Of a DNA stretch of 64,000 nt, positions 1-64,000 are shown one piece after another (position 1 is the first letter of the stretch; every line of letters begins with the position of its first letter). The DNA is taken from contig NZ_JAFEWC010000002.1 in the NCBI RefSeq assembly GCF_017355875.1, positions 1-64,000 of the forward strand. Reading direction: 5' to 3'. This DNA is from Aridibaculum aurantiacum (lineage in GTDB: Bacteria > Bacteroidota > Bacteroidia > Chitinophagales > Chitinophagaceae). The translations under genes and the position numbers were made by a program. The notes under the pieces are model-generated. The model saw only the letters and a list, made by a program, of their open reading frames with translations. It did no database searches and was not told where the DNA came from.

Positions 1-11
1 AGTAGTTAAAG

Positions 12-59
12 AGATGCGGGGGCGGCTCGCTTTAACAGAGCAAGACACCGCATCTTTTT
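12..59 (+). terminator. Nested hairpin followed by a T run
   Basis: An 8-bp outer stem (AGATGCGG at 12-19 with CCGCATCT at 48-55) encloses a 4-bp inner stem (GCTC/GAGC), and a T run follows the outer stem. This is the form of an intrinsic terminator reading rightward, presumably for a gene left of the window. The loop between the stems is large, so confidence is moderate. The rest of 1-228 shows no gene. Confidence 0.45.
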
Positions 60-228
60 GACGGCAAACATCAACGTAGCAATAAAAAAACAAACAAAAA
101 ATGGTCAACTTTTTTCAGGACAAGACATAGACGTCAGTCGTGAGAATGTTAGGTTTTACGAGTTGACACAAGTTTATTGCCGGTTGTTTATTCCAGTTTT
201 TAATAAAGTATTATCTGGAACTGCATAA

Positions 229-879
229 TTAGATGGTTAATCCTTTATAATCATCTATAATACCTATAACATTCTTGTAAGCTGCAAATTCATCGGCTGT
301 ATGCATGGTAGTAAGAACCACGCAATCCATACCAGCATTCAGAGCTGCTTCTACACCTTTTGGTGCATCTTCAAATACAAGGCAATTTTCTGCAGGCACT
401 CCAAGTTTCTTAGCACACTTTAAAAATGTTTCTGGGTCGGGTTTGCTGTTACTAACATCATCAGCGCTTACAACAGCATCAATGTATTTTCGAATGTCTA
501 CACCATCCAGTACAAAATCAAGATTGAACATAATAGCAGCTGATCCAACTGCCATTTTGATTCCTTTTTCATGTGCCTGCTGCAGAAACTCGTGCAGGCC
601 GTCCAGCAGTTTTAACTCAGGCCTGAAAGCTTCCTGGTACTGCCGTTCTTTTTCATAACTCATCTTATCCTTTTCTTCGTGGCTATACCTGCCGGGGAAG
701 ATGCGTTCCAGCAGCTCGTGGTTTTTGCCATAACACTCTTCTTTCATGCGTTCCATGCTGATGTTGGCTCCCAATCCATTGAGTATGCCATGCCATGCCT
801 TTATGTGATATTGCATGTCATCTATCATTGTCCCATTCATATCGAAGATGAAGGCTGAATATTTATCTAATCCTTTCAA
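229..879 (-). CDS. HAD-superfamily hydrolase, beta-phosphoglucomutase-like
   Basis: A cytoplasmic haloacid-dehalogenase-fold protein of 216 residues, the usual size of the beta-phosphoglucomutase/phosphatase branch with a helical cap. Motif I is FDMNGT with nucleophile D13; motif II serine is near S113; motif III is K146 in KPDPE; motif IV acids are E170/D171 in VFEDAPKG. The residue two after the nucleophile, normally an Asp that acts as acid/base, is Asn (N15), which argues against ordinary mutase or phosphatase chemistry. No in-frame ATG precedes motif I, so the start is TTG at 879. It lies beyond a hairpin (973-1000) downstream of the LacI gene, so it may be transcribed separately. Substrate unknown; a sugar phosphate is likely from the context. 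Confidence 0.8.
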   Translation of the reverse strand: MKGLDKYSAFIFDMNGTMIDDMQYHIKAWHGILNGLGANISMERMKEECYGKNHELLERIFPGRYSHEEKDKMSYEKERQYQEAFRPELKLLDGLHEFLQQAHEKGIKMAVGSAAIMFNLDFVLDGVDIRKYIDAVVSADDVSNSKPDPETFLKCAKKLGVPAENCLVFEDAPKGVEAALNAGMDCVVLTTMHTADEFAAYKNVIGIIDDYKGLTI

Positions 880-894
880 TTGATTTTTATTTAA

Positions 895-922
895 TGCAAA
901 ATGTAAAATGTAAAATGAAAAA
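895..922. repeat. Heptamer-periodic repeat, four units
   Basis: Four consecutive 7-base units of the form TGNAAAA (TGCAAAA, TGTAAAA twice, TGAAAAA) lie 15 bases upstream of the HAD start codon. The period matches the longer arrays at 18253, 36357, 41689 and 60893, although this one is A-rich and short and could be chance. Confidence 0.5.
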
Positions 923-972
923 CTGCACCAGGCAAAGTCAATTTTTGATGAACAATCAAGATGAAAATAACT

Positions 973-1000
973 CTATAGCTTGTTCTGGATGTAGCTATAG
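973..1000 (-). terminator. Hairpin downstream of the first LacI gene
   Basis: A perfect 8-bp inverted repeat (CTATAGCT at 973-980 with AGCTATAG at 993-1000, 12-base loop) lies 19 bases past the LacI stop. On the minus strand a T-rich stretch (AGTTATTTT) follows. It probably ends or attenuates the long minus-strand operon before the HAD gene. Confidence 0.5.
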
Positions 1001-1019
1001 CTCATTTTTATTCTACGTT

Positions 1020-2048
1020 CTATAGACTCTTCATTGAAGAATCACGGACGATCAACTCGGAGTTTAGCACGATAGTGTTTGTTTGTGTGATATCTATTAC
1101 ACCTTTCAGGTGGTTGATAAGTACACGAGCAGCGGTGGCGCCTACATTATGACCAGAGTAGTTGATGGTTGTTAGCTTCGGTTCTATCAATGAACTAATA
1201 GCATCGTTATTAAAACCAACCACAGCTATATCAGCCGGTACGTTAACACCTGCTTCTTTGAATATCTGCATACATATAGCTGCAGAAAAATCGTTGGTAA
1301 CAAATAGTCCGTCGGGCGGTTGTTTCATGGCCAGCAGTTGCTTTGCGGCCTGAACACAATTTTCGCGGTCAAGGTTGTTTACAAATACCAGCTTTTCATT
1401 CAGCTTTATCTTATGATCTTGCAGGGCCGCCATATATCCCTTGTGTCGCAGGTTGTATACATTACGCTTCAGGTTGCCGGTGATGTGTGCTATGCGTTTA
1501 CATCCCTGGTCTATTAAATGTTTGGTAGCATCGTAACCAGCTTTGTAGTTGTTGATGATCACCTTGGTACCTCCGTTGTTCTCTTCTACCCTGTCGAAAA
1601 AAATCACGGGGATATTCTTCTTATGAAATTCTTCAAAGTGATCGAGGTTAGGTGTATCAAGTGCAAGCGATGCAATCAATCCATCTACACGTTTATGAAA
1701 CAGGTTGTGCGCATTGGCAACTTCTTTTACACCACTTTCTGCAGAGTGAGCGATCAGTATATCATAATCCGTTTCACCAATTACCTGCTCTATACCGGTA
1801 AGTACTGACAGCATGAACGTACTGTTCAATTCGTGCATTAGTACACCAATGGTGTGCGTTTTATTCTTCCTCAGGTTACTTGCAAAGTTGTTGGAACGAT
1901 AGCCCATCTCCTTTGCCTTATCCAGTATTTTCTTACGTGTTTTCTCGCTGATGGCAGTATTGCCTTTTAAACCACGACTTACAGTAGCGGCAGAGATCTT
2001 TAGCTTTTCGGCTATATCGTAAATGGTTATTTCTTTTTGTTCGCTCAT
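1020..2048 (-). CDS. LacI-family transcriptional regulator (first copy)
   Basis: A 342-residue DNA-binding repressor: an N-terminal LacI helix-turn-helix (EITIYDIAEKLKIS, then ATVSRGL), a hinge, and a periplasmic-binding-protein-like sugar-sensing domain from about residue 60. The open frame extends upstream into the preceding GH43 gene. I chose the ATG at 2048 because the HTH begins directly after it and the next gene ends 13 bases away. The protein has the same length as the regulator at 11551-12579, and most HTH residues are shared (both contain GYRSNNFASNLR), so the two are paralogues that may bind similar operators. It is the last gene of the xylan-degrading minus-strand operon. The ligand is probably a xylan-derived sugar or oligosaccharide (inference). 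Confidence 0.9.
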   Translation of the reverse strand: MSEQKEITIYDIAEKLKISAATVSRGLKGNTAISEKTRKKILDKAKEMGYRSNNFASNLRKNKTHTIGVLMHELNSTFMLSVLTGIEQVIGETDYDILIAHSAESGVKEVANAHNLFHKRVDGLIASLALDTPNLDHFEEFHKKNIPVIFFDRVEENNGGTKVIINNYKAGYDATKHLIDQGCKRIAHITGNLKRNVYNLRHKGYMAALQDHKIKLNEKLVFVNNLDRENCVQAAKQLLAMKQPPDGLFVTNDFSAAICMQIFKEAGVNVPADIAVVGFNNDAISSLIEPKLTTINYSGHNVGATAARVLINHLKGVIDITQTNTIVLNSELIVRDSSMKSL

Positions 2049-2061
2049 GATTAACTCATGT

Positions 2062-3768
2062 TTATTTCCGCCTGTTGCTGGTGTTGTAAACTTCATCATT
2101 ACCCTTGTACTCAAACCAATCGAAGTTTGCAATATTACCAGAAGGCGCGCCTGAAGATGTAGCATACAAACCAATCGTGCTGCCTACAAAGTTATTCGCA
2201 AATCCACCAGCTACTTTTGTACTTAGAAATTTTCCATCAACATTATCTTTTACCAGGTTCCAGTTCTTATTGTTGGTGCTGTAATAAAAGGAATAATTAT
2301 CAGCATTGGCTACAACTTTGAACTGTATGGCACCGGTTGCCGTAGAAGGCAATACCTGTGACGCCAGTAGCTGCAGCTTCTTAGTTTCCTTGGTAGACTT
2401 GTAAAGTTGTACAACAGGTTGTTTGTTGTCAATGGACTTGCATAGGAAGTAAAAATTAGTCTCTTTCATGAAGCAAAGCAAGCCGGCTTTTTCATTGCTA
2501 GCTGAAGGTTGAAATATCATAGCAGTAGCTGCTTCAAAAGTTGCATGCTGTTGACGCCTTGCTACATACGATGGGTTAAGATTTCCTGCTACAGTTTCGG
2601 GCCGTAAGGTAAGTGTGAGAAAACCTTTCTTATTATTAAGTGAATACCATGGCTCCTTTATATGCCGCAGGAATATCCAGTCCGGCTGGAGATTAGGTTT
2701 ATCAAAATTTTCTTTATAAGAAAAGTTACCACTGTAACTGGTTTGGTTTTTAAACTTCCGTTGGGGCAAAGGAAGCGGGTAGTGATATTGTACTTCATCG
2801 TGGCCTGGATTGATGATTGGCCATTCGTTCTTCCATTCTACAGGCGTAAGGAATGTTTCTCTCCCTGTATTGAAGTAGTCCTGCTCGTAAGGGCGTGTAC
2901 CTAAGAATACAGCATACCATCTGCCATCTGGAAGTTCTACCAGGTCTGCATGACCGGTAGAGGTGATGGGATGTTTACGATCGCCAGTTAGATGCCGTTG
3001 TGTAAGAATTGGATTCTTCTCATATGGCTCATAAGGGCCAAGTATGTTTTTACTGCGAAAAGCTACTACTGAATGGTCAGCACCAGTACCGCCTTCTGCT
3101 GAGATAAGATAGTAGTAGCCGTAGCGCTTTACAATGTGTGGACCTTCTATCCAACTTGGTTCTTTGGCTATGTCTGTACCGCCATTCACAAGTATGGTAT
3201 TTTCTCCCACCACCTTTAAGTTCTTATAGTCAAACTCGTTGATGCGGATGGTACGATGACCATTGTACAAACTCTTGTTGTCGGGTGGAATGCTGTTGTA
3301 AGTAATGTAACACTTGTCGTCTTCATCAAAATAAAGAGATGGATCAATGCCATCAATAGGCAACCATGAAGGATTGGACCACGGACCTGCAGGATCGGCA
3401 GCTGTTACTACGAAGTTGCCTTTGCCGTCGACCATTGTGCAGGTAACATAGAAGAGACCTTTGTGATAACGAATGGTAGGTGCAAAAATGGAACGCGATA
3501 CGCCTTTGCCTGTAAAATCCATTTGCTCTGTACGGGTGATCACATGGCTGATCAACTTCCAATTCACCAGGTCTCTGCTATGAAAAACAGGTATGCCAGG
3601 AAAGTATGAAAAGGTAGAGTTAACCATGTAATAATCTTCTCCTACCCTCACGATACTTGGATCTGGATAAAAGCCAGACAGGATTGGATTGGTATACTGC
3701 TTTGTTTGCTGTGCCTGGCTTGTGAATGCACAACAAAGAATGAGCAATATGATGGTTAGTTTTTTCAT
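2062..3768 (-). CDS. GH43 beta-xylosidase/arabinofuranosidase, two-domain
   Basis: A secreted inverting glycosidase of 568 residues. Signal peptide about 1-20 (MKKLTIILLILCCAFTSQAQ). The five-bladed GH43 propeller spans about 25-310 and the C-terminal concanavalin-like beta-sandwich typical of xylosidases about 335-555. The three GH43 acids are visible: base D36 in FYPDPS, pKa-modulating D142 in GIDPSLYF, and acid E208 in WIEGPHI. It likely trims xylose or arabinose from xylo-oligosaccharides made by the neighbouring GH10 enzyme. The choice between xylosidase and arabinofuranosidase cannot be made from sequence alone. Encoded between GH10 (112-base gap) and LacI (13-base gap) on the same strand. 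Confidence 0.93.
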   Translation of the reverse strand: MKKLTIILLILCCAFTSQAQQTKQYTNPILSGFYPDPSIVRVGEDYYMVNSTFSYFPGIPVFHSRDLVNWKLISHVITRTEQMDFTGKGVSRSIFAPTIRYHKGLFYVTCTMVDGKGNFVVTAADPAGPWSNPSWLPIDGIDPSLYFDEDDKCYITYNSIPPDNKSLYNGHRTIRINEFDYKNLKVVGENTILVNGGTDIAKEPSWIEGPHIVKRYGYYYLISAEGGTGADHSVVAFRSKNILGPYEPYEKNPILTQRHLTGDRKHPITSTGHADLVELPDGRWYAVFLGTRPYEQDYFNTGRETFLTPVEWKNEWPIINPGHDEVQYHYPLPLPQRKFKNQTSYSGNFSYKENFDKPNLQPDWIFLRHIKEPWYSLNNKKGFLTLTLRPETVAGNLNPSYVARRQQHATFEAATAMIFQPSASNEKAGLLCFMKETNFYFLCKSIDNKQPVVQLYKSTKETKKLQLLASQVLPSTATGAIQFKVVANADNYSFYYSTNNKNWNLVKDNVDGKFLSTKVAGGFANNFVGSTIGLYATSSGAPSGNIANFDWFEYKGNDEVYNTSNRRK

Positions 3769-3880
3769 GCGTTACTGGTTGAAGCTTCTGTGGGCGATGG
3801 TGGAAAATGGTGAATGTATAGATGCCGTACAAGTGTGCGACGCAACGATGTTCAGCTTTGATCTACTGCTGGTCCCATAC

Positions 3881-4990
3881 TTATTTTACAACATTCACAA
3901 CTTCCCAATAAGCCTTCTTACGCTCCAGTTTTTGATCGAATAATAATGGATAATCTTTCCGGTTCTGCACAGGGAAATTGTCGAGCCAGCTATACTTATC
4001 GCTCAGGTTCCAAAAGGTAACGCTGGTGATGTGCTTGCGGTACTTCTTAAACAACTCAAAGCACATCTTGTACTTCTCTATCTGTGCTTGCTCACGCTCA
4101 GGAGTAAAGGATGTATTGGCATCTTCTGCTTTGCGATCACGTGCATTGTGTTCTTTTGGATACACCGATATATCCAGCTCGGTAATGTGCAGTTGCAAGC
4201 CAAGATCAGCAAAGCGGCTAAGGGTGCTATCGAGCTGGCCGCGGCTAGGTTCATTAATAGCCCAGTGTGCCTGCAGCCCAATACCATGAATAGGAACACC
4301 TGCATCTTTCAGGCTCTTTACCAGGCGGTGTATCTTCTCTCTTTTTACAGGATCGATCTCGTTGTAATCGTTGTAGAACAATAGCGCAGCAGGATCTGCT
4401 TCGTGCGCCCATTGAAACGCCTTGATGATATAGTCTTCGCCGCATATCTTGTACCAGTCGGATGGTCGCAGGTATTCATCACGTTTATCAGAAATCACTT
4501 CGTTGGCTACATCCCATGCATATATCTTTCCCTTGTAGCGGTTCATTACGGTAAAAATGTGATCCTTCAGCCGCTGTAGCACCAGCTCTTTAGATGCCTG
4601 TTTGCCATCTTTATCTTCGAAGATCCACCTCGGCGTTTGCGAATCGTAATGCCACACAAGATTATGTCCGCGCACTTTCAGATTGTTTCTTTGTGCAAAT
4701 GCAATAATAGCATCTGCGTTGCGCCAGTTGTATTGATCTTCCCTTGGGTGTATAGGTCCGATCTTCAGATCATTCTCCGGCGTTATGCTGTTGAATTCTT
4801 TTACCAGCAAAGCAGAGTCTGCACCACGAAGCGAATTTATATTTACAGCTACACCAATGGGGAAATATTTTGAATAGTAATCTTTCAAGCCTTTGTTGGG
4901 AGCAGCCGTTTGCGGTGAAAGTGGCCTGCTGCAACTGCTAATAACAATGGCTGCTGCAAGAACAATGGCTGAAACCTGGAACTTCTTCAT
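3881..4990 (-). CDS. GH10 endo-1,4-beta-xylanase, lipoprotein
   Basis: A retaining endo-xylanase that cuts the beta-1,4-xylan backbone. The 369 residues are a lipoprotein signal (lipobox ending at C20, VISSC) followed by a single GH10 barrel from about residue 35 to the end. The acid/base is E164 in WDVANEV and the nucleophile is E271 in LHITELDIS. No carbohydrate-binding module is present, unlike the second GH10 at 26267. This compact lipid-anchored form may act on oligosaccharides at a membrane, but whether it sits in the periplasm or on the cell surface is not decidable here. It is in the middle of the minus-strand operon, 27 bases after the CE4 gene. Confidence 0.95.
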   Translation of the reverse strand: MKKFQVSAIVLAAAIVISSCSRPLSPQTAAPNKGLKDYYSKYFPIGVAVNINSLRGADSALLVKEFNSITPENDLKIGPIHPREDQYNWRNADAIIAFAQRNNLKVRGHNLVWHYDSQTPRWIFEDKDGKQASKELVLQRLKDHIFTVMNRYKGKIYAWDVANEVISDKRDEYLRPSDWYKICGEDYIIKAFQWAHEADPAALLFYNDYNEIDPVKREKIHRLVKSLKDAGVPIHGIGLQAHWAINEPSRGQLDSTLSRFADLGLQLHITELDISVYPKEHNARDRKAEDANTSFTPEREQAQIEKYKMCFELFKKYRKHITSVTFWNLSDKYSWLDNFPVQNRKDYPLLFDQKLERKKAYWEVVNVVK

Positions 4991-5017
4991 TTTGTAAAAT
5001 TTGTTATTATAGTAGTT

Positions 5018-5923
5018 CTATCTCTTCTTTTGGTGATCCTTTACATAAGCCGCTACATCTATCATAGGAGCTACCCATAGTTGCTTCTCTTGCTGCTTGA
5101 TATGTTGCAATAGTTGCGTATGTACATCCAATGACACGTTGAGGTTGTGCTCGCCACCAACACCATGAAACAGGAAAACAAGCAGCGCCTTCTTTTCAAT
5201 TGCCTGGTCAACCAGTGCCTGCAGCTTTTCGGCAGTGTCGCCGTTTACAGAATAGCTTGGAATATTGTAAAGCTGAACTTTATCAAAAGCGGGCATTTCT
5301 GCACGTACTGCACGGGCAGCTACCAGCTTATCTGTAGATGCATTGATGTATGCTGTATCGCCAATTTTTGTATCGCTGCAGGGAAATGCAAATGTTCTTT
5401 TTGTTTTACCATCTACCTGTTGAAGCAGCGTGTTGAGTTGTGTTATCTCATTTGTCATTCGCTGCACTGTATAATAATTCAGATCTTTTTCCGGGCGTAC
5501 AAATTCTCTCCCCGGCCGCTGCCCAATGCATGGATGGTTCATAGTATGATTAGCCAACTCATGTCCATTGTTAGCAGCAGCTTTCCACTGTGGCAACTGC
5601 TGTTGCATTTTTCCATAGTAGTCGGTCAGGTAGAAGGTTCCTTTGAAGCCAAAAGAATCAAGCGCAGGAATAGCATGTGAAAGATGAACGAATAGAGCAT
5701 CGTCGTAGGTTAGTACAACAGCTGCCTGTTTGCCGTTCCATGGGCGCATGCTGTCAGGAGCAACCACAGTAGATGACGGTTGTTGTGACTGCAGCTTTTT
5801 GGTACATGAAGCCATGAATAAACTGCAACAAGTGGCAGTTGCTACCAGCAATATTTTACTAGGCAAAAGTGTATGCTGAATCTTTTGAGTGATTGTGGTT
5901 GCGTAAGCTGGTTTATACGGCAT
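5018..5923 (-). CDS. CE4-type polysaccharide deacetylase (NodB fold), lipoprotein
   Basis: A metal-dependent deacetylase of 301 residues. NodB motif 1 is TYDDA (D74, D75) and motif 2 is the zinc-binding HTMNH (H126, H130). A lipobox ends at C40 (FMASC) after an unusually long 40-residue N-terminal segment with no later ATG before the lipobox methionine, so the true start may be a non-ATG codon nearer the hydrophobic stretch. In this operon, between GH115 and GH10, the natural role is removal of acetyl groups from xylan or xylo-oligosaccharides. Chitin-type or peptidoglycan substrates remain possible by family. Confidence 0.85.
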   Translation of the reverse strand: MPYKPAYATTITQKIQHTLLPSKILLVATATCCSLFMASCTKKLQSQQPSSTVVAPDSMRPWNGKQAAVVLTYDDALFVHLSHAIPALDSFGFKGTFYLTDYYGKMQQQLPQWKAAANNGHELANHTMNHPCIGQRPGREFVRPEKDLNYYTVQRMTNEITQLNTLLQQVDGKTKRTFAFPCSDTKIGDTAYINASTDKLVAARAVRAEMPAFDKVQLYNIPSYSVNGDTAEKLQALVDQAIEKKALLVFLFHGVGGEHNLNVSLDVHTQLLQHIKQQEKQLWVAPMIDVAAYVKDHQKKR

Positions 5924-5960
5924 ATCCTTTCTATTTATTAGAAATACAATTGGCTACAGT

Positions 5961-8522
5961 CTACTTCTTTAGCAATGTCTCCGGTGGTCCCAGGTAGCTT
6001 TGCTTTACGCCACCAAAATCTACTACCAGTTTTTGCAGTACTACACCAGGCGATATAGCCCAATACTTTAGTACATGCTTTCCTGGTTTCTTGCTGCTAT
6101 ATTGTGTGGCTTTCACAATCACATTATTTGCTACCCAGCTGCCCCACTTAGCCTGGTTCTCATCATCTTTATTGATAGATATTACCTGTGGCTTCTCATC
6201 ATCTATTGACACTGCATATTTCAATCCTTCGTTGTTGTGAAAATTGAGGGTAGGAGAGAAGTACAGGTTCAGGCTTAGCTTGCCTGTATCGTAGCTATAG
6301 AACTCGTACTGAAGATGCGTGCTATTAGCTGCCAGTAGTGCAGTAGCGGTTACAGGAAAAGTGGTTACACCATCGCCTGTGCGACCTATGCCTGGAATCA
6401 CTTTAAAGTTGATCTTATTGCTGTTGTTGGCCTTTGTCCAGTTGCTTGCTTCCATAGAAACATATCCATCTTTCTCATAGAATATATTGCCCTTAACATT
6501 TGCAGGTACCATGCTTTCAGCCGTATTACTTTTTCCTGTTATCCGGCTTGCTTGCTCTACTGCAGAGTCGGGTGATACATACTTCACTTCAGGCATAGAG
6601 TTGAATGGCGGTTGTTGCCAGTAAGTATAGCCGATGTGCGTCTGGCTCATCATATGGTTCCACTTGCCATTGTTGATGGTGTGGTACTGCCTGGTGATCA
6701 GGCTGTCATTGATGTAGTATAGTTTTGCCCTGTCAGCATGCATGTTGGCTGCAGCCCATTTGTTAGAAGCAAACCACCTGTTGTACGCTACAGCCACATA
6801 CATGCGGTGCAGGTTAGCTGCCGCTTGTATAGGATGAAGAATAAGCTGGAAGTAAGCATCCTTATGTTCTGCAGGCAATAGATTGTTTACAGCTTCTGCC
6901 TGCTGTTGCAATGCATCCCATTCGTTTACCACTCTAGAAGCTTCGTTGTAGTTGTGTATGCTGTAGGTATTAGCATCTAATAGTTCAGGTTTTCTACGGG
7001 CTATGTACTGCGAGAACTTCTGGTTGATGATGCCTATTTCTTTTGCATGCTGCTCACCAAACTGCTGTGCAGCCCACTGCGTATAATACTGCTGGAGATT
7101 GCTTTCATTCCACTTGTTCGGGTTCCATGCATAATCAAGGAAGAATGAAGTAGGGAACTCCATTGGCTTTATGTCTCCTACATTCACAATCCAGATCTGG
7201 CGGGCGTTATACTTCCATGCAAGGTGCATCTGCTCCCATACACGTGCAATGTTGTTGGTGTTGATCCATTTGTAATTTCTTGGGCCGCCTACATAATCGA
7301 AGTGATAGTAGATGCCATAGCCGCCTTTGCGCGGCTTCTCGTTCAGCTTAGGCAGCTTCCGTATGTTGCCCCAGTTGTCATCACATAGCAACAGTGTTAC
7401 ATCATCCGGAACGCGCATACCTTTGTCGTAGTATTCCTGCACTTCTTTGTACAATGCCCATAGCTGTGGTGTTTCCGATGCTGGCTTGCCCGTTACTTCT
7501 GCTATAATTTCTCTTTGGTCTTTTACTATTTTTTCTAAAAGTGCAATGGCTGTTCCCTGCGTCATAGGTTCATCACCATCGCCACGCATGCCTACACTCA
7601 CAATTGTTTCAGTTCCTTGCACCCGCTCCATGCCTGCCTTCCAGAATTGTTGCAAACGTGTTGCGTTGCTATCATAGTTCCACTTGCCTTCACCAAACCG
7701 CCTCCATTCATCGTGTGCACGCATCAGCGGCTCGTGGTGTGATGTGCCAATCACTATAGCGTACTCATCAGCAGTTTGTTTGTTCAATTTATCATCGTCA
7801 TAAAATGCACTGCCCCACATTGCCGGCCAGAGATAATTGCTTTTAAGCCGTAGCATCAGTTCAAAAACCTTTGCATAAAATTTACTGTTGAAGCCGCCGA
7901 ATTTTTCACGGCTCCAGTTGCTGAGTGCGGGTGCTTCATCGTTTATAAAAATGCCCCTGTACTTTACTGCGGGTGCATCTGTTATAGTACCACCTGTGTA
8001 GTAGATTAGTTCCTTCTTTTTTACAGGAACATCTGCCCAATAATACCATGCCGATACACCCATTTTGGCAGATAACTCAAACGCACCATAAGCGGTTCCG
8101 CGCCTGTCGCTGCCGGCTATCACCAGTGCGTTGTCTACACCAGGAAAAGGATCAGCAACTACCTGCAGTTGGTATGCTTCCCATTTACCTTTCAGCTTAT
8201 CAAGCTTTAGTTTCTTTTGCTTTACCAGCCTATCAATAACAGATGAACTGCCTACTGTCCCGATGATGATAACATTGCTGGCTGCAGGATTAGTATAGGC
8301 AACAGTAGGTTTTTTACCTGTTACCATTTCAATGTCTTGTTGCAGCAGTTCAGCAGCTTTTTTAACTACAGCATGATCACGTGCATCCACATATATAGGA
8401 GCCGCTGCGTTAGGTGATACTATAGCAAAACCGGTTTTCACCATACGGTCGCTTATCATTTGTTGCGCTATAGTTTGCTTTACTGCAAAACACAAGATTA
8501 CCATCGTAATTATCTTCTTCAT
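5961..8522 (-). CDS. GH115 xylan alpha-1,2-glucuronidase
   Basis: A secreted enzyme of 853 residues that removes (4-O-methyl-)glucuronic acid from xylan, including internal residues according to the family. I chose the ATG at 8522 rather than 8534 because it begins a standard signal peptide (MKKIITMVILCF...TIAQ). The GH115 core is recognised by YRGIFINDEAPAL, the segment NYLWPAMWGSAFYDDD, and the VNVGDIKPMEFP segment. A C-terminal beta-sandwich region follows to the end, matching the family's usual five-domain length. The operon also carries a GH67 alpha-glucuronidase, so the two probably divide labour: GH115 on polymer or internal positions, GH67 on the non-reducing ends of oligomers. Confidence 0.92.
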   Translation of the reverse strand: MKKIITMVILCFAVKQTIAQQMISDRMVKTGFAIVSPNAAAPIYVDARDHAVVKKAAELLQQDIEMVTGKKPTVAYTNPAASNVIIIGTVGSSSVIDRLVKQKKLKLDKLKGKWEAYQLQVVADPFPGVDNALVIAGSDRRGTAYGAFELSAKMGVSAWYYWADVPVKKKELIYYTGGTITDAPAVKYRGIFINDEAPALSNWSREKFGGFNSKFYAKVFELMLRLKSNYLWPAMWGSAFYDDDKLNKQTADEYAIVIGTSHHEPLMRAHDEWRRFGEGKWNYDSNATRLQQFWKAGMERVQGTETIVSVGMRGDGDEPMTQGTAIALLEKIVKDQREIIAEVTGKPASETPQLWALYKEVQEYYDKGMRVPDDVTLLLCDDNWGNIRKLPKLNEKPRKGGYGIYYHFDYVGGPRNYKWINTNNIARVWEQMHLAWKYNARQIWIVNVGDIKPMEFPTSFFLDYAWNPNKWNESNLQQYYTQWAAQQFGEQHAKEIGIINQKFSQYIARRKPELLDANTYSIHNYNEASRVVNEWDALQQQAEAVNNLLPAEHKDAYFQLILHPIQAAANLHRMYVAVAYNRWFASNKWAAANMHADRAKLYYINDSLITRQYHTINNGKWNHMMSQTHIGYTYWQQPPFNSMPEVKYVSPDSAVEQASRITGKSNTAESMVPANVKGNIFYEKDGYVSMEASNWTKANNSNKINFKVIPGIGRTGDGVTTFPVTATALLAANSTHLQYEFYSYDTGKLSLNLYFSPTLNFHNNEGLKYAVSIDDEKPQVISINKDDENQAKWGSWVANNVIVKATQYSSKKPGKHVLKYWAISPGVVLQKLVVDFGGVKQSYLGPPETLLKK

Positions 8523-8562
8523 TATCACCATCACTTTAGTAGTTTATTCATTGGAGCAAGTA

Positions 8563-9315
8563 CTAAAAACCTATTGAGTTACCACCATCTACTGGCAGTA
8601 CTACACCTGTTATATATTTTGCTGCATCAGTCGCAAGAAAATATGCAGCCTCGCCTATATCGGCAGTCTCTCCTAAAAAGCCCATAGGTGTACGCGACAG
8701 AACCTTTTGCTTTCTTTCAGGATCATTGTTCAATGCTTTAGCACTCATTTCTGTTGCAATAAAACCAGGTGCAATACAGTTAACACGAATTCCTCTTGGT
8801 GAAAGATCAACAGCCATTGCTCTTGTCATGCCTTCTATGGCAGACTTTGAAGCGGTATAGGCTATGACTTTTGGTAGGCCATATTGCGAAGCCATAGAGC
8901 TGATGTTGATGATAGAACCTTTGCCTGCTTCTACCATCACTTTGGTCACTTCCCTTGAAAGTGCAAACACGGCAGTAACATTGGTAAGAATGATCCGCTG
9001 AAATTCTTCATCCGTTACTTCAGTGAATTCTTTTTTCAAATTGATGCCGGCGTTGTTCACCAGCACATCAATCTTTCCATGTTCCTGTGCTATACGCTGT
9101 ACCAATGCAGGCAATCCTGCAAGGTCATTCAGATCGTGACTGATGGGGAAGCAAAGTGCTCCCAGTTGTTCTTTGGCTGCATCCAGTTTTTGCTGGTCGC
9201 GCCCTACAATGATGGTTGTTATACCACTTTGAACAAATTTGGTTGCTATAGCTAGTCCAATACCTGAACCTCCACCGGTTACTATTGCTACTGTTTTCTC
9301 TCCTATGTTTTGCAT
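8563..9315 (-). CDS. Short-chain dehydrogenase/reductase, candidate fructuronate reductase
   Basis: A cytoplasmic NAD(P)-dependent classical SDR of 250 residues: cofactor glycine motif TGGGSGIG (13-20), NNAG at 87-90, catalytic S140, Y153 and K157 (YTASK), and the C-terminal GVVLPVDGG. General resemblance is to gluconate 5-dehydrogenase, KduD and FabG-like enzymes. It sits between the two alpha-glucuronidases, and the locus also has mannonate dehydratase (29987) but no recognisable UxuB. A reasonable guess is therefore reduction of fructuronate to mannonate; Bacillus UxuB (YjmF) is also an SDR. That assignment is inference; the SDR fold is not in doubt. Confidence 0.9.
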   Translation of the reverse strand: MQNIGEKTVAIVTGGGSGIGLAIATKFVQSGITTIIVGRDQQKLDAAKEQLGALCFPISHDLNDLAGLPALVQRIAQEHGKIDVLVNNAGINLKKEFTEVTDEEFQRIILTNVTAVFALSREVTKVMVEAGKGSIINISSMASQYGLPKVIAYTASKSAIEGMTRAMAVDLSPRGIRVNCIAPGFIATEMSAKALNNDPERKQKVLSRTPMGFLGETADIGEAAYFLATDAAKYITGVVLPVDGGNSIGF

Positions 9316-9369
9316 AAAGTTTTTTGTTGTGTTAGTTACAATAATAAAGCCTCTTCTCCTGTTAGCTTC

Positions 9370-11520
9370 TTACCCATTTCCAGGTGCATACGGAAACTTC
9401 AGGTTTTTATAGTATTCCAGGGTTTTGTCTGGTTGCTCGTATTTAGCAGGAATTGGTTTTTTGGAAAAGGTTTGGAAGTACAACAAACATGCATTGCGCC
9501 ACCATACGGCTTCTTGTTCCTGTACAGCCAGTAGCATATTTACATGATCGTATCTTTCCTTATCAACATAAGGCTTTAGGCCAGCCCATGTTTTTTGCAT
9601 ACTGCGTACACTGTCTACTCCGCTATAATAGCGGTGAACCAATTCTTCCCAAAGTGTTCTTCCACTCTTCATCTTATGATCCCAACTTACCTTATGAAAC
9701 CATAGAAGATATTCATCGGGACATGTGTTGATGTTGCCATAGAGCTTTTGTAGTTCAGGCGCATATTGGGCTAAAGCGTTGCTGCCTGTTGCTGTCCTGT
9801 CGAAGCCAATGCCTTTTTCGTCTGCTTTGTGGTAGTAGATAGGATTCCAATCATCACGACCAACATTATCTACCCAAGGCGCCGGTCCATAATGATGGCC
9901 TGTACCCATGATGTGATGCAAACCCAGCGGTGTCATATAATTGACCATAGCTTCGTAAGAGCCCATCATCATCTTCTTTGCTGACTGGATAAAATTGTGG
10001 TTGTTGTTGAAGGTTTGCTTCAACCATTCATCCGCCATTTTTTCTGAAGATAGCGTATGATCCCAGGCAAGCCGGCCCATGCAATACCAGTTGGCTTGTC
10101 CAAACAAATGGCCGGTCCAGTTGATGTCGCTTCCAATGTTTGCTACACCTGCCATACCGGTATGATTGTAATTGTGCAGGCTGCCATCAATGACTTTTGC
10201 TACCTGTGATCCTTTGCCTTTTTGATAGGTATCCGCGTCCAGGACTTCTTTGAACATGGGCGCTTCGTATACCAGATGCGTTGCTTGTCCGAGATACTCC
10301 TGTGTTACCTGGAACTCCATCATCAAAGGAGTTTTAGGCATAGCGCCAAATAGGGGAGAAAAAGGTTCGCGTGGCTGAAAATCAATAGGCCCATTCTTTA
10401 CCTGTATCAATACATTATCACGAAACTTCCCATCCAGCGGCTTGAACTCGTTGTACGCCTGTTTGAACCTGTCTTCAGGTGTTTCGTGGCTGTAAACAAA
10501 TGCCCGCCACATTACAATACCGCCATGAGGTTTTACTGCATCAGCAAGCATATTGGCACCATCATCGTGATTGCGGCCATAGTTCTGCGGACCGGGCTGT
10601 CCTTCAGAATTTGCCTTCACCAGGAAACCGCCAAAGTCCGGAATGTATTGATAGATCTCTGTTGCTTTATCCTTCCACCACTGCTGTACCTGCGGATCAT
10701 GCGGATCAGCAGTTTTTAGTTTTCCTATTTCTATTGGCGCACTAAAGCGGGCAGTTAGGTAAACTTTTATTCCATATGGACGAAAGACATTTGCAAGCGC
10801 AGCTACCTTTTCTAAATAAGGAGCAGTAAGTACAACAGCATTGGCATTTACATTGGTAAGTACAGTTCCATTAATGCCTATTGATGCATTGGCTCTTGCA
10901 TAGTCAATGTATCGTTGATCAATATAACCCGGAAGCCTGTGCCAATCCCAGATAGAACTGCCGGCATAGCCACGTTCCACATGCCTGTTCAGGTTGTCCC
11001 AGTGATTAAGCATGCGCACCTTTATTTTTGGCGCACTTACAAAAGAAAGATTACTTATAGGTTGCTGTGTTTGTAGTAGTCGCAAAAAATGAAATACGCC
11101 GTATAACACACCAACATCAGTATTGGCTGCTATAGTTGTTACTTTCTTACCACCGGTGGAAGTTGTCATCACTACAAAACCTTCATCGCCTGCAGACTTC
11201 AGCTGCGACTGGATAGGAAGAGACCGTATGGTGGCTGAAGTGGCAGGAGTACCAACTACAAGAGTATTTGCCGTAATGGAATTGGTTACAGGAATGTTTT
11301 TACCAAGCAGCCCTTTCAGTCCTTTTATAAGCTCTTCTTTAGCTACTGTAGTAGTAGCAGATGCTCCGGCAAAATTGATACTACTGATGATTGAATTATA
11401 AGACTGCAGTAGAGGTGCATTATTCACCTTTTGATACCTAAGCCATAGCTCGTAACCATTCTCTGCTTTTGCCACCAATACAGCACTAAAGAGCAGGTAA
11501 AAAAGGAAATATTTTTTCAT
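9370..11520 (-). CDS. GH67 alpha-glucuronidase
   Basis: A 716-residue secreted (signal MKKYFLFYLLFSAVLVAKA) inverting glycosidase that removes 4-O-methylglucuronic acid from the non-reducing end of xylo-oligosaccharides. The catalytic triad of the family is visible: acid E306 (KANSEGQPGP) and candidate bases D380 (NGPIDFQP) and E408 (QVTQEYLG). The spacings of 74 and 28 residues match those of the Cellvibrio enzyme as I recall them. N-terminal beta-sandwich about 20-165, (beta/alpha)8 barrel about 166-480, helical C-terminal domain. Follows the LacI gene by 30 bases. Confidence 0.95.
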   Translation of the reverse strand: MKKYFLFYLLFSAVLVAKAENGYELWLRYQKVNNAPLLQSYNSIISSINFAGASATTTVAKEELIKGLKGLLGKNIPVTNSITANTLVVGTPATSATIRSLPIQSQLKSAGDEGFVVMTTSTGGKKVTTIAANTDVGVLYGVFHFLRLLQTQQPISNLSFVSAPKIKVRMLNHWDNLNRHVERGYAGSSIWDWHRLPGYIDQRYIDYARANASIGINGTVLTNVNANAVVLTAPYLEKVAALANVFRPYGIKVYLTARFSAPIEIGKLKTADPHDPQVQQWWKDKATEIYQYIPDFGGFLVKANSEGQPGPQNYGRNHDDGANMLADAVKPHGGIVMWRAFVYSHETPEDRFKQAYNEFKPLDGKFRDNVLIQVKNGPIDFQPREPFSPLFGAMPKTPLMMEFQVTQEYLGQATHLVYEAPMFKEVLDADTYQKGKGSQVAKVIDGSLHNYNHTGMAGVANIGSDINWTGHLFGQANWYCMGRLAWDHTLSSEKMADEWLKQTFNNNHNFIQSAKKMMMGSYEAMVNYMTPLGLHHIMGTGHHYGPAPWVDNVGRDDWNPIYYHKADEKGIGFDRTATGSNALAQYAPELQKLYGNINTCPDEYLLWFHKVSWDHKMKSGRTLWEELVHRYYSGVDSVRSMQKTWAGLKPYVDKERYDHVNMLLAVQEQEAVWWRNACLLYFQTFSKKPIPAKYEQPDKTLEYYKNLKFPYAPGNG

Positions 11521-11550
11521 AAAGAAGCACCTTGTTTTTTGAAGAAATAG

Positions 11551-12579
11551 TTACTCCGGCAGTCGTTTAGAAGATGCCCTCACGATGAGGTCAGAGCGCA
11601 TGATGATGCTGTTTGTCATCTCTATTGTAGCAGTTCCATTTAAGTGGTTGATCAGGTTTTGAGCAGCCAGTTCACCCATCTGGTAACCGGGATAATTGAT
11701 GGTAGTAAGGTTTGGTTGGATGACAGTAGACACCGGGTCATTATTAAAACCTACAAATGCCACATCGCCCGGGATATTTACACCAGCCTCCATAAGCGTT
11801 TGCATGCAACCAATGGCACAGTTATCATTTGCCACAAAAATTCCATCGGGCAGTTCATCCATTTCCAGCAGTGTTTCTGCTGCTGCAGCTCCAGCCTCCT
11901 GGCTCAGATTATTGATGATCACAAGGTCATCATCGTATTCCAATCCGCCATCTTGCAAAGCTTCCTGGTAGCCCCTCATCCTGTCTACATATACATTCCG
12001 TTTTTGCATAGCAGTTATATGTGCTATACGTTTACAACCCTGTTCTATAAGATGCAGTGTGGCATCGTAAGCAGCTTTGCGATTATCTATGAAGATTTTG
12101 GTGCAGTTCTCATGTTCAATTACACGATCGAAGAATAGCAGCGGTATATGCTTCTTAAAAAAAGGCTCAAAATGTTCAATGGTTTTGGTATCGTAAGCAA
12201 GAGACACCAGTAACCCATCTACCCTGTTATTAAACATAGTAGCTGCATTGGCTGCCTCTTTTATTGCAGATTCCTGCGACTGGCTAATGATCAGGTTGTA
12301 GCCTTCTTTGTTCACCACACTTTCAATACCTGCAATAGCTGTAGACATAAAGTGGCTGTTCAGGCGTGGTACTATAATACCTAATGTATTGGTACGCTGC
12401 CTGCGCAGGTTGCTGGCGAAATTGTTGCTTCTGTAGCCCAGTTCTTTTGCTAAGTCAAAAATCTTTTTCTTTGTGGTCTTCTTAATTGCAGGGTGATCCT
12501 TTAATCCTCTACTTACAGTTGCCGGAGAAAGGTTCAGCTTTAGCGCCAGGTCGTAAATGGTAATCTCCTTTGGCTTCAT
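11551..12579 (-). CDS. LacI-family transcriptional regulator (second copy, leads the operon)
   Basis: A 342-residue repressor with the LacI helix-turn-helix (KEITIYDLALKLNLS, ATVSRGL), hinge and sugar-binding core. It is the first gene of the minus-strand xylan operon, and the 14-bp LacI-type operator 57 bases upstream of its start suggests autoregulation together with control of the divergent GH43-xylA operon. Closely similar to the regulator at 1020-2048 in length and HTH sequence. The effector is unknown; xylose, xylobiose or an aldouronic acid are candidates. Confidence 0.92.
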   Translation of the reverse strand: MKPKEITIYDLALKLNLSPATVSRGLKDHPAIKKTTKKKIFDLAKELGYRSNNFASNLRRQRTNTLGIIVPRLNSHFMSTAIAGIESVVNKEGYNLIISQSQESAIKEAANAATMFNNRVDGLLVSLAYDTKTIEHFEPFFKKHIPLLFFDRVIEHENCTKIFIDNRKAAYDATLHLIEQGCKRIAHITAMQKRNVYVDRMRGYQEALQDGGLEYDDDLVIINNLSQEAGAAAAETLLEMDELPDGIFVANDNCAIGCMQTLMEAGVNIPGDVAFVGFNNDPVSTVIQPNLTTINYPGYQMGELAAQNLINHLNGTATIEMTNSIIMRSDLIVRASSKRLPE

Positions 12580-12608
12580 ACAATCGTTTACGTGTTGATT
12601 ACATGGTT

Positions 12609-12640
12609 GAAAGTAAGGAAAAATAAAATAATTTATGCAA
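12609..12640 (-). promoter_or_regulatory. Bacteroidota-type promoter for the LacI-GH67 operon
   Basis: On the minus strand a TTG (12640-12638) lies inside the operator and a TACTTTC box (12615-12609, near TAnnTTTG) follows 22 bases later. That fits the -33/-7 architecture of Bacteroidota sigma factor promoters. The transcript would start about 25 bases before the LacI ATG. Operator overlap with the -33 element fits repression by steric block. Confidence 0.5.
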
Positions 12641-12649
12641 TCGGTTGCA
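12636..12649. promoter_or_regulatory. LacI-family operator between divergent operons
   Basis: TGCAATCGGTTGCA is a near-perfect palindrome with the central CG typical of LacI-family operators. It sits between the divergent LacI gene (12579) and GH43 gene (12719). The exact reverse complement recurs at 21075-21088 upstream of susC. Confidence 0.8.
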
Positions 12650-12674
12650 ATAATAAAAAAGTTTCTGATATTAG
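12645..12674 (+). promoter_or_regulatory. Candidate promoter for the GH43-xylA-xylB operon
   Basis: TTG at 12645-12647 within the operator is followed 21 bases later by TATTAG (12669-12674). The susC promoter shows a similar arrangement (TTG in the operator, then ACATTAG). Match to the TAnnTTTG consensus is partial. Confidence 0.35.
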
Positions 12675-12718
12675 AGCACTTTTTCTGGTGAAATAAACTC
12701 TCAACGATTACAAACTAT

Positions 12719-13801
12719 ATGAAAATGGTAATGAAATCTTTCGCCTTTGCTGCTTCTGCCTTTCTTTTATTTACTACTATTCAAGGGTGCAAAAGCACAA
12801 GGAACCAGGCTCCAGTTGCAAATGGTAAATTCATAGGTCAACCCCTTGTTTCGCATATTTATACTGCTGATCCGTCTGCGCATGTTTTTAATGGTGAGAT
12901 CTATATCTATCCTTCTCATGATATAGAAGCAGGTACACCTGAAAATGACTTCGGAGATCATTTTGATATGAGGGATTACCATGTTCTTTCTATGGATAGG
13001 ATTGGTGGTAAAGTAACAGATCATGGAGTGGCTTTATCGGTGCAGGATGTGCCATGGGCAAAACGGCAAATGTGGGCTCCTGATGCAGCTTATAAAAACG
13101 GTACCTATTACCTTTACTTTCCGGCAAAAGATCAAAATGATATATTCAGGATTGGTGTTGCAACCAGCAATTCTCCTACAGGTCCTTTTAAAGCACAACC
13201 TCAGCCAATTCCCGGCAGCTTCAGTATAGATCCTGCTGTTTTTACCGATACCGACGGAACCTCCTACATGTATTTTGGTGGTATTTGGGGTGGCCAGTTG
13301 CAGAAATGGCAAACAGGAAAGTTTGATGCTGCTTATGGCCAGGAGCCAAAGGATAATGAACTTGCACTGAGTCCAAAAGTAGCCAGGATGAGCAATGATA
13401 TGTTGAGTTTTGCAGGACCTGTAAAAGATGTAACCATTTTAGACCAGGCAGGTAAACCCATTTTATCAGGCGATCGTAACAAGCGCTTTTTTGAAGCTGC
13501 ATGGATGCATAAGTACAATGGCAAATATTACCTTTCTTATTCTACCGGCGATACACATTTTATAGCCTATGCTACCGGCGATAATCCAATGGGTCCATTT
13601 ACTTACCACGGCGTTATCTTAAACCCGGTACAAGGCTGGACCAACCACCATTCTATTGTTGAATTCAAAGGCAAGTGGTACCTGTTTTACCACGATACAG
13701 AGCTTTCTAATAAAACACATTTACGAAACGTAAAAGTGACCGAACTAAAGCATCGTGCAGATGGATCCATTGAAACCATAACTGCACTAAGAAATAATTA
13801 A
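12719..13801 (+). CDS. GH43 glycosidase, single-domain lipoprotein
   Basis: A 360-residue lipid-anchored GH43 enzyme (lipobox ending at C24, TIQGC). The propeller acids are D51 (TADPSAHV), D171 (FSIDPAVF) and E259 (FFEAAWMH). The single-domain form differs from the two-domain GH43 at 2062 and resembles the subfamily often annotated as beta-xylosidase/alpha-arabinofuranosidase in xylan loci (possibly GH43_1). It heads the operon that carries xylose isomerase and xylulokinase, so it likely releases the xylose that the next genes import and metabolise. An alternative ATG at 12731 would shorten the n-region by four residues. Confidence 0.9.
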
Positions 13802-13833
13802 ATAACTATTCTATAAATCTCAATCTATTCATT

Positions 13834-15162
13834 ATGTCAGTCTTAATTGGTAACAAAGAATATTTCAAAGGCATTGATCAAATAAAATACGAAGGGCCTG
13901 AAAGTGATAACCCGATGGCGTTTCGTTGGTACGATGAAAACAAAGTGGTAGCAGGAAAAACATTGAAAGAGCACTTTAAATTCTCGTGTGCTTACTGGCA
14001 TTCATTTGTAAACGATGGCTCTGATCCTTTTGGCGGAGGTACGCATGTTTTTGAATGGAATGAAAAAGCTGATCCAATAGAAAGAGCAAAAGATAAAATG
14101 GATGCTGCTTTCGAATTCATGACCAAGATGAACCTGAATTATTATTGTTTCCATGATGTAGACGTAGTGGATTATACTAACGATATAAACGAGAACGACA
14201 GGCGCCTGCAGGCAATGGTGGAATATGCAAAGCAAAAACAGCAGGAAAGCGGCATCAAACTCTTGTGGGGTACTGCCAATCTCTTCTCGCACAAGCGCTA
14301 TATGAATGGAGCGTCTACCAATCCTGATTTCCAGGTATTGGCACATGGTGCGGCACAGGTAAAAGCTGCATTAGATGCTACCATTGCACTAAATGGTGAG
14401 AATTATGTTTTCTGGGGTGGAAGAGAAGGCTACATGAGCTTACTAAATACCAATATGAAGCGTGAGAAGGAAAACTTTGCCCGCTTCTTACATACCGCAA
14501 AAGATTATGCACGTAAGCAAGGCTTCAAAGGCACCTTCTTCATTGAGCCTAAACCAATGGAACCAAGCAAGCACCAGTACGATTATGATTGCGAAACAGT
14601 GATTGGTTTCCTTCGCCAGTACGACTTGCTGAACGATTTTAAAATAAACATAGAAGTAAACCACGCTACGCTTGCAGGGCACACATTTGCACACGAACTG
14701 CAGGTAGCTGCCGATGCAGGTGTACTTGGCTCATTAGATGCTAACCGCGGCGATAACCAGAATGGATGGGATACTGACCAGTTCCCTAACAACGTGCAGG
14801 AAGTAACAGAAGCCATGCTGGTGTTCTTAGAAGCTGGTGGTTTCCAGGGTGGCGGCATAAACTTCGACGCTAAGATCAGGAGAAACTCAACTGATCCTGC
14901 TGACCTGTTCTACGCACACATTGGTGGTATGGATACGTTTGCAAGAGGTTTGATAGCAGCAGATGCTATACTAAATAAATCAGACTACAGGAAGTTCCGC
15001 CAGGAGCGCTATGCCTCTTATGATAGTGGAAAAGGTAAAGAGTATACAGAAGGAAAACTTACGCTGGAAGACCTGCGTGCCTATGCTATAGAAAGTGGTG
15101 AGCCAAAGGTAATAAGTGGAAGGCAGGAATACCTGGAGAACATCATCAACAGGTACATCTAG
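13834..15162 (+). CDS. xylA: Xylose isomerase
   Basis: Converts D-xylose to D-xylulose in the cytoplasm. At 442 residues it is the long class II form common in Bacteroidota. Recognisable segments are the SCAYWHSF region, the catalytic-histidine segment CFHDVD (H107, D110), metal-binding [30 protein letters not shown], and SLDANRGD. Lies 32 bases downstream of GH43 and 32 upstream of the xylose porter, clearly in one operon. Confidence 0.97.
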
Positions 15163-15194
15163 TATAACCAAAAAACCTTAAACTACTTGCTACT

Positions 15195-16595
15195 ATGAAT
15201 AACAACGCAACGGCACCAGGGCAAAACCTGCCTTACATTGCCGGTATTACCCTGATTGCTACTTTGGGTGGATTGCTCTTTGGTTACGATACTGCTGTCA
15301 TCTCAGGTGCTGAGAAGTCTGTTCAGAATTACCTGATAAGTGGACTTGGCCTCAGTACCTGGGTGCATGGCGCCACTATATCAAGTGCACTAATAGGATG
15401 TATCATCGGCGGTGCCATCTCTGGTTTGTTAGCATCCGGCATCGGGCGTAAGAAAAGCCTGATTGTCGCTGCTGTTCTTTTCTTCGTTTCTGCGCTTGGA
15501 TCGGGCTATCCCGAGTTCCTGTTTTTCAATGAAGGCGAGCCTACAATGGGCTTGTTGTATATGTTCAACTTCTATCGCATTATTGGTGGTATAGGTGTAG
15601 GACTGGCATCGGCAGTTTGTCCTGTTTATATAGGTGAAATTGCACCGGCTAACATAAGAGGACGTTTGGTGTCGCTAAACCAGTTCGCTATCATCTTCGG
15701 TATGTTGGTCGTGTATTTTGTCAACTATGGAATAGCCAAAGGTCAAAGCCCTGAATGGCTGGATGAAGTAGGCTGGCGAAGGATGTTCCTTTCTGAAGCT
15801 ATACCGGCTGGCTTGTTCGGCATCCTGTTGTTCTTTGTTCCGGAAACACCACGTTACCTAAGCCTGGTAGGTAGAGACAAGGAAGCTATGAGGATCCTGG
15901 AAAAGATAAATGGTCCTGAAACTGCTAAGCGAATATTTGATGATATCAAGAATACGGTTGAGCATCATTCAGGAAATCTTTGGTCGTATGGTCGCATAGT
16001 CATCATCATAGGTATCCTGCTTTCCGTGTTCCAGCAGTTTGTAGGTATAAACGTGGCGCTGTATTATGCACCCCGCATTTTCGAAAGCATGGGCGCTGCC
16101 AAAGATGCCTCTATGCTTCAAACGGTGGTAATGGGACTCGTGAATGTACTATTTACTGTTTTAGCCATTGTAACGGTAGACAAATGGGGACGCAAGCCAC
16201 TGTTGATCGTAGGTTCTATAGGTATGGCCATAGGCATGTTCGCCATTGCTGCACTTTCTTACTACGAGATCATTGGCATCAGTACCCTGGTATTCATCAT
16301 TATCTATACAGCATCCTTTATGATGTCGTGGGGTCCCATCACGTGGGTGTTGATCTCAGAGATTTTCCCCAACAAAATAAGAGGCAAGGCTGTAGCCGTA
16401 GCAGTAGCGGCACAGTGGGCAGCCAACTACTTCATCTCGTCTACTTATCCTTCTATGATGGAATTTAGCGGCGCATTTACCTACGGCTTTTATGGTGTGA
16501 TGAGTGTATTGTCGCTATTGTTCGTATGGAAGATGGTTCCAGAGACCAAAGGCAAAACACTGGAACAAATGGAGAGCATCTGGCTTAAAAAATAA
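15195..16595 (+). CDS. MFS sugar porter, probable D-xylose:H+ symporter (XylE-like)
   Basis: An inner-membrane transporter of 466 residues with twelve predicted helices. It has the sugar-porter signatures GYDTAVISGA (30-39), GRKKSL after helix 2, PETPRYL (216 on) at the end of the first half, and PETKGKTLE near the C-terminus. The QQFVGINV segment of helix 7 is typical of hexose/pentose porters. The position between xylose isomerase and pentose-phosphate genes indicates xylose import after periplasmic hydrolysis of xylo-oligosaccharides; glucose or arabinose cannot be excluded by sequence. Confidence 0.92.
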   Translation: MNNNATAPGQNLPYIAGITLIATLGGLLFGYDTAVISGAEKSVQNYLISGLGLSTWVHGATISSALIGCIIGGAISGLLASGIGRKKSLIVAAVLFFVSALGSGYPEFLFFNEGEPTMGLLYMFNFYRIIGGIGVGLASAVCPVYIGEIAPANIRGRLVSLNQFAIIFGMLVVYFVNYGIAKGQSPEWLDEVGWRRMFLSEAIPAGLFGILLFFVPETPRYLSLVGRDKEAMRILEKINGPETAKRIFDDIKNTVEHHSGNLWSYGRIVIIIGILLSVFQQFVGINVALYYAPRIFESMGAAKDASMLQTVVMGLVNVLFTVLAIVTVDKWGRKPLLIVGSIGMAIGMFAIAALSYYEIIGISTLVFIIIYTASFMMSWGPITWVLISEIFPNKIRGKAVAVAVAAQWAANYFISSTYPSMMEFSGAFTYGFYGVMSVLSLLFVWKMVPETKGKTLEQMESIWLKK

Positions 16596-16705
16596 ATACT
16601 GATTATGGTCAACTTTAAGTATAAGAAGAAGTAACACTTAACTTCGCGACCGTATCAAGATTATTTGGATGATTTAAAACCTTCATATTTTTCAAACTCA
16701 TTATT

Positions 16706-17386
16706 ATGAAATTCTTTATAGACACAGCTAATCTTTCGCAGATAAAAGAAGCTCACGACCTTGGTATCTTAGATGGTGTTACTACCAATCCTTCGCTTAT
16801 GGCAAAAGAAGGAATACAAGGAGATGAAGCAATCAACAATCACTACAAAACGATCTGCGAATTAGTAGATGGTGATATCAGCGCTGAAGTACTTTCTACC
16901 GATTTTGAAACCATAGTAGAAGAAGGGAAAAAACTGGCAGCTATCCATCCAAACATCGTGGTAAAGGTGCCAATGATCAAAGACGGTATCAAAGCCATTA
17001 AATATTTTACTGACAACGGTATCCGCACCAATTGCACATTGGTATTTTCTGCAGGCCAGGCTATACTGGCAGCTAAGGCTGGTGCTTCATATGTTTCTCC
17101 ATTCATTGGCCGTATTGACGATAGCGGTTGGGATGGTATGATCCTGATCGAGCAGATCGCTAACATCTTCGCCATTCAAGGTTACAAGACCGAGATCCTG
17201 GCTGCTTCTATCCGCAATGCCAATCACATTATTCGTGCAGCCGAAATGGGAGCACATGTTTGTACCTCACCACTAGAGTCAATACTTGCTCTTCTAAAGC
17301 ATCCGCTTACAGATATTGGCTTAGCTAAGTTCCTGGAAGATTCAAAGAAAATGGCCGCTGTAGTAGAAGATATCAAAGCTCAATAA
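16706..17386 (+). CDS. Transaldolase, short MipB/TalC type
   Basis: A 226-residue barrel of the transaldolase/fructose-6-phosphate aldolase family. The Schiff-base lysine is K87 in [17 protein letters not shown] and GVTTNPSL are the family's N-terminal signatures. Placed directly before the transketolase halves, it most likely acts as a transaldolase in the non-oxidative pentose phosphate pathway, converting the xylulose 5-phosphate flux to fructose 6-phosphate. Fructose-6-phosphate aldolase activity is the alternative for this subfamily. Confidence 0.92.
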
Positions 17387-17409
17387 ACGACTAAACAACC
17401 TCTGTAATT

Positions 17410-18252
17410 ATGGATTTACAACACCTGGAAAATATAGCCAAACAAGTACGTAGAGACATTGTACGTATGGTGCATGGCTGCCAGTCTGGCCACCCCGGTG
17501 GTTCATTAGGATGTACTGATTTTTTTGTTGCGCTTTACTTTCATGTAATGCGCCACAACGCCAAGGAGTTCAACATGGACGGAATTGGAGAAGACCTGTT
17601 CTTTCTTTCCAACGGTCACATTTCACCAGTATGGTATAGTGTGCTTGCACGTTCCGGCTACTTTGATGTCAGCGAGCTGGCTACTTTCCGCAAGATAAAC
17701 TCTCGCCTGCAGGGCCACCCTACTACCCATGAAGGTTTACCGGGTATCCGCGTGGCTTCAGGGTCGCTTGGCCAGGGTTTGTCCGTAGCCATTGGTGCTG
17801 CGCAAGCCAAGAAGTTGAAAGGAGATAACTCACTTGTCTTCACCCTACATGGTGATGGCGAGCTGCAGGAAGGACAGATATGGGAAGCAGCCATGTATGC
17901 GCCGCACAACAAGGTTGACAACCTGATCGCCACAATTGATTACAACGGTCAGCAGATAGATGGTCCTACCGAGCAGGTACTTTCGCTGGGTAACCTACGC
18001 GCAAAGTGGGATGCATTTGGTTGGGATGTACTGGAGATGAATGGCAACGATCTGGCAGATGTGATACGTGTGCTGGAGCTTGCAAAGGCAAAAACTTTTA
18101 AAGGCAAACCGATCATGATACTTATGCAAACAAACATGGGTCACGGTGTAGATTTCATGATGGGATCGCACAAGTGGCATGGTGTAGCGCCTAACGATGA
18201 GCAGCTACAGCTGGCATTATATCAACTGGAAAGTTCTTTGCTCGATTATTAA
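17410..18252 (+). CDS. Transketolase, N-terminal (TPP-binding) subunit
   Basis: A 280-residue protein corresponding to the thiamine-diphosphate-binding half of transketolase; the motif GDGELQEGQIWEA near residue 147 and the later NGQQID mark the metal-diphosphate site. Split transketolases are known in many bacteria and archaea. The partner half follows after a 110-base gap filled with a heptamer repeat array. Together they use the xylulose 5-phosphate produced by the operon's XylA and XylB. Confidence 0.94.
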   Translation: MDLQHLENIAKQVRRDIVRMVHGCQSGHPGGSLGCTDFFVALYFHVMRHNAKEFNMDGIGEDLFFLSNGHISPVWYSVLARSGYFDVSELATFRKINSRLQGHPTTHEGLPGIRVASGSLGQGLSVAIGAAQAKKLKGDNSLVFTLHGDGELQEGQIWEAAMYAPHNKVDNLIATIDYNGQQIDGPTEQVLSLGNLRAKWDAFGWDVLEMNGNDLADVIRVLELAKAKTFKGKPIMILMQTNMGHGVDFMMGSHKWHGVAPNDEQLQLALYQLESSLLDY

Positions 18253-18361
18253 AGTGAGTGGTGAGTAGCCAGTAGTGAGTTAAAATAAATGACACTCTCT
18301 ACTACTATCAATCACTGACCAGTCACCACTAATTACTCACTCCTCACAACTGACAACTCAC
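18253..18361. repeat. Heptamer-periodic inverted array between the transketolase halves
   Basis: Directly after the TAA of the first half come four 7-base units (AGTGAGT, GGTGAGT, then AGCCAGT and AGTGAGT; 18253-18280). After a 10-base AT spacer, about 70 bases follow that, read on the minus strand, are again 7-base units near GTGAGTN. The right arm ends one base before the ATG of the second subunit. The arms can pair as a long imperfect hairpin in the intercistronic mRNA. There are no spacers, so this is not a CRISPR array. Confidence 0.85.
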
Positions 18362-18362
18362 A

Positions 18363-19322
18363 ATGAAGAAATACACTTTCACCGATAAAAAAGATACCCG
18401 CTCTGGTTTTGGAGCAGGTTTACTGGAAGCAGGAAAAAGAAACGAGAACGTAGTAGCACTATGTGCTGACCTTGTTGGTTCTCTTAAGATGGAAGCTTTC
18501 ATCAAAGAATTTCCGCATCGCTTTTTCCAGATAGGTATAGCAGAAGCAAACATGATGGGCATAGCCGCAGGTATGACCATTGGTGGCTGCATTCCGTTTA
18601 CCGGCACGTTTGCCAACTTCTCTACCGGCCGCGTTTACGATCAAATTCGCCAGAGCATTGCTTACAGCGATAAGAATGTAAAGATCTGCGCATCCCACGC
18701 TGGGCTAACACTTGGAGAAGATGGTGCTACTCACCAGATACTTGAAGACATTGGTATGATGCGCATGCTTCCCGGCATGACCGTTATCAACCCGTGCGAT
18801 TATAATCAAACAAAGGCAGCTACTATAGCCATTGCAGAACATCATGGTCCTGTATACCTGCGTTTTGGTCGTCCTGTTATTCCTGTATTTACCGATGCAG
18901 ATCAAAAGTTTGAAATTGGTAAAGCATGGATGGTGAACGAAGGAACAGATGTTACCATTATTGCTACAGGTCACCTTGTTTGGGAAGCTATACAGGCAGG
19001 CGAAAAGCTGGCAGAAATGGGCGTCAGCGCAGAGATCATCAACATACACACCATTAAGCCGCTTGACGAAGAAGCTATTCTTCGCTCTGTAGCTAAAACA
19101 GGATGTGTGGTAACTGCAGAAGAGCACAACCGCTACGGTGGATTGGGCGATGCTGTATCACAGGTACTGGTTACCAAGCATCTTGCACCTCAAGAATATG
19201 TTGCTGTGAACGACAGCTTTGGCGAAAGCGGAAAACCTGCTGACCTGATGGCTAAGTATGGTTTAGATGCAGCACACATAGTAGAGGCTGTACAAAAAGT
19301 AATGGCAAGAAGAAATAAATAA
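18363..19322 (+). CDS. Transketolase, C-terminal (pyrimidine-binding) subunit
   Basis: A 319-residue half-transketolase containing the pyrimidine-binding domain (IGIAEANMMGIAAGM with the activating Glu) and the C-terminal transketolase domain (VWEAIQAGE onward). It needs the 17410-18252 product to be active. The start codon abuts the repeat array, so its translation initiation region consists of repeat sequence. 17 bases separate it from xylulokinase. Confidence 0.94.
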   Translation: MKKYTFTDKKDTRSGFGAGLLEAGKRNENVVALCADLVGSLKMEAFIKEFPHRFFQIGIAEANMMGIAAGMTIGGCIPFTGTFANFSTGRVYDQIRQSIAYSDKNVKICASHAGLTLGEDGATHQILEDIGMMRMLPGMTVINPCDYNQTKAATIAIAEHHGPVYLRFGRPVIPVFTDADQKFEIGKAWMVNEGTDVTIIATGHLVWEAIQAGEKLAEMGVSAEIINIHTIKPLDEEAILRSVAKTGCVVTAEEHNRYGGLGDAVSQVLVTKHLAPQEYVAVNDSFGESGKPADLMAKYGLDAAHIVEAVQKVMARRNK

Positions 19323-19339
19323 TCTTTAGAGACAATACC

Positions 19340-20818
19340 ATGTTGTTACTCGGAATAGATGTTGGCACTTCTTCAATAAAAGTTTCTGTAGTGGATGCTG
19401 CCACTCAACGTACGGTAGCATCCGCTCAATATCCTGAAACGGAAAGAGAGATCATTTCTTTGCAGGCAGGTTGGGCAGAGCAGTCGCCTGAGCGCTGGTG
19501 GCAGGATGTAAAAGAAGCTATCAAGAAGGTGAACAGTTTCGGGTTTTACAACCAGGGTGATATAGGTGCCATTGGTATCTCGTACCAAATGCATGGACTT
19601 GTACTGCTGGATAAAGAAGGTGCGGTGCTGCGCAACAGCATCATCTGGTGTGATAGCCGTGCTATTCCTTACGGTGAAAAAGCCTTTCATGCTATAGGCG
19701 AGAAGGAAAGCCTTAGATCGTTATTAAACTCACCGGGAAATTTTACTGCAGCAAAACTTGCATGGGTAAAAGAAAACGAGCCGGAGATCTTTGAGCGCAT
19801 TCACAAGGTGATGCTGCCGGGAGATTTCATTGCGCAGCGATTAACCGGCGAAATAACAACCACTCCATCTGCATTATCTGAAGGCATCTTCTGGGACTTT
19901 AAAGAAGACAAACTATCTGAAGATGTAATGGAGCATTTTGGATTCTCTAAGGCTATCATTCCTTCTGTACAAAACGTATTTTCCGATCATGGACATCTTT
20001 CTGCCGCAGTAGCAGAAGAACTTTCTCTGAAAGCTGGCATACCTGTGACCTACAAAGCAGGTGATCAGCCTAACAATGCGCTATCACTAAATGTACTGCA
20101 ACCTGGAGAAGTAGCTGCTACCGCAGGTACTTCAGGTGTTATATACGGCGTAAGCGACCAGCTTACTTATGATAATGAATCAAGGGTCAACAGCTTTGCC
20201 CACGTAAACCATAATGAAGTGGATACACGCATAGGCGTGCTGCTATGCATTAATGGAACCGGGATCCTGAATAAATGGGTTCGCAATATTACCGGCGGTA
20301 CATTATCATATCCGCAGATGAATGAGCTGGCTTCATCTATCAAGCCTGGAAGTGATGGGCTGGTTATGCTTCCATTTGGTAATGGAGCTGAGCGTATTCT
20401 CAACAACAGGATGATTGGTGCTACCATCAACAATATTGATTTCAACCTCCATACAGCTGCACATATCTACCATGCTGCACAGGAAGGAATTGCCTTTGCC
20501 TTTCGCTATGGCTTAGATATCATGCGCGAAAATGGTATGCAGCCACAGGTAATAAGAGCAGGTAAGGCTAACATGTTCCTGAGTAATGTTTTTGCCAATG
20601 CATTTGTAAATGCTACTGGTGTACCTGTAGAGCTATACGAATGTGACGGTAGCGTAGGTGCAGCCCTTGGCGCCGGTATTGGTATAAGCTATTTTGCCAA
20701 TGCCGCAGAAGCATTTACCTCGCGTGAATTGTTGAGCGTTATCAATCCTTCGCAGCCGGAGCTTTACAATGAGCTTTACCAGCAGTGGAAGGATGTATTG
20801 AAAGCTCAACTAGTTTAA
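19340..20818 (+). CDS. xylB: Xylulokinase
   Basis: An FGGY-family kinase of 492 residues that phosphorylates D-xylulose to xylulose 5-phosphate with ATP. The N-terminal phosphate-binding motif is GIDVGTSSIKV, the sugar-binding region includes SYQMHGLV, and the second ATPase domain starts near GDQPNNALS with ATAGTSGVIYG. It is the last gene of the GH43-xylA-porter-tal-tkt operon. Confidence 0.95.
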   Translation: MLLLGIDVGTSSIKVSVVDAATQRTVASAQYPETEREIISLQAGWAEQSPERWWQDVKEAIKKVNSFGFYNQGDIGAIGISYQMHGLVLLDKEGAVLRNSIIWCDSRAIPYGEKAFHAIGEKESLRSLLNSPGNFTAAKLAWVKENEPEIFERIHKVMLPGDFIAQRLTGEITTTPSALSEGIFWDFKEDKLSEDVMEHFGFSKAIIPSVQNVFSDHGHLSAAVAEELSLKAGIPVTYKAGDQPNNALSLNVLQPGEVAATAGTSGVIYGVSDQLTYDNESRVNSFAHVNHNEVDTRIGVLLCINGTGILNKWVRNITGGTLSYPQMNELASSIKPGSDGLVMLPFGNGAERILNNRMIGATINNIDFNLHTAAHIYHAAQEGIAFAFRYGLDIMRENGMQPQVIRAGKANMFLSNVFANAFVNATGVPVELYECDGSVGAALGAGIGISYFANAAEAFTSRELLSVINPSQPELYNELYQQWKDVLKAQLV

Positions 20819-21074
20819 TCTTCTTCCTCTAATCTTTCTTCTCCTAAATATACCGGCTACAATAAGCCCTGCTATTGCTGTGCTTGCAATCTACTGGGGT
20901 ACCTACTCCACTGAAAGAGGTACTGCAATCAGTTACATTACAATAATCTCTAACAGCTACCGCTTCTTTTGGTGTAACCATGACATTTCATGTATTATTT
21001 TATCTAATCCTGCTGTTTTCTTGACCATCCAATTATGCTGCATGAGCTGGAAAAAATATTTTTTTAGAAAAAAA

Positions 21075-21088
21075 TGCAACCGATTGCA
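21075..21088. promoter_or_regulatory. LacI-family operator upstream of susC
   Basis: TGCAACCGATTGCA is the exact reverse complement of the operator at 12636-12649, flanked by A and T runs. This links SusC/SusD and probably the downstream GH10 to the same LacI regulator(s) as the xylose operon. Confidence 0.8.
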
Positions 21089-21115
21089 TTTTTATGATTT
21101 TTATTTCTACATTAG
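21084..21115 (+). promoter_or_regulatory. Candidate susC promoter overlapping the operator
   Basis: TTG at 21084-21086, in the right half of the operator, is followed after 21 bases by TACATTAG (21108-21115), a partial match to TAnnTTTG at the spacing expected of Bacteroidota promoters. Confidence 0.45.
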
Positions 21116-21262
21116 TGTAGTAATACAACTACAGTTTCCAAAAACGATTGTCATGCTTCCTCTAATTCTTATCAAGAAGGACATTATGTTCCCTTCATCT
21201 TTCGCTGTAATTCCTCTTTCCTTTCATTCTGTTCTATTCAATAAAAACTAAAACGCCCTATT

Positions 21263-24200
21263 ATGAAATGTATGGCTACACGAAGCCTGCTAAAGCTGAT
21301 GATTGCAACTTGCTGCATTCTCTTAAGTAGTTTATCCTTCAAGGCTACTGCACAAAATGTGACAGTAACTGGTAGGGTAACCAACGACAGCGGGCAGGTG
21401 ATCCCGGGAGCGTCAGTTTCAGTTGTTGGTTCTACCCAAGGTACCAGCACCAACGAGGCCGGCGTATTCTCCCTCTCTGTTCCTCCCAACAGCTCTCTTA
21501 TTGCTTCGGCTATTGGGTATGCGGCTAAAACAGTACGCGCTACGCCGGGTACTCCTATGACTATTTCCCTTGTGTATGCTCAACGACAGCTGGAGCAGGT
21601 AGTGGTGGTTGGATATGGTACCCAAAGAAAACGTGATGTGACCGGTGCAGTGGTATCGGTAAATGAAACCGCTTTGCGCGAAGTACCTGTTGCTAACATA
21701 CAGGGAGCTTTGCAGGGCCGTGCTGCCGGTTTAGAGGTGCAATCAGTAGGTACTAACCCGGGCGCTGGAGCGCAGATCCGCATTCGTGGTATACGCTCTA
21801 TCAGTGGTTCCAACGATCCGCTTATTGTATTGGATGGAATTCCTTATGATGGAAGCCTGAATGATATTAACCCGGGCGACATCACAGCGGTTGATATCCT
21901 GAAAGATGCGTCTGCTACTGCTATCTATGGTTCCAGGGGTGCAAATGGCGTTATCCTTATTACCACCAAGCGTGGCCGCACAGGTGAAACACGTGTTTCC
22001 TACAACGGCTTCTATGGCTTGGGAACAGTTGCTAATAAGTATCCTGTTTTCAATGCGCAGGAATACCAGGCAATGCGCAACATATCTACGTTTGCCCAAG
22101 GCTATCAGCCTGAAGAACTTGAGTCGATCAGGAAAGGTATCAGCACCGACTGGCAGGATGTGATGTACCAAAAGTCGCACAAGACGGATCATAACCTGAA
22201 CATTTCCGGCGGTAGCAATGGAAATACTTTCTCTTTAGGTGGCGGCTACTATAAAGAAACTTCGGTTCTTCCGGGACAGGATTTTACCCGTTATTCTTTA
22301 AGAGGTACAATAGATACCCGTATAGGCAGAAACCTGAAAGTAGGTTTGAACACAATCAATACACTTGGTATTACCAATGGATCACAATTTGTGAATCCAA
22401 TGTTCCCGCTGCTTTCGCTTAGCCCGCTTATGCCGGTGTACGATAGCCTGGGTAAACCAATCCTTTCACCTACAGGTAACAACGACGACAGGCTTACACA
22501 ATACAACCCAATCTTTCTAAAGAACAACAATAACAGCTGGTCTGACAGGGTGCGTCGTTTGCGCTCCTTCAACAGCTTGTATGGTGAATACCAGATTACT
22601 ACCGGCTTAAAATATCGCCTGAATGTTGGTCTTAGCTATGCACAGCAACAGCAGGCACAGTTCAGGGCATCAGATGATCCACTAGGCATTACACCAAGTT
22701 ACTTCCGTCCACGCCAGGGTAATATTGCTTTTGTAGGCAACGGTGAAGAGTGGGGCTACACGATCGAGAACTTGCTGACCTATGATAAAACTATAAAGAA
22801 ACACAGGTTTAATGTAGTGGGACTGTATAGTGTACAGGAATCGCAGAATTACAATACAACTATCACAAAAGAGAACATCACTGAAAACTTCATACAGTGG
22901 TATGCATTAGGATTGTCTGATCCTGCGCCTGCTGCGGTATTGGGCGGCGGCGAGGCAAGATCATCTTTGCTTTCTTACATGGCAAGGATTAACTATGCTT
23001 TTGATGATCGCTTCCTGCTCACTCTAACAGGCAGGGCCGATGGTTCATCGCGCCTGGCGCCGGGAAACAAATGGCACTACTATCCTGCGATATCTGCGGG
23101 TTGGAACATAGACCGAGAAAGCTTTATGGACAGAGCTGACTATATCAGCAACCTGAAATTGCGTGTTGGTTATGGTCAAACGTCTAACCAGGCTATTAGC
23201 CCATATAATGCATTAGGATTGGTATCGAACCAGAACGGCGTAGGTAATACTGCTGGTATTATCCGCTACAACTTTGGTCCTACAGTAGTAACAGGATATA
23301 ACGTGGTTACACTTCCAAACCCGAACCTGTCATGGGAGTTTACAAAAACACTGAATGTAGGTCTAGACTTCGGATTATTGAAGAACAGGATCACAGGTTC
23401 ATTGGAGTTTTACGACTCTAAGACTGACCGCATCCTTTACGGTGTGAACCTGCCTGTAACATCGGGTGTAGCTGGTGCATATACTACCAACGTAGGAGAA
23501 ATGCAGAACAGGGGTATGGAATTCACTCTTACCACCGACAATATCCGCTCAGCAAAAGGCTTCAACTGGAGCAGTGATCTAAACCTTTTCTTCAACAGGA
23601 ACAAGCTGCTGAAGCTTACTGATAATATCGAAAGAAATGTTGGTAGCCAGCTGCACGTTGGATATTCTATGACCTCTATTTACGACTTCAAGAAATTAGG
23701 TATCTGGCAAATGTCGGAAGCGGCTGAAGCAGCAAAATATGGTGCTGTACCTGGCCAATTGAAGCTTGCTGATGTAAATGGTGTAGATGCTACTGGCAAA
23801 CAGACAGGCCAGCCTGACGGTAAGATAGATGACAACGACCGCCACATCATTGGTAACAGTGATGCTAAAATCCAGGGTGGTTTCACCAACCGTTTTTCTT
23901 ACAAAAACTGGGACTTGAGTGTGGTAACCTATGGCCGTTTTGGTGGCATGCTGATCAGCCAGATACACCAGCCGCTGGCATCGTACCTAACCATCATGAA
24001 TGGTGTAAGAAGCGGAATAAAAGTAGACTACTGGACACCAACCAATCCATCAAATTGGTTCCCGATGCCACAGGCTGCTATCAGCCCTCAATCTACAGCA
24101 TGGACAACGCTTGGCTATTACAATGCATCGTTCCTGAAGATCAGGAGCATCAACCTTGGTTATACATTTAGCAATAACCAATTGCGCCGCATGAATGCAC

Positions 24201-24415
24201 AGTCGATCAGGCTGTATGCTACAGTTGATAATGTGGCTATTCTTTTCTCACCATATAGAAGGTTAACCGGTATAGACCCAGAAGGTACCAATACAGGTAA
24301 TGCAGGTGTGGTGACACCAGGTAATATCAGGGGTGGCAATAACGGTGTCATTACTATCAATGCAGCTACTCCACAAAGAAGAACATTCATCATTGGTGCC
24401 AATATCAATTTCTAA
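21263..24415 (+). CDS. SusC/RagA-type TonB-dependent outer-membrane transporter
   Basis: A 1050-residue outer-membrane barrel importing oligosaccharides with TonB energy. Signal peptide about 1-31, carboxypeptidase-D-like beta-sandwich about 33-115 (VTGRVTNDSGQVIPGASVS), SusC signature and plug from about 120 (VVVVGYGTQRKRDVTGAV, then IRIRGIRSI), and a barrel ending in an aromatic residue (IIGANINF). No STN domain, so no anti-sigma signalling role is expected. It pairs with the SusD at 24434, 18 bases downstream. Substrate inferred as xylo-oligosaccharides or glucuronoxylan fragments from the neighbours. Confidence 0.97.
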   Translation: MKCMATRSLLKLMIATCCILLSSLSFKATAQNVTVTGRVTNDSGQVIPGASVSVVGSTQGTSTNEAGVFSLSVPPNSSLIASAIGYAAKTVRATPGTPMTISLVYAQRQLEQVVVVGYGTQRKRDVTGAVVSVNETALREVPVANIQGALQGRAAGLEVQSVGTNPGAGAQIRIRGIRSISGSNDPLIVLDGIPYDGSLNDINPGDITAVDILKDASATAIYGSRGANGVILITTKRGRTGETRVSYNGFYGLGTVANKYPVFNAQEYQAMRNISTFAQGYQPEELESIRKGISTDWQDVMYQKSHKTDHNLNISGGSNGNTFSLGGGYYKETSVLPGQDFTRYSLRGTIDTRIGRNLKVGLNTINTLGITNGSQFVNPMFPLLSLSPLMPVYDSLGKPILSPTGNNDDRLTQYNPIFLKNNNNSWSDRVRRLRSFNSLYGEYQITTGLKYRLNVGLSYAQQQQAQFRASDDPLGITPSYFRPRQGNIAFVGNGEEWGYTIENLLTYDKTIKKHRFNVVGLYSVQESQNYNTTITKENITENFIQWYALGLSDPAPAAVLGGGEARSSLLSYMARINYAFDDRFLLTLTGRADGSSRLAPGNKWHYYPAISAGWNIDRESFMDRADYISNLKLRVGYGQTSNQAISPYNALGLVSNQNGVGNTAGIIRYNFGPTVVTGYNVVTLPNPNLSWEFTKTLNVGLDFGLLKNRITGSLEFYDSKTDRILYGVNLPVTSGVAGAYTTNVGEMQNRGMEFTLTTDNIRSAKGFNWSSDLNLFFNRNKLLKLTDNIERNVGSQLHVGYSMTSIYDFKKLGIWQMSEAAEAAKYGAVPGQLKLADVNGVDATGKQTGQPDGKIDDNDRHIIGNSDAKIQGGFTNRFSYKNWDLSVVTYGRFGGMLISQIHQPLASYLTIMNGVRSGIKVDYWTPTNPSNWFPMPQAAISPQSTAWTTLGYYNASFLKIRSINLGYTFSNNQLRRMNAQSIRLYATVDNVAILFSPYRRLTGIDPEGTNTGNAGVVTPGNIRGGNNGVITINAATPQRRTFIIGANINF

Positions 24416-24433
24416 TTCACAATACTCAACACA

Positions 24434-26221
24434 ATGAATTCATTCAAGAAATTCCCGTTAGTAGCAATAGGCATGATTGGCTTGCTGCTGCTGAATACCG
24501 GATGTAATAAAAAACTGGAGGAGAAGCCGTATACGGTCTTCACGCCTGAATATTTCAAAACCATTTCCGGGTTTCAAAGTGCGGTGCATGCACTGTATTC
24601 AGGCCAGCGATTCATGTATGGCCCTGAGGGTGCAGTGGCTGTTACGCAAGCTGGTACCGACGAATTTACCGCTGCCGACCAAACCAGGACGGGAGCTGCC
24701 GGCGACCTGTTAACCATCTGTAATTATACCATAGATCCAGGTAACGGCGCCATCCTTACACCGTGGAACCGTAGTTTCAACAACATCAACCTGGCAAATG
24801 CAGTAGTAGAATTTGCACCTGATGTACCACTGGATGCAGCCACTAAAAATGTTCTGGTGGCAGAGGCACGTTTTCATCGTGGTCTTTATTACATGAACTT
24901 GGTTACCCAATTTGGTGCTGTACCATTAGACCTGGGCAGCGGCGAGTTGAAATTCAACCAGCGCGCATTCCAGGGCTTCAACCGTGCACCTATTAATGAA
25001 TTGCTGGTGAAGAACTACCAGACGATCATTAATGACTTCACTTTTGCTACGGAGAACCTGCCGAACCAAAGGCCGAACAATGCTTTCAGGCTTTCTAAGT
25101 CAGCAGCTTTCCTGATGCTGTCTCGTGCATACATGTACAAAGCTTATTCAGAAGCAAAAGAAGCAACAGATTTCAGCAGGTCTTATGCAGCTGCTATGCA
25201 GTTGATTAACAACCAGTCGCTGTACGGCATTGAACTACTGCAAAACTTTGCTGATGTTCACCGCGAAAACAACGACTACAACAGGGAGATCCTGTTTTCT
25301 GTAGAAAGATTACCAGGCGACAACAATAGCAACGAGGCTACGCTAAACCAGGGCATTGGCGGTGGTAAAGGTGTAGATGCTTCCAACGATTTCAATCCTG
25401 ATTACACTACCATACGTTCTCCTTTGCCTTCATCTCCTTCTGCACCTGCAAGTACACGTACATCACAGTATGGCCGACCTATCAGGCGTTTTGCTCCTAC
25501 TGCATGGTTGTACAATGTAGCCTTTGCTGATAAAACAAATGACAGCCGCTACGATGGAAGCTTCCGTACAGTATGGCTGGCTACTACTGCAGTAGGACCT
25601 TTTGCAGTAGGCGACACGGCTTTCATACTGGCTAAAACAAATGCACAGGCAGACTCTATGAATGCCATTCCTAAAAGTTATCGTGTGATTGCTCCACGTG
25701 AATTTTACCTGATAGGTGGAACGTTTGCCAACAATATTTACCCGGCGCTTAGTAAATACGAGGACAGCAAGAAACAGAACCCGAACGATCCGGGCGGAAG
25801 ACCTTTCGTTGCGGCTAAATTTTCAGAAGCTTATTTGCTGGCTGCAGAGGCTGCCATGCAAGGCGCTGGTGGCGGTACCGCTGAAGCAGCAACACTGCTG
25901 AACGTGCTGAGACATCGTGCAGCTTTCAGACCAGGATTAACTACGGCTGAATTGACAGCCCGTAGAAATGCACTGACCATTTCTGCCGGACAGGTAAATC
26001 TTGATTTTATACTGGACGAGCGCACAAGAGAATTGTGTGGTGAAAGCATCCGCTGGCCAGATCTTGCACGCAGGGGTAAATTGCTTGAAAGAGTGATTGC
26101 TTACAATCCTGATGGCGCACCTAACATCAAGCCTTTCCACGTGTACAGGCCTATTCCAAGGTCGCACCTTGAAAACCTGACCGTGCCTAATCCTCAACAA
26201 TATCAAAATCCCGGTTACTAA
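24434..26221 (+). CDS. SusD/RagB surface glycan-binding lipoprotein
   Basis: A 595-residue lipoprotein (lipobox ending at C24, LNTGC) with the N-terminal SusD-like segment and the TPR-rich RagB/SusD C-terminal domain; the ending RPIPRSHLE is typical of the family. It forms the lid of the SusC barrel and binds oligosaccharide at the cell surface. The long serine- and alanine-containing stretch around residues 330-345 is probably a surface loop. Confidence 0.96.
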   Translation: MNSFKKFPLVAIGMIGLLLLNTGCNKKLEEKPYTVFTPEYFKTISGFQSAVHALYSGQRFMYGPEGAVAVTQAGTDEFTAADQTRTGAAGDLLTICNYTIDPGNGAILTPWNRSFNNINLANAVVEFAPDVPLDAATKNVLVAEARFHRGLYYMNLVTQFGAVPLDLGSGELKFNQRAFQGFNRAPINELLVKNYQTIINDFTFATENLPNQRPNNAFRLSKSAAFLMLSRAYMYKAYSEAKEATDFSRSYAAAMQLINNQSLYGIELLQNFADVHRENNDYNREILFSVERLPGDNNSNEATLNQGIGGGKGVDASNDFNPDYTTIRSPLPSSPSAPASTRTSQYGRPIRRFAPTAWLYNVAFADKTNDSRYDGSFRTVWLATTAVGPFAVGDTAFILAKTNAQADSMNAIPKSYRVIAPREFYLIGGTFANNIYPALSKYEDSKKQNPNDPGGRPFVAAKFSEAYLLAAEAAMQGAGGGTAEAATLLNVLRHRAAFRPGLTTAELTARRNALTISAGQVNLDFILDERTRELCGESIRWPDLARRGKLLERVIAYNPDGAPNIKPFHVYRPIPRSHLENLTVPNPQQYQNPGY

Positions 26222-26266
26222 TCAACTGATAATCCAGGAAGCGCCGCTTCAATAAAATAATCATCG

Positions 26267-27853
26267 ATGAAAAATAATTTCAAACACATCATTCCTGCGC
26301 TGGTAGTTGCAGCCGCTATGAGCTCTTGCAGTAAGATGCAGGATGTAGGAATATTAAACCAGGGAGATTTTAAAGACACTTCCGCTCCACTAAAAAGTGC
26401 AGCTTCATTCACAGTAGGAGCTGCTGTCCCCTTCAACCAGATGGTGAACAACCCGCTGTATAACTCTATAGTAAAAAGAGATTTTAGCGGTATCACCATT
26501 GAGAACGACATGAAGCATAGCTCCATAGTTCAGGCAAATGGTAGCCTTAGCTTTACAAGGGCTGATGCAATTATCAATGCTGCACAAGGACTGGAGATCT
26601 TTGGTCATACACTTGCATGGCACTCGCAGCAAAATGCCAGCTACTTGAAATCATATGCAGGCATTACGGTAGCAGCAGCTACAGAATTGATCAACAATGG
26701 CGGCTTTGAAAACGGGCTTACAGGCTGGTCGGTGTTCAATACCAACGGCGCTACAATTTCTGCAGGTAGCGGTCCAACTGAAGTACGCACCGGCAACGGT
26801 TCAATGAAAGTGGTTAACCCAACTGCATGGCCGGGCGGGCAGTGGCGTGTGCAGGTATCCAGCTCCAACTTTCCTACAGTAGTAGGACGCCAGTACAGCG
26901 TTACCTATTGGGTAAAAGCTGCATCAGCAGGAGGTTCTATCCGTCTTTCTACGGGTCCTACCAACGCGCAGTACCAGGGCGACCAAACCATTGGAACCAA
27001 CTGGCAAATGATCACATTTACATTCACTGCTAACATTGCGTCTACCACTTTCCTATTTGATATGGGCCAGGTAGCTAACACCTACTACATAGATGATGTG
27101 AGTGTGAAAGAAGTAGTACAGGCACCTTCAGGTGGACAGGTAGCAGCCAAGCTGGATGAGGCTTTAAATAACTTTATTACAGGTATGGTAACGCATTTTA
27201 AGGGTAGAGTAAAAGCATGGGATGTGGTGAATGAGATGTTTGCTGACAATGGTGCTATCCGCAACAATACCAACACCAATACTACGCCTGCAGATATCCT
27301 GGTATGGTCTAATTACCTTGGCAGAGACTTTGGCTTGAAAGCCTTCAATTATGCAAGGTCAGCTGATCCAAATGCATTGTTGTTTATCAATGATTACAAC
27401 CTGGAGCAAAGCCCGGCAAAACTTGACTCCCTGATAGCTTATGTAGCCGAAATAAGAGCAAGAGGTGCTAAAGTAGATGGTATAGGTACACAGATGCACG
27501 TAAACTGGAACTCAAACCGCGGACGCATAGACGACATGATGCGTAAGCTGGCAGCAACTGGTTTGCTGATCCGCATCTCTGAGCTGGACGTGAAGGCTAA
27601 CACTGGTCCTAAGCTTGGTTATGTTTTCACACCACTCGATGCTTCTTACCAGGCAGAGATGTACAGGTATATTGTAAACTCTTACATGAAGCATATACCT
27701 AAAGCACAGCAATACGGCATCACCGTTTGGGGTATCACCGACAACACAAGTTGGTTGTATAGAAATGGTGAAGATTTCCCGCTGCTGTACAATGCTGATT
27801 TTTCTAAAAAGCCAGCCTATGCAGGATTCTTGAAAGGATTAAGAGGACAATAA
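26267..27853 (+). CDS. GH10 endo-xylanase with CBM4_9-like module inserted in the barrel
   Basis: A surface lipoprotein xylanase of 528 residues (lipobox ending at C21, MSSC). GH10 begins about residue 48 and is interrupted after the LAWHSQQ segment (about 117-130) by a beta-sandwich module at about 138-285 (LINNGGFENGLTGWSV ... YYIDDVSVKEV), typical of CBM4_9. The barrel resumes with acid/base E323 (WDVVNEMF) and nucleophile E439 (IRISELDV). This inserted-CBM architecture is known from xylan loci of gut Bacteroides. Located directly after SusD, it is probably the surface enzyme that generates oligosaccharides for SusCD. Confidence 0.95.
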   Translation: MKNNFKHIIPALVVAAAMSSCSKMQDVGILNQGDFKDTSAPLKSAASFTVGAAVPFNQMVNNPLYNSIVKRDFSGITIENDMKHSSIVQANGSLSFTRADAIINAAQGLEIFGHTLAWHSQQNASYLKSYAGITVAAATELINNGGFENGLTGWSVFNTNGATISAGSGPTEVRTGNGSMKVVNPTAWPGGQWRVQVSSSNFPTVVGRQYSVTYWVKAASAGGSIRLSTGPTNAQYQGDQTIGTNWQMITFTFTANIASTTFLFDMGQVANTYYIDDVSVKEVVQAPSGGQVAAKLDEALNNFITGMVTHFKGRVKAWDVVNEMFADNGAIRNNTNTNTTPADILVWSNYLGRDFGLKAFNYARSADPNALLFINDYNLEQSPAKLDSLIAYVAEIRARGAKVDGIGTQMHVNWNSNRGRIDDMMRKLAATGLLIRISELDVKANTGPKLGYVFTPLDASYQAEMYRYIVNSYMKHIPKAQQYGITVWGITDNTSWLYRNGEDFPLLYNADFSKKPAYAGFLKGLRGQ

Positions 27854-27863
27854 AATAATAAAG

Positions 27864-27889
27864 TGGTTGATGCTATTGCAGGCATCAAC
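27864..27889 (+). terminator. Hairpin after the surface xylanase gene
   Basis: A perfect 9-bp inverted repeat (GGTTGATGC at 27864-27872 and GCATCAACC at 27881-27889, 8-base loop) begins 11 bases after the GH10 stop. No T run follows, so it may stabilise the susCD-GH10 mRNA 3' end or cause Rho-type or partial termination. Confidence 0.5.
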
Positions 27890-27955
27890 CGCACCTCATG
27901 CATGTACTACTGACAATGGAACTTAAGATGCAAGCAAGCAGTCGTTAGAAAGCAG

Positions 27956-27989
27956 GCGGCATACCTTTGTATGCTGCCGCTTCTTCTTT
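27956..27989 (+). terminator. GC-rich hairpin with T-rich tail upstream of the acetylesterase
   Basis: GCGGCATAC and GTATGCTGCCGC pair around a 4-base CTTT loop, with a small bulge on the right side, and TTCTTCTTT follows. This resembles an intrinsic terminator between GH10 and the SASA esterase gene and would separate their transcription. The bulge lowers confidence. Confidence 0.45.
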
Positions 27990-28031
27990 ACAACAGAAAC
28001 CACAAGTAGTTAGCTTTATCGAAACAGACCA

Positions 28032-29954
28032 ATGGTTAGAATCATTTTGGCTTTTTTCCTTCTTACAATCAGTTGTGTTGCGCATGGGCAGGTGCGTTTG
28101 CCGCAGATCATAAGAGATAGCATGATACTGCAGCGTGATACCAAAGTAAATGTTTGGGGCTGGGCCAGTGCTGGTGAAAAAGTAACTGTAACCATTGCAT
28201 CTAAAAAATATAGAACCACGACCGACCATGCCGGTAAATGGAAAGTAATGGTAGGACCAGTAAAAGCAGGTGGTCCTTATGAAATGGAAATAGCAGGAAA
28301 AAATAAGATCAGGCTTTCAAACATCCTGTTTGGCGATGTATGGTTTTGCTCAGGCCAATCGAACATGGTGCACCAGATGGAGCTACACAAAGAGACTTAT
28401 GCTAGCGACATAGCAAATGCCAACAATGACCAGATCCGCCACTTTATAGTACCTAATAAAACCAATCTGCAAGCACCCGAAGACAACCTAACAGGAGGCA
28501 GCTGGAAAACAGCTAATCCTACAGATGTTAGGCAGTTCTCGGCCGTAGCATATTTTTTTGCAACAACTATCTATGATAAATACAAGATCCCAATTGGTCT
28601 TATCAATGCGAGTGTAGGTGGTACGCCAATAGAAGCATGGACAAGCGAAGAGGGCTTCAAAGAATTTCCCGCTGTATTAAATACGGTTCATAAAAATAGG
28701 GACACAGCTTATATCAATAGCTATAACAGGAATGCAGCAGCAACCCAACCTAAAGGTCTTGGTTCAAAAGACCTGGGAATGAAAGCAGCTACGAAATGGT
28801 ATGATCCAAATTATTTACCTAAAGGATGGAGCAACATAAACATTCCCGGCTACTGGGAAGACCAGGGCACTAAGAACCTTGATGGAGTGGTTTGGTATCG
28901 CAAGGAGATAGAAGTACCCGGAACAATGGCAGGTAAAGCTGCTAAGCTTACGCTGGGAAGAATAGTGGATGCTGATGTGGTGTATGTAAATGGCACGCAG
29001 GTAGGTAGCACAGGTTATCAATACCCGCAGCGCCGGTACGCCATTCCTGCAGGTTTATTGAAAGCAGGAAAAAACCTGGTAGTTGTTCGTGTAGTGAACT
29101 ATGGTGGTAAAGGAGGTTTTGTTCCCGATAAACCTTATCATTTTTCTGCAGGTACAGATACGATAGACTTGAAGGGAACCTGGCAGTACAAAGTTGGCGA
29201 AGTTTTCACGCCTGCTAAAAATGTAGTAGAACCTATCAATTTACAGAATCAGCCTACCGCGCTATACAATGCAATGGTGGCTCCGCTTACCAATTACAAC
29301 ATCAAAGGCGTGCTTTGGTACCAGGGTGAAAGCAACATCAGGAATGCAGCTGATTATGCTAAGCTGTTACCCAACCTAATTGATGACTGGAGAACAAAAT
29401 GGAAGCAGCCTTCACTGCCATTCATCTATGCACAGTTGCCCAACTTCCAGGAGGTGCAGTACCTGCCATCAGAAAGCGACCTGGCAGTAATGCGTGAGAG
29501 CCAGCTAAAAGCTTTATCAGTACCTAACACAGGCATGGCCGTAACCATAGAACTCGGTGAATGGAACGATATACATCCCGACAATAAAAAAGATGTAGGC
29601 GTACGAATGGCACAGAGTGCATTGAAGGTAGCTTATGGAGAACAGGTGATTCCTTCAGGTCCTATCTTCAAAAGCTTTACCCGCAATGGCAACAAGCTGG
29701 TATTATCATTCGACCATATAGGTTCTGGTTTAATATCAAAAGATGGTGAGCCATTAAGATGGTTCGCCATTGCAGGAGCAGACAAGAAATTCGTGTGGGC
29801 AAACGCCGAAATACAAAATGATACAGTTGTTGTTTGGAATGAAGAAATAAACGATCCAAAATATGTGAGGTATGCATGGGCAGATAATCCTGCTGATGTA
29901 AACTTTTATAATAAAGAAGGTTTACCTGCGTCACCTTTCAGAACCGGCGAGTAA
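28032..29954 (+). CDS. SASA-domain (sialate O-acetylesterase-like) carbohydrate acetylesterase
   Basis: A secreted SGNH-fold esterase of 640 residues (signal to about residue 20). Nucleophile S110 lies in CSGQSNM; block features GLINASVGGTPIEAW and VLWYQGESN follow; a catalytic Asp/His pair is in NDIHPDN. A galactose-binding-like jelly roll (about 265-385, containing VVWYRKEIEVPG and DADVVYVNGTQVG) is inserted in the hydrolase fold. Family members remove acetyl groups from sialate, and related CE20 enzymes act on plant xylo-oligosaccharides. Here removal of xylan acetyl groups is the sensible reading. Confidence 0.88.
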   Translation: MVRIILAFFLLTISCVAHGQVRLPQIIRDSMILQRDTKVNVWGWASAGEKVTVTIASKKYRTTTDHAGKWKVMVGPVKAGGPYEMEIAGKNKIRLSNILFGDVWFCSGQSNMVHQMELHKETYASDIANANNDQIRHFIVPNKTNLQAPEDNLTGGSWKTANPTDVRQFSAVAYFFATTIYDKYKIPIGLINASVGGTPIEAWTSEEGFKEFPAVLNTVHKNRDTAYINSYNRNAAATQPKGLGSKDLGMKAATKWYDPNYLPKGWSNINIPGYWEDQGTKNLDGVVWYRKEIEVPGTMAGKAAKLTLGRIVDADVVYVNGTQVGSTGYQYPQRRYAIPAGLLKAGKNLVVVRVVNYGGKGGFVPDKPYHFSAGTDTIDLKGTWQYKVGEVFTPAKNVVEPINLQNQPTALYNAMVAPLTNYNIKGVLWYQGESNIRNAADYAKLLPNLIDDWRTKWKQPSLPFIYAQLPNFQEVQYLPSESDLAVMRESQLKALSVPNTGMAVTIELGEWNDIHPDNKKDVGVRMAQSALKVAYGEQVIPSGPIFKSFTRNGNKLVLSFDHIGSGLISKDGEPLRWFAIAGADKKFVWANAEIQNDTVVVWNEEINDPKYVRYAWADNPADVNFYNKEGLPASPFRTGE

Positions 29955-29986
29955 GATTACTTTTAGATAAATAAAAGCATATGCAA

Positions 29987-31147
29987 ATGGAACAGACCAT
30001 GCGGTGGTTCGGACCTAATGACCCCGTAAGTTTAATGGACATAAAACAAGCAGGTTGTACAGGTGTGGTAACAGCATTGCACCATATACCTGTAGGTGAT
30101 GTATGGACAGTAGATGAGATCAACAAACGAAAGGCTGTTATAGAAGAAGCAGGACTAACATGGACGGTAATTGAAAGCCTTCCTGTAAGTGAAGACATTA
30201 AAAAACATTCAGGCAATTTTGCGCAGCATCTTGAGAACTACAAGACCAGCCTGCGCAATGTAGCAGGCTGCGGGCTGAAAGTGGTAACGTACAACTTTAT
30301 GCCTATCCTCGATTGGATGCGTACAGATATCAACTACGTGATGCCCGATGGCAGCAAAGCATTGTATTTTGAAAAAGCAGCCTTCATTGCTTTTGATCTT
30401 TTCCTGCTTCAGCGACCCGGTGCTGAAGCTGATTATACAGATGCAGAAAAAGCAGCAGCTAAGGCTCGCTACAATACCATGAGCGAGCAGGAGAAAGAGA
30501 TTCTTTACACCAATGCATTATTGGGTTTGCCTGGAAGTGAAGAACGTTTTACGGTAGAACAAATTTTAACCGCTCTCAGAACATACGAAGGCATCGATGC
30601 CCAAAAACTAAAGCAACACCTGTTTTATTTTTTACAGCAAGTAGTGCCAGTAGCAGAAGAGGTGGGTTTAAAAATGGCCATCCATCCTGACGATCCGCCT
30701 TATCCTATTCTTGGACTTCCACGTATTGTAAGTACAGAGCAGGATGCAAGGGAGCTGATAGAAGCGGCACCATCACCGGCTAATGGATTGTGCTATTGCA
30801 CCGGCTCGTATGGTGTACGTCCCGATAATGACCTGGTTGGAATTATTGAACGACTGGGTGATCATATTCATTTCATCCACCTGCGTGCTACTAAGCGCGA
30901 TGCAGATGGAAATTTTTACGAAGCCGATCATCTTACAGGTGATGTGGACATGTATGCTGTAGTGAAAGCATTGGTACAAACGATGAGGCGAAGAGGTGTA
31001 TCTCTTCCTATGCGCCCCGATCACGGGCACCAGATGCTGGACGACCTGGAGAAGAAAACATACCCCGGTTATTCTGCCATTGGCAGGCTTCGCGGACTGG
31101 CAGAACTAAGAGGACTTGAATTAGGGATCAGCAGGAGTATTTCCTGA
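29987..31147 (+). CDS. uxuA: Mannonate dehydratase
   Basis: Dehydrates D-mannonate to 2-keto-3-deoxygluconate in the cytoplasm. About 386 residues; recognised from [38 protein letters not shown] and MRPDHGHQM, which carry the metal-binding and catalytic residues. I prefer the ATG at 29987, though 29981 is also possible. It processes glucuronate released by the GH67 and GH115 enzymes; the upstream isomerase UxaC is absent from the window and the fructuronate reductase may be the SDR at 8563. Confidence 0.95.
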
Positions 31148-31170
31148 TCGTATGACCTGTTGTTTATTTT

Positions 31171-31207
31171 GAACACATAGGTTCATAGGAACAGTAGGAA
31201 ACATAGA
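31171..31207. repeat. Degenerate short repeat with 8-9 base spacing
   Basis: Four copies of a CATAG/GTAG-ended unit (CACATAG, TTCATAG, ACAGTAG, AACATAG) are spaced 8-9 bases apart between uxuA and the SMP-30 gene. It resembles a decayed relative of the heptamer arrays but its spacing is looser, so it is listed at low confidence. Confidence 0.4.
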
Positions 31208-31314
31208 CTTTTGATCAAGTGAAAAGGGTGTAACGAGAACATCACATCTTCTATCTTTCAATTCTATGATCACAATGTTTTATGTGGTAATGAGTAAAAT
31301 TTCAAAAACTGCTT

Positions 31315-32211
31315 ATGAAAAATATGCTCTTGCTCTATATACTTTCTTTCTCCATGGCATGCGGCGCAAACAAACCAACACCTAAAGCTGCTACTACATC
31401 TTTAGTTGCTGATGGTGCTACGCTACAGTTAGTATCTGACCAGTTTAAGTTCACAGAAGGACCTGCAAAAGATGCAGCAGGCAATGTCTTCTTTACCGAC
31501 CAGCCCAACAACCGCATCTGGAAATACAACACCGATGGTCAGCTTTCTATTTTCATGGAAAATGCAGGCAGGTCGAATGGTTTATACTTCAATACCAAAG
31601 GCCAATTATTAGCATGTGCCGATGGCAACAATGAACTATGGCGCATTAGCATGGACAAGAGTGTACAGGTGCTGGTGAAAGATGTAAGTGGAGAGAAGCT
31701 AAATGGCCCAAACGATGTTTGGGAGAATGCCAGCAATGGCGACATCTATTTTACCGACCCGTATTACAAGCGCGACTATTGGACAAGGACTGAGCCGGCA
31801 AGGCCGCAGCATGTATACTTGTTGCGCGGCGGCAAACTCACAACAGTGGCCACCGACCTGGTAAAGCCAAATGGCATCATAGGTACAGCTGATGGTAAAC
31901 GTTTGTACATAGCCGACATTGGCGATAACAAAACTTATACGTACACCATAGAGAAGAATGGTAGCCTTAGCAATAAGAAGTTGTTGGCTGCTCAAGGCTC
32001 TGATGGAATGACCCTGGATGAAAGAGGCAATGTATACCTGACAGGCAAGGGCGTGATGATCTATAACGCACAAGGCGAGCATCTTCAAACCATTACTGTC
32101 CCGGAGAATTGGACCGCCAATGTTTGCTTTGGTGGGGTGAACAACAACCAACTTTTTATTACTGCTTCTAAGAGTGCTTATACTTTACTGATGAATGTAA
32201 AAGGGCAATGA
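31315..32211 (+). CDS. SMP-30/gluconolactonase-like lipoprotein
   Basis: A 298-residue six-bladed propeller lactonase (SMP-30/gluconolaconase/LRE family) with a lipoprotein signal (SMACG). Family cues are FTEGPAKDAAGNVFFTD with the metal-binding Glu, LNGPNDVW with metal-binding Asn/Asp, and ADIGDN and SDGMTLDERGNVYLT in the later blades. In a xylan locus it may hydrolyse xylonolactone or an aldonolactone in the periplasm; true substrate unknown. It ends 38 bases before the GH3 start. Confidence 0.88.
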   Translation: MKNMLLLYILSFSMACGANKPTPKAATTSLVADGATLQLVSDQFKFTEGPAKDAAGNVFFTDQPNNRIWKYNTDGQLSIFMENAGRSNGLYFNTKGQLLACADGNNELWRISMDKSVQVLVKDVSGEKLNGPNDVWENASNGDIYFTDPYYKRDYWTRTEPARPQHVYLLRGGKLTTVATDLVKPNGIIGTADGKRLYIADIGDNKTYTYTIEKNGSLSNKKLLAAQGSDGMTLDERGNVYLTGKGVMIYNAQGEHLQTITVPENWTANVCFGGVNNNQLFITASKSAYTLLMNVKGQ

Positions 32212-32249
32212 TGCTTTTGACTTTGTTTTTAAAACACCAATTACGCCAT

Positions 32250-34877
32250 ATGAATATATTCTTCAAACGCTTGTTGCTAATGGCAGCTATAGCGTCTACT
32301 GGTGTGCTGCATGCACAAAACAAATATGCTTTTCAAAACACACAGCTTTCGTTTGAGCAAAGGGTGAATGACCTTGTTAGTCATCTTACGCTGGAGGAAA
32401 AAGTAGCGCAGATGCTGAACGCTGCACCAGCCATCCCACGCTTAGGCATACCTGCGTACGATTGGTGGAATGAAGTACTGCATGGTGTAGCACGTACGCC
32501 ATACAAGGTTACCGTTTACCCGCAGGCCATAGCAATGGCGGCTACCTGGGATACAAATTCACTTAAGACAATGGCTGACTATTCAGCATTGGAGGGAAGA
32601 GCTATATATAACCGGGCGATAGCAGAAGGTAAATCTGGGCAACGTTATGTAGGCCTTACCTACTGGACACCCAACATCAACATATTCCGTGATCCACGCT
32701 GGGGCCGCGGCCAGGAAACCTATGGCGAAGATCCTTTCCTGACAGCTATGTTGGGAAAAGCTTTTGTGCATGGGCTGCAGGGCAACGATCCAAAATACTT
32801 GAAAGCTGCTGCTTGTGCCAAGCATTATGCGGTACACAGCGGGCCCGAACCAGCACGACATGTTTTTAATGCAACAGCAACTAACTACGACCTGTGGGAT
32901 ACATACCTGCCTGCCTTCAAAGAGCTGGTGGTAAATGCAAATGTTGCAGGTGTCATGTGCGCTTACAATGCCTTCTTTGGTCAGCCGTGCTGCGGCAGCG
33001 ATATATTGATGACCAACATCCTGCGCAACCAGTGGAAGTTCAACGGTTATGTTACCTCCGACTGCTGGGCAATAGATGATTTCTTCAAGAACCATAAAAC
33101 ACATCCTGATGCGGCTACCGCTTCTGCTGATGCAGTGTTGCATGGTACCGACATAGACTGCGGAACTGATGCTTATAAATCGTTGGTATCTGCAGTACAA
33201 AGAGGTTTAATAACGGAGCAACAGATTGATGTTTCTGTGAAGCGTTTGTTCATGATCCGTTTCCGCCTTGGCATGTTCGATCCCGTACAGATGGTGAAGT
33301 ATGCGCAAACACCTGCTTCTGTTTTAGAAAGTGCACCACACAAAGCACATGCATTAAAAATGGCGCAGCAGTCCATCGTGCTATTGAAGAATGAGAACAA
33401 CACGCTGCCACTAAGTAAGAAGATAAAAAAGATAGCAGTTTTAGGTCCTAATGCAGATAACAGCATTGCAGTGTTAGGAAACTACAACGGTATGCCTTCA
33501 GAGATCATTACGGCATTGCAAGGCATCAAGAACAAGCTAGGTAAAGATGTAGAAGTGGTGTATGAGAAAGCGGTCAATTTCACCAACGATACACTGCTTC
33601 AATATGCTGATGTAAGCAACCAGTACAGGTTTGAAGGCAAGCAAGGGTTCAGGGCAGAATATTTCAACAATCCTGAACTGAAGGGCGAGCCGGTATTGGT
33701 GCGTATGGAAAGCAAACTAGACAACTTCTGGCAGGAAGGCGAGATAGTGACGGGTACTTTGAAAGCATATAATTTTTCTGCCCGTTATACCACCGACTTC
33801 ACAGCAACAACAACCGGCGATATCACTTTTGAATTAGAGGCAGACGATGGTTATCGCTTTTTTGTGAATGGCAAAGAAGAGATTAACGCGTGGACAAGGA
33901 ACCGTTGGGGTGCACGCACTTACCAATTAAATACGGAAGCTAACAAAACTTACCGCCTGGTGGTAGAGTACCAGCAAGGCGAAGGCAAGGCTTCTGTTGC
34001 GCTGCGTGCGGGACGTTATCAAAAACCTGATTTTGCTGCACTGGCTAATCGTTTACAAACTGCAGACGCCATCGTGTATGTTGGTGGCATTTCACCGCAA
34101 CTGGAAGGAGAGGAGATGAAGGTTGATTTCCCTGGCTTCAACGGCGGCGACCGCACCTCTATACTTTTGCCAGCGGTACAAACCAACCTGATGAAAGCAC
34201 TACATGCTACAGGCAAGCCAGTGGTTTTTGTGATGATGACAGGAAGCGCCATTGCCACGCCATGGGAAGCAGAAAATATTCCTGCTATTGTGAATGCATG
34301 GTATGGTGGCCAGTCAGCAGGTACGGCCATAGCAGATGTCCTTTTTGGCGACTACAATCCTTCGGGCCGCCTGCCGGTCACGTTTTATAAGAACGACCAC
34401 CAGCTGTCTGATTTCAATGATTACTCCATGGACAACCGCACCTACCGCTACTTCAGGGGCGAGCCGCTTTATGGCTTTGGCCATGGCCTTAGTTATACCA
34501 CCTTCAGGTACGATCAACTGAAAGTGCCTGCTACCGTTGCGCAAGGCAAGAATGCAACGGTGAGTGTGCGTGTCACCAATACCGGCAGCCGCGATGGCGA
34601 CGAGGTGGTGCAGCTTTATGTTTCGCATACCAATGAAAATACACGTACACCCATTCGCGCATTGAAAGGCTTCAAACGTATTTCTTTGAAAGCAGGTGAG
34701 TCAAAGGTTGTTTCCTTCACGCTTACACCAGAGCAACTTTCAGTGATCGATTATGCAGGACGTACCAAACAATTTCCCGGCAAGATCTTCATCAACGTTG
34801 GCGGCAGCCAGCCAAACGCAGCTACTAAGGCAAGTAAAAAAACAGTAGAAGGCAGTTTGATGATAGCACGTTCCTAA
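32250..34877 (+). CDS. GH3 beta-xylosidase/beta-glucosidase with PA14 insert
   Basis: A secreted retaining glycosidase of about 875 residues. I chose the ATG at 32250 because it begins the signal peptide (MNIFFKRLLL ... VLHAQ); the frame is open back to 32208, overlapping the SMP-30 stop. The GH3 N-domain has nucleophile Asp in YVTSDCWAI; the C-domain is interrupted by a PA14 module (about residues 460-600, containing FRAEYFNNPEL and ELEADDGYRFFVNG), then resumes and ends with a fibronectin-III-like domain. Context points to beta-xylosidase acting on xylo-oligosaccharides. Confidence 0.93.
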   Translation: MNIFFKRLLLMAAIASTGVLHAQNKYAFQNTQLSFEQRVNDLVSHLTLEEKVAQMLNAAPAIPRLGIPAYDWWNEVLHGVARTPYKVTVYPQAIAMAATWDTNSLKTMADYSALEGRAIYNRAIAEGKSGQRYVGLTYWTPNINIFRDPRWGRGQETYGEDPFLTAMLGKAFVHGLQGNDPKYLKAAACAKHYAVHSGPEPARHVFNATATNYDLWDTYLPAFKELVVNANVAGVMCAYNAFFGQPCCGSDILMTNILRNQWKFNGYVTSDCWAIDDFFKNHKTHPDAATASADAVLHGTDIDCGTDAYKSLVSAVQRGLITEQQIDVSVKRLFMIRFRLGMFDPVQMVKYAQTPASVLESAPHKAHALKMAQQSIVLLKNENNTLPLSKKIKKIAVLGPNADNSIAVLGNYNGMPSEIITALQGIKNKLGKDVEVVYEKAVNFTNDTLLQYADVSNQYRFEGKQGFRAEYFNNPELKGEPVLVRMESKLDNFWQEGEIVTGTLKAYNFSARYTTDFTATTTGDITFELEADDGYRFFVNGKEEINAWTRNRWGARTYQLNTEANKTYRLVVEYQQGEGKASVALRAGRYQKPDFAALANRLQTADAIVYVGGISPQLEGEEMKVDFPGFNGGDRTSILLPAVQTNLMKALHATGKPVVFVMMTGSAIATPWEAENIPAIVNAWYGGQSAGTAIADVLFGDYNPSGRLPVTFYKNDHQLSDFNDYSMDNRTYRYFRGEPLYGFGHGLSYTTFRYDQLKVPATVAQGKNATVSVRVTNTGSRDGDEVVQLYVSHTNENTRTPIRALKGFKRISLKAGESKVVSFTLTPEQLSVIDYAGRTKQFPGKIFINVGGSQPNAATKASKKTVEGSLMIARS

Positions 34878-34883
34878 ATCTCT

Positions 34884-34946
34884 TTGTACTAGTTGGTGAC
34901 CAGCAGCAGTAAGCAAATCAGCTGTTGTTGTGTCACTCACTTGTAC
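34884..34946. repeat. Imperfect inverted repeat after the GH3 gene
   Basis: TTGTACTAG...GTGACCAGCAGCA on the left faces TGTTGTTGTGTCAC...TTGTACC on the right with a central loop. It could be a weak terminator for the GH3 transcript or a decayed strand-switching repeat. Nothing else is seen between GH3 and CE15. Confidence 0.35.
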
Positions 34947-35010
34947 CGCATCTTTCCATAGCAGCTCTGGGCTCCATTTTTCATCTTCTTAATTATCATC
35001 AATCACCCCA

Positions 35011-36357
35011 ATGAAGCGTTGTCGCATTCTTCTTCCACTACTCTGCTTTGCAGCTACTATAGCACAAGCACAGTTTTCGCAGCAAGCCAGGGACAGCATA
35101 CGCAAACTTTCAGAGCAAGATCATGCGCACATGATGCGGCAGCTCGGGATTACCTCATTGCGGCAAGGTGCAGACGGTTGGAATCCTAATGCGCCCAATG
35201 CAGCAAATTTTGATGAAGCAAAGGCTAATCCTTATCCCAATCTGCCAGATCCGTTGCTGACAAAAAATGGCAAGCGTGTGAAGACAGCAAAGCAGTGGTG
35301 GCAGAAACGTCGCCTGGAGATAGTAGAAGATTTTAGCAGGGAGATCTATGGCCGTATGCCTGCTACACCACCGGTAAATTGGGAGGTAGTAAGCACTACC
35401 AATGAAGTAAAAGAAGGTTTTGCTGTGGTTACCAAAGAGCTGGTGGGACGGGTAGACAACGCTGCTTATCCGCAGGTATCGGTTAATATAGATCTTACGC
35501 TTACCACACCGGCCAATGCCACTGGACCAGTGCCGGTAATGATGGAGTTGGGTTTTGTATTTCCACCCGGCTTCCGCTTCCCCGGCCAGGACAGCACCAG
35601 GCGTGAACCAGCATGGCAGCAGCAGGTACTGGCGCAGGGTTGGGGTTATGCAGTCCTCGTTCCTGTTTCTATACAGGCAGATCATGGTGCAGGTTTGTCG
35701 CAAGGCATCATTGGATTGATGAACAAAGGTCAGCCACGCAAGCCCGATGACTGGGGAGCATTGCGTGCATGGGCATGGGGTGCAAGCAGGGCTATAGATT
35801 ATTTTGAAACAGATAAAGCAGTTGATGTAACACGTATAGGCATCGAAGGACATTCGCGCTATGGCAAGGCTGCACTGGTGGCCATGGCTTATGATCCGCG
35901 TATTGCTGTTGGCTTTATCAGTTCTTCAGGTGAAGGTGGTGCCAAGCTGCACCGCCGCAATGCAGGTGAGCTGGTAGAGAATGTAGCCAGCGCTGCAGAA
36001 TACCATTGGATGGCTGGCAACTTTATCAAGTATGCCGGCCCGCTTACATGGGACGACCTGCCGGTAGATGCACATCAGCTGATAGCTCTTTGTGCGCCAC
36101 GTCCTGTATTTATTAGTGTAGGCAGCGTAGGCGAAGGATGGGTAGATGCAAGAGGTATGTTTATGGCTGCTGTACATGCAGGTCCTGTTTATAAACTACT
36201 AGGCAAAAAAGACTTGGGCACCGCTGAATTTCCGCCTGTAGGGAAAGGTCTGATGGATGGCGAGATATCTTTCCGTCAGCATGAAGGTGGACATACACCA
36301 GGCCCTAATTGGCCAACATTTATAGAATATGCAAAGCGGTATTTTGGGAAGCGGTAG
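35011..36357 (+). CDS. CE15 4-O-methyl-glucuronoyl methylesterase (glucuronoyl esterase)
   Basis: A secreted alpha/beta hydrolase of 448 residues (signal to about A20) of family CE15, whose members cleave the ester between xylan glucuronic acid and lignin alcohols. The nucleophile is S282 in GIEGHSRYGKAAL, the oxyanion arginine follows it, and H428 lies in RQHEGGHTPGPNW. The segment GFISSSGEGGAKLHRRN is characteristic. It is the last gene of the xylan locus and implies that lignified (woody or straw) glucuronoxylan is the natural substrate. Its stop codon overlaps the first unit of a heptamer array. Confidence 0.92.
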   Translation: MKRCRILLPLLCFAATIAQAQFSQQARDSIRKLSEQDHAHMMRQLGITSLRQGADGWNPNAPNAANFDEAKANPYPNLPDPLLTKNGKRVKTAKQWWQKRRLEIVEDFSREIYGRMPATPPVNWEVVSTTNEVKEGFAVVTKELVGRVDNAAYPQVSVNIDLTLTTPANATGPVPVMMELGFVFPPGFRFPGQDSTRREPAWQQQVLAQGWGYAVLVPVSIQADHGAGLSQGIIGLMNKGQPRKPDDWGALRAWAWGASRAIDYFETDKAVDVTRIGIEGHSRYGKAALVAMAYDPRIAVGFISSSGEGGAKLHRRNAGELVENVASAAEYHWMAGNFIKYAGPLTWDDLPVDAHQLIALCAPRPVFISVGSVGEGWVDARGMFMAAVHAGPVYKLLGKKDLGTAEFPPVGKGLMDGEISFRQHEGGHTPGPNWPTFIEYAKRYFGKR

Positions 36358-36410
36358 GCGTTAGATGATAGGCGTGAGGCGTGAGGTTGTTAGGTGTTAA
36401 GCGTTAGATG
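36357..36410. repeat. Heptamer-periodic array, single arm
   Basis: Eight units of about 7 bases (GGCGTTA, GATGATA, then two GGCGTGA and relatives, one of 8 bases) run from the final G of the CE15 stop codon to 36410. No complementary arm follows. It lies between the convergent CE15 and nucleotidyltransferase genes. Confidence 0.8.
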
Positions 36411-36441
36411 AAAAAGCTCCTTCCCTTCTTACAGCAAAGTC

Positions 36442-38346
36442 TTAATACAGCTCGTTTGTAAAGTCGATCTTGATCTTTGTCTGGAAGTTGTCAATTGTCT
36501 TAAAGATCTCCCTGATTGTGCTGATCTCGATCTTCGTCAGGTCGCCAATGTTCATATAGTTGTCAGGTTGTGTTAGATCATACAATATCTGCCTTGCCTG
36601 CTTTTTCAGTCGCAGGCTCATCAGGTAGTAGTACGATTGCAGCAGTTCAAGAAACTCTGTATCAGTGAACACTCCTTTGCTTCGTAAGGCCTTTAGGCGC
36701 TCACCTGTATTTACTTCAAACACCCGGTTCTTCAGGGCATACACACGCACAAGATCTACAATGGGTGTCATGGCTTTTTTTAGGTTAAACACTTCCATCT
36801 TCCCTTTGGTAAACGTGCGGATGTTTTTGAAGAAGGTAAGTGGCGGCTCGTACTGCAGTGCATTTTTTGCCATGAAATAAAACAGCTTACCCATTGGCTT
36901 TTGTAACTCCACGTCAAGAAAAGCACGCAGCTCATCCAGTATAGCTGCCTCTCCATATAACATACGGCAGTCAAAGAACGTGGAGAAGTTGATAGCTGTT
37001 TCTGGAATGGCTTGCAGCATCCAGTCCTGGTAAGTCCTTTTCCAATGAGAAAGAGAGTGCGTCCATCTAGGGTTCTTTGCCATGAAGTCGCCTGTGCAAT
37101 ACACAAAGCCAATTTCATTTAGCCGGTCCGATACCAGGGTGGCAAAGCGCAGGAAATATTCCCTTACCTCTTCGCGGTGTTCGTTGGCCTTGTCTTCGTA
37201 AATGATGGCATTGTCCTGGTCTGTTTTTAGCGTCTGTTCTTTACGCCCCTCGCTACCCAGCACCATGAAAACAAATTTTGCAGGCGGTGCACCCAGTTCT
37301 TCTATCACGCCTTCTATTACCTTCACGCCTATAGTGTCAGAAATGGTGGTGATCACCTGGTTCACGATCTCTGCATTTACGCCACGAGCCAGTAGCTGCG
37401 TTACGATTTTTGGCACCTGCTCCCACTTCTTCTTTAGCTCATCCAGTGTAAGCGCCAGCTTTACTGATTGTATAAACATCATCGGCGACTCCGCCTGTTC
37501 ACTCAGCAATTTATTTCTACTGATACAGCCTATGTACTGCCCATTATCTTCTACCAGTATGTAACGAGCTTTATTGCTGAACATCTTCAATATTCCTTCA
37601 AATACAAAAGCATCCCGCGAAATAGATACAATAGGATTATCCATGATGGTATCTACTGGTTCTTCAGCATTTCTTCTTTTGCTTACCACATTATCGCGGA
37701 AGGTAATGTCGGTAGCATAGCCAACTATCTGTTTGTTATCATCCTTAACAAATATGCAGCTGATCTTAGCCTCCGCCATCATTGCCGAAGCCTTGTAGAT
37801 GGGTGTGCTTCGATGGCAGCTGAGTATTTCACGATATTCCTTCTGCTCGATCTTCTTCGAATACAACTGGTCGGAGCCCAAGAAGTTTTGCTCGTACACC
37901 AGTGGCCGCTTGAAGAAATGTGCGAACTCAGCCTGCTGCATCCGGTTGCTAAAGTCACGCGTAAAAAACAGGAAGAAGTTGTCGTAGGTATTGCAGATGC
38001 TTTGAAAATCTTTGGCGTTCAGAAACCAGGTAACGGTTCCTCTTTTTGCCACAACTGTTTTGATTGATTTCTTTCCATTGAGCAAAAACGAAATGCCACC
38101 ATACGTGGTACGCGGCAAGTGTTCTTCAGAGCAACGCTTGTTGTGCATGCTGTCGTAGAAAAAACTTTCATAGCTGCCTTGTACAATTATATCAAGGCCC
38201 TTCATGGTTGTTACCTCGTGTTTGTAAAGGATTGCCTCCCGCTGGTAATGCTTGGTTTCAATCTTAGTAGCAACATGCGCAAGCACCTCTGCAGGCAGCA
38301 GATCAAATGGCTGTACAGTTTTCAAAAATTCGATAATATCTGTCAT
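36442..38346 (-). CDS. cNMP-binding/CBS/DUF294 nucleotidyltransferase signalling protein
   Basis: A 634-residue cytoplasmic protein: cyclic-nucleotide-binding-like domain about 1-135, paired CBS domains about 155-285, a GlnD-like nucleotidyltransferase (DUF294, GSEGRKEQTLKTDQDNA with the DxD acids) about 340-450, and a helical substrate-binding domain to the end. The ATG at 38346 is chosen because it overlaps the stop of the upstream exonuclease as ATGA, giving translational coupling, and the cNMP fold starts right after. Presumably it senses a nucleotide and adds a nucleotide to a protein partner. The same pair of families occurs together in other phyla, but its target is unknown. Confidence 0.88.
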   Translation of the reverse strand: MTDIIEFLKTVQPFDLLPAEVLAHVATKIETKHYQREAILYKHEVTTMKGLDIIVQGSYESFFYDSMHNKRCSEEHLPRTTYGGISFLLNGKKSIKTVVAKRGTVTWFLNAKDFQSICNTYDNFFLFFTRDFSNRMQQAEFAHFFKRPLVYEQNFLGSDQLYSKKIEQKEYREILSCHRSTPIYKASAMMAEAKISCIFVKDDNKQIVGYATDITFRDNVVSKRRNAEEPVDTIMDNPIVSISRDAFVFEGILKMFSNKARYILVEDNGQYIGCISRNKLLSEQAESPMMFIQSVKLALTLDELKKKWEQVPKIVTQLLARGVNAEIVNQVITTISDTIGVKVIEGVIEELGAPPAKFVFMVLGSEGRKEQTLKTDQDNAIIYEDKANEHREEVREYFLRFATLVSDRLNEIGFVYCTGDFMAKNPRWTHSLSHWKRTYQDWMLQAIPETAINFSTFFDCRMLYGEAAILDELRAFLDVELQKPMGKLFYFMAKNALQYEPPLTFFKNIRTFTKGKMEVFNLKKAMTPIVDLVRVYALKNRVFEVNTGERLKALRSKGVFTDTEFLELLQSYYYLMSLRLKKQARQILYDLTQPDNYMNIGDLTKIEISTIREIFKTIDNFQTKIKIDFTNELY

Positions 38347-39038
38347 GCTAAAGCAAGAATTATCAAGACGAACAAGATGGTTATGGGTAAGAGTGCGCAA
38401 CCGAAATTACCGGTGCTCTTCTTAGGTTCTGTTATATGCTTTGCCGCCTGCTCTATGGATGCTTCAGTGATACATTGCCTGGCCATGAGTTCGAAGAAGC
38501 ACTCTGCCGTAGCTCTTGCATCATCCAATGCATTGTGATGATTAGGTAGCTGTTTCTTGAATAACTTATTGTACAACGCAGGCAGGTTAAGGCAGCGCGG
38601 GTACGGGTTAATGGAAGATTTGCTGGTCACCAGCATGGTGCAGAAACACAGCTGGTTTACCAATGGATGCTCAATCCCCAGGCGATAGCAGTCGGCGCCG
38701 ATCACCTGCATATCCAGCTCTATATAATGACCCACAACCAGCGGTTGATATTGTGCTACATCTTTTGCCAGGAGATCAAAGATCTCTTTTCTGTCTATAC
38801 CGTTTTGCTGGAGGTAATCCTTGTTGATGCCGTGTATCCTGGTAGCTTCATCAGTGATCTCGAAATCATCGTTACCAACAAAATGGTTTTCTTCTTTTAC
38901 AAATGCACCATCTTTTTTGTACACCATCCAGCTTACCTGCACGACATAAGGCCAGTTAGCATTGTTGCTAAATGGTTCATCCCAATTTTTTGGAAGCCCT
39001 GATGTTTCTGTATCGATGAACAAAAGGTAATTATGCAT
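38343..39038 (-). CDS. DnaQ-like 3'-5' exonuclease with C-terminal membrane anchor
   Basis: A 231-residue DEDDh exonuclease: Exo I is IDTETSG (D9, E11), Exo II lies around YIELDMQV, and Exo III is HNALDDARAT. About 20 hydrophobic residues at the C-terminus (ALLPITILFVLIILALA) form a probable tail anchor in the inner membrane, unusual for a DnaQ-type enzyme. Its stop overlaps the start of the nucleotidyltransferase gene, so the two are translated together. Substrate unknown; it is not a replicative proofreading subunit by context. Confidence 0.88.
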   Translation of the reverse strand: MHNYLLFIDTETSGLPKNWDEPFSNNANWPYVVQVSWMVYKKDGAFVKEENHFVGNDDFEITDEATRIHGINKDYLQQNGIDRKEIFDLLAKDVAQYQPLVVGHYIELDMQVIGADCYRLGIEHPLVNQLCFCTMLVTSKSSINPYPRCLNLPALYNKLFKKQLPNHHNALDDARATAECFFELMARQCITEASIEQAAKHITEPKKSTGNFGCALLPITILFVLIILALA

Positions 39039-39154
39039 GCGCTTGTGATAGCCTGTTCCTTGCTATTTTGTAGGTTGTCAACAGGAGCACAAAAGGTCGG
39101 TTAAAACAACCAAACCCCGTGTTGAAGCTGTGAAGTTTTTGTTACGTGAAGATC

Positions 39155-41686
39155 TTAGGTTTCTTTCCTCAGCACTTCTAAAGGTGGTTTATTTAAGATG
39201 CTGCGGCTGTTCATTAAGCCAATAATTACAGTAAGTATGCTAATGGCAAACAGCACTATTACCAACGGAAGCGGCTCTACTACAAAGCTTGTTTTGAACA
39301 GGTATTTTGCCAAAGCCCAACTGCCCACCAGCGATAGTAAAATGCCTGTGGCTGCAGCCAATGCACCTAAGAAAAAATATTCCAGTGCAGTGATGACTAT
39401 GATCTGTTTTCGGCTGGCACCCAATGTGCGCAGCAACACGCTTTCCTTCACACGCTGGTATCTGCTGATAAGCACCGAAGCAATCAACACGATCAAGCCA
39501 GTGATAATACTAAAGCCAGCCATGAATTTTATGACGAAGCCGATCTTGCTAAGAATATCATCCAGCGTTTTCAGCACCAGCCCAAGATCAATGATAGATA
39601 CATTTGGAAACTGCCTTACCACTGCCTGTTGAAACCGTGCAGATGATTGTTCATTTTCTACACGTGTAAGCAGCACATGAAACTGTGGCGCTTCTTCCAG
39701 TACGCCTGTTGGGAAAACAACCAGGAAGTTGGTTTGTATCCTGTTCCAGTCCACTTCGCGCAGGCTTCCAACAGTGGTAGCTATCATAGCGCCTTGCACG
39801 TTGAACACCATGGTATCACCAATGGCTATGTTGTTTCTTTTAGCCCAACCTTCCTCCACAGAAATTTGAATGTTGGCACTGTTTCCTGTTGTACCTGTCC
39901 ATTTTCCTTTATTAACCGTTTCAGATGCGGTTAATGAGTCGCGGTAGGTAACACGGTATTCTCTTGCAAAAATATTGCGTGGGGAAAGACTATCATCTTG
40001 ATAGTTTGCTGATGTTCGGCTATTGATCTGCTGCAGCCGCATGTTCACAATCGGCACTTGCTGCAGTACAGGCAGCTTATGTTGCTGAGCAAGTGACAGT
40101 ACCTGTTGCTGTTGCTGCGACTGTATGTCGAACAGCACCATGTTAGGCTGGTTGCCGCTTGCTGATAAAGTAATCCTGTTCAGCAGTATGCCTTGTACCG
40201 AAAGCAGGATGCAAATGAAAGCAGTACCCAATCCTATTGAAACGATGAGTATTACTGACTGGTTGTTGGGCCTGTACAAATTGGCCAGGCCTTGCCGCCA
40301 CAGGTAGCTCCACGATGAAGGGAAGAATTTGCGTACGAGCCACATCATAAGCATGGCTACCAGTACAAGAAAAAGAAAAGCAACTACTACACCAATGGTA
40401 AAGAAGATGCTCCTGGTCCAGTTGCCCAATTGCAGGTAAGTAAACACCAGTACAAACAGCAGTATGAGCAGGTAAACCAGCCATTTTGCTTTGTCTTTAG
40501 TAGCGGTGTTCTCATCAACAGAAACCCGCAGTGTATTGAGCGGTGATATTTTGCGCAGCGATATCAATGGCAACAAGGCAAACAACAGGCTGATGAAAAT
40601 GCCGAGGAGTATTCCCTGGCCAATAGCTCGCCACGATATAGCAGTGGTGATGGTTACAGCAACAAGATCTTTTAGCACCAGGGGAAGGAACTGCAGGATC
40701 AGGGTTCCTAATGCGGCGCCTAGCACTGCGCCTATACATCCAATGGCAACGATCTGTATCAGGTAAATGAGGAAAGCTTGCTTTGACTGAGTGCCCAGGC
40801 AGCGGAGGATGGCAATGGTGCTTATCTTTTCTTTGATGTAAATATGAATAGAACTTGCTACGCCCACACATCCTAACAGCAGCGCGATAAAACCAACCAG
40901 CGATAGAAAATTGTTCAGGTCGTTGAATGACCTTCCGCTGCTTTCTTTTTGTGTTTCTATGGTTTCTACATTATAACCTTCCTTATCCAGCTTTGGCTCT
41001 AACTGCTGCACCAGTTGCTGTACGTTCACCGTCTTATCCAGCTTGTAATAAAACCGGTAGTTAATGCGGCTGCCCTTTTGCGACAGCCCTGTCTGTTCGA
41101 GGTATTGCAGCGGTATATAAACAACAGGCGCTATGGAGCTGGATAATCCTGTCTGGCCGGGTGCTTTCATGAGTGTACCTGCTATCTCAAAAGTAACAGC
41201 ACCTACTTTGATGCTATCGCCGGGTTGAGCATCGTATTGCAGCATGAGCGTATTATCAACCAGCGCAGCTTGCTTGTTCTTAAATGCTTTACCTGCATTC
41301 TGCGGCACCGTTTCCAGTTGACCATAATAGGGAAATGGCCCCTGCAGTGCCCGCACCTGTACCAGCCTTGTTCCCTGGTTCTTGGTAAACATCACCATGG
41401 AAGCAAAATATTGCTCTTCAGATCGCTCCTGTCCAATGGAATCGAGTAACTGCTGCATTGCGGGTTCTACAGGTTTATTGGTAGATACCTGCAGGTCGGC
41501 GCCAATAAGCGTAGCAGCCTGTTGATCTACATCGCGGCGCACATTATCCCCGAGCGAATAAATAGCAACCAGTGCTGCTATGCCCAGTATAATTGAGGAG
41601 ATGAACAACAACAACCGGCTAAAGTTGCGCCTGCTATCGCGCCACGCCATTTTTATGAGCCACGAAAAGTTTACTCTGTTGTTCAT
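39155..41686 (-). CDS. ABC transporter permease, YbbP/FtsX-like
   Basis: An 843-residue inner-membrane permease with two FtsX cores: a first helix about residues 20-45, large periplasmic domains, four-helix groups about 255-400, a short helical pair about 410-460, and a final FtsX group about 715-840. This matches the ten-helix YbbP-type permeases thought to move lipids or lipoproteins, or to detoxify. The ATG at 41686 is used because the sequence NNRVNFSWLIKMAWRDSRRN begins the conserved N-terminus. It pairs with the ATPase at 41882 across a repeat-filled gap. Confidence 0.92.
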   Translation of the reverse strand: MNNRVNFSWLIKMAWRDSRRNFSRLLLFISSIILGIAALVAIYSLGDNVRRDVDQQAATLIGADLQVSTNKPVEPAMQQLLDSIGQERSEEQYFASMVMFTKNQGTRLVQVRALQGPFPYYGQLETVPQNAGKAFKNKQAALVDNTLMLQYDAQPGDSIKVGAVTFEIAGTLMKAPGQTGLSSSIAPVVYIPLQYLEQTGLSQKGSRINYRFYYKLDKTVNVQQLVQQLEPKLDKEGYNVETIETQKESSGRSFNDLNNFLSLVGFIALLLGCVGVASSIHIYIKEKISTIAILRCLGTQSKQAFLIYLIQIVAIGCIGAVLGAALGTLILQFLPLVLKDLVAVTITTAISWRAIGQGILLGIFISLLFALLPLISLRKISPLNTLRVSVDENTATKDKAKWLVYLLILLFVLVFTYLQLGNWTRSIFFTIGVVVAFLFLVLVAMLMMWLVRKFFPSSWSYLWRQGLANLYRPNNQSVILIVSIGLGTAFICILLSVQGILLNRITLSASGNQPNMVLFDIQSQQQQQVLSLAQQHKLPVLQQVPIVNMRLQQINSRTSANYQDDSLSPRNIFAREYRVTYRDSLTASETVNKGKWTGTTGNSANIQISVEEGWAKRNNIAIGDTMVFNVQGAMIATTVGSLREVDWNRIQTNFLVVFPTGVLEEAPQFHVLLTRVENEQSSARFQQAVVRQFPNVSIIDLGLVLKTLDDILSKIGFVIKFMAGFSIITGLIVLIASVLISRYQRVKESVLLRTLGASRKQIIVITALEYFFLGALAAATGILLSLVGSWALAKYLFKTSFVVEPLPLVIVLFAISILTVIIGLMNSRSILNKPPLEVLRKET

Positions 41687-41688
41687 GT

Positions 41689-41881
41689 GGTGAATAGTCA
41701 ATAGTCAATGGTCAATAAAAACAATGGTCAGTTGTCAAGGTGCAAAAAGTCAAAAGTCAAAAGTCAAAAGTTAGAAAGGAGAACAGCCTGCATTCACCAA
41801 CCCAGTATCCAGCATCCAGCATCCGATCACAGCCTCTCATCTTCCAGCATCCGCCATTAATCATCAATCTTAAATCGTCAA
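41689..41881. repeat. Heptamer-periodic strand-switching array between ABC genes
   Basis: From just upstream of the permease ATG the plus strand reads GGTGAAT, AGTCAAT (twice), GGTCAAT, then three AGTCAAA, passes through a degenerate centre and continues as C-rich units (ATCCAGC twice, then ATCATCA, ATCTTAA, ATCGTCA, ATCATAA) up to the ATPase stop codon. Spacing is 7 through most of the 190 bases. It replaces the normally tight ATPase-permease junction. Confidence 0.85.
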
Positions 41882-42556
41882 TCATAAATCCTCAGTCATC
41901 CTCCCTCCCCTGATCTTGATGATGCGTTGGGTTTTTGCAGCAAGGTCAAGATCGTGTGTAACCAATACAAGCGTGGTTCCTGCTTGTTTGTTCAGGTCAA
42001 AGATCAGCTCAATGATCTTCTCACTTGTTTCGGCATCAAGACTGCCTGTTGGTTCATCGGCAAAAAGTATTTGAGGTTGATTACTAAATGCTCTTGCCAG
42101 CGATACCCGCTGCTGTTCACCACCACTCAGTTGCGATGGGTAATGATGCGCTCTGTCAGCAAGCCCTACTTTATCAAGCAATTCTAGCGAAGCTTTCTTT
42201 ACCTTCTTTTCGCCGCGTAGTTCCAGCGGCACCATTACATTTTCCAGCGCAGTGAGCGTAGGTATCAATTGGAAGTTTTGGAAGATAAATCCTACATGCT
42301 GGTTACGTACCTGCGCACGTTCATCTTCACTCAGGTTATCCAGCTTTGTATTGTTAAGTTCAATCATTCCGCTGCTACTTCTGTCGAGCCCTGCACTTAA
42401 GCCAAGGAGCGTGGTCTTGCCACTTCCCGAAGGGCCAACAATGGCAAGCGTTGAGCCTGCCTCTACAGAAAAGCTAATATTGTCGAGAACCGTAAGCGTT
42501 TTCCCTGACCCGTTATATGTCTTGCTTACGTTCTGAAGGTTTAAGATGGTAGCCAA
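41882..42556 (-). CDS. ABC transporter ATP-binding protein, YbbA/LolD-like
   Basis: A 224-residue ATPase with Walker A GPSGSGKTTLL, signature LSGGEQQRVSLARA, Walker B ILFADEPTG and the H-loop VTHD. It energises the YbbP-like permease downstream. No ATG exists before the conserved N-terminus (ILNLQNVSKTY), so the start is a TTG at 42556. It is divergent from the TesA-like gene at 42672, reproducing the tesA-ybbA-ybbP neighbourhood of Escherichia coli. Confidence 0.93.
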   Translation of the reverse strand: MATILNLQNVSKTYNGSGKTLTVLDNISFSVEAGSTLAIVGPSGSGKTTLLGLSAGLDRSSSGMIELNNTKLDNLSEDERAQVRNQHVGFIFQNFQLIPTLTALENVMVPLELRGEKKVKKASLELLDKVGLADRAHHYPSQLSGGEQQRVSLARAFSNQPQILFADEPTGSLDAETSEKIIELIFDLNKQAGTTLVLVTHDLDLAAKTQRIIKIRGGRMTEDL

Positions 42557-42671
42557 ATTGCATTGATTTAATAAATTGCCAGAAGCGGTATAGGTAAAAA
42601 TAGAAGAATATACGCGCAGAAAAAGTTAACACAGGCGAATTAGCCGCCGGCATAGACTAAACAGAAAATAT

Positions 42672-43349
42672 ATGATAAGACCATTGATACTCTTGATCTC
42701 ACTTGCTATGGTAGTGGGCGCATGTAAAAATGAGAACAATAAAACTGCTGATGCTGATACAGCGAAGACAGGTAAGGCGGCCAGTGATCAGCTTACCAGG
42801 AATATTCTCTTCTTTGGTAACAGCTTGACTGCAGGTTATGGACTTGATCCTTCCGAAGCGTTTCCTTCTCTTATCCAGCAGAAGATTGATTCAGCAGATC
42901 TTCCTTATAAAGTGGTGAATGCAGGTGTAAGCGGCGAAACATCGGCAGGTGGTAAAGGCCGTATTGATTGGATATTGAAGCAGCCGGTTGATGTTTTCAT
43001 TTTAGAACTGGGCGCCAATGATGGATTGCGCGGAGTTCCTGTAAATGAAACAAGAGCAAACCTCCAAACGATTATTGATAGGGTAAGGAAAAAATACCCG
43101 CAGGTAAAGATCGTGTTAGCAGGTATGCAGATACCGCCTAATATGGGTGAATCTTATGCCAATCAATTTCGCAATATGTATGTAGAACTGGCGGAAAAGA
43201 ATAACGTAGTACTGGTTCCTTTTTTACTGGAAGGAGTAGGTGGCGTTCGGGAGCTGAACCTGCCTGATGGCATCCATCCCACCGCAGAAGGGCACAAGAT
43301 AGTAGCCAACAATGTTTGGGCTGTGCTGGAAGATGTATTGCGACAGTAG
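42672..43349 (+). CDS. tesA: TesA-like GDSL esterase/lysophospholipase, lipoprotein
   Basis: An SGNH hydrolase of 225 residues with a lipobox ending at C18 (VVGAC). Block I is FFGNSLTAGYGL with the nucleophilic Ser, block III is LGANDGLRG, and block V is DGIHPTAEGH with the catalytic Asp/His. In E. coli TesA is a periplasmic thioesterase/lysophospholipase L1; the divergent ABC exporter genes are conserved. This version is lipid-anchored rather than freely periplasmic. Confidence 0.9.
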   Translation: MIRPLILLISLAMVVGACKNENNKTADADTAKTGKAASDQLTRNILFFGNSLTAGYGLDPSEAFPSLIQQKIDSADLPYKVVNAGVSGETSAGGKGRIDWILKQPVDVFILELGANDGLRGVPVNETRANLQTIIDRVRKKYPQVKIVLAGMQIPPNMGESYANQFRNMYVELAEKNNVVLVPFLLEGVGGVRELNLPDGIHPTAEGHKIVANNVWAVLEDVLRQ

Positions 43350-43414
43350 CATCTTTTTCATCAGCAGCAACAGGGTGCAGTTGTTGCAAGTACAGTTTGT
43401 TTTAAACAAGCCAG

Positions 43415-44635
43415 ATGAAAAGTTTTGAATTGGTACTTGCAATTGCAAGCTTCCTGTTGTTAGCATCAGGAATGGTATTCAAAAAGAACAAGCGCTCTCC
43501 ATTCAGTGAACCTATAGTAGGCCTGGCTGCAGGAATACTGCTAGGGCCACAGGTACTGAGAGTACTGCAAATGCAGGAGTGGGGACCACCGGAGCAGATC
43601 ATGCGGGTGGCCTGCCAGCTTACCATTAGTATGGCCCTGCTGGCTACAGCATTCCGCATTCCTAAAGGGTTTTTTCTTCAGCATAAAGGCCAACAAACGA
43701 AGCTGGTATTATTGGGCATGATCGGCATGTTCCTGGTTTCAGGTTTTATTATCAAGTTGGTATTTGGTTTCGACTGGACATTGTCGTTCCTGATTGGTGC
43801 TGTTATCACACCTACAGATCCTGTTTTAGCATCCACTATTGTGTCGGGCCAGGCAGCAGAAGATCTTCTGCCAGAAAGGATTCGTCATACCATTTCATTT
43901 GAATCTGGCGCTAATGATGGAATGGCCTATTCATTAGTCCTCCTGCCGATGCTGCTGTTAGAAAAAGGCAGTGAAGCTGTAACAGAATGGATGGTGAGAA
44001 CGGTTTTGTACGAAACTGTTGGAGGAATAGTATTGGGAATGGTGATAGGATATTTAGCTGCCAAAACATTAGTGCTCGCCACTGCCAAAGGCTGGACAGC
44101 AAAGCCGGCTTTACTTGTGTTCTCACTTTCGCTGGGGTTCTTTGTGCTGGGATTACTTGAACTGATCCATATGAATGCGATAGTAGGTGTATTTGCAGCA
44201 GGTTTTATTGCCAATCATGAGCTGTCAAGAGAAGAAGATATAGAACAAGAGGAAGTGCAGGAAGCAATGGAAAGAATATTCACGCTGCCTGTGTTTTTCT
44301 TATTCGGCCTTATTTTGCCATGGCACGATTGGCTGATGATGGGCTGGAAAGCAGCAGCAGTAGTTGCAGGTATCTTACTACTACGTCGCCTTCCTGTTTT
44401 ATTTGCTTTAGGACCTTTGCTGAAATTTCCTAAGAAGGATGACCTGGCCTTTATCGGTTGGTTCGGACCTATTGGAGTAGCTGCTCTTTTTTATGCCATG
44501 CATGCCTTACATAAGACTGGACATAACGAGGTGTGGCATGTAGCAAGTCTTATCATCTTTGCTTCTACCATCATTCATGGTATTACCGGTTACCATTTTG
44601 CAAAATGGTACAACAAAAAACATGGCAAGAGCTAG
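43415..44635 (+). CDS. CPA-family cation:proton antiporter (NhaP-like)
   Basis: A 406-residue inner-membrane exchanger with about twelve hydrophobic segments. The segment GAVITPTDPVLAST followed by ESGANDGMAYSLV is the CPA1/NhaP core with the paired acidic residues of the ion site. It probably exchanges Na+ or K+ for H+ and has no C-terminal regulatory domain. It is 65 bases downstream of tesA, and the functional link is not obvious. Confidence 0.9.
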   Translation: MKSFELVLAIASFLLLASGMVFKKNKRSPFSEPIVGLAAGILLGPQVLRVLQMQEWGPPEQIMRVACQLTISMALLATAFRIPKGFFLQHKGQQTKLVLLGMIGMFLVSGFIIKLVFGFDWTLSFLIGAVITPTDPVLASTIVSGQAAEDLLPERIRHTISFESGANDGMAYSLVLLPMLLLEKGSEAVTEWMVRTVLYETVGGIVLGMVIGYLAAKTLVLATAKGWTAKPALLVFSLSLGFFVLGLLELIHMNAIVGVFAAGFIANHELSREEDIEQEEVQEAMERIFTLPVFFLFGLILPWHDWLMMGWKAAAVVAGILLLRRLPVLFALGPLLKFPKKDDLAFIGWFGPIGVAALFYAMHALHKTGHNEVWHVASLIIFASTIIHGITGYHFAKWYNKKHGKS

Positions 44636-44684
44636 TGGCTAAAAAGAAGTGTGACCAAGGCTTTCATAACCATCTTCAAATAAA

Positions 44685-44709
44685 AAAGGAACATGATGCA
44701 TGTTCCTTT
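44685..44709. terminator. Bidirectional hairpin between convergent genes
   Basis: A perfect 11-bp stem (AAAGGAACATG and CATGTTCCTTT) with a 3-base loop lies between the antiporter stop and the stop of the small minus-strand gene. On the minus strand a T run follows, and the plus side is weaker. A clear intrinsic terminator. Confidence 0.8.
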
Positions 44710-44732
44710 CAGATAATGTTGAGACTGATGTT

Positions 44733-44945
44733 TTAATTCTTCCAAACAGGACCATATTGTTGGTCGCTGTGGTTCAATTTCTTGCCTGGAAAAAGAATAT
44801 CTGCAGCGGTTTCATAACCCTCGTCAGAAACCTGCTGTAACATTTGATTTTTATTCGACTTGTTTTTCATGCGCACCAACTGGCTGACTGCAGCAAGTAA
44901 TAATGTTGCGCCTCCTAATACTAATAGTTTTTCAGTTCTTGTCAT
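44733..44945 (-). CDS. Small membrane protein, 70 residues, unknown function
   Basis: One N-terminal hydrophobic segment (LLVLGGATLLLAAVSQLV, about 7-24) followed by a basic patch (RMKNKSNKNQ) and a soluble tail. I do not recognise the family. It is supported as a real gene by a perfect TAnnTTTG box and by the intrinsic terminator at 44685-44709 placed directly after it, making a complete monocistronic unit. Positive-inside topology would put the tail in the cytoplasm. Confidence 0.7.
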   Translation of the reverse strand: MTRTEKLLVLGGATLLLAAVSQLVRMKNKSNKNQMLQQVSDEGYETAADILFPGKKLNHSDQQYGPVWKN

Positions 44946-45308
44946 CCCGTGGTTTTGTGCAAATTTATCAAAAGTTCGATGCTACACCATCAACTGTCAA
45001 AAAACCTTAACGAAGCCTATTCATTTTTAAACTGGCTAATGAACAAGAAAGCAGGCGATGGATGTAAGCTGGTTATCTTTTTGTTACCTGACAATTTTCA
45101 TTGGTGGCTTTAGAAACTCTTGGTTTTCAAATTACATTGTCCCTTCTTCTTTTGGCAGAAAAAGATGATGATGTAGATGCTTTAGGATTCGGATCAATTT
45201 TAAATGCCTGCACCATCCGTTGCTGCCGATCATTAAATGATTAACAAACCTTGGCTATATTGCCAATTGTAACTCTTGCCGAAGGCTTATCTACAACAAT
45301 GCAGCTGT
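44946..45308. other. 363-base intergenic region between divergent genes
   Basis: Apart from the minus-strand promoter near 44960-44993, I see no gene, repeat or structured RNA here. It should contain the promoter of the GH13-BNR-GH105 operon, but no box stands out, and no copy of the LacI operator found in the xylan locus is present. Confidence 0.5.
44960..44993 (-). promoter_or_regulatory. Promoter of the 70-residue membrane protein gene
   Basis: On the minus strand TTG (44993-44991) is followed by TAAATTTG (44967-44960), an exact match to TAnnTTTG at 23-base spacing. The expected transcription start would leave a leader of only about 8 bases before the ATG. Confidence 0.6.
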
Positions 45309-46976
45309 ATGAAAAACATCTTCCTGTTTCTACTGATCTGGGTTTGCTATTCATGCAAAAAAGCGGGACCCACTGTTGCACAGCCATCTACAGCTGCTAT
45401 CTCTGCTTTACAATGTGCAACCGCCAACATCAGCGGGCAGGCTGTAGCAGGCAGGCCATTTAGCGGTACTTTAATTGTTCCGTATACAGGTGGAAATGGA
45501 GTGGCATATGCAGCAGGTGGCGGCATAGCATCTTCTGGTGTTACAGGTCTTACTGCTGTGCTGCAGGGTGGTACGCTTACCAATGGACAAGGCAGCCTAT
45601 ACTTTACCGTTTCTGGAACACCAGCGAGTGCAGGTGATGCATCTTTTAGTATATCATTTGGCCAACAGGCATGCACTTTTAAACTGCAGGTAGGTGCAGC
45701 TGAACCAACGCAATACGGAACTCCTTTCGCCAATGTGCCCGACAGGCAAGATGCAGTGATCTACCAGGTGAATATGCGTGCATTTAGTGCCAGCAGTAAT
45801 TTTGCCGGCGTAACAGCACGGCTTGATTCCATAAAAGCTTTAGGTGTAAACGTGGTTTACCTGATGCCTATTTACCCGGTAGGTACAACAAGAGCTTTTA
45901 ATTCTCCATACAGTATAAAAGATTTTACTGCCGTGGGTGCTGAGTTCGGTACGCTTACTGACCTGCGTACATTGGTAGATGGTGCACATACCAGGAATAT
46001 GGCTGTTATTGTTGATTGGGTGGCCAATCATACGGCGTGGGATCATCCGTGGATCGTAAGCAACAAAGACTGGTACATGCAGGATGCTGCGGGAAATATA
46101 ATCAGCCCGCCGGGAATGGGTTGGAGTGATGTGGCTCAACTGAATTTCAACAATGCGGCTATGCGGCTTGAAATGATCAGGAGCATGAAGTACTGGATCT
46201 ATGCCGCCAACATAGACGGCTTCCGGTTCGATCATGCTGATGGGCCACCAGTAGATTTCTGGAGGCAAGCGGTTGACTCGCTTCGAGATATCTCTTCACA
46301 TAAATTACTGCTGCTTGCTGAAGGAGCTCGAAACAATCATTTTACTGCCGGGTTTGATATGATCTATGGCTTTGGATTTTTTGGCAACCTGAAAAACGTT
46401 TTTAATAATAATCAGCCTGCTACCATCATTGACGGACTGAACAATATAGAGTATACCAATGCTACCGGTGGTCAGCAGGTGGTGCGGTATACTACCAACC
46501 ATGATGTGAATGGATCGGATGGAACGCCACAGGAAGTGTTTGGAGGCATTCGTGGATCAATGGCAGCTTTTGTGGTAGCCGCTACTATGAAAGGCGTACC
46601 AATGATCTATAATGGCCAGGAAGTAGGCACGCCATTCAGGCTTACTTTTCCTTTTACCAGTGCAGATATTAACTGGAACTTGAACCCTGAGCTGACAACC
46701 GAGTATAAGAAGATCATAGCTTTCAGGAATAGCAGCGCGGCCGTTAGAAGAGGACAATTGGTTTCTTTCACCAACGCCAATGTGTGTGCATTTACCAAAG
46801 AGCAAGGATCCGAAAAAGTGTTTGTCATCTCCAACCTCAGGAACCAAAATATCAGTTTTACATTACCAACTTCTGTGGCTAACAGCACCTGGATAGATGC
46901 TATGAGTAATACAACTGTAGCTCTGGGAGCATCCATTTCATTAGCTCCTTATGCTTATTATTTACTAAAACAATAA
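45309..46976 (+). CDS. GH13 alpha-amylase-family lipoprotein with N-terminal beta-sandwich module
   Basis: A 555-residue retaining alpha-glucan-active enzyme. I start at the ATG at 45309, which opens a lipoprotein-like signal (MKNIFLFLLIWVCYSC). Residues about 34-129 form a Ser/Thr/Gly-rich module (GVTGLTAVLQGGTLTNGQGS, then GTPASAGDASF) similar to ones seen in large Bacteroidota surface proteins. The GH13 barrel follows from about 140: nucleophile D308 (GFRFDHADG), acid/base E338 (LLLAEGA), transition-state D399 (TTNHDVNG). No starch-type SusCD is adjacent. Specificity within GH13 is uncertain. Confidence 0.9.
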   Translation: MKNIFLFLLIWVCYSCKKAGPTVAQPSTAAISALQCATANISGQAVAGRPFSGTLIVPYTGGNGVAYAAGGGIASSGVTGLTAVLQGGTLTNGQGSLYFTVSGTPASAGDASFSISFGQQACTFKLQVGAAEPTQYGTPFANVPDRQDAVIYQVNMRAFSASSNFAGVTARLDSIKALGVNVVYLMPIYPVGTTRAFNSPYSIKDFTAVGAEFGTLTDLRTLVDGAHTRNMAVIVDWVANHTAWDHPWIVSNKDWYMQDAAGNIISPPGMGWSDVAQLNFNNAAMRLEMIRSMKYWIYAANIDGFRFDHADGPPVDFWRQAVDSLRDISSHKLLLLAEGARNNHFTAGFDMIYGFGFFGNLKNVFNNNQPATIIDGLNNIEYTNATGGQQVVRYTTNHDVNGSDGTPQEVFGGIRGSMAAFVVAATMKGVPMIYNGQEVGTPFRLTFPFTSADINWNLNPELTTEYKKIIAFRNSSAAVRRGQLVSFTNANVCAFTKEQGSEKVFVISNLRNQNISFTLPTSVANSTWIDAMSNTTVALGASISLAPYAYYLLKQ

Positions 46977-46985
46977 CCTCCTGCT

Positions 46986-48332
46986 TTGTTGCCCCACTAC
47001 CTTTTCAAGTCTATTATCAACAGGTGTTTAGCAATGTTGCTGCTGGTACTACTGGCAAATGAAAGCCCTGCACAGCAAGCAGTAAAAGGCGTGGAAATCA
47101 TTCCTGTGGATTCGGGCTGGGCGAACAATTCAATCAACGCGGTGGTATTCAGGAAAAATTCTTTAGTTACATTTCGCGATACGCAGTTTATTGCATTCTA
47201 TGATCCAACAAGTCATGTGGTGCTTGGGAAGCGCCGGCTGGGAAGTACAAACTGGATCTTGCAAAAAACAGAACATAAAGGAAATACAAGCGATGCGCAT
47301 AACTCCATCAGCATAATGGTGGATGGTGCGGGTTACCTGCATGTGGCGTGGGATCATCATAACAACGCACTGCGTTATATGCGAAGCATTAGCCCGGGTT
47401 CTTTACAAATGATCAGTAAGATGCCAATGACAGGAAAGCTTGAAGGGCGGGTTAGTTATCCTGAATTTTTCAAGCTACCGAACGGCAACTTGTTGTTTTT
47501 TTACCGCGATGGAGGCTCAGGACAGGGCAATCTCGTGATCAATCAATACAATGTTGTGACCCAACAGTGGGAGCAATTGCATAGCAACCTGGTAGATGGG
47601 CAGAAGAAAAGAAATGCTTATTGGCAGGCGTGTGTAGATGGTGCCGGCACTATTCATGTTTCGTGGGTCTGGCGCGAAAGCCCGGATGTTGCCAGCAACC
47701 ATGACATGGCTTATGCACGTTCTGTTGATGGCGGCAAAACCTGGGAGCGCTCTACGGGTGAAAAATATGTTTTACCTATAACAGCAGCCACTGCTGAATA
47801 TGCGTTGCGTATACCACAAAAGAGCGAGCTGATCAACCAAACATCTATGACTACCGATGATAAAGGCAATCCTTTCATTGCTTCTTATTGGAAAGACAGT
47901 GGAAGCATGGTGCCGCAGTATCACATCATCTTTCACAATGGGAAACAATGGCGGACTGCAACTATACCTATTCGTAAAACTTCTTTTAGTTTAAGTGGTG
48001 TGGGATCTAAACGAATACCTATTTCGCGGCCGCAGGTAATGGTAAAAGGTAAGGGCGATAAGGCATCGGTGTTGCTTGTATTCAGAGATGAAGAAAGGGG
48101 CAGCAAAGTATCTGTTGCTACCAATAAAAAGATGCGCAGGAACCGGTGGAAGGTTTACGATCTTACAAACAGGTCTGTAGGTAGTTGGGAGCCATCATTT
48201 GATACAGAGCTTTGGCGCGAAAAGCAACAACTACATTTGTTTGTTCAGTATGTAGAGCAGGTAGATGGGGAAGGCAAGGCGGCTATCTCTCCACAAATGG
48301 TTGAGGTGCTGGAATGGAAACCAAAATATTAG
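46986..48332 (+). CDS. BNR_4-type beta-propeller, candidate PL24/PL25-like polysaccharide lyase
   Basis: A secreted 448-residue seven-blade-type propeller with BNR/Asp-box-like repeats (RSVDGGKTWERS). The first in-frame codon giving a full signal peptide (to about A29) is TTG at 46986; an ATG at 47034 would leave only a 14-residue leader with no basic n-region. The pattern DAHNSISI (H105) and AWDHHNN (H124/H125), about 20 residues apart, with later Tyr and Arg (Y192, R210), resembles the His-His-Tyr-Arg arrangement of ulvan lyases PL24/PL25, which share this fold. It is co-transcribed with a GH105-type hydrolase that would consume lyase products. The lyase assignment is inference. Confidence 0.8.
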   Translation: MLPHYLFKSIINRCLAMLLLVLLANESPAQQAVKGVEIIPVDSGWANNSINAVVFRKNSLVTFRDTQFIAFYDPTSHVVLGKRRLGSTNWILQKTEHKGNTSDAHNSISIMVDGAGYLHVAWDHHNNALRYMRSISPGSLQMISKMPMTGKLEGRVSYPEFFKLPNGNLLFFYRDGGSGQGNLVINQYNVVTQQWEQLHSNLVDGQKKRNAYWQACVDGAGTIHVSWVWRESPDVASNHDMAYARSVDGGKTWERSTGEKYVLPITAATAEYALRIPQKSELINQTSMTTDDKGNPFIASYWKDSGSMVPQYHIIFHNGKQWRTATIPIRKTSFSLSGVGSKRIPISRPQVMVKGKGDKASVLLVFRDEERGSKVSVATNKKMRRNRWKVYDLTNRSVGSWEPSFDTELWREKQQLHLFVQYVEQVDGEGKAAISPQMVEVLEWKPKY

Positions 48333-48340
48333 TTCAACTT

Positions 48341-49483
48341 ATGATTCAGCGTTCACAGATTTTTCTTCTTTTAGTTTTTACTGTTTTACTAAGCAGTTGC
48401 TCCTCTCAAAAAAGAACTGCTTCTATACATACAAACAAAGCAGAAGTATTATCCATCATCAACAAAGTGAATGGCTATTGGCAGGCAAATCATCCTCCAC
48501 AGCAAAAAGCTTTTTGGGATGTGGCTGCCTACCATACAGGAAATATGGAGGCATATGCAGTGACAAAAAATGAAGCATATAGAAAGTATTCTGAAGCATG
48601 GGCGGAGCATAATAAATGGCAAGGCGCCACATCAAAAAACAAAGCAGAATGGAAATATGCCACGTACGGAGAGAAAAATGATTTTGTATTATTTGGTGAC
48701 TGGCAGATATGCTTTCAAACATATATAGACTTATACAACCTGGATAAAGACCCAAAGAAAATAGAACGTGCTATAGAAGTGATGGAGTACCAAGTGAGCA
48801 CAAAAAACAATAATTATTGGTGGTGGGCCGATGGATTATATATGGTAATGCCGGTGATGACCAAAATGTATAAGCTCACCGGCAACAAGGTTTACCTCGA
48901 CAAGCTGTATGAATATTTTACTTACGCGAAAGGTATTATGTACGACAGCGAAGAGAAGCTTTTTTACCGGGATGCCAAATATGTATATCCAAAACATAAG
49001 AGCGCTAATGGTAAAAAAGATTTTTGGGCACGTGGCGATGGTTGGGTGTTTGCCGGTTTGGCTAAAGTGCTGCAGGATCTGCCGAAAGATAATGAGCACC
49101 GACAAGAGTTTATTTCTATCTATAAAGGAATGGCTGAAGCAATAAAAGCTAGCCAGCAGCAAGAAGGATATTGGACACGAAGTATGTTGGATAGTGCTCA
49201 TGCACCAGGACCTGAAACCAGTGGAACCGCTTTTTTTACTTATGGTTTTCTGTGGGGAATGAACAATGGAATATTACCAGCAAAGGATTATAGGCAAGTA
49301 GTAGAAAAGAGTTGGAAATATCTAACCAAAACAGCCTTGCAACAAGATGGTAAAGTAGGTTATGTTCAGCCTATTGGTGAACGTGCAATCCCAGGGCAGG
49401 TGGTAGATAAAAATTCAACAGCCAATTTTGGTGTGGGTGCTTTTTTATTGGCAGCGTGTGAGATGTATAGGTATCTAAAATAG
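48341..49483 (+). CDS. GH88/GH105-type unsaturated uronyl hydrolase, lipoprotein
   Basis: A 380-residue (alpha/alpha)6-barrel hydrolase that removes 4,5-unsaturated uronic acid from lyase-generated oligosaccharides by hydration. Start chosen at the ATG at 48341, giving a lipobox ending at C20 (LLSSC); the frame extends back to 48314, overlapping the BNR gene. Family cues are WARGDGWVFAGLAKVL, NNYWWWADGLYMVMPVM and PETSGTAFFTYGFLWG. Its pairing with the BNR propeller suggests a lyase-plus-hydrolase module for a uronate-containing polysaccharide (ulvan, glucuronan or rhamnogalacturonan type). Confidence 0.9.
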   Translation: MIQRSQIFLLLVFTVLLSSCSSQKRTASIHTNKAEVLSIINKVNGYWQANHPPQQKAFWDVAAYHTGNMEAYAVTKNEAYRKYSEAWAEHNKWQGATSKNKAEWKYATYGEKNDFVLFGDWQICFQTYIDLYNLDKDPKKIERAIEVMEYQVSTKNNNYWWWADGLYMVMPVMTKMYKLTGNKVYLDKLYEYFTYAKGIMYDSEEKLFYRDAKYVYPKHKSANGKKDFWARGDGWVFAGLAKVLQDLPKDNEHRQEFISIYKGMAEAIKASQQQEGYWTRSMLDSAHAPGPETSGTAFFTYGFLWGMNNGILPAKDYRQVVEKSWKYLTKTALQQDGKVGYVQPIGERAIPGQVVDKNSTANFGVGAFLLAACEMYRYLK

Positions 49484-49508
49484 CATTACACCATTGTGTT
49501 AATGCTAT
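49480..49508 (+). terminator. Hairpin overlapping the GH105 stop codon
   Basis: ATAGCATTA (49480-49488) and TAATGCTAT (49500-49508) form a 9-bp stem whose inner CAC/GTG extends it with one bulged T. The stop codon lies in the left arm. The T run is weak; probably the end of the GH13-BNR-GH105 transcript. Confidence 0.6.
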
Positions 49509-49577
49509 CATTATCTTCTGTTTCTTATGATGTTTTAAGTAACTTTTACACCGGTGGTTAACCCCTATATTTAATCA

Positions 49578-51056
49578 ATGTTTTTGAGCACAAATAGCAA
49601 AATATTTTTCCTGCTGATTTGGTTGATGATTTCAGGGGCTTGTGCCAGTGCTCAAAAAATTGAATACAGCAGGCAGACGTTTTCTCACCCTTATGCTGAT
49701 GTTACACAATTGGTAACAAATATTTCCGGTAAGCACCATTTAATTACTTTTCTGTCTGATAAAAAACCTGCCATTCACATTTTTGACCAGAAGTTGCAAT
49801 TGGTCTCTCAAAGAGAAATAAATTTTAGGTTTAAAAAACAGCAAGTAGTCCATGTAATACCTTTTAAAGAACATTATTTTATTTATGTACATCAACCTGC
49901 AGGTGAAAATGTTATTTGGCGAATTGATGAAGATGGGAAGGCAGTTGAATTGAGTGCTGCACTTAAAGGTTTTATCGATAGCACCCTCAAAAAGAGAATT
50001 ACTAACATAGAAATTTCCAACAACCAGGATGAGCTATTTATTACTTCCAATATTTATTACCCAGAAGTAGAAACGGTAGTAAGTACTGTTGCACAAATGG
50101 ATAAAGATTTAAAAGTTGTGTCTACCAATAAACTCGCTTTTCCTTATAAAGCATCAGATAGATTAAAGCAAGTTGAGCTGCATGGAAAAGATCTTTTTTT
50201 ACTGAAGCGTTCGGTAGATAGTGCAGGCTACACGTTACATTTAATGAAAGGAGATCGTGCAACTGGCAAAATAACCAGGTGTTCCTTTTCAAGTAATGTA
50301 GATTATACATTAGCTGCATTTAATAATAATTCATCTGACTCTTCTATCACGCTGTATTCAATTGTTCGAAATGATATTTTCCTGACTAAAGTGAATAATA
50401 ATTTAGAAGAAATAGTTCCGGTGAGCTTGGTTAAAGGACAATTTAGGGGACGTGTGGCTAGTACATTTTTTTCCGTTCCTGGAATGAAGGAGAGCATTGA
50501 AACAACTCTTCCATTATTCTCCACCCAGTATACGCGACCATACAGGGAGCCTTTGTTGCCAACTGTAGATGCAATCGCAAATGAGCCCAGTGCCTTCCAG
50601 AGAATGTACGAGACCAATGATCAATATGCGCAAAGGCTATTCAGAGAAACTAATATCAATAACAGAAGTAATTCCGATTCTAGGTTAAGGCAAAACCGGC
50701 AATTAACACCTTCTTTTCCTGTGCGTATATCTGTATTAGACAATCAATTTAAATTGATCAATAGCAGGATTATTTCTGCAGAAGAAGAGGATAAACGTAT
50801 TGAAACATCTTCAGTTGCCAATGTGCAGCTTAAGGGCAAAAACTTTTACATTTTTGCTCAACATTTTCCAGGTAAGAAGCAAGGGCTGCTGGCAGTAACC
50901 AATAATGAACAAAATGAATTTACTACCTCTGACATTAGGGTATTTGAGAAGTACAATTTCCTGCTACAACAAGTGCAAGCTGTTGACTACGAATATATCC
51001 TACTACCCTACACGCATAAACGTATGATGGGATTGGTGAAAATAACTTTGAACTAA
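49578..51056 (+). CDS. Secreted protein of unknown function, 492 residues
   Basis: A signal peptide (about 1-25, ending ACASAQ) precedes a sequence rich in short beta-strands with repeating patterns such as 'hhLhDxxhphh' (DQKLQLVSQREI, DKDLKVVSTNKL, DNQFKLINSRII), suggesting a propeller-like fold. A low-complexity polar stretch (about residues 363-380, NNRSNSDSRLRQNRQ) lies in the middle. The gene is visibly AT-richer than its neighbours. No enzyme motif is recognised. It may be an accessory of the adjacent carbohydrate genes, but a hairpin separates it from them, so it is probably a separate transcript. Confidence 0.75.
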   Translation: MFLSTNSKIFFLLIWLMISGACASAQKIEYSRQTFSHPYADVTQLVTNISGKHHLITFLSDKKPAIHIFDQKLQLVSQREINFRFKKQQVVHVIPFKEHYFIYVHQPAGENVIWRIDEDGKAVELSAALKGFIDSTLKKRITNIEISNNQDELFITSNIYYPEVETVVSTVAQMDKDLKVVSTNKLAFPYKASDRLKQVELHGKDLFLLKRSVDSAGYTLHLMKGDRATGKITRCSFSSNVDYTLAAFNNNSSDSSITLYSIVRNDIFLTKVNNNLEEIVPVSLVKGQFRGRVASTFFSVPGMKESIETTLPLFSTQYTRPYREPLLPTVDAIANEPSAFQRMYETNDQYAQRLFRETNINNRSNSDSRLRQNRQLTPSFPVRISVLDNQFKLINSRIISAEEEDKRIETSSVANVQLKGKNFYIFAQHFPGKKQGLLAVTNNEQNEFTTSDIRVFEKYNFLLQQVQAVDYEYILLPYTHKRMMGLVKITLN

Positions 51057-51157
51057 ACGGATGTTTTTTTAAGTAACTAGTCGGTAAAAGAATACTCATA
51101 TTCTGTTGTTGCAATAATTTTTTCTACCTGAGTTATAAGAAGCTGTAAAATATTAGC

Positions 51158-53449
51158 CTATTTGTTTTTGTCGCTAAAGGAATAAGGAAATGCGGCAGTT
51201 GTTGTCCCTCGTTTTTTGTTCGGCTTATCGCTCATTTCAAAATGTAGTTTCGCTCCTTTCATAAGTTCAAAATGCTCCAGGTAATTTTTGTGGTATGGCT
51301 TACCGTTTAGTGTCATCCTATTTATATACCTGTTGTTATCGCTGTTCTTGGGTGCAGATATATGTATTAATTTACCATTCTCTAATTGTAATGTGATTTT
51401 TTTAAAATAGGGTGTACCTAAAACATACTGCGTAGTGCCGGGGCAAACAGGATAAAAACCCATTGCAGAAAATATATACCATGCAGAAGTCTGGCCATTG
51501 TCTTCATCGCCGCAGTAACCATCAGGTGTAGGTCGATACATCCTGTTCATTGTTTCCCTAATCCAGTATTGTGTTTTCCATGTTTCACCAGCCCAATTGT
51601 ACAGGTATATCATATGCTGGATGGGTTGGTTGCCATGAGCATACTGACCCATATTTGCCACCTGCATTTCACGTATCTCATGTATAACACCGCGGTAGTA
51701 ACTTTCATCAAATACAGGAGGCATGATGAACACAGAGTCAAGCATCTTTACAAAATGCCGTTGTCCTCCCATCAGCTCCCTCAGGCCTTTTACATCATGA
51801 AAAACGCTCCACGAGTAATGCCAGCTATTACCTTCAGTAAAAGCATCACCCCACTTGAATGGATTGAACGGCGATTGAAAACTACCATCCTTATTACGTC
51901 CTCTCATCAGCTTCAGTGTTGAATCAAACAGGTTGCGATAGTTCTGGCTTCGCCTGGCGTACAGGTCTATCTCAGCCTGTGGTCTTTTCAATGCCTTTGC
52001 TAACTGGTAGATCGTAAAATCGTTGTAGGCATATTCTAAAGTGCGTGCTGCATTTTCATTAATCTTTACATCGTAAGGAACATAGCCGAGTTCATTATAA
52101 TATTGAACACCTGCGCGTCCTACAGCAGTTAACGGACCTTCATTATTAGCACCTTTTAGCAGCGCTTCGTACAGTGTATTGATATCATACCCACGCAAAC
52201 CTTTTATGTAAGCATCAGCAACTACAGAGGCTGAATTGTTTCCAATCATGACGTTCCTGTAGCCTGGGCTCGACCACTCAGGCAACCATCCGCCCTCCTT
52301 GTAAGCATTTGCGAGCCCTTCCTGCATCTCTTTGTTGATGCTTGGGTACAGCAGGTTAAGGAACGGATACAGTGCACGGAAGGTATCCCAGAAGCCAGTG
52401 CCGCCAAACAAGTAGCCTTTTTCTATTTTACCATTGTACGGGCTGTAATGAACTGCATTGCCTGCGGCATCTATTTCATATAGCTTGTTTGGAAATGAAA
52501 GTGTGCGATACATGCAGGAGTAAAAAGTTCTCACCTGGTCTACAGTGCCACCTTCTACTTTTATTTTGCTCAATAGTTTATTCCAAAGCCCTTTAGATTT
52601 CTGCATGGTAGTATCAAATGATTCATTTGCTACTTCACGCTGCAGGTTTAGTTCTGCCTGCTCATAGCTGATGAATGACGATGCAATCTTTACATTGATC
52701 TTTTCTCCATTACTGGTATTAAATCCAACGACAGCGCCTGCATGATCTGCTGTTACAGTAAGGGAATCTTTTATCAATGTACTATCGCGCCATGTGGTAG
52801 AAAAAGTAAATGGCTTATCAAAAAGCATGACGAAATAGTTCCGGAAGTTTTGAGTAACGCCACCACTGTTGCGCGTAGAATATCCAATGATCTTTTGCTG
52901 ACCTGGAATGATGGTAACAGAAGAGCCGCGGTTGAATGCATCTACTACAACAAACGCACTATCAGTTTGCGGAAATGTAAAACGGAATTGTGCTGCACGT
53001 TCAGATGTTGTTAGCTCTGTTGTTACATCTGCATCGGCGAGGTAAACGCTATAGTAATAAGGCTTGGCTACTTCCGCTTTATGCGAGAACCAACTCGCTC
53101 TATCATTTTGCCTGAACTTCAGGTGATGTGTTACCGGCATGATCGAGAACTGGCCGTAGTCATTCATCCACGGACTTGGCTGGTGCGTTTGTTTGAAGCC
53201 ACGGATCTTGTCTGCACTGTATTGGTATTGCCAGCCATTGCCCATCTCGTTGGTTTGAGGCACCCATAAATTCATTGCCCAGGGTACAGCAATGGCCGGG
53301 TAAGTATTGCCATTAGAAAAGCTGATCTTAGAATCTGTCCCCATCAGCGGGTTCACCCATTCTTCTGGGTTGTTTACCTGTAATACCTGCTGCGCCTTTG
53401 CAGCAAGAGAAATAAAAAGAGTTAGTAAAGCAATGGCAGATTTGAGCAT
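51158..53449 (-). CDS. GH92 alpha-1,2-mannosidase
   Basis: A secreted, calcium-dependent inverting alpha-mannosidase of 763 residues. The ATG at 53449 is preferred over 53476 because it starts a normal signal peptide (MLKSAIALLTLFISLAAKA). GH92 hallmarks are VNPLMGTDS at the N-terminus, GFKQTHQPSPWM, FWDTFRALYP, ENAARTLEYAYNDF, EGNSWHYSW and the catalytic segment GDEDNGQTSAWYIFSAMGFY. It would trim mannose from N-glycan- or mannan-like oligosaccharides and has no PUL partners here. It is convergent with the unknown secreted gene. Confidence 0.95.
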   Translation of the reverse strand: MLKSAIALLTLFISLAAKAQQVLQVNNPEEWVNPLMGTDSKISFSNGNTYPAIAVPWAMNLWVPQTNEMGNGWQYQYSADKIRGFKQTHQPSPWMNDYGQFSIMPVTHHLKFRQNDRASWFSHKAEVAKPYYYSVYLADADVTTELTTSERAAQFRFTFPQTDSAFVVVDAFNRGSSVTIIPGQQKIIGYSTRNSGGVTQNFRNYFVMLFDKPFTFSTTWRDSTLIKDSLTVTADHAGAVVGFNTSNGEKINVKIASSFISYEQAELNLQREVANESFDTTMQKSKGLWNKLLSKIKVEGGTVDQVRTFYSCMYRTLSFPNKLYEIDAAGNAVHYSPYNGKIEKGYLFGGTGFWDTFRALYPFLNLLYPSINKEMQEGLANAYKEGGWLPEWSSPGYRNVMIGNNSASVVADAYIKGLRGYDINTLYEALLKGANNEGPLTAVGRAGVQYYNELGYVPYDVKINENAARTLEYAYNDFTIYQLAKALKRPQAEIDLYARRSQNYRNLFDSTLKLMRGRNKDGSFQSPFNPFKWGDAFTEGNSWHYSWSVFHDVKGLRELMGGQRHFVKMLDSVFIMPPVFDESYYRGVIHEIREMQVANMGQYAHGNQPIQHMIYLYNWAGETWKTQYWIRETMNRMYRPTPDGYCGDEDNGQTSAWYIFSAMGFYPVCPGTTQYVLGTPYFKKITLQLENGKLIHISAPKNSDNNRYINRMTLNGKPYHKNYLEHFELMKGAKLHFEMSDKPNKKRGTTTAAFPYSFSDKNK

Positions 53450-53606
53450 GACTAAAAGTAAGAAAGCTGCAAGCAATTATCATCATCAGCAGTAACCTGT
53501 ATGGATATAAACTAGTTTTTTACAACTCCTGATACAGGCGTTGCTGTGTTAGAAGCCACAACAAAAAGATTATATCGTTTACTTGTTGCTGAAAATGTTT
53601 TACATC

Positions 53607-53638
53607 ATAATGGCTACCTCTAATGAAGTAGCCATTAT
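53607..53638 (-). terminator. Terminator of the DUF4132 operon
   Basis: A perfect 11-bp stem (ATAATGGCTAC and GTAGCCATTAT, 10-base loop) lies 32 bases past the DUF4132 stop on the minus strand. The rest of 53450-53606 shows nothing beyond the expected GH92 promoter. Confidence 0.65.
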
Positions 53639-53669
53639 ATTTAGTTCAATCACTAATTACCGATTGCTG

Positions 53670-56255
53670 TTACCTGGTATTGATCTGGCTGGTAATTGTT
53701 GGATCAGTTATTTTATCGTCATCAGCTAAGAGCACTGCTTTGCTGAGAATGACAGATAAACCATTGTCTCCTTCAAACGGCAGGAACAGCGTGGATGCAT
53801 TATCTGTACTTCTTCCTGGAACTATACACAGGTATTGATCATTGGGTTCCATCAATATATTGGTACTGCCAATATGTATTTTATAAGTCCTAAGCTTTCC
53901 TTTTACCACCAGGAACTTGTCTCGAATTGTCGCCACCTTTCCCACCTTCAACCTTGGCAGCATTCGCTCCAGGATAGACTTTCTTGTTTTTGCTACTTCG
54001 GTCAGGTCGCCAAAAGAATAAGCTTGCCAGTAGTCCCTGTAAGCCGGTAGTCCTCCACTGTCGCGCCACTGCGGATCGTTGCCTACACTGGCTACACCTA
54101 CAAACAGATCCACGTCGCGCATCACTTCGCTAAAAGCCAGTGCCGGAACATCCAGCAGTTCAATTACTGTACGAGTGCCCGTGCGTACGAAACGTACCTG
54201 GTCCGTTGCTACATACAGCCATATACCTGTATCATTATAAGCATCTTCAGCATTCACTTCATTTATCCAAAATTCAGCTGTAAGACCATAATCAGGTAGT
54301 TCTATACATGCAATTTCATTATCCCGTCCATCATCGTAACTGCCAAGCAGGCTGTACTTCCAGCCGCGGGTCTTAGCCAGCGAGTTAAACTGGTGTTGCT
54401 TCAAAATATGCGCAGCCATCCGGTTGCTATAGGTACGCGTAGTTATCTCTGCATCCGTAAGCAGGTATACCTCTCTGAATGCCTGCTTAAGCGGTTGAAC
54501 GATTTCGCGTTCTACTAAAAAATTTCTCCAGTCACTTATCTCCTGTACACTGCTGGCTACCGGGTGCCAAAGGCGTACAAGTGTATCCTCGCCTGGTTCA
54601 AATGACAATACACCTTGTAAGCTTACCCACTGATCATCCAGGTAAAGCACGTTCTCCTTTTTACCACCTTCCTCTAAGGTCCAGATCATCTTGCGTGCAA
54701 ACAAGCACATCAATCCATGGTTGAGGTAGTACTCCTGGAACTGCTGCCACCGCAGGCTTCTTCCGCTCTTGAACATCCTGTCTATCCTATCGCGCTGCGC
54801 TGTAGATGTAAGTTCTACCTGCTTGATCGTGTCTTTTATCTTCTTAAGCTTAGCAGCATGTTTTTCTTTAACAACAGCAGGTACAGACTTCTGTGGGCTG
54901 CCATCTGGTTTAAACCAAAGCAACTCCGTTTTGCCGGTTGCTACATGATTAAGCACTGCTTTAAAACCATCAAATTCATATGTTTTAGAACCGAGTTCAA
55001 GGTCAAAATCATCCACCGCCATATCCTCAATTTCATGCAAGCTCACCCCTTGCTTTTCTGCAGCATTGAGCATGTATTTATTGATGAGGTTTTGCGTGTT
55101 GTTTTGTTTGATGCGCAACTTCAGTCGGGATAGAAGCCCAACGCCATCAAGTCCTTTTACATTGCCTAATACATAAATGCAAGCATTACCTACTGATGGA
55201 GCGGCAGGTCCTTGTCCAGGTATTTTCCGATAAGCTCTTTCTGCCAATGCGGCAAGGTTGAACAATGTATTCTTGTCATGGAAATGAACACACATCCAGA
55301 TGAACCCTTTCAGTATATCAAGATTTTGAGCAGTAAGAAAAGTAGTGTTGCTATACGTATATACCTGGCCGTTGTGCTCATTGGTGTATTCAGTCACTTT
55401 ATCTTTCAAAGAGGCTACATATACGAACCAGTCGTTTACTACGTGTTTGAATTTCGCTGCACCAAACGCTTCAAACAGCGTCTTTGCCTCGTCCACATAT
55501 TTTTTTGATGGCGAGCCACCGGAAGCTTTCTGTGCATGCTGCATCAGTTTAAACCATTGCTGCCTGTCTGTATCATTCATGGCTTCAATGGCAGCGTTGG
55601 CATGTACAGCCAGATCATCATTAGCTACAAACCAGGTCGGTTTCACCAAGCCCTGGTTGTTGGTGCTGCTAAACAAAAGCTGGTCGATCTTCTCTATGAT
55701 TTTTGCCTGCTCTTTAGCAGCATAATAATGTTGATCTTTCTGAACACGATCTTTCAAGGAAGAAAGTATTTCCAATAAATCCTTCGAAGCCGCTCTTGTC
55801 TTTAATTGCTTTTCTACCTGCCCAATAACCGCCGCTATAGGCCAGTGCATGAGGCTGGAGCTGTTGTACCTTCTGTAGGTAAAAAACATCTGCAACACAC
55901 CAATGATGTCTTCATCATCCATGCTAAGCCGCATCTTTAGAAGGTGTCGTAGAATACTATCATACATATTCGCCAGTAACGCTTCTTTGTCGTTGCTACT
56001 CCACGAGTTGTTGCCGGTGGTAAACTTAGCTATGCTTTTTATGGCTGTTTGTAATAGCAGAACTTTCTCTTTGTCAGAAAGGCTAACAACCTGCTGTTTA
56101 AACACCTCGTTCTCATTCGGCTTAAACTCCCAATAGTGTACGTTTGTTTTTACAAACTCGCGGTACATCTCATCCATCATCTGCTCAAATGGATTACCAC
56201 TGTCTTTGCCGCTAATGCTGCTAACGGCCTTTTTGATAGCGTTAAGAATACTCAT
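53670..56255 (-). CDS. DUF4132-domain protein
   Basis: An 861-residue soluble protein with no signal peptide. The central region, about 460-660 (from LKKIKDTIKQVELTSTAQRDR through SGRSLRWQQFQEYYLNHGLM to RLWHPV), is the DUF4132 domain found in E. coli MolR/YehI-like proteins; the N-terminal half is helical and repeat-like. Function is unknown; members are sometimes linked to WGR domains and poly-ADP-ribose-like metabolism, but no WGR is visible here. It follows the 130-residue gene by 8 bases, so the two are an operon. Confidence 0.85.
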   Translation of the reverse strand: MSILNAIKKAVSSISGKDSGNPFEQMMDEMYREFVKTNVHYWEFKPNENEVFKQQVVSLSDKEKVLLLQTAIKSIAKFTTGNNSWSSNDKEALLANMYDSILRHLLKMRLSMDDEDIIGVLQMFFTYRRYNSSSLMHWPIAAVIGQVEKQLKTRAASKDLLEILSSLKDRVQKDQHYYAAKEQAKIIEKIDQLLFSSTNNQGLVKPTWFVANDDLAVHANAAIEAMNDTDRQQWFKLMQHAQKASGGSPSKKYVDEAKTLFEAFGAAKFKHVVNDWFVYVASLKDKVTEYTNEHNGQVYTYSNTTFLTAQNLDILKGFIWMCVHFHDKNTLFNLAALAERAYRKIPGQGPAAPSVGNACIYVLGNVKGLDGVGLLSRLKLRIKQNNTQNLINKYMLNAAEKQGVSLHEIEDMAVDDFDLELGSKTYEFDGFKAVLNHVATGKTELLWFKPDGSPQKSVPAVVKEKHAAKLKKIKDTIKQVELTSTAQRDRIDRMFKSGRSLRWQQFQEYYLNHGLMCLFARKMIWTLEEGGKKENVLYLDDQWVSLQGVLSFEPGEDTLVRLWHPVASSVQEISDWRNFLVEREIVQPLKQAFREVYLLTDAEITTRTYSNRMAAHILKQHQFNSLAKTRGWKYSLLGSYDDGRDNEIACIELPDYGLTAEFWINEVNAEDAYNDTGIWLYVATDQVRFVRTGTRTVIELLDVPALAFSEVMRDVDLFVGVASVGNDPQWRDSGGLPAYRDYWQAYSFGDLTEVAKTRKSILERMLPRLKVGKVATIRDKFLVVKGKLRTYKIHIGSTNILMEPNDQYLCIVPGRSTDNASTLFLPFEGDNGLSVILSKAVLLADDDKITDPTITSQINTR

Positions 56256-56263
56256 ACGGGATA

Positions 56264-56656
56264 TTAGCCGCCAACAAGAGGCGTTAGTTTGATAAAGGAG
56301 ATTTCAGTCTTTGGGTTGATAACGATCATCTGCTCAAGGCTCTCTGCTTGTATGTTGTCAATAAGCATGAAGTATCCGTTGCGGTTGAACGCTTCCAGTG
56401 CTACGAGTACTTGCTTTTCTGCATCTACCTTTCTTCGTTGTTTCATTTTGAAACCATTCAACGTTACTTCAGCTTCGCCGGGTTGCACCAATCCCTGGTA
56501 GTATTCAGGCAGCCTGTTGTTGTACTGTTCTACCTCCGCCGTTACCCGTGCGGTAATGATCTCCTGTACTGTAGCTAATTCATTATTGAATGAAACGCGG
56601 GTCTCATTTATCACCTTGCCGCCGGCCGTTTCATCTTTTATGGTAAGTGTAACCAT
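56264..56656 (-). CDS. Small conserved-looking protein, unknown function
   Basis: A 130-residue soluble protein without signal or membrane segment, predicted mixed alpha/beta: an N-terminal strand pair (VTLTIKDETAGG), a long helix (ELATVQEIITARVTAEVEQY) and a C-terminal strand region. I do not recognise it. Tight coupling to the DUF4132 gene (8-base gap) suggests the two proteins work together. It is divergent from dinB, so its promoter shares the 130-base region containing the palindrome at 56732. Confidence 0.75.
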   Translation of the reverse strand: MVTLTIKDETAGGKVINETRVSFNNELATVQEIITARVTAEVEQYNNRLPEYYQGLVQPGEAEVTLNGFKMKQRRKVDAEKQVLVALEAFNRNGYFMLIDNIQAESLEQMIVINPKTEISFIKLTPLVGG

Positions 56657-56731
56657 GCAGTTGTTTTGCGGTCAATCTAAAGCTTTTTCTTAGTATTTGC
56701 AGCAGAACGAGGAAGCTTTTCTTTTAGCTTA

Positions 56732-56754
56732 TTTTGCTAAATATTTTAGCAAAA
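56732..56754. promoter_or_regulatory. Perfect palindrome, probable operator of the dinB-dnaE cassette
   Basis: TTTTGCTAAA and TTTAGCAAAA flank a 3-base TAT, giving a perfect 10+10 inverted repeat 32 bases upstream of the dinB ATG. Its position just upstream of the -7 box suits a repressor. A damage-responsive LexA-like or S24-type regulator is the natural candidate (inference). I found no second copy in the window. Confidence 0.65.
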
Positions 56755-56768
56755 CCATTTAAATCCTC

Positions 56769-56776
56769 TAGCTTTG
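56769..56776 (+). promoter_or_regulatory. TAnnTTTG promoter box for dinB
   Basis: TAGCTTTG exactly matches the Bacteroidota -7 consensus. The transcription start expected about 6 bases later leaves almost no leader before the ATG at 56786. Confidence 0.5.
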
Positions 56777-56785
56777 TTGGCGGAA

Positions 56786-57934
56786 ATGAAAGACGAACGA
56801 ACCATAGCGCATTATGACCTGGATGCCTTCTTCGTAAATGTAGAATGCCTGAAAAACCCTAAGCTAAAGGGCAGGCCACTGCTGGTAGGAGGGCATAGTG
56901 ACAGGGCAGTAGTAGCTGCCTGCAGCTACGAAGCGCGGAGCTTTGGTATTCACTCAGCCATGCCTATGAAACTGGCCCGGCGGCTATGCCCACAGGCCAC
57001 GATCATCTCGGGCGATATGGAGTCGTACAGCAAATATTCCACATTGGTAACGGATATTATACGCGACACCGCGCCCTTGTTTGAAAAAGCCAGTGTAGAC
57101 GAGTTCTATGTTGACCTTACCGGCATGGACAAGTTCTTTGGGTGCAACCTGTACAGTGAGGAGCTGCGCAAAAAGATTTACGCAGAAAGTGGATTGCCGA
57201 TATCTAAAGGCTTATCCATCAACAAGCTGGTAAGTAAGGTAGCAACTGACGAGGCCAAGCCCAATGGTCACAAAGAAGTGCCTTCGGGAATGGAGCGATC
57301 TTTTCTTGCGCCGCTGCCGGTAGAAAAGCTGCCAATGGTTGGGCAAAAAACGGCGCAGCTACTTCGGCAAATGGGTGTACGTACCATACAGACACTCAGC
57401 GAGATCCCGGTGGAGATGATGAATAACCTGATGGGCAAGAACGGGCTGGAGCTATGGCGCCGGGCTAATGGTATTGATGATACGCCTGTCGTTCCTTTCC
57501 ACGAGCAAAAGAGCATCAGCACTGAAAACACCTTTGAAAGCGACACGATTGATATACGTTTTTTGAACGCACAACTGGTAAAGATGACGGAGCGGATAGG
57601 GCATGAGCTGCGGCAGCAAAATAAGCTGACAGGCTGTATAACCATCAAGATCCGGTATGCCGACTTCAATACACTAACAAAGCAACAAGCCATACCCTAT
57701 ACATCTGCTGATCACCTTTTGCTAGCAAGGGTAAAGGAGCTATTTACCAGGCTTTACGACAGGCGACTACTGGTGAGGCTCATCGGCATACGGTTTTCCA
57801 ACCTGGTGCCCGGCAATTACCAGATCAACCTGTTTGACGATACCAACGAGGACATCAAGCTCTACCAGGCGCTCGATCATTTGAACAATCGCTATGGCCG
57901 CTCCATGGTAGTAAGAGCCAGCGGTATGCTTTAA
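56786..57934 (+). CDS. dinB: Y-family DNA polymerase IV
   Basis: A 382-residue translesion polymerase. The ATG at 56786 is used; the frame opens at a TTG 12 bases earlier. Catalytic acids are in HYDLDAFF and SVDEFYVDL, both intact, so this is an active polymerase rather than an ImuB-like pseudo-polymerase. Thumb/HhH region MVGQKTAQLLRQMGVRTI; little finger after about residue 240. QINLF near the C-terminus fits the beta-clamp-binding motif QxxLF. It is 22 bases upstream of a DnaE-type polymerase, forming a mutagenic repair cassette. Confidence 0.95.
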   Translation: MKDERTIAHYDLDAFFVNVECLKNPKLKGRPLLVGGHSDRAVVAACSYEARSFGIHSAMPMKLARRLCPQATIISGDMESYSKYSTLVTDIIRDTAPLFEKASVDEFYVDLTGMDKFFGCNLYSEELRKKIYAESGLPISKGLSINKLVSKVATDEAKPNGHKEVPSGMERSFLAPLPVEKLPMVGQKTAQLLRQMGVRTIQTLSEIPVEMMNNLMGKNGLELWRRANGIDDTPVVPFHEQKSISTENTFESDTIDIRFLNAQLVKMTERIGHELRQQNKLTGCITIKIRYADFNTLTKQQAIPYTSADHLLLARVKELFTRLYDRRLLVRLIGIRFSNLVPGNYQINLFDDTNEDIKLYQALDHLNNRYGRSMVVRASGML

Positions 57935-57956
57935 TCATTTATTCCTATGAACACCT

Positions 57957-60893
57957 ATGTACCTCAACTGCAAGACATATTTCTCGTTTCGCTACGGAAC
58001 CTTTGCCACGGATGAACTGGTAAACTATGGCGTAGAGATGGGGGCGGCAGCAATGGCCATTACCAACATCAACAGCACTGCCGATACATGGGATTTTTAT
58101 GATAGCTGCAAGCAGGCAGGCATCAGGCCACTGCTGGGTGTAGAGATTAGGAACGAAGATCAGTTTATGTATGTGCTGGTAGCCATGAATATGAACGGTG
58201 TACAAAAGATCAACCTGTTCCTGTCGCAACACCTGCAGTATAAAACTTCTTTTCCCGAACGAGCCAGCATTACCAACGATGTATGGGTAGTTTATGCATT
58301 GGGTACATTTTCACCAGACGAGCTAGCGGCTAATGAGCTGATAGGCGTGCAGGTATCGGAAGTAAATAAGCTGATGAATGCAGGTTGTATTGCGCATCCT
58401 ACAAAGTTTGTAGTGCGACAACCGGTGACATACAAGGATGCTACAAGCTATAATCTTCACCGGCTGCTGCGTGCTATTGATAAGAATATACTGCTATCGA
58501 AGCAGGAGGCGACGCACATTGCCGGAAACAAAGAAACCTTCATCGCACCGGCAAAGATCCTGGAGGCATTCCAGAAGTACCCACAGATCATCACCAACAC
58601 GCTACAGGTGGTGGACACCTGCAGCTATGAAATTGATTTCAACAAAGACAAGAACAAAAAGGTCTATTCCGCTACTTTAGAAGATGACCGGATCCTGCTG
58701 GAGAAACTGGCTATAGATGGAATGCGTTACCGTTTTGGGACCCGTAACAAAGAGGCGCAGCGGCGGGTAGCAAAGGAACTTGAGATTATTAACAAGCTCG
58801 GCTTTAACGCCTATTTTCTTATTACCTGGGATGTGATTCGCTATGCACAAAGTCGCGGCTTCTTTCATGTGGGAAGAGGAAGTGGCGCTAACTCTGTAGT
58901 AGCTTATTGCCTGCAGATAACAGATGTGAACCCAATAGAGCTGGATCTTTATTTCGAGCGATTTCTCAATCCGTACCGAACATCGCCGCCAGATTTTGAC
59001 ATTGACTTCAGTTGGCAGGATCGCGATGAAGTGATCGACTATATCTTCAAGCGATATGGGAAAGAACACGTAGCGCTGCTGGGAATGTTCAGCACGTTTC
59101 AATACAATGCAGTATTGCGGGAGTTGGGAAAAGTATTTGGACTGCCTAAGCATGAAGTAGATGCAATAGCCAATAATCCCAATGCTACGCTGCTGGATGA
59201 TAAGATACAGCGGCTCATCCTGAAGTATGGCAACCTGATGCGCAACTTTCCAAACTACACCAGTATACACCCGGGAGGAATGCTTATAAGCGAAGAACCC
59301 ATTTACCAGTACACGGCGCTGGAGATGCCGCCCAAAGGATTTGCCACTACGCAGATAGATATGTTTGGTGCCGAGAAAGTAGGATTGTACAAGCTGGACA
59401 TACTTAGCCAACGTGGTTTGGGACATATAAAAGATGCCATTCAGCTGGTGCGGCAAAACAAAGAGATATCAGTAGATATACATGCCGTAGAAAAAATGAA
59501 GAAGGATGCAAAGGTGGCGGAGCAGATACGGCGTGCCGATACCATTGGATGTTTTTATATAGAAAGTCCTGCTATGCGGCAACTGCTGAAGAAGTTGCGC
59601 TGCGATAGTTATATCACACTGGTTGCTGCTTCGTCTATTATTCGCCCTGGGGTATCGCAGTCGGGTATGATGCGGCAATACATCGAGCGCTTTCATCATC
59701 CCGATGGTTTTGAGTACCTGCACCCCAAGATGAAGGAGCTGCTGGAAGAGACCTACGGTGTGATGGTATACCAGGAGGATGTGATAAAGGTTGCGCATCA
59801 TTTTGCAGGATTGGATATGGGTGAAGCAGATGTACTGCGCCGCGCCATGAGCGGCAAGTACCGCGGACGCAAAGAGTTCGAGAAGATCAGGGATCAATTC
59901 TTTGACAACTGCAAACAGTTTGGCTATGCCGATGAGCTGACCAAAGAGGTATGGCGACAGATAGAAAGCTTTGGAGGCTACTCGTTTTCTAAAGCGCACT
60001 CTGCATCGTTTGCTGTAGAAAGTTACCAGAGCTTATTCCTGAAGACCTACTATCCCATGGAGTTCATGGTGGCTGTTATCAACAACTTTGGCGGCTTCTA
60101 TAGCACCGAACTATACGTGCATGAATTGCGGCGGGCAGGTGCCATTGTACATGCACCTTGTGTGAACAATAGCGATGAATTGACCAACATAGAGAGCAAC
60201 CAGGTGTACCTGGGTTTTGTACACATCAAGAGCATAGAGAAAGATGTGATACAGCAGCTACTGCAGGAGCGTAATAACAACGGGTGGTACCAAAGCCTGG
60301 AAGACCTAGTGAAAAGAACAGGGATAGGGCAGGAGCAACTGAATACACTCATACGTGTAGGTGCATTGCGTTTTACAGGTAAGAATAAAAAAGAGCTGCT
60401 GTGGCATGCAAACTTTTTTCATAAAAGGGTGCAGCATACGGCGGTGGCCAAAGCCACTACACTATTTGAAGAACCGGCAAAAGATTTTCAATTGCCGGTA
60501 TTGTATCATTCAGCTATGGAAGATGCGCTTGATGAGCTGGAGCTGCTTGGTTTTCCTCTGTGTGATCCTTTTTCACTGGTTGATGCCGATACAAATGCGT
60601 TTGTAAAGGCTTCACAATTTGAAGCTCACCTTGGAAAGCAGGTAGATGTGCTGGTATACTACATTACCGAGAAACCAGTAAGAACTAAGAAAGGTGATGT
60701 GATGTACTTCGGGACATTCATTGACAGCAATGGTGATTGGGTAGATACGGTACATTTTCCCGATGTAGCTGTAAAGCACAGGCTGACAGGCCGCGGCTAT
60801 TACCATATTCGTGGTAAAGTGGTGGAAGAATTTGGCGTGTATACACTGGAAGCAGTTTGGATGAAGAAGCTAGGATTGAAGCAAGTAGTGTAG
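57957..60893 (+). CDS. dnaE: DNA polymerase III alpha-type subunit, DnaE2/ImuC-like
   Basis: A C-family polymerase of 978 residues, shorter than replicative DnaE (about 1160 or more). The N-terminal PHP domain is degenerate: the canonical HxHxEYS and TDHGN metal ligands read as YLNCKTYFS and ITNINS. The catalytic acids are intact in PPDFDIDFSW. Further conserved segments are GRGSGANSVVAYCL, SIHPGGMLIS, YQEDVI and FSKAHSASFAVE; a C-terminal OB-fold (about 865-970) follows. Pairing with dinB indicates damage-inducible error-prone synthesis, like imuB-dnaE2 in other phyla, but no imuA or lexA is adjacent. Confidence 0.93.
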   Translation: MYLNCKTYFSFRYGTFATDELVNYGVEMGAAAMAITNINSTADTWDFYDSCKQAGIRPLLGVEIRNEDQFMYVLVAMNMNGVQKINLFLSQHLQYKTSFPERASITNDVWVVYALGTFSPDELAANELIGVQVSEVNKLMNAGCIAHPTKFVVRQPVTYKDATSYNLHRLLRAIDKNILLSKQEATHIAGNKETFIAPAKILEAFQKYPQIITNTLQVVDTCSYEIDFNKDKNKKVYSATLEDDRILLEKLAIDGMRYRFGTRNKEAQRRVAKELEIINKLGFNAYFLITWDVIRYAQSRGFFHVGRGSGANSVVAYCLQITDVNPIELDLYFERFLNPYRTSPPDFDIDFSWQDRDEVIDYIFKRYGKEHVALLGMFSTFQYNAVLRELGKVFGLPKHEVDAIANNPNATLLDDKIQRLILKYGNLMRNFPNYTSIHPGGMLISEEPIYQYTALEMPPKGFATTQIDMFGAEKVGLYKLDILSQRGLGHIKDAIQLVRQNKEISVDIHAVEKMKKDAKVAEQIRRADTIGCFYIESPAMRQLLKKLRCDSYITLVAASSIIRPGVSQSGMMRQYIERFHHPDGFEYLHPKMKELLEETYGVMVYQEDVIKVAHHFAGLDMGEADVLRRAMSGKYRGRKEFEKIRDQFFDNCKQFGYADELTKEVWRQIESFGGYSFSKAHSASFAVESYQSLFLKTYYPMEFMVAVINNFGGFYSTELYVHELRRAGAIVHAPCVNNSDELTNIESNQVYLGFVHIKSIEKDVIQQLLQERNNNGWYQSLEDLVKRTGIGQEQLNTLIRVGALRFTGKNKKELLWHANFFHKRVQHTAVAKATTLFEEPAKDFQLPVLYHSAMEDALDELELLGFPLCDPFSLVDADTNAFVKASQFEAHLGKQVDVLVYYITEKPVRTKKGDVMYFGTFIDSNGDWVDTVHFPDVAVKHRLTGRGYYHIRGKVVEEFGVYTLEAVWMKKLGLKQVV

Positions 60894-61061
60894 GTGGTAG
60901 TTGGGAGGTGGTAGTTGTTAGGCTTTAGGCGGTGGCGCTTAGCTAATAGTCCAAACATCAAACAATCAAACATCCACCCTCCAACTCACAACTTCCAACA
61001 CCTAACATCAAACCTCCAACTCCAACCTTAAACATCAAACATTAAACCTTAAACTTCCTAA
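60893..61061. repeat. Heptamer-periodic strand-switching array after dnaE
   Basis: Beginning at the G of the dnaE stop codon, G-rich units (GGTGGTA, GTTGGGA, then GGTGGTA, GTTGTTA, GGCTTTA) give way near 60945 to C-rich units (CATCAAA, CCTCCAA, CATTAAA, CCTTAAA) that continue for about 115 bases. Spacing is 7 for most units, with a few of 6 or 8. It occupies nearly all of the dnaE-gnd gap. Confidence 0.85.
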
Positions 61062-61100
61062 GCGGGAACAGAATTTTCATGCTTCCACAAAAGCATTGTT

Positions 61101-62069
61101 ATGAAAGGAACGATTGGAATAATTGGCTTAGGTAAAATGGGAAGCAACCTGGCTTTCCAGGCGGTGGATAAAGGATACGAGGTGGTGGGATATGACCTGT
61201 TTGTGAAACCGGGTTTATTCCAGGACAAAATCATACAGGCAGCTGACATGGAAGAGTTCATTGGCCGCCTTAGCTTACCCCGCGTGGTGTTGATCTTTAT
61301 ACCAGCTGGTAAACCAATAGACGACCTGATAGATAACATAGTTCCTATGCTTTCGCCCGGCGATGTACTGGCCGACTGTGGAAACAGTTACTGGGGCGAT
61401 ACCATCAGGAGGGCACAAAGGATAAGTGAGAGCGGGGTTTATTTTATAGACTCCGGCACCAGCGGTGGAGTAGATGGTGCCAGGAACGGCGCCTGTTTTA
61501 TGATAGGTGGCGACAAGAAAGGTGTTGAAATCATTGAACCTATTTTAAAAGACCTTGCTGTAGAAGGTGGATATGTTCATGCAGGAAATTCAGGTGCAGG
61601 ACATTATGTAAAATTGGTACATAATGGAATTGAGTTTGGAATGCTGCAAGCTATTGGTGAAGGCATGAACCTGCTTGCGCGTTACCGCGAGCCGCTGGAC
61701 TATACCAGCATTTTAAAGTGCTGGGAAAATGGTTCGGTAATAAGGTCGTGGCTGATAGAACTGATGCGGCAGCAACTGGAAAAACAAGACGGCTATGATA
61801 ACATACCGGCTTATATAGAAGATACCGGCGAGGTTAACTGGCTGGTAACAGACGCTATGCACATGGAGGTGCCTATTCCTGTAATTGCTCAATCGGTGAT
61901 GAGCCTGATAGCCAGCAGGGATAAAGAACAAACATGGGCTAAAGCAGTTGCTATGATGCGCCACGGCTTTGGCGGGCATCCTTTTGGCGAAAGTGCTTTC
62001 CTTAAATACGAGCGCATGTACAGCCAGGTAGAAGGCTTTCCAAAACCACAGGATGAGCAAGGGACATAG
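61101..62069 (+). CDS. gnd: 6-phosphogluconate dehydrogenase, decarboxylating, short NAD-type
   Basis: Oxidatively decarboxylates 6-phosphogluconate to ribulose 5-phosphate. The 322-residue length is that of the GntZ/YqeC type rather than the approximately 470-residue classical enzyme. Rossmann motif IGLGKMGSNLA, conserved GTSGGVDGARNG, and the catalytic-lysine segment GAGHYVKLVHNGIEFG are visible. Not obviously in an operon; the upstream gap is filled with repeats. Confidence 0.95.
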   Translation: MKGTIGIIGLGKMGSNLAFQAVDKGYEVVGYDLFVKPGLFQDKIIQAADMEEFIGRLSLPRVVLIFIPAGKPIDDLIDNIVPMLSPGDVLADCGNSYWGDTIRRAQRISESGVYFIDSGTSGGVDGARNGACFMIGGDKKGVEIIEPILKDLAVEGGYVHAGNSGAGHYVKLVHNGIEFGMLQAIGEGMNLLARYREPLDYTSILKCWENGSVIRSWLIELMRQQLEKQDGYDNIPAYIEDTGEVNWLVTDAMHMEVPIPVIAQSVMSLIASRDKEQTWAKAVAMMRHGFGGHPFGESAFLKYERMYSQVEGFPKPQDEQGT

Positions 62070-62201
62070 TGCTGTAAAGACTTACAATAGGGACATGCAC
62101 ATGAACGAGTGCTGGCTATATCATATATGCAGTAGAAGTTTATTCTTTATTTTGTTTTGTATCGGCTTGAGGTGCATGGTTTAAATAAAACGTACCACCA
62201 G

Positions 62202-62501
62202 ATGACTGGAAAAATAGAATACGCATTTACTGGAAGTATATGGCAGCATCTTCCTGCAGGTGGCTGGCACTTCGTTTCACTTCCAAGCGAATTATCTACC
62301 GAAATCAGGAACAACCTTAAAAGCGAAGAAGAAGGTTGGGGGAGGTTGAAGGCAAGAGCAGCAGTTGGAGCATCTAATTGGGATACTGCCATCTGGTTCG
62401 ATACAAAGAGAGGAACATACCTGCTTCCTATAAAAGCGGATATCAGGAAAAAACAATTGCTTACAGCTGGCGACCAGGTCCAGGTAGTGATATGGATCTA
62501 A
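62202..62501 (+). CDS. DUF1905-domain protein
   Basis: A 99-residue soluble beta-barrel-like protein of the DUF1905 family, recognised by GGWHFVSLP, VGASNWDTAIWFDTKRGTYLLPIKADIRKK and the closing GDQVQVVIWI. Function of the family is unknown. The frame is open back to a TTG at 62157, but the ATG at 62202 starts at the conserved N-terminus (MTGKIEYAFTG). Convergent with the histidine kinase. Confidence 0.85.
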   Translation: MTGKIEYAFTGSIWQHLPAGGWHFVSLPSELSTEIRNNLKSEEEGWGRLKARAAVGASNWDTAIWFDTKRGTYLLPIKADIRKKQLLTAGDQVQVVIWI

Positions 62502-62556
62502 ATATTTGCTTTAAATGAATCCATGTTCCAGTTCCTGTGCTACTGGATCTTCTAAC

Positions 62557-64000
62557 CTAAAGAGGCAGCTGGATAATGAACTTCGATCCTTCTCCAATTG
62601 TAGATTTCGCTGTAATAGTGCCGGAATGATTTTCGACAATCTTTTTACAGATAGATAATCCTAAGCCTGATCCTTCATATTGGTTTTTGTTGTGCAGGCG
62701 AAAGAATAAACCAAAGATCTTTTCGCTGTCACTGTCATCAAAGCCTATCCCATTATCGGCAATAGATATTTCAAGAAATTGCCTGGTAGTAGACGCTGCA
62801 GGTTTATCAACTATAAAACTATGAGTGATGGTGATCCTGGGTGGTTCATCCGGCTTTGAAAACTTGAGCGCATTTGCAATCAGGTTTTGAAATAATTGGC
62901 TCACTTGTGGAGCTATCACATTGGCTATGGGCAAGCCATCTGATGTTATTTCAGCATTTTTATCAGCAATACTTTCCGACAGAATTTCCTTCACTTCTGA
63001 TAATACGTTCTCTAAATCCGTTGGCGTTTTCTCCTGGTGTATATCAATAAAAGAAAACTGGAGAATATCCTCCATCATTTGTTGCATATGTGCTATGCTC
63101 TGAAATATTTTTTGCAAAGAGGTGTGGGATGCTTCCGTCAATTTGTCTTTTTCTGCTTTTAAAATTTTAGAAGCAAAAATGCCAATCTTCCTTAGAGGCT
63201 CTTTCAGATCATGACTTGTAATGGCTGCAAACTTTTGTAAACTTTCGTTCGACTTTTCAAGTTCAAGGGTCTTTTGCTTTAGCTCTTCTTCTATTCTTTT
63301 GATAGTCGTAATATCCTGCACTGTTCCTATCATCTTCACAGGTTTACCATCTTCAATGGTCACCAATCCTCTCGACCATATAACCTTCTCCTTGCAATTC
63401 CTGAGATACCTGAAAATGCAATCATAATTACCTGTTTGAAAAGAAAGATTAATTGCATCTTCTACCATTTTATAATCATCTCGGTGAACATGCTGCATGA
63501 ACTCTTCAAACTTCTCCAGTTCATTCATCTCAAAGACCTTATATATCTCGGGTGAATTGGTGGTGGATTTATTGCCATCAATAAACCATTCAAAACTGCC
63601 TATCTGTGCAATACTTTGCGCTTCCAGCAATTGGTCCTCCCTCGTTGCAAGTGCCTCACTCGTCTCCTTTTCTACAGTCACGTCAAAAGCTACTCCTATA
63701 ATTTCTCTTATGTCTCCGTTAGTCTCAGTTCTTAATGATGTTTCGTAAAACCTGATCCATTTGTAGTTGCCATTGGTATCTCTCATCCTGCATTCAAATG
63801 AACAGATCGAACCATCGACAAAAGAATGGCTTTGCCTGCATGTGAAGGCTTTCTCCCAATCAACCGGATGTATGACAGATCGGTAAAAGTTATCACTGAT
63901 AGATGCTACTTCCTCGTTACTATATCCTAAAAGATCACCCAGCTTATCATTAGAAAAAGTCTGTTTTTCCTGGTGAACATCGTAAACATATATGAAGCCC
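62557..64000 (-). CDS. PAS-domain sensor histidine kinase, 5' end outside the window
   Basis: A partial gene: the frame is open to the window edge, and the last 71 codons before the internal methionine at 63786 encode a further PAS domain (VYDVHQEKQTFSNDKLGDLL), so the true start lies to the right. Seen are a PAS domain with its PAC motif, a second PAS (about 63640-63300), a short coiled coil (EELKQKTLELEKSNESLQKF), the DHp H-box (AITSHDLKEPLRKIG), N-box (NLIANALKFSKP), DNGIGFD and GLGLSICKKIVE. No receiver domain. Cytoplasmic by what is visible; its response regulator is not in view. Confidence 0.93.
   Translation of the reverse strand, partial: GFIYVYDVHQEKQTFSNDKLGDLLGYSNEEVASISDNFYRSVIHPVDWEKAFTCRQSHSFVDGSICSFECRMRDTNGNYKWIRFYETSLRTETNGDIREIIGVAFDVTVEKETSEALATREDQLLEAQSIAQIGSFEWFIDGNKSTTNSPEIYKVFEMNELEKFEEFMQHVHRDDYKMVEDAINLSFQTGNYDCIFRYLRNCKEKVIWSRGLVTIEDGKPVKMIGTVQDITTIKRIEEELKQKTLELEKSNESLQKFAAITSHDLKEPLRKIGIFASKILKAEKDKLTEASHTSLQKIFQSIAHMQQMMEDILQFSFIDIHQEKTPTDLENVLSEVKEILSESIADKNAEITSDGLPIANVIAPQVSQLFQNLIANALKFSKPDEPPRITITHSFIVDKPAASTTRQFLEISIADNGIGFDDSDSEKIFGLFFRLHNKNQYEGSGLGLSICKKIVENHSGTITAKSTIGEGSKFIIQLPL

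Follow-up and report, generated by a model that had tools for sequence, protein, structure and literature searches.

The window, a stretch of 64,000 nucleotides, encodes transketolase as two adjacent half-genes, and the gap between them holds a 7-base repeat that changes strand partway through. This locus raises the question of whether the repeat is a device that sets the ratio of the two subunits, which the preliminary description offered as one possibility beside neutral expansion, or one copy of a repeat that is scattered over the genome. The region is laid out as follows.

17410 to 18252, plus strand: N-terminal half of transketolase, ThDP-binding, 280 aa (Pfam Transketolase_N, 9.6e-47).
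18253 to 18285, no strand assigned: left arm, G-rich, AGTGAGT GGTGAGT AGCCAGT AGTGAGT plus TAAAA (lag-7 identity 0.615 against 0.289 shuffled, P 0.001).
18286 to 18312, no strand assigned: non-periodic spacer (lag-7 P 0.24 for 18286-18323).
18313 to 18362, no strand assigned: right arm, C-rich complement of the unit, running up to the ATG (lag-7 identity 0.698 against 0.306, 0 of 3000 shuffles); the only part of the gap that TRF scores, at 37.
18363 to 19322, plus strand: C-terminal half of transketolase, 319 aa (Pfam Transket_pyr, 1.2e-41; Transketolase_C, 7e-32).

The N half ends in a TAA that adjoins the array directly and, because its ...DY* end is common to the window and the five orthologs compared, the array begins right behind the native stop codon. 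The Pfam matches and coordinates bear out the 110-base gap (18253-18362) given by the preliminary description. Across it, lag-7 identity reaches 0.544, where 2000 dinucleotide shuffles give 0.263 (z 6.2), with z of 5.3, 3.4 and 3.0 at lags 14, 21 and 4, and with identity under the shuffled means at lags 6 and 8. Both arms contain the unit nGTGAGT/ACTCACn. The earlier wording that the gap is entirely 7-base periodic holds for the two arms but not for the middle, 18286-18323. The palindrome of 7-base repeats in the transketolase gap is real, though imperfect. Rfam 15 gives no match above the gathering score anywhere in the 64-kb window.

Four further arrays had been reported in the window, at 895, 36357, 41689 and 60893, and all four are present.

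893 to 922, no strand assigned: array of AATGTAA (TRF 46; segment score 19).
36346 to 36406, no strand assigned: single G-rich arm of GCGTTAG in a convergent gap, overlapping the end of the ORF at 35011-36357.
41690 to 41900, no strand assigned: two-armed array, an AATAGTC/AAAAGTC arm and then a CATCCAG/CATAAAT arm, the words differing between the arms.
60890 to 61054, no strand assigned: two-armed array, a GTAGGTG/TTAGGCG arm and then a CAAACAT arm.

The genome to which the window belongs (G000; 4.86 Mb in five contigs) was surveyed over 1.6 Mb, in four 400-kb blocks with genes taken from a greedy longest-ORF script rather than a trained caller. At a score of at least 18, intergenic DNA contains 53 lag-7 segments compared with 1-6 at lags 4-6 and 8-13, and 26 and 16 at lags 14 and 21, each count taking in one masked run of N. 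Lag-7 segments are mainly intergenic (53 of 57, one being the masked run), and a looser threshold yields 93 of them with 61 distinct consensus words. The arrays are degenerate. Lag-7 autocorrelation is thus strongly enriched across the intergenic DNA surveyed, and the suggestion of a genome-wide element with a fixed period and a variable unit stands for G000, where the excess lies at lags 7, 14 and 21. Elsewhere other periods occur as well. One 400-kb block of G018 has 107 intergenic lag-7 and 28 lag-8 segments, none of the latter overlapping a lag-7 segment; octamer arrays such as AATAACTG are separate from the heptamers there (L220-L239, G018:C1 560001-960000). When 566 gaps other than the transketolase one were tested in named relatives (P<0.01), lag 7 reached significance in 28, lags 8 and 9 in 17 each, and lags 5, 6, 10 and 11 in 5-10 each.

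Comparison of the same gap across relatives indicates that arrays favour this position. We collected 110 transketolase loci, the window's included, of which 68 have adjacent halves within 260 nt; in the remainder the N half is absent from the stretch examined, or the gap is larger or interrupted. The 68 gaps range from 1 to 187 nt (median 66.5), and 20 of them, at 29 nt or less, are too short for the lag-7 test. Of the 43 gaps of 45-260 nt, 18 are lag-7 positive at P<0.01, G000 among them, while lags 5, 6, 8, 9, 10 and 11 give 1, 1, 2, 0, 0 and 0 positives. Fifteen of the 18 positive gaps are G-first, none is C-first and three are neither, compared with 6:7 and 12 others among the 25 negative gaps. 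For named loci, 13 of 36 transketolase gaps are positive versus 23 of 377 other codirectional gaps (odds ratio 8.7, p 1e-6), and within Sphingobacteriaceae, with clade labels as in the record titles, 13 of 26 (45-260 nt) versus 19 of 185 (p 6e-6); these p-values are too small, given that related species are not independent. The 28 positive gaps elsewhere are G-first at 19:1, against a baseline of 132:90 in 538. The transketolase gap is therefore a preferred slot for arrays. By eye, about eight words occupy it (GTGAGT, GTTKAAA, AAAAAGG-like, GTTGTTA, TGAGATA, GCGTA-like, ATTAGAT and TTAGTAT), and this variation points to several origins or replacements.

Replacement can be followed between close species. 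In the Pedobacter compared, C halves are 85-90% and N halves 80-88% identical, and the fillings differ between the same TAA and start position: heptamer palindromes in L069, L071, L077 and L087, and a CCCCTTTAGGGG palindrome in L065 and L089. L076 and L081 (89/86%) present a like contrast of heptamer and CCCCTTTAGGGG filling. The CCCCTTTAGGGG palindrome lies at 9924-10000 in L065, 9877-10000 in L081 and 9810-9979 in L089, and its 16-mer occurs in these three gaps only among the loci examined, with no sign of dispersal. Among 45 named loci, 16 pairs have C halves 84-92% identical. Gap identity is clearly above the shuffled level in three (L131/L127 0.91, L088/L097 0.82, L087/L069 0.74), slightly above it in two (L091/L086 0.54 against 0.47, L077/L069 0.33 against 0.28) and at the shuffled level in 11, two of which set a longer gap against one of 2 or 9 nt. 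The content of the transketolase gap is thus often replaced between species at this degree of identity. A comparison of G018 with two congeners covered 14 orthologous gaps, of which five have called arrays: the gap at 617323 retains a related word and that at 626040 an AACAACT word plus an extra stretch, and word or content differs at 627188, 639535 and 641938, one site having GTTGTTA in one species and ATTAATA in two. G018 has further repeated intergenic palindromes, among them one with GTCATCCCGACGAAGGAGGGATC in the array gaps 641938 and 761771.

The words themselves are unevenly distributed among genomes. The pattern TBAG at period 7 matches 27 of 39 genomes, G000 included, with counts that vary widely (G018 350, G034 370, G000 93, none in 12 genomes). 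The reversed pattern, used as a control, is itself frequent in some genomes (G000 61, G034 427), which indicates that other period-7 words abound too. Among the matches listed, the words differ by genome: TTAGGAA/TTAGAAA in G018, TGAGACG/TGAGATG in G017, TCAGCTT in G016 and TCAGCAA/TCAGAAG in G013. Three copies of GTGAGT with at most one mismatch occur 17 times in G000 and 107 times in G002, and in 17 of 39 genomes overall. In 241 segments from three genomes, words of one genome lie closer to each other than to words of another (0 of 1000 permutations). Mean word distance is 2.28 within G018 against 2.64-2.83 between genomes and 2.12 within G017 against 2.64-2.82, whereas G000 words are no closer to one another (2.84) than to those of other genomes (2.82-2.83). 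Identical words are shared by 7.5% of pairs of unlinked gaps in G018, 13.7% in G017 and 1.7% in G000, compared with 1.0% of pairs between genomes; letter-shuffled rates are 0.85% for G018 and 0.23% for G000, so that these two genomes stand at 7-9 times their shuffled rates. The two array-rich relatives G018 and G017 have a heptamer vocabulary of their own, and G000 has one weakly. In G000, AAAAGTC dimers lie at 10 places in 1.6 Mb, where the commonest word reached at most 4 in 300 random draws, and of 247 genomes of the phylum only 5, G000 included, have AAAAGTC in three copies. Perfect AAAAGTC triplets in G000 number 7 forward and 0 reverse, overlapping ones included, for example at 41745-41771 of the window.

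The arrays also share a position and an orientation. Most lie directly behind stop codons and are G-rich on the sense strand, and in some a C-rich arm precedes the next gene. In G000, 61 of 93 segments are nearer a stop, at a median of 5 nt from it, and the other 32 are nearer a start, at a median of 31.5 nt; stop-side segments fall within -25 to +10 nt of the stop in 67 of 83 cases in G018 and 10 of 13 in G017. Top-strand skew in G000 is 33:10 at left and 10:34 at right gap ends (Fisher 5e-7), the strand that reads into the gap behind the stop being G-rich, and gaps with several segments are ordered G-then-C in nine cases, C-then-G in none and undecided in seven; segments within one gap are not independent in these polarity counts. 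Stop sides are G-rich at 52:15 in G000 array gaps versus 196:190 in non-array gaps (p 5e-5), at 62:17 in G018 versus a background of 71:41 that is itself skewed (p 0.03), and at 11:4 in G017 versus 36:35, which is non-significant (p 0.15). At start sides in G000, non-array gaps give 355:116 and array gaps 30:5. Convergent gaps, which have no start codon, are polarised at 51:10 overall (G000 21:4, G018 19:6, G017 11:0), with backgrounds of 107:96 in G000 and 21:15 in G018. A by-product of G-poor leaders would fit the start sides, but fails at stop sides and convergent gaps, and was rejected. Stop codons in all frames as a selected feature were rejected as not general: closure within 30 nt behind the stop is found in 10 of 10 cases in G017, 44 of 70 in G018 and only 8 of 38 in G000, with controls at 5 of 99, 24 of 139 and 44 of 720, respectively.

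On this evidence, the array is probably a dispersed repeat and not a means of fixing how much of each subunit is made. The fuller reading, to which we give a probability of about 0.52, is that it is one of many dispersed intergenic heptameric repeats found in G000 and numerous related Bacteroidota genomes, of a type known from Xanthomonas and Nostoc, and that these have spread partly in trans, with no conserved effect on the N:C ratio needed. Local copying errors (slippage and concerted turnover) would maintain the period inside an array, and recombination, gene conversion or insertion would also carry words from one locus to another. The gap between the transketolase halves would then be a tolerant or attractive slot, since an insert behind the stop spares both the coding sequence and a short leader before the start. 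Its enrichment counts against a purely neutral slot, as neutrality does not predict enrichment. Several observations weigh against this reading. Within G000 movement in trans is unsupported, because its words resemble one another no more than they resemble those of other genomes. The pair with the highest C-half identity, L131/L127 (92%), retains its array, and stop-side polarity is non-significant in G017. The matched arms of G018, described below, also count against this reading. Xanthomonas repeats sit at more conserved gene neighbourhoods than controls, according to the available text of PMC4692102, and this also counts against it. No enzyme, target-site duplication or transfer event was seen for the spreading of arrays. 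A mobile element with a common interior was rejected: masked array gaps in G018 have inter-locus matches in 21 of 83 cases, fewer than the 49 of 108 among control gaps.

The alternative that fares best, though we consider it improbable, is pure local slippage, in which each array expanded in place from a chance duplicate with help from a 7-nt property of DNA polymerase, with neither movement nor function. In many bacteria, heptamers outnumber every other kind of long simple repeat, and a polymerase contact length has been suggested as the reason (Mrazek 2007, as cited in the available parts of PMC4692102 and PMC4679880). Consistent with slippage, the arrays are intergenic and degenerate, and the words of G000 form no clear vocabulary of their own. 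However, words recur at unlinked loci above what composition predicts, strongly in G018 and G017, AAAAGTC dimers exceed random draws in G000, and slippage alone does not predict stop-side polarity.

It is distinctly unlikely that the palindrome acts in the transketolase mRNA, where a hairpin would tune the stability or translation of the C half and hence the subunit ratio. The long imperfect hairpin that had been proposed is moderate as RNA (-26.2 kcal/mol, z -2.37) but weak as DNA on the minus strand (z -0.95). Folding is somewhat better in transketolase gaps that are lag-7 positive than in those that are negative (mean z -2.6 versus -1.7), and the frequency of positive gaps (18 of 43, 15:0 in polarity) and their odds ratio over other codirectional gaps favour a role of this kind. 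Among seven alignments tried, with alifold favouring unchanged columns, one compensatory change was found (G005 versus G008) and none in the other six. Against a hairpin, the folding of array gaps in G000 does not surpass that of controls (mean z -1.39 for 45 versus -1.85 for 73, p 0.08), and arms of the same gap are no more complementary than arms of different gaps; the 13 pairs behind this (p 0.83) do not include the transketolase gap, as its left arm falls below the threshold. In G018, the arms of one gap are inverted copies well beyond chance (0.68 versus 0.38; 33 pairs, 0 of 5000 permutations; G-first 23:3), so that a palindrome is made or kept there; G017 shows no difference, in 2 pairs only. 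Palindromes form in some genomes, not as a rule. The hairpin as a general function was rejected on the folding of G000 array gaps and on G000 arms being unmatched within gaps, although G018 arms are matched.

The claim that the array sets the subunit ratio fares poorly when orthologs are considered. G018, the most similar same-family ortholog (C half 85% identical), has a non-heptameric gap of 101 nt. Seven congeners have the halves side by side; the gap is lag-7 positive in four of them and lacks an array in three, two of which have gaps of 27-29 nt. G001, G003 and G006 are, like G018, not lag-7 positive, and the 20 of 68 gaps at or below 29 nt, together with the folding of array gaps as a class, speak against it as well. 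A ratio-setting hairpin is not supported, and the findings require no conserved effect on the N:C ratio. Some role is possible given the enrichment of the slot and the better folding of lag-7-positive transketolase gaps, and an effect in cis is likewise possible given this enrichment together with a Rho-like composition.

That composition leads to an explanation we hold to be a shade less probable than the hairpin: the C-rich, G-poor arms are candidate Rho utilisation sites on transcripts that leave the gap, which may shield genes from antisense read-through or cause polarity before the C half. The plus strand of the gap has a 70-nt stretch with C minus G of 24, a value reached by 0.04% of genome windows. 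In a matched test of gap ends, at least 15 is reached by 47% of 104 array-gap ends versus 9% of 948 others, and at least 24 by 19% versus 0.6%. RUT sites are described as 70-80 nt, C-rich and G-poor in the portion of PMC6407284 available, a composition that the transketolase gap has, and Rho is encoded in G000. Transcript starts or stops are more frequent at the heptamer repeats of Xanthomonas than at control sites (PMC4692102, available text). However, YC dinucleotides are not in excess over letter-shuffled words, the spacing used by a RUT predictor is 11-13 nt and not 7 (PMC6407284, same portion), and a C-over-G bubble follows from G/C polarity by itself.

Finally, it is very improbable, and was rejected, that the G-rich arms were written by a reverse transcriptase of the telomerase type or by adding repeats to broken ends that NHEJ then joined: the G-first, C-second arms resemble fused telomeres, Ku is present in G000 and DRT10 makes tandem-repeat cDNA (PMC12632851, in the part available), but that repeat is 9 nt (same source), array-rich G034 has no Ku match, a terminator-like hairpin at G017 393002-393174 lies, by eye, between the arms rather than outside them, and the sole RVT_1 (PF00078) match in G000 is Drt2-like. 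This match (L199 1114-2688, about 2.81 Mb on G000:C1) has Drt2 as its best PADLOC match at 8.5e-136, far above RT_UG17 at 1.7e-24; it is a defence-associated reverse transcriptase, and the single RVT_1 match in G000 is thus not of the UG17 type of DRT10.

In our tree, the window's C half groups with Mucilaginibacter (97/92, the bootstrap not fully settled), and the C halves of the seven congeners lie apart from it, beside Dyadobacter. Since its C half is nearest Mucilaginibacter and away from these congeners, the operon was probably acquired horizontally, as judged from the tree. The same-genus G002 and G007 have only weaker C-half matches (best E 7e-33 and 4e-35). Of the nearest Mucilaginibacter C halves, L063 has a lag-7-positive gap with a different word and L075 a negative one; for L094 no N half was found. 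The word GTGAGT occurs elsewhere in G000 and its genus, and also in Pedobacter L067 and Mucilaginibacter L084. The array may have come with the operon or arisen after the transfer, and the occurrence of GTGAGT fits both.

The closest published counterparts share features with these arrays without matching them fully. Rehm 2015 (PMC4692102) describes G-rich heptamers, GGGAATC / GGGGA(C/T)T, in Xanthomonas and Nostoc, most of which lie on the coding strand within 50 bp behind a stop or on the non-coding strand ahead of a start. Xanthomonas has convergent inverted pairs of them, repeats are fewer between divergent than convergent genes, and length and sequence vary between species; the paper also refers to the 2007 survey and to Calothrix heptamers. 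Like those, the arrays studied here are intergenic and G-rich on the coding strand and dock close behind stop codons. The docking rule, seen here in Bacteroidota, is already in print for Xanthomonas and Nostoc. Unlike the one word family of Rehm 2015, there are many words per genome, in another phylum, and we measured whole-gap replacement where PMC4692102 reports a conserved gene neighbourhood for Xanthomonas. The transketolase gap has no GGG on either strand, and so lacks the four G-runs of at least 3 of a G-quadruplex. The arrays do show a 7-nt tandem period above chance in mainly intergenic DNA, the marks of the STRR/LSSR kind of repeat. The cyanobacterial STRR heptamers were reportedly described in Mazel 1990. 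As in the cyanobacterial STRR or heptanucleotide long simple sequence repeats (Mrazek 2007, as cited), there are several words of tandem heptamers.

MacGregor 2015 (PMC4679880), in its available passages, reports TAACTGA direct repeats in Beggiatoaceae, Cyanobacteria and some Bacteroidetes, as well as some Bacteroidetes heptamer arrays missing from the shorter gaps of close relatives. Both systems have heptamer direct repeats near gene ends, but TAACTGA is one fixed word, mostly upstream of starts in the BOGUAY genome (PMC4679880), whereas here there are many words, mostly behind stops and often in inverted pairs. Tandem TAACTGA was not found in the transketolase gap. REP elements go with a RAYT transposase. 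REP and other short extragenic palindromes are, like these arrays, dispersed intergenic palindromes; REPs are small and most carry a GTAG or CGTC tag (PMC3733652, in part), while here the word varies and the period is kept. The variable words argue against membership. Judged by titles and abstract openings, no literature was found on genome-specific heptamer vocabularies or whole-gap replacement in Bacteroidota.

The Bacteroidota studied here thus follow the docking rule published for Gammaproteobacteria and Cyanobacteria, each with differing words, which leads us to suggest, quite tentatively, that a general process may spread heptamer arrays in trans, imposing period and strand, giving array-rich genomes their own vocabulary and replacing the whole stop-to-start interval between species with as much as 90% identity in the flanking genes. 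Both an excess of heptamers and their docking at stop codons had already been reported, and the parts of PMC4692102 and PMC4679880 available name no tested cause. Docking in Bacteroidota by an array that lacks G-quadruplex runs argues that G4 formation does not place such arrays. Plain local slippage would not lead one to expect common vocabularies in array-rich genomes, nor would a fixed regulatory function lead one to expect replaced fillings. The transketolase gap, being short, heptameric and differently filled in close species, is a natural site at which to catch a spreading event, and it is equally suited to asking whether such inserts alter expression of the operon.
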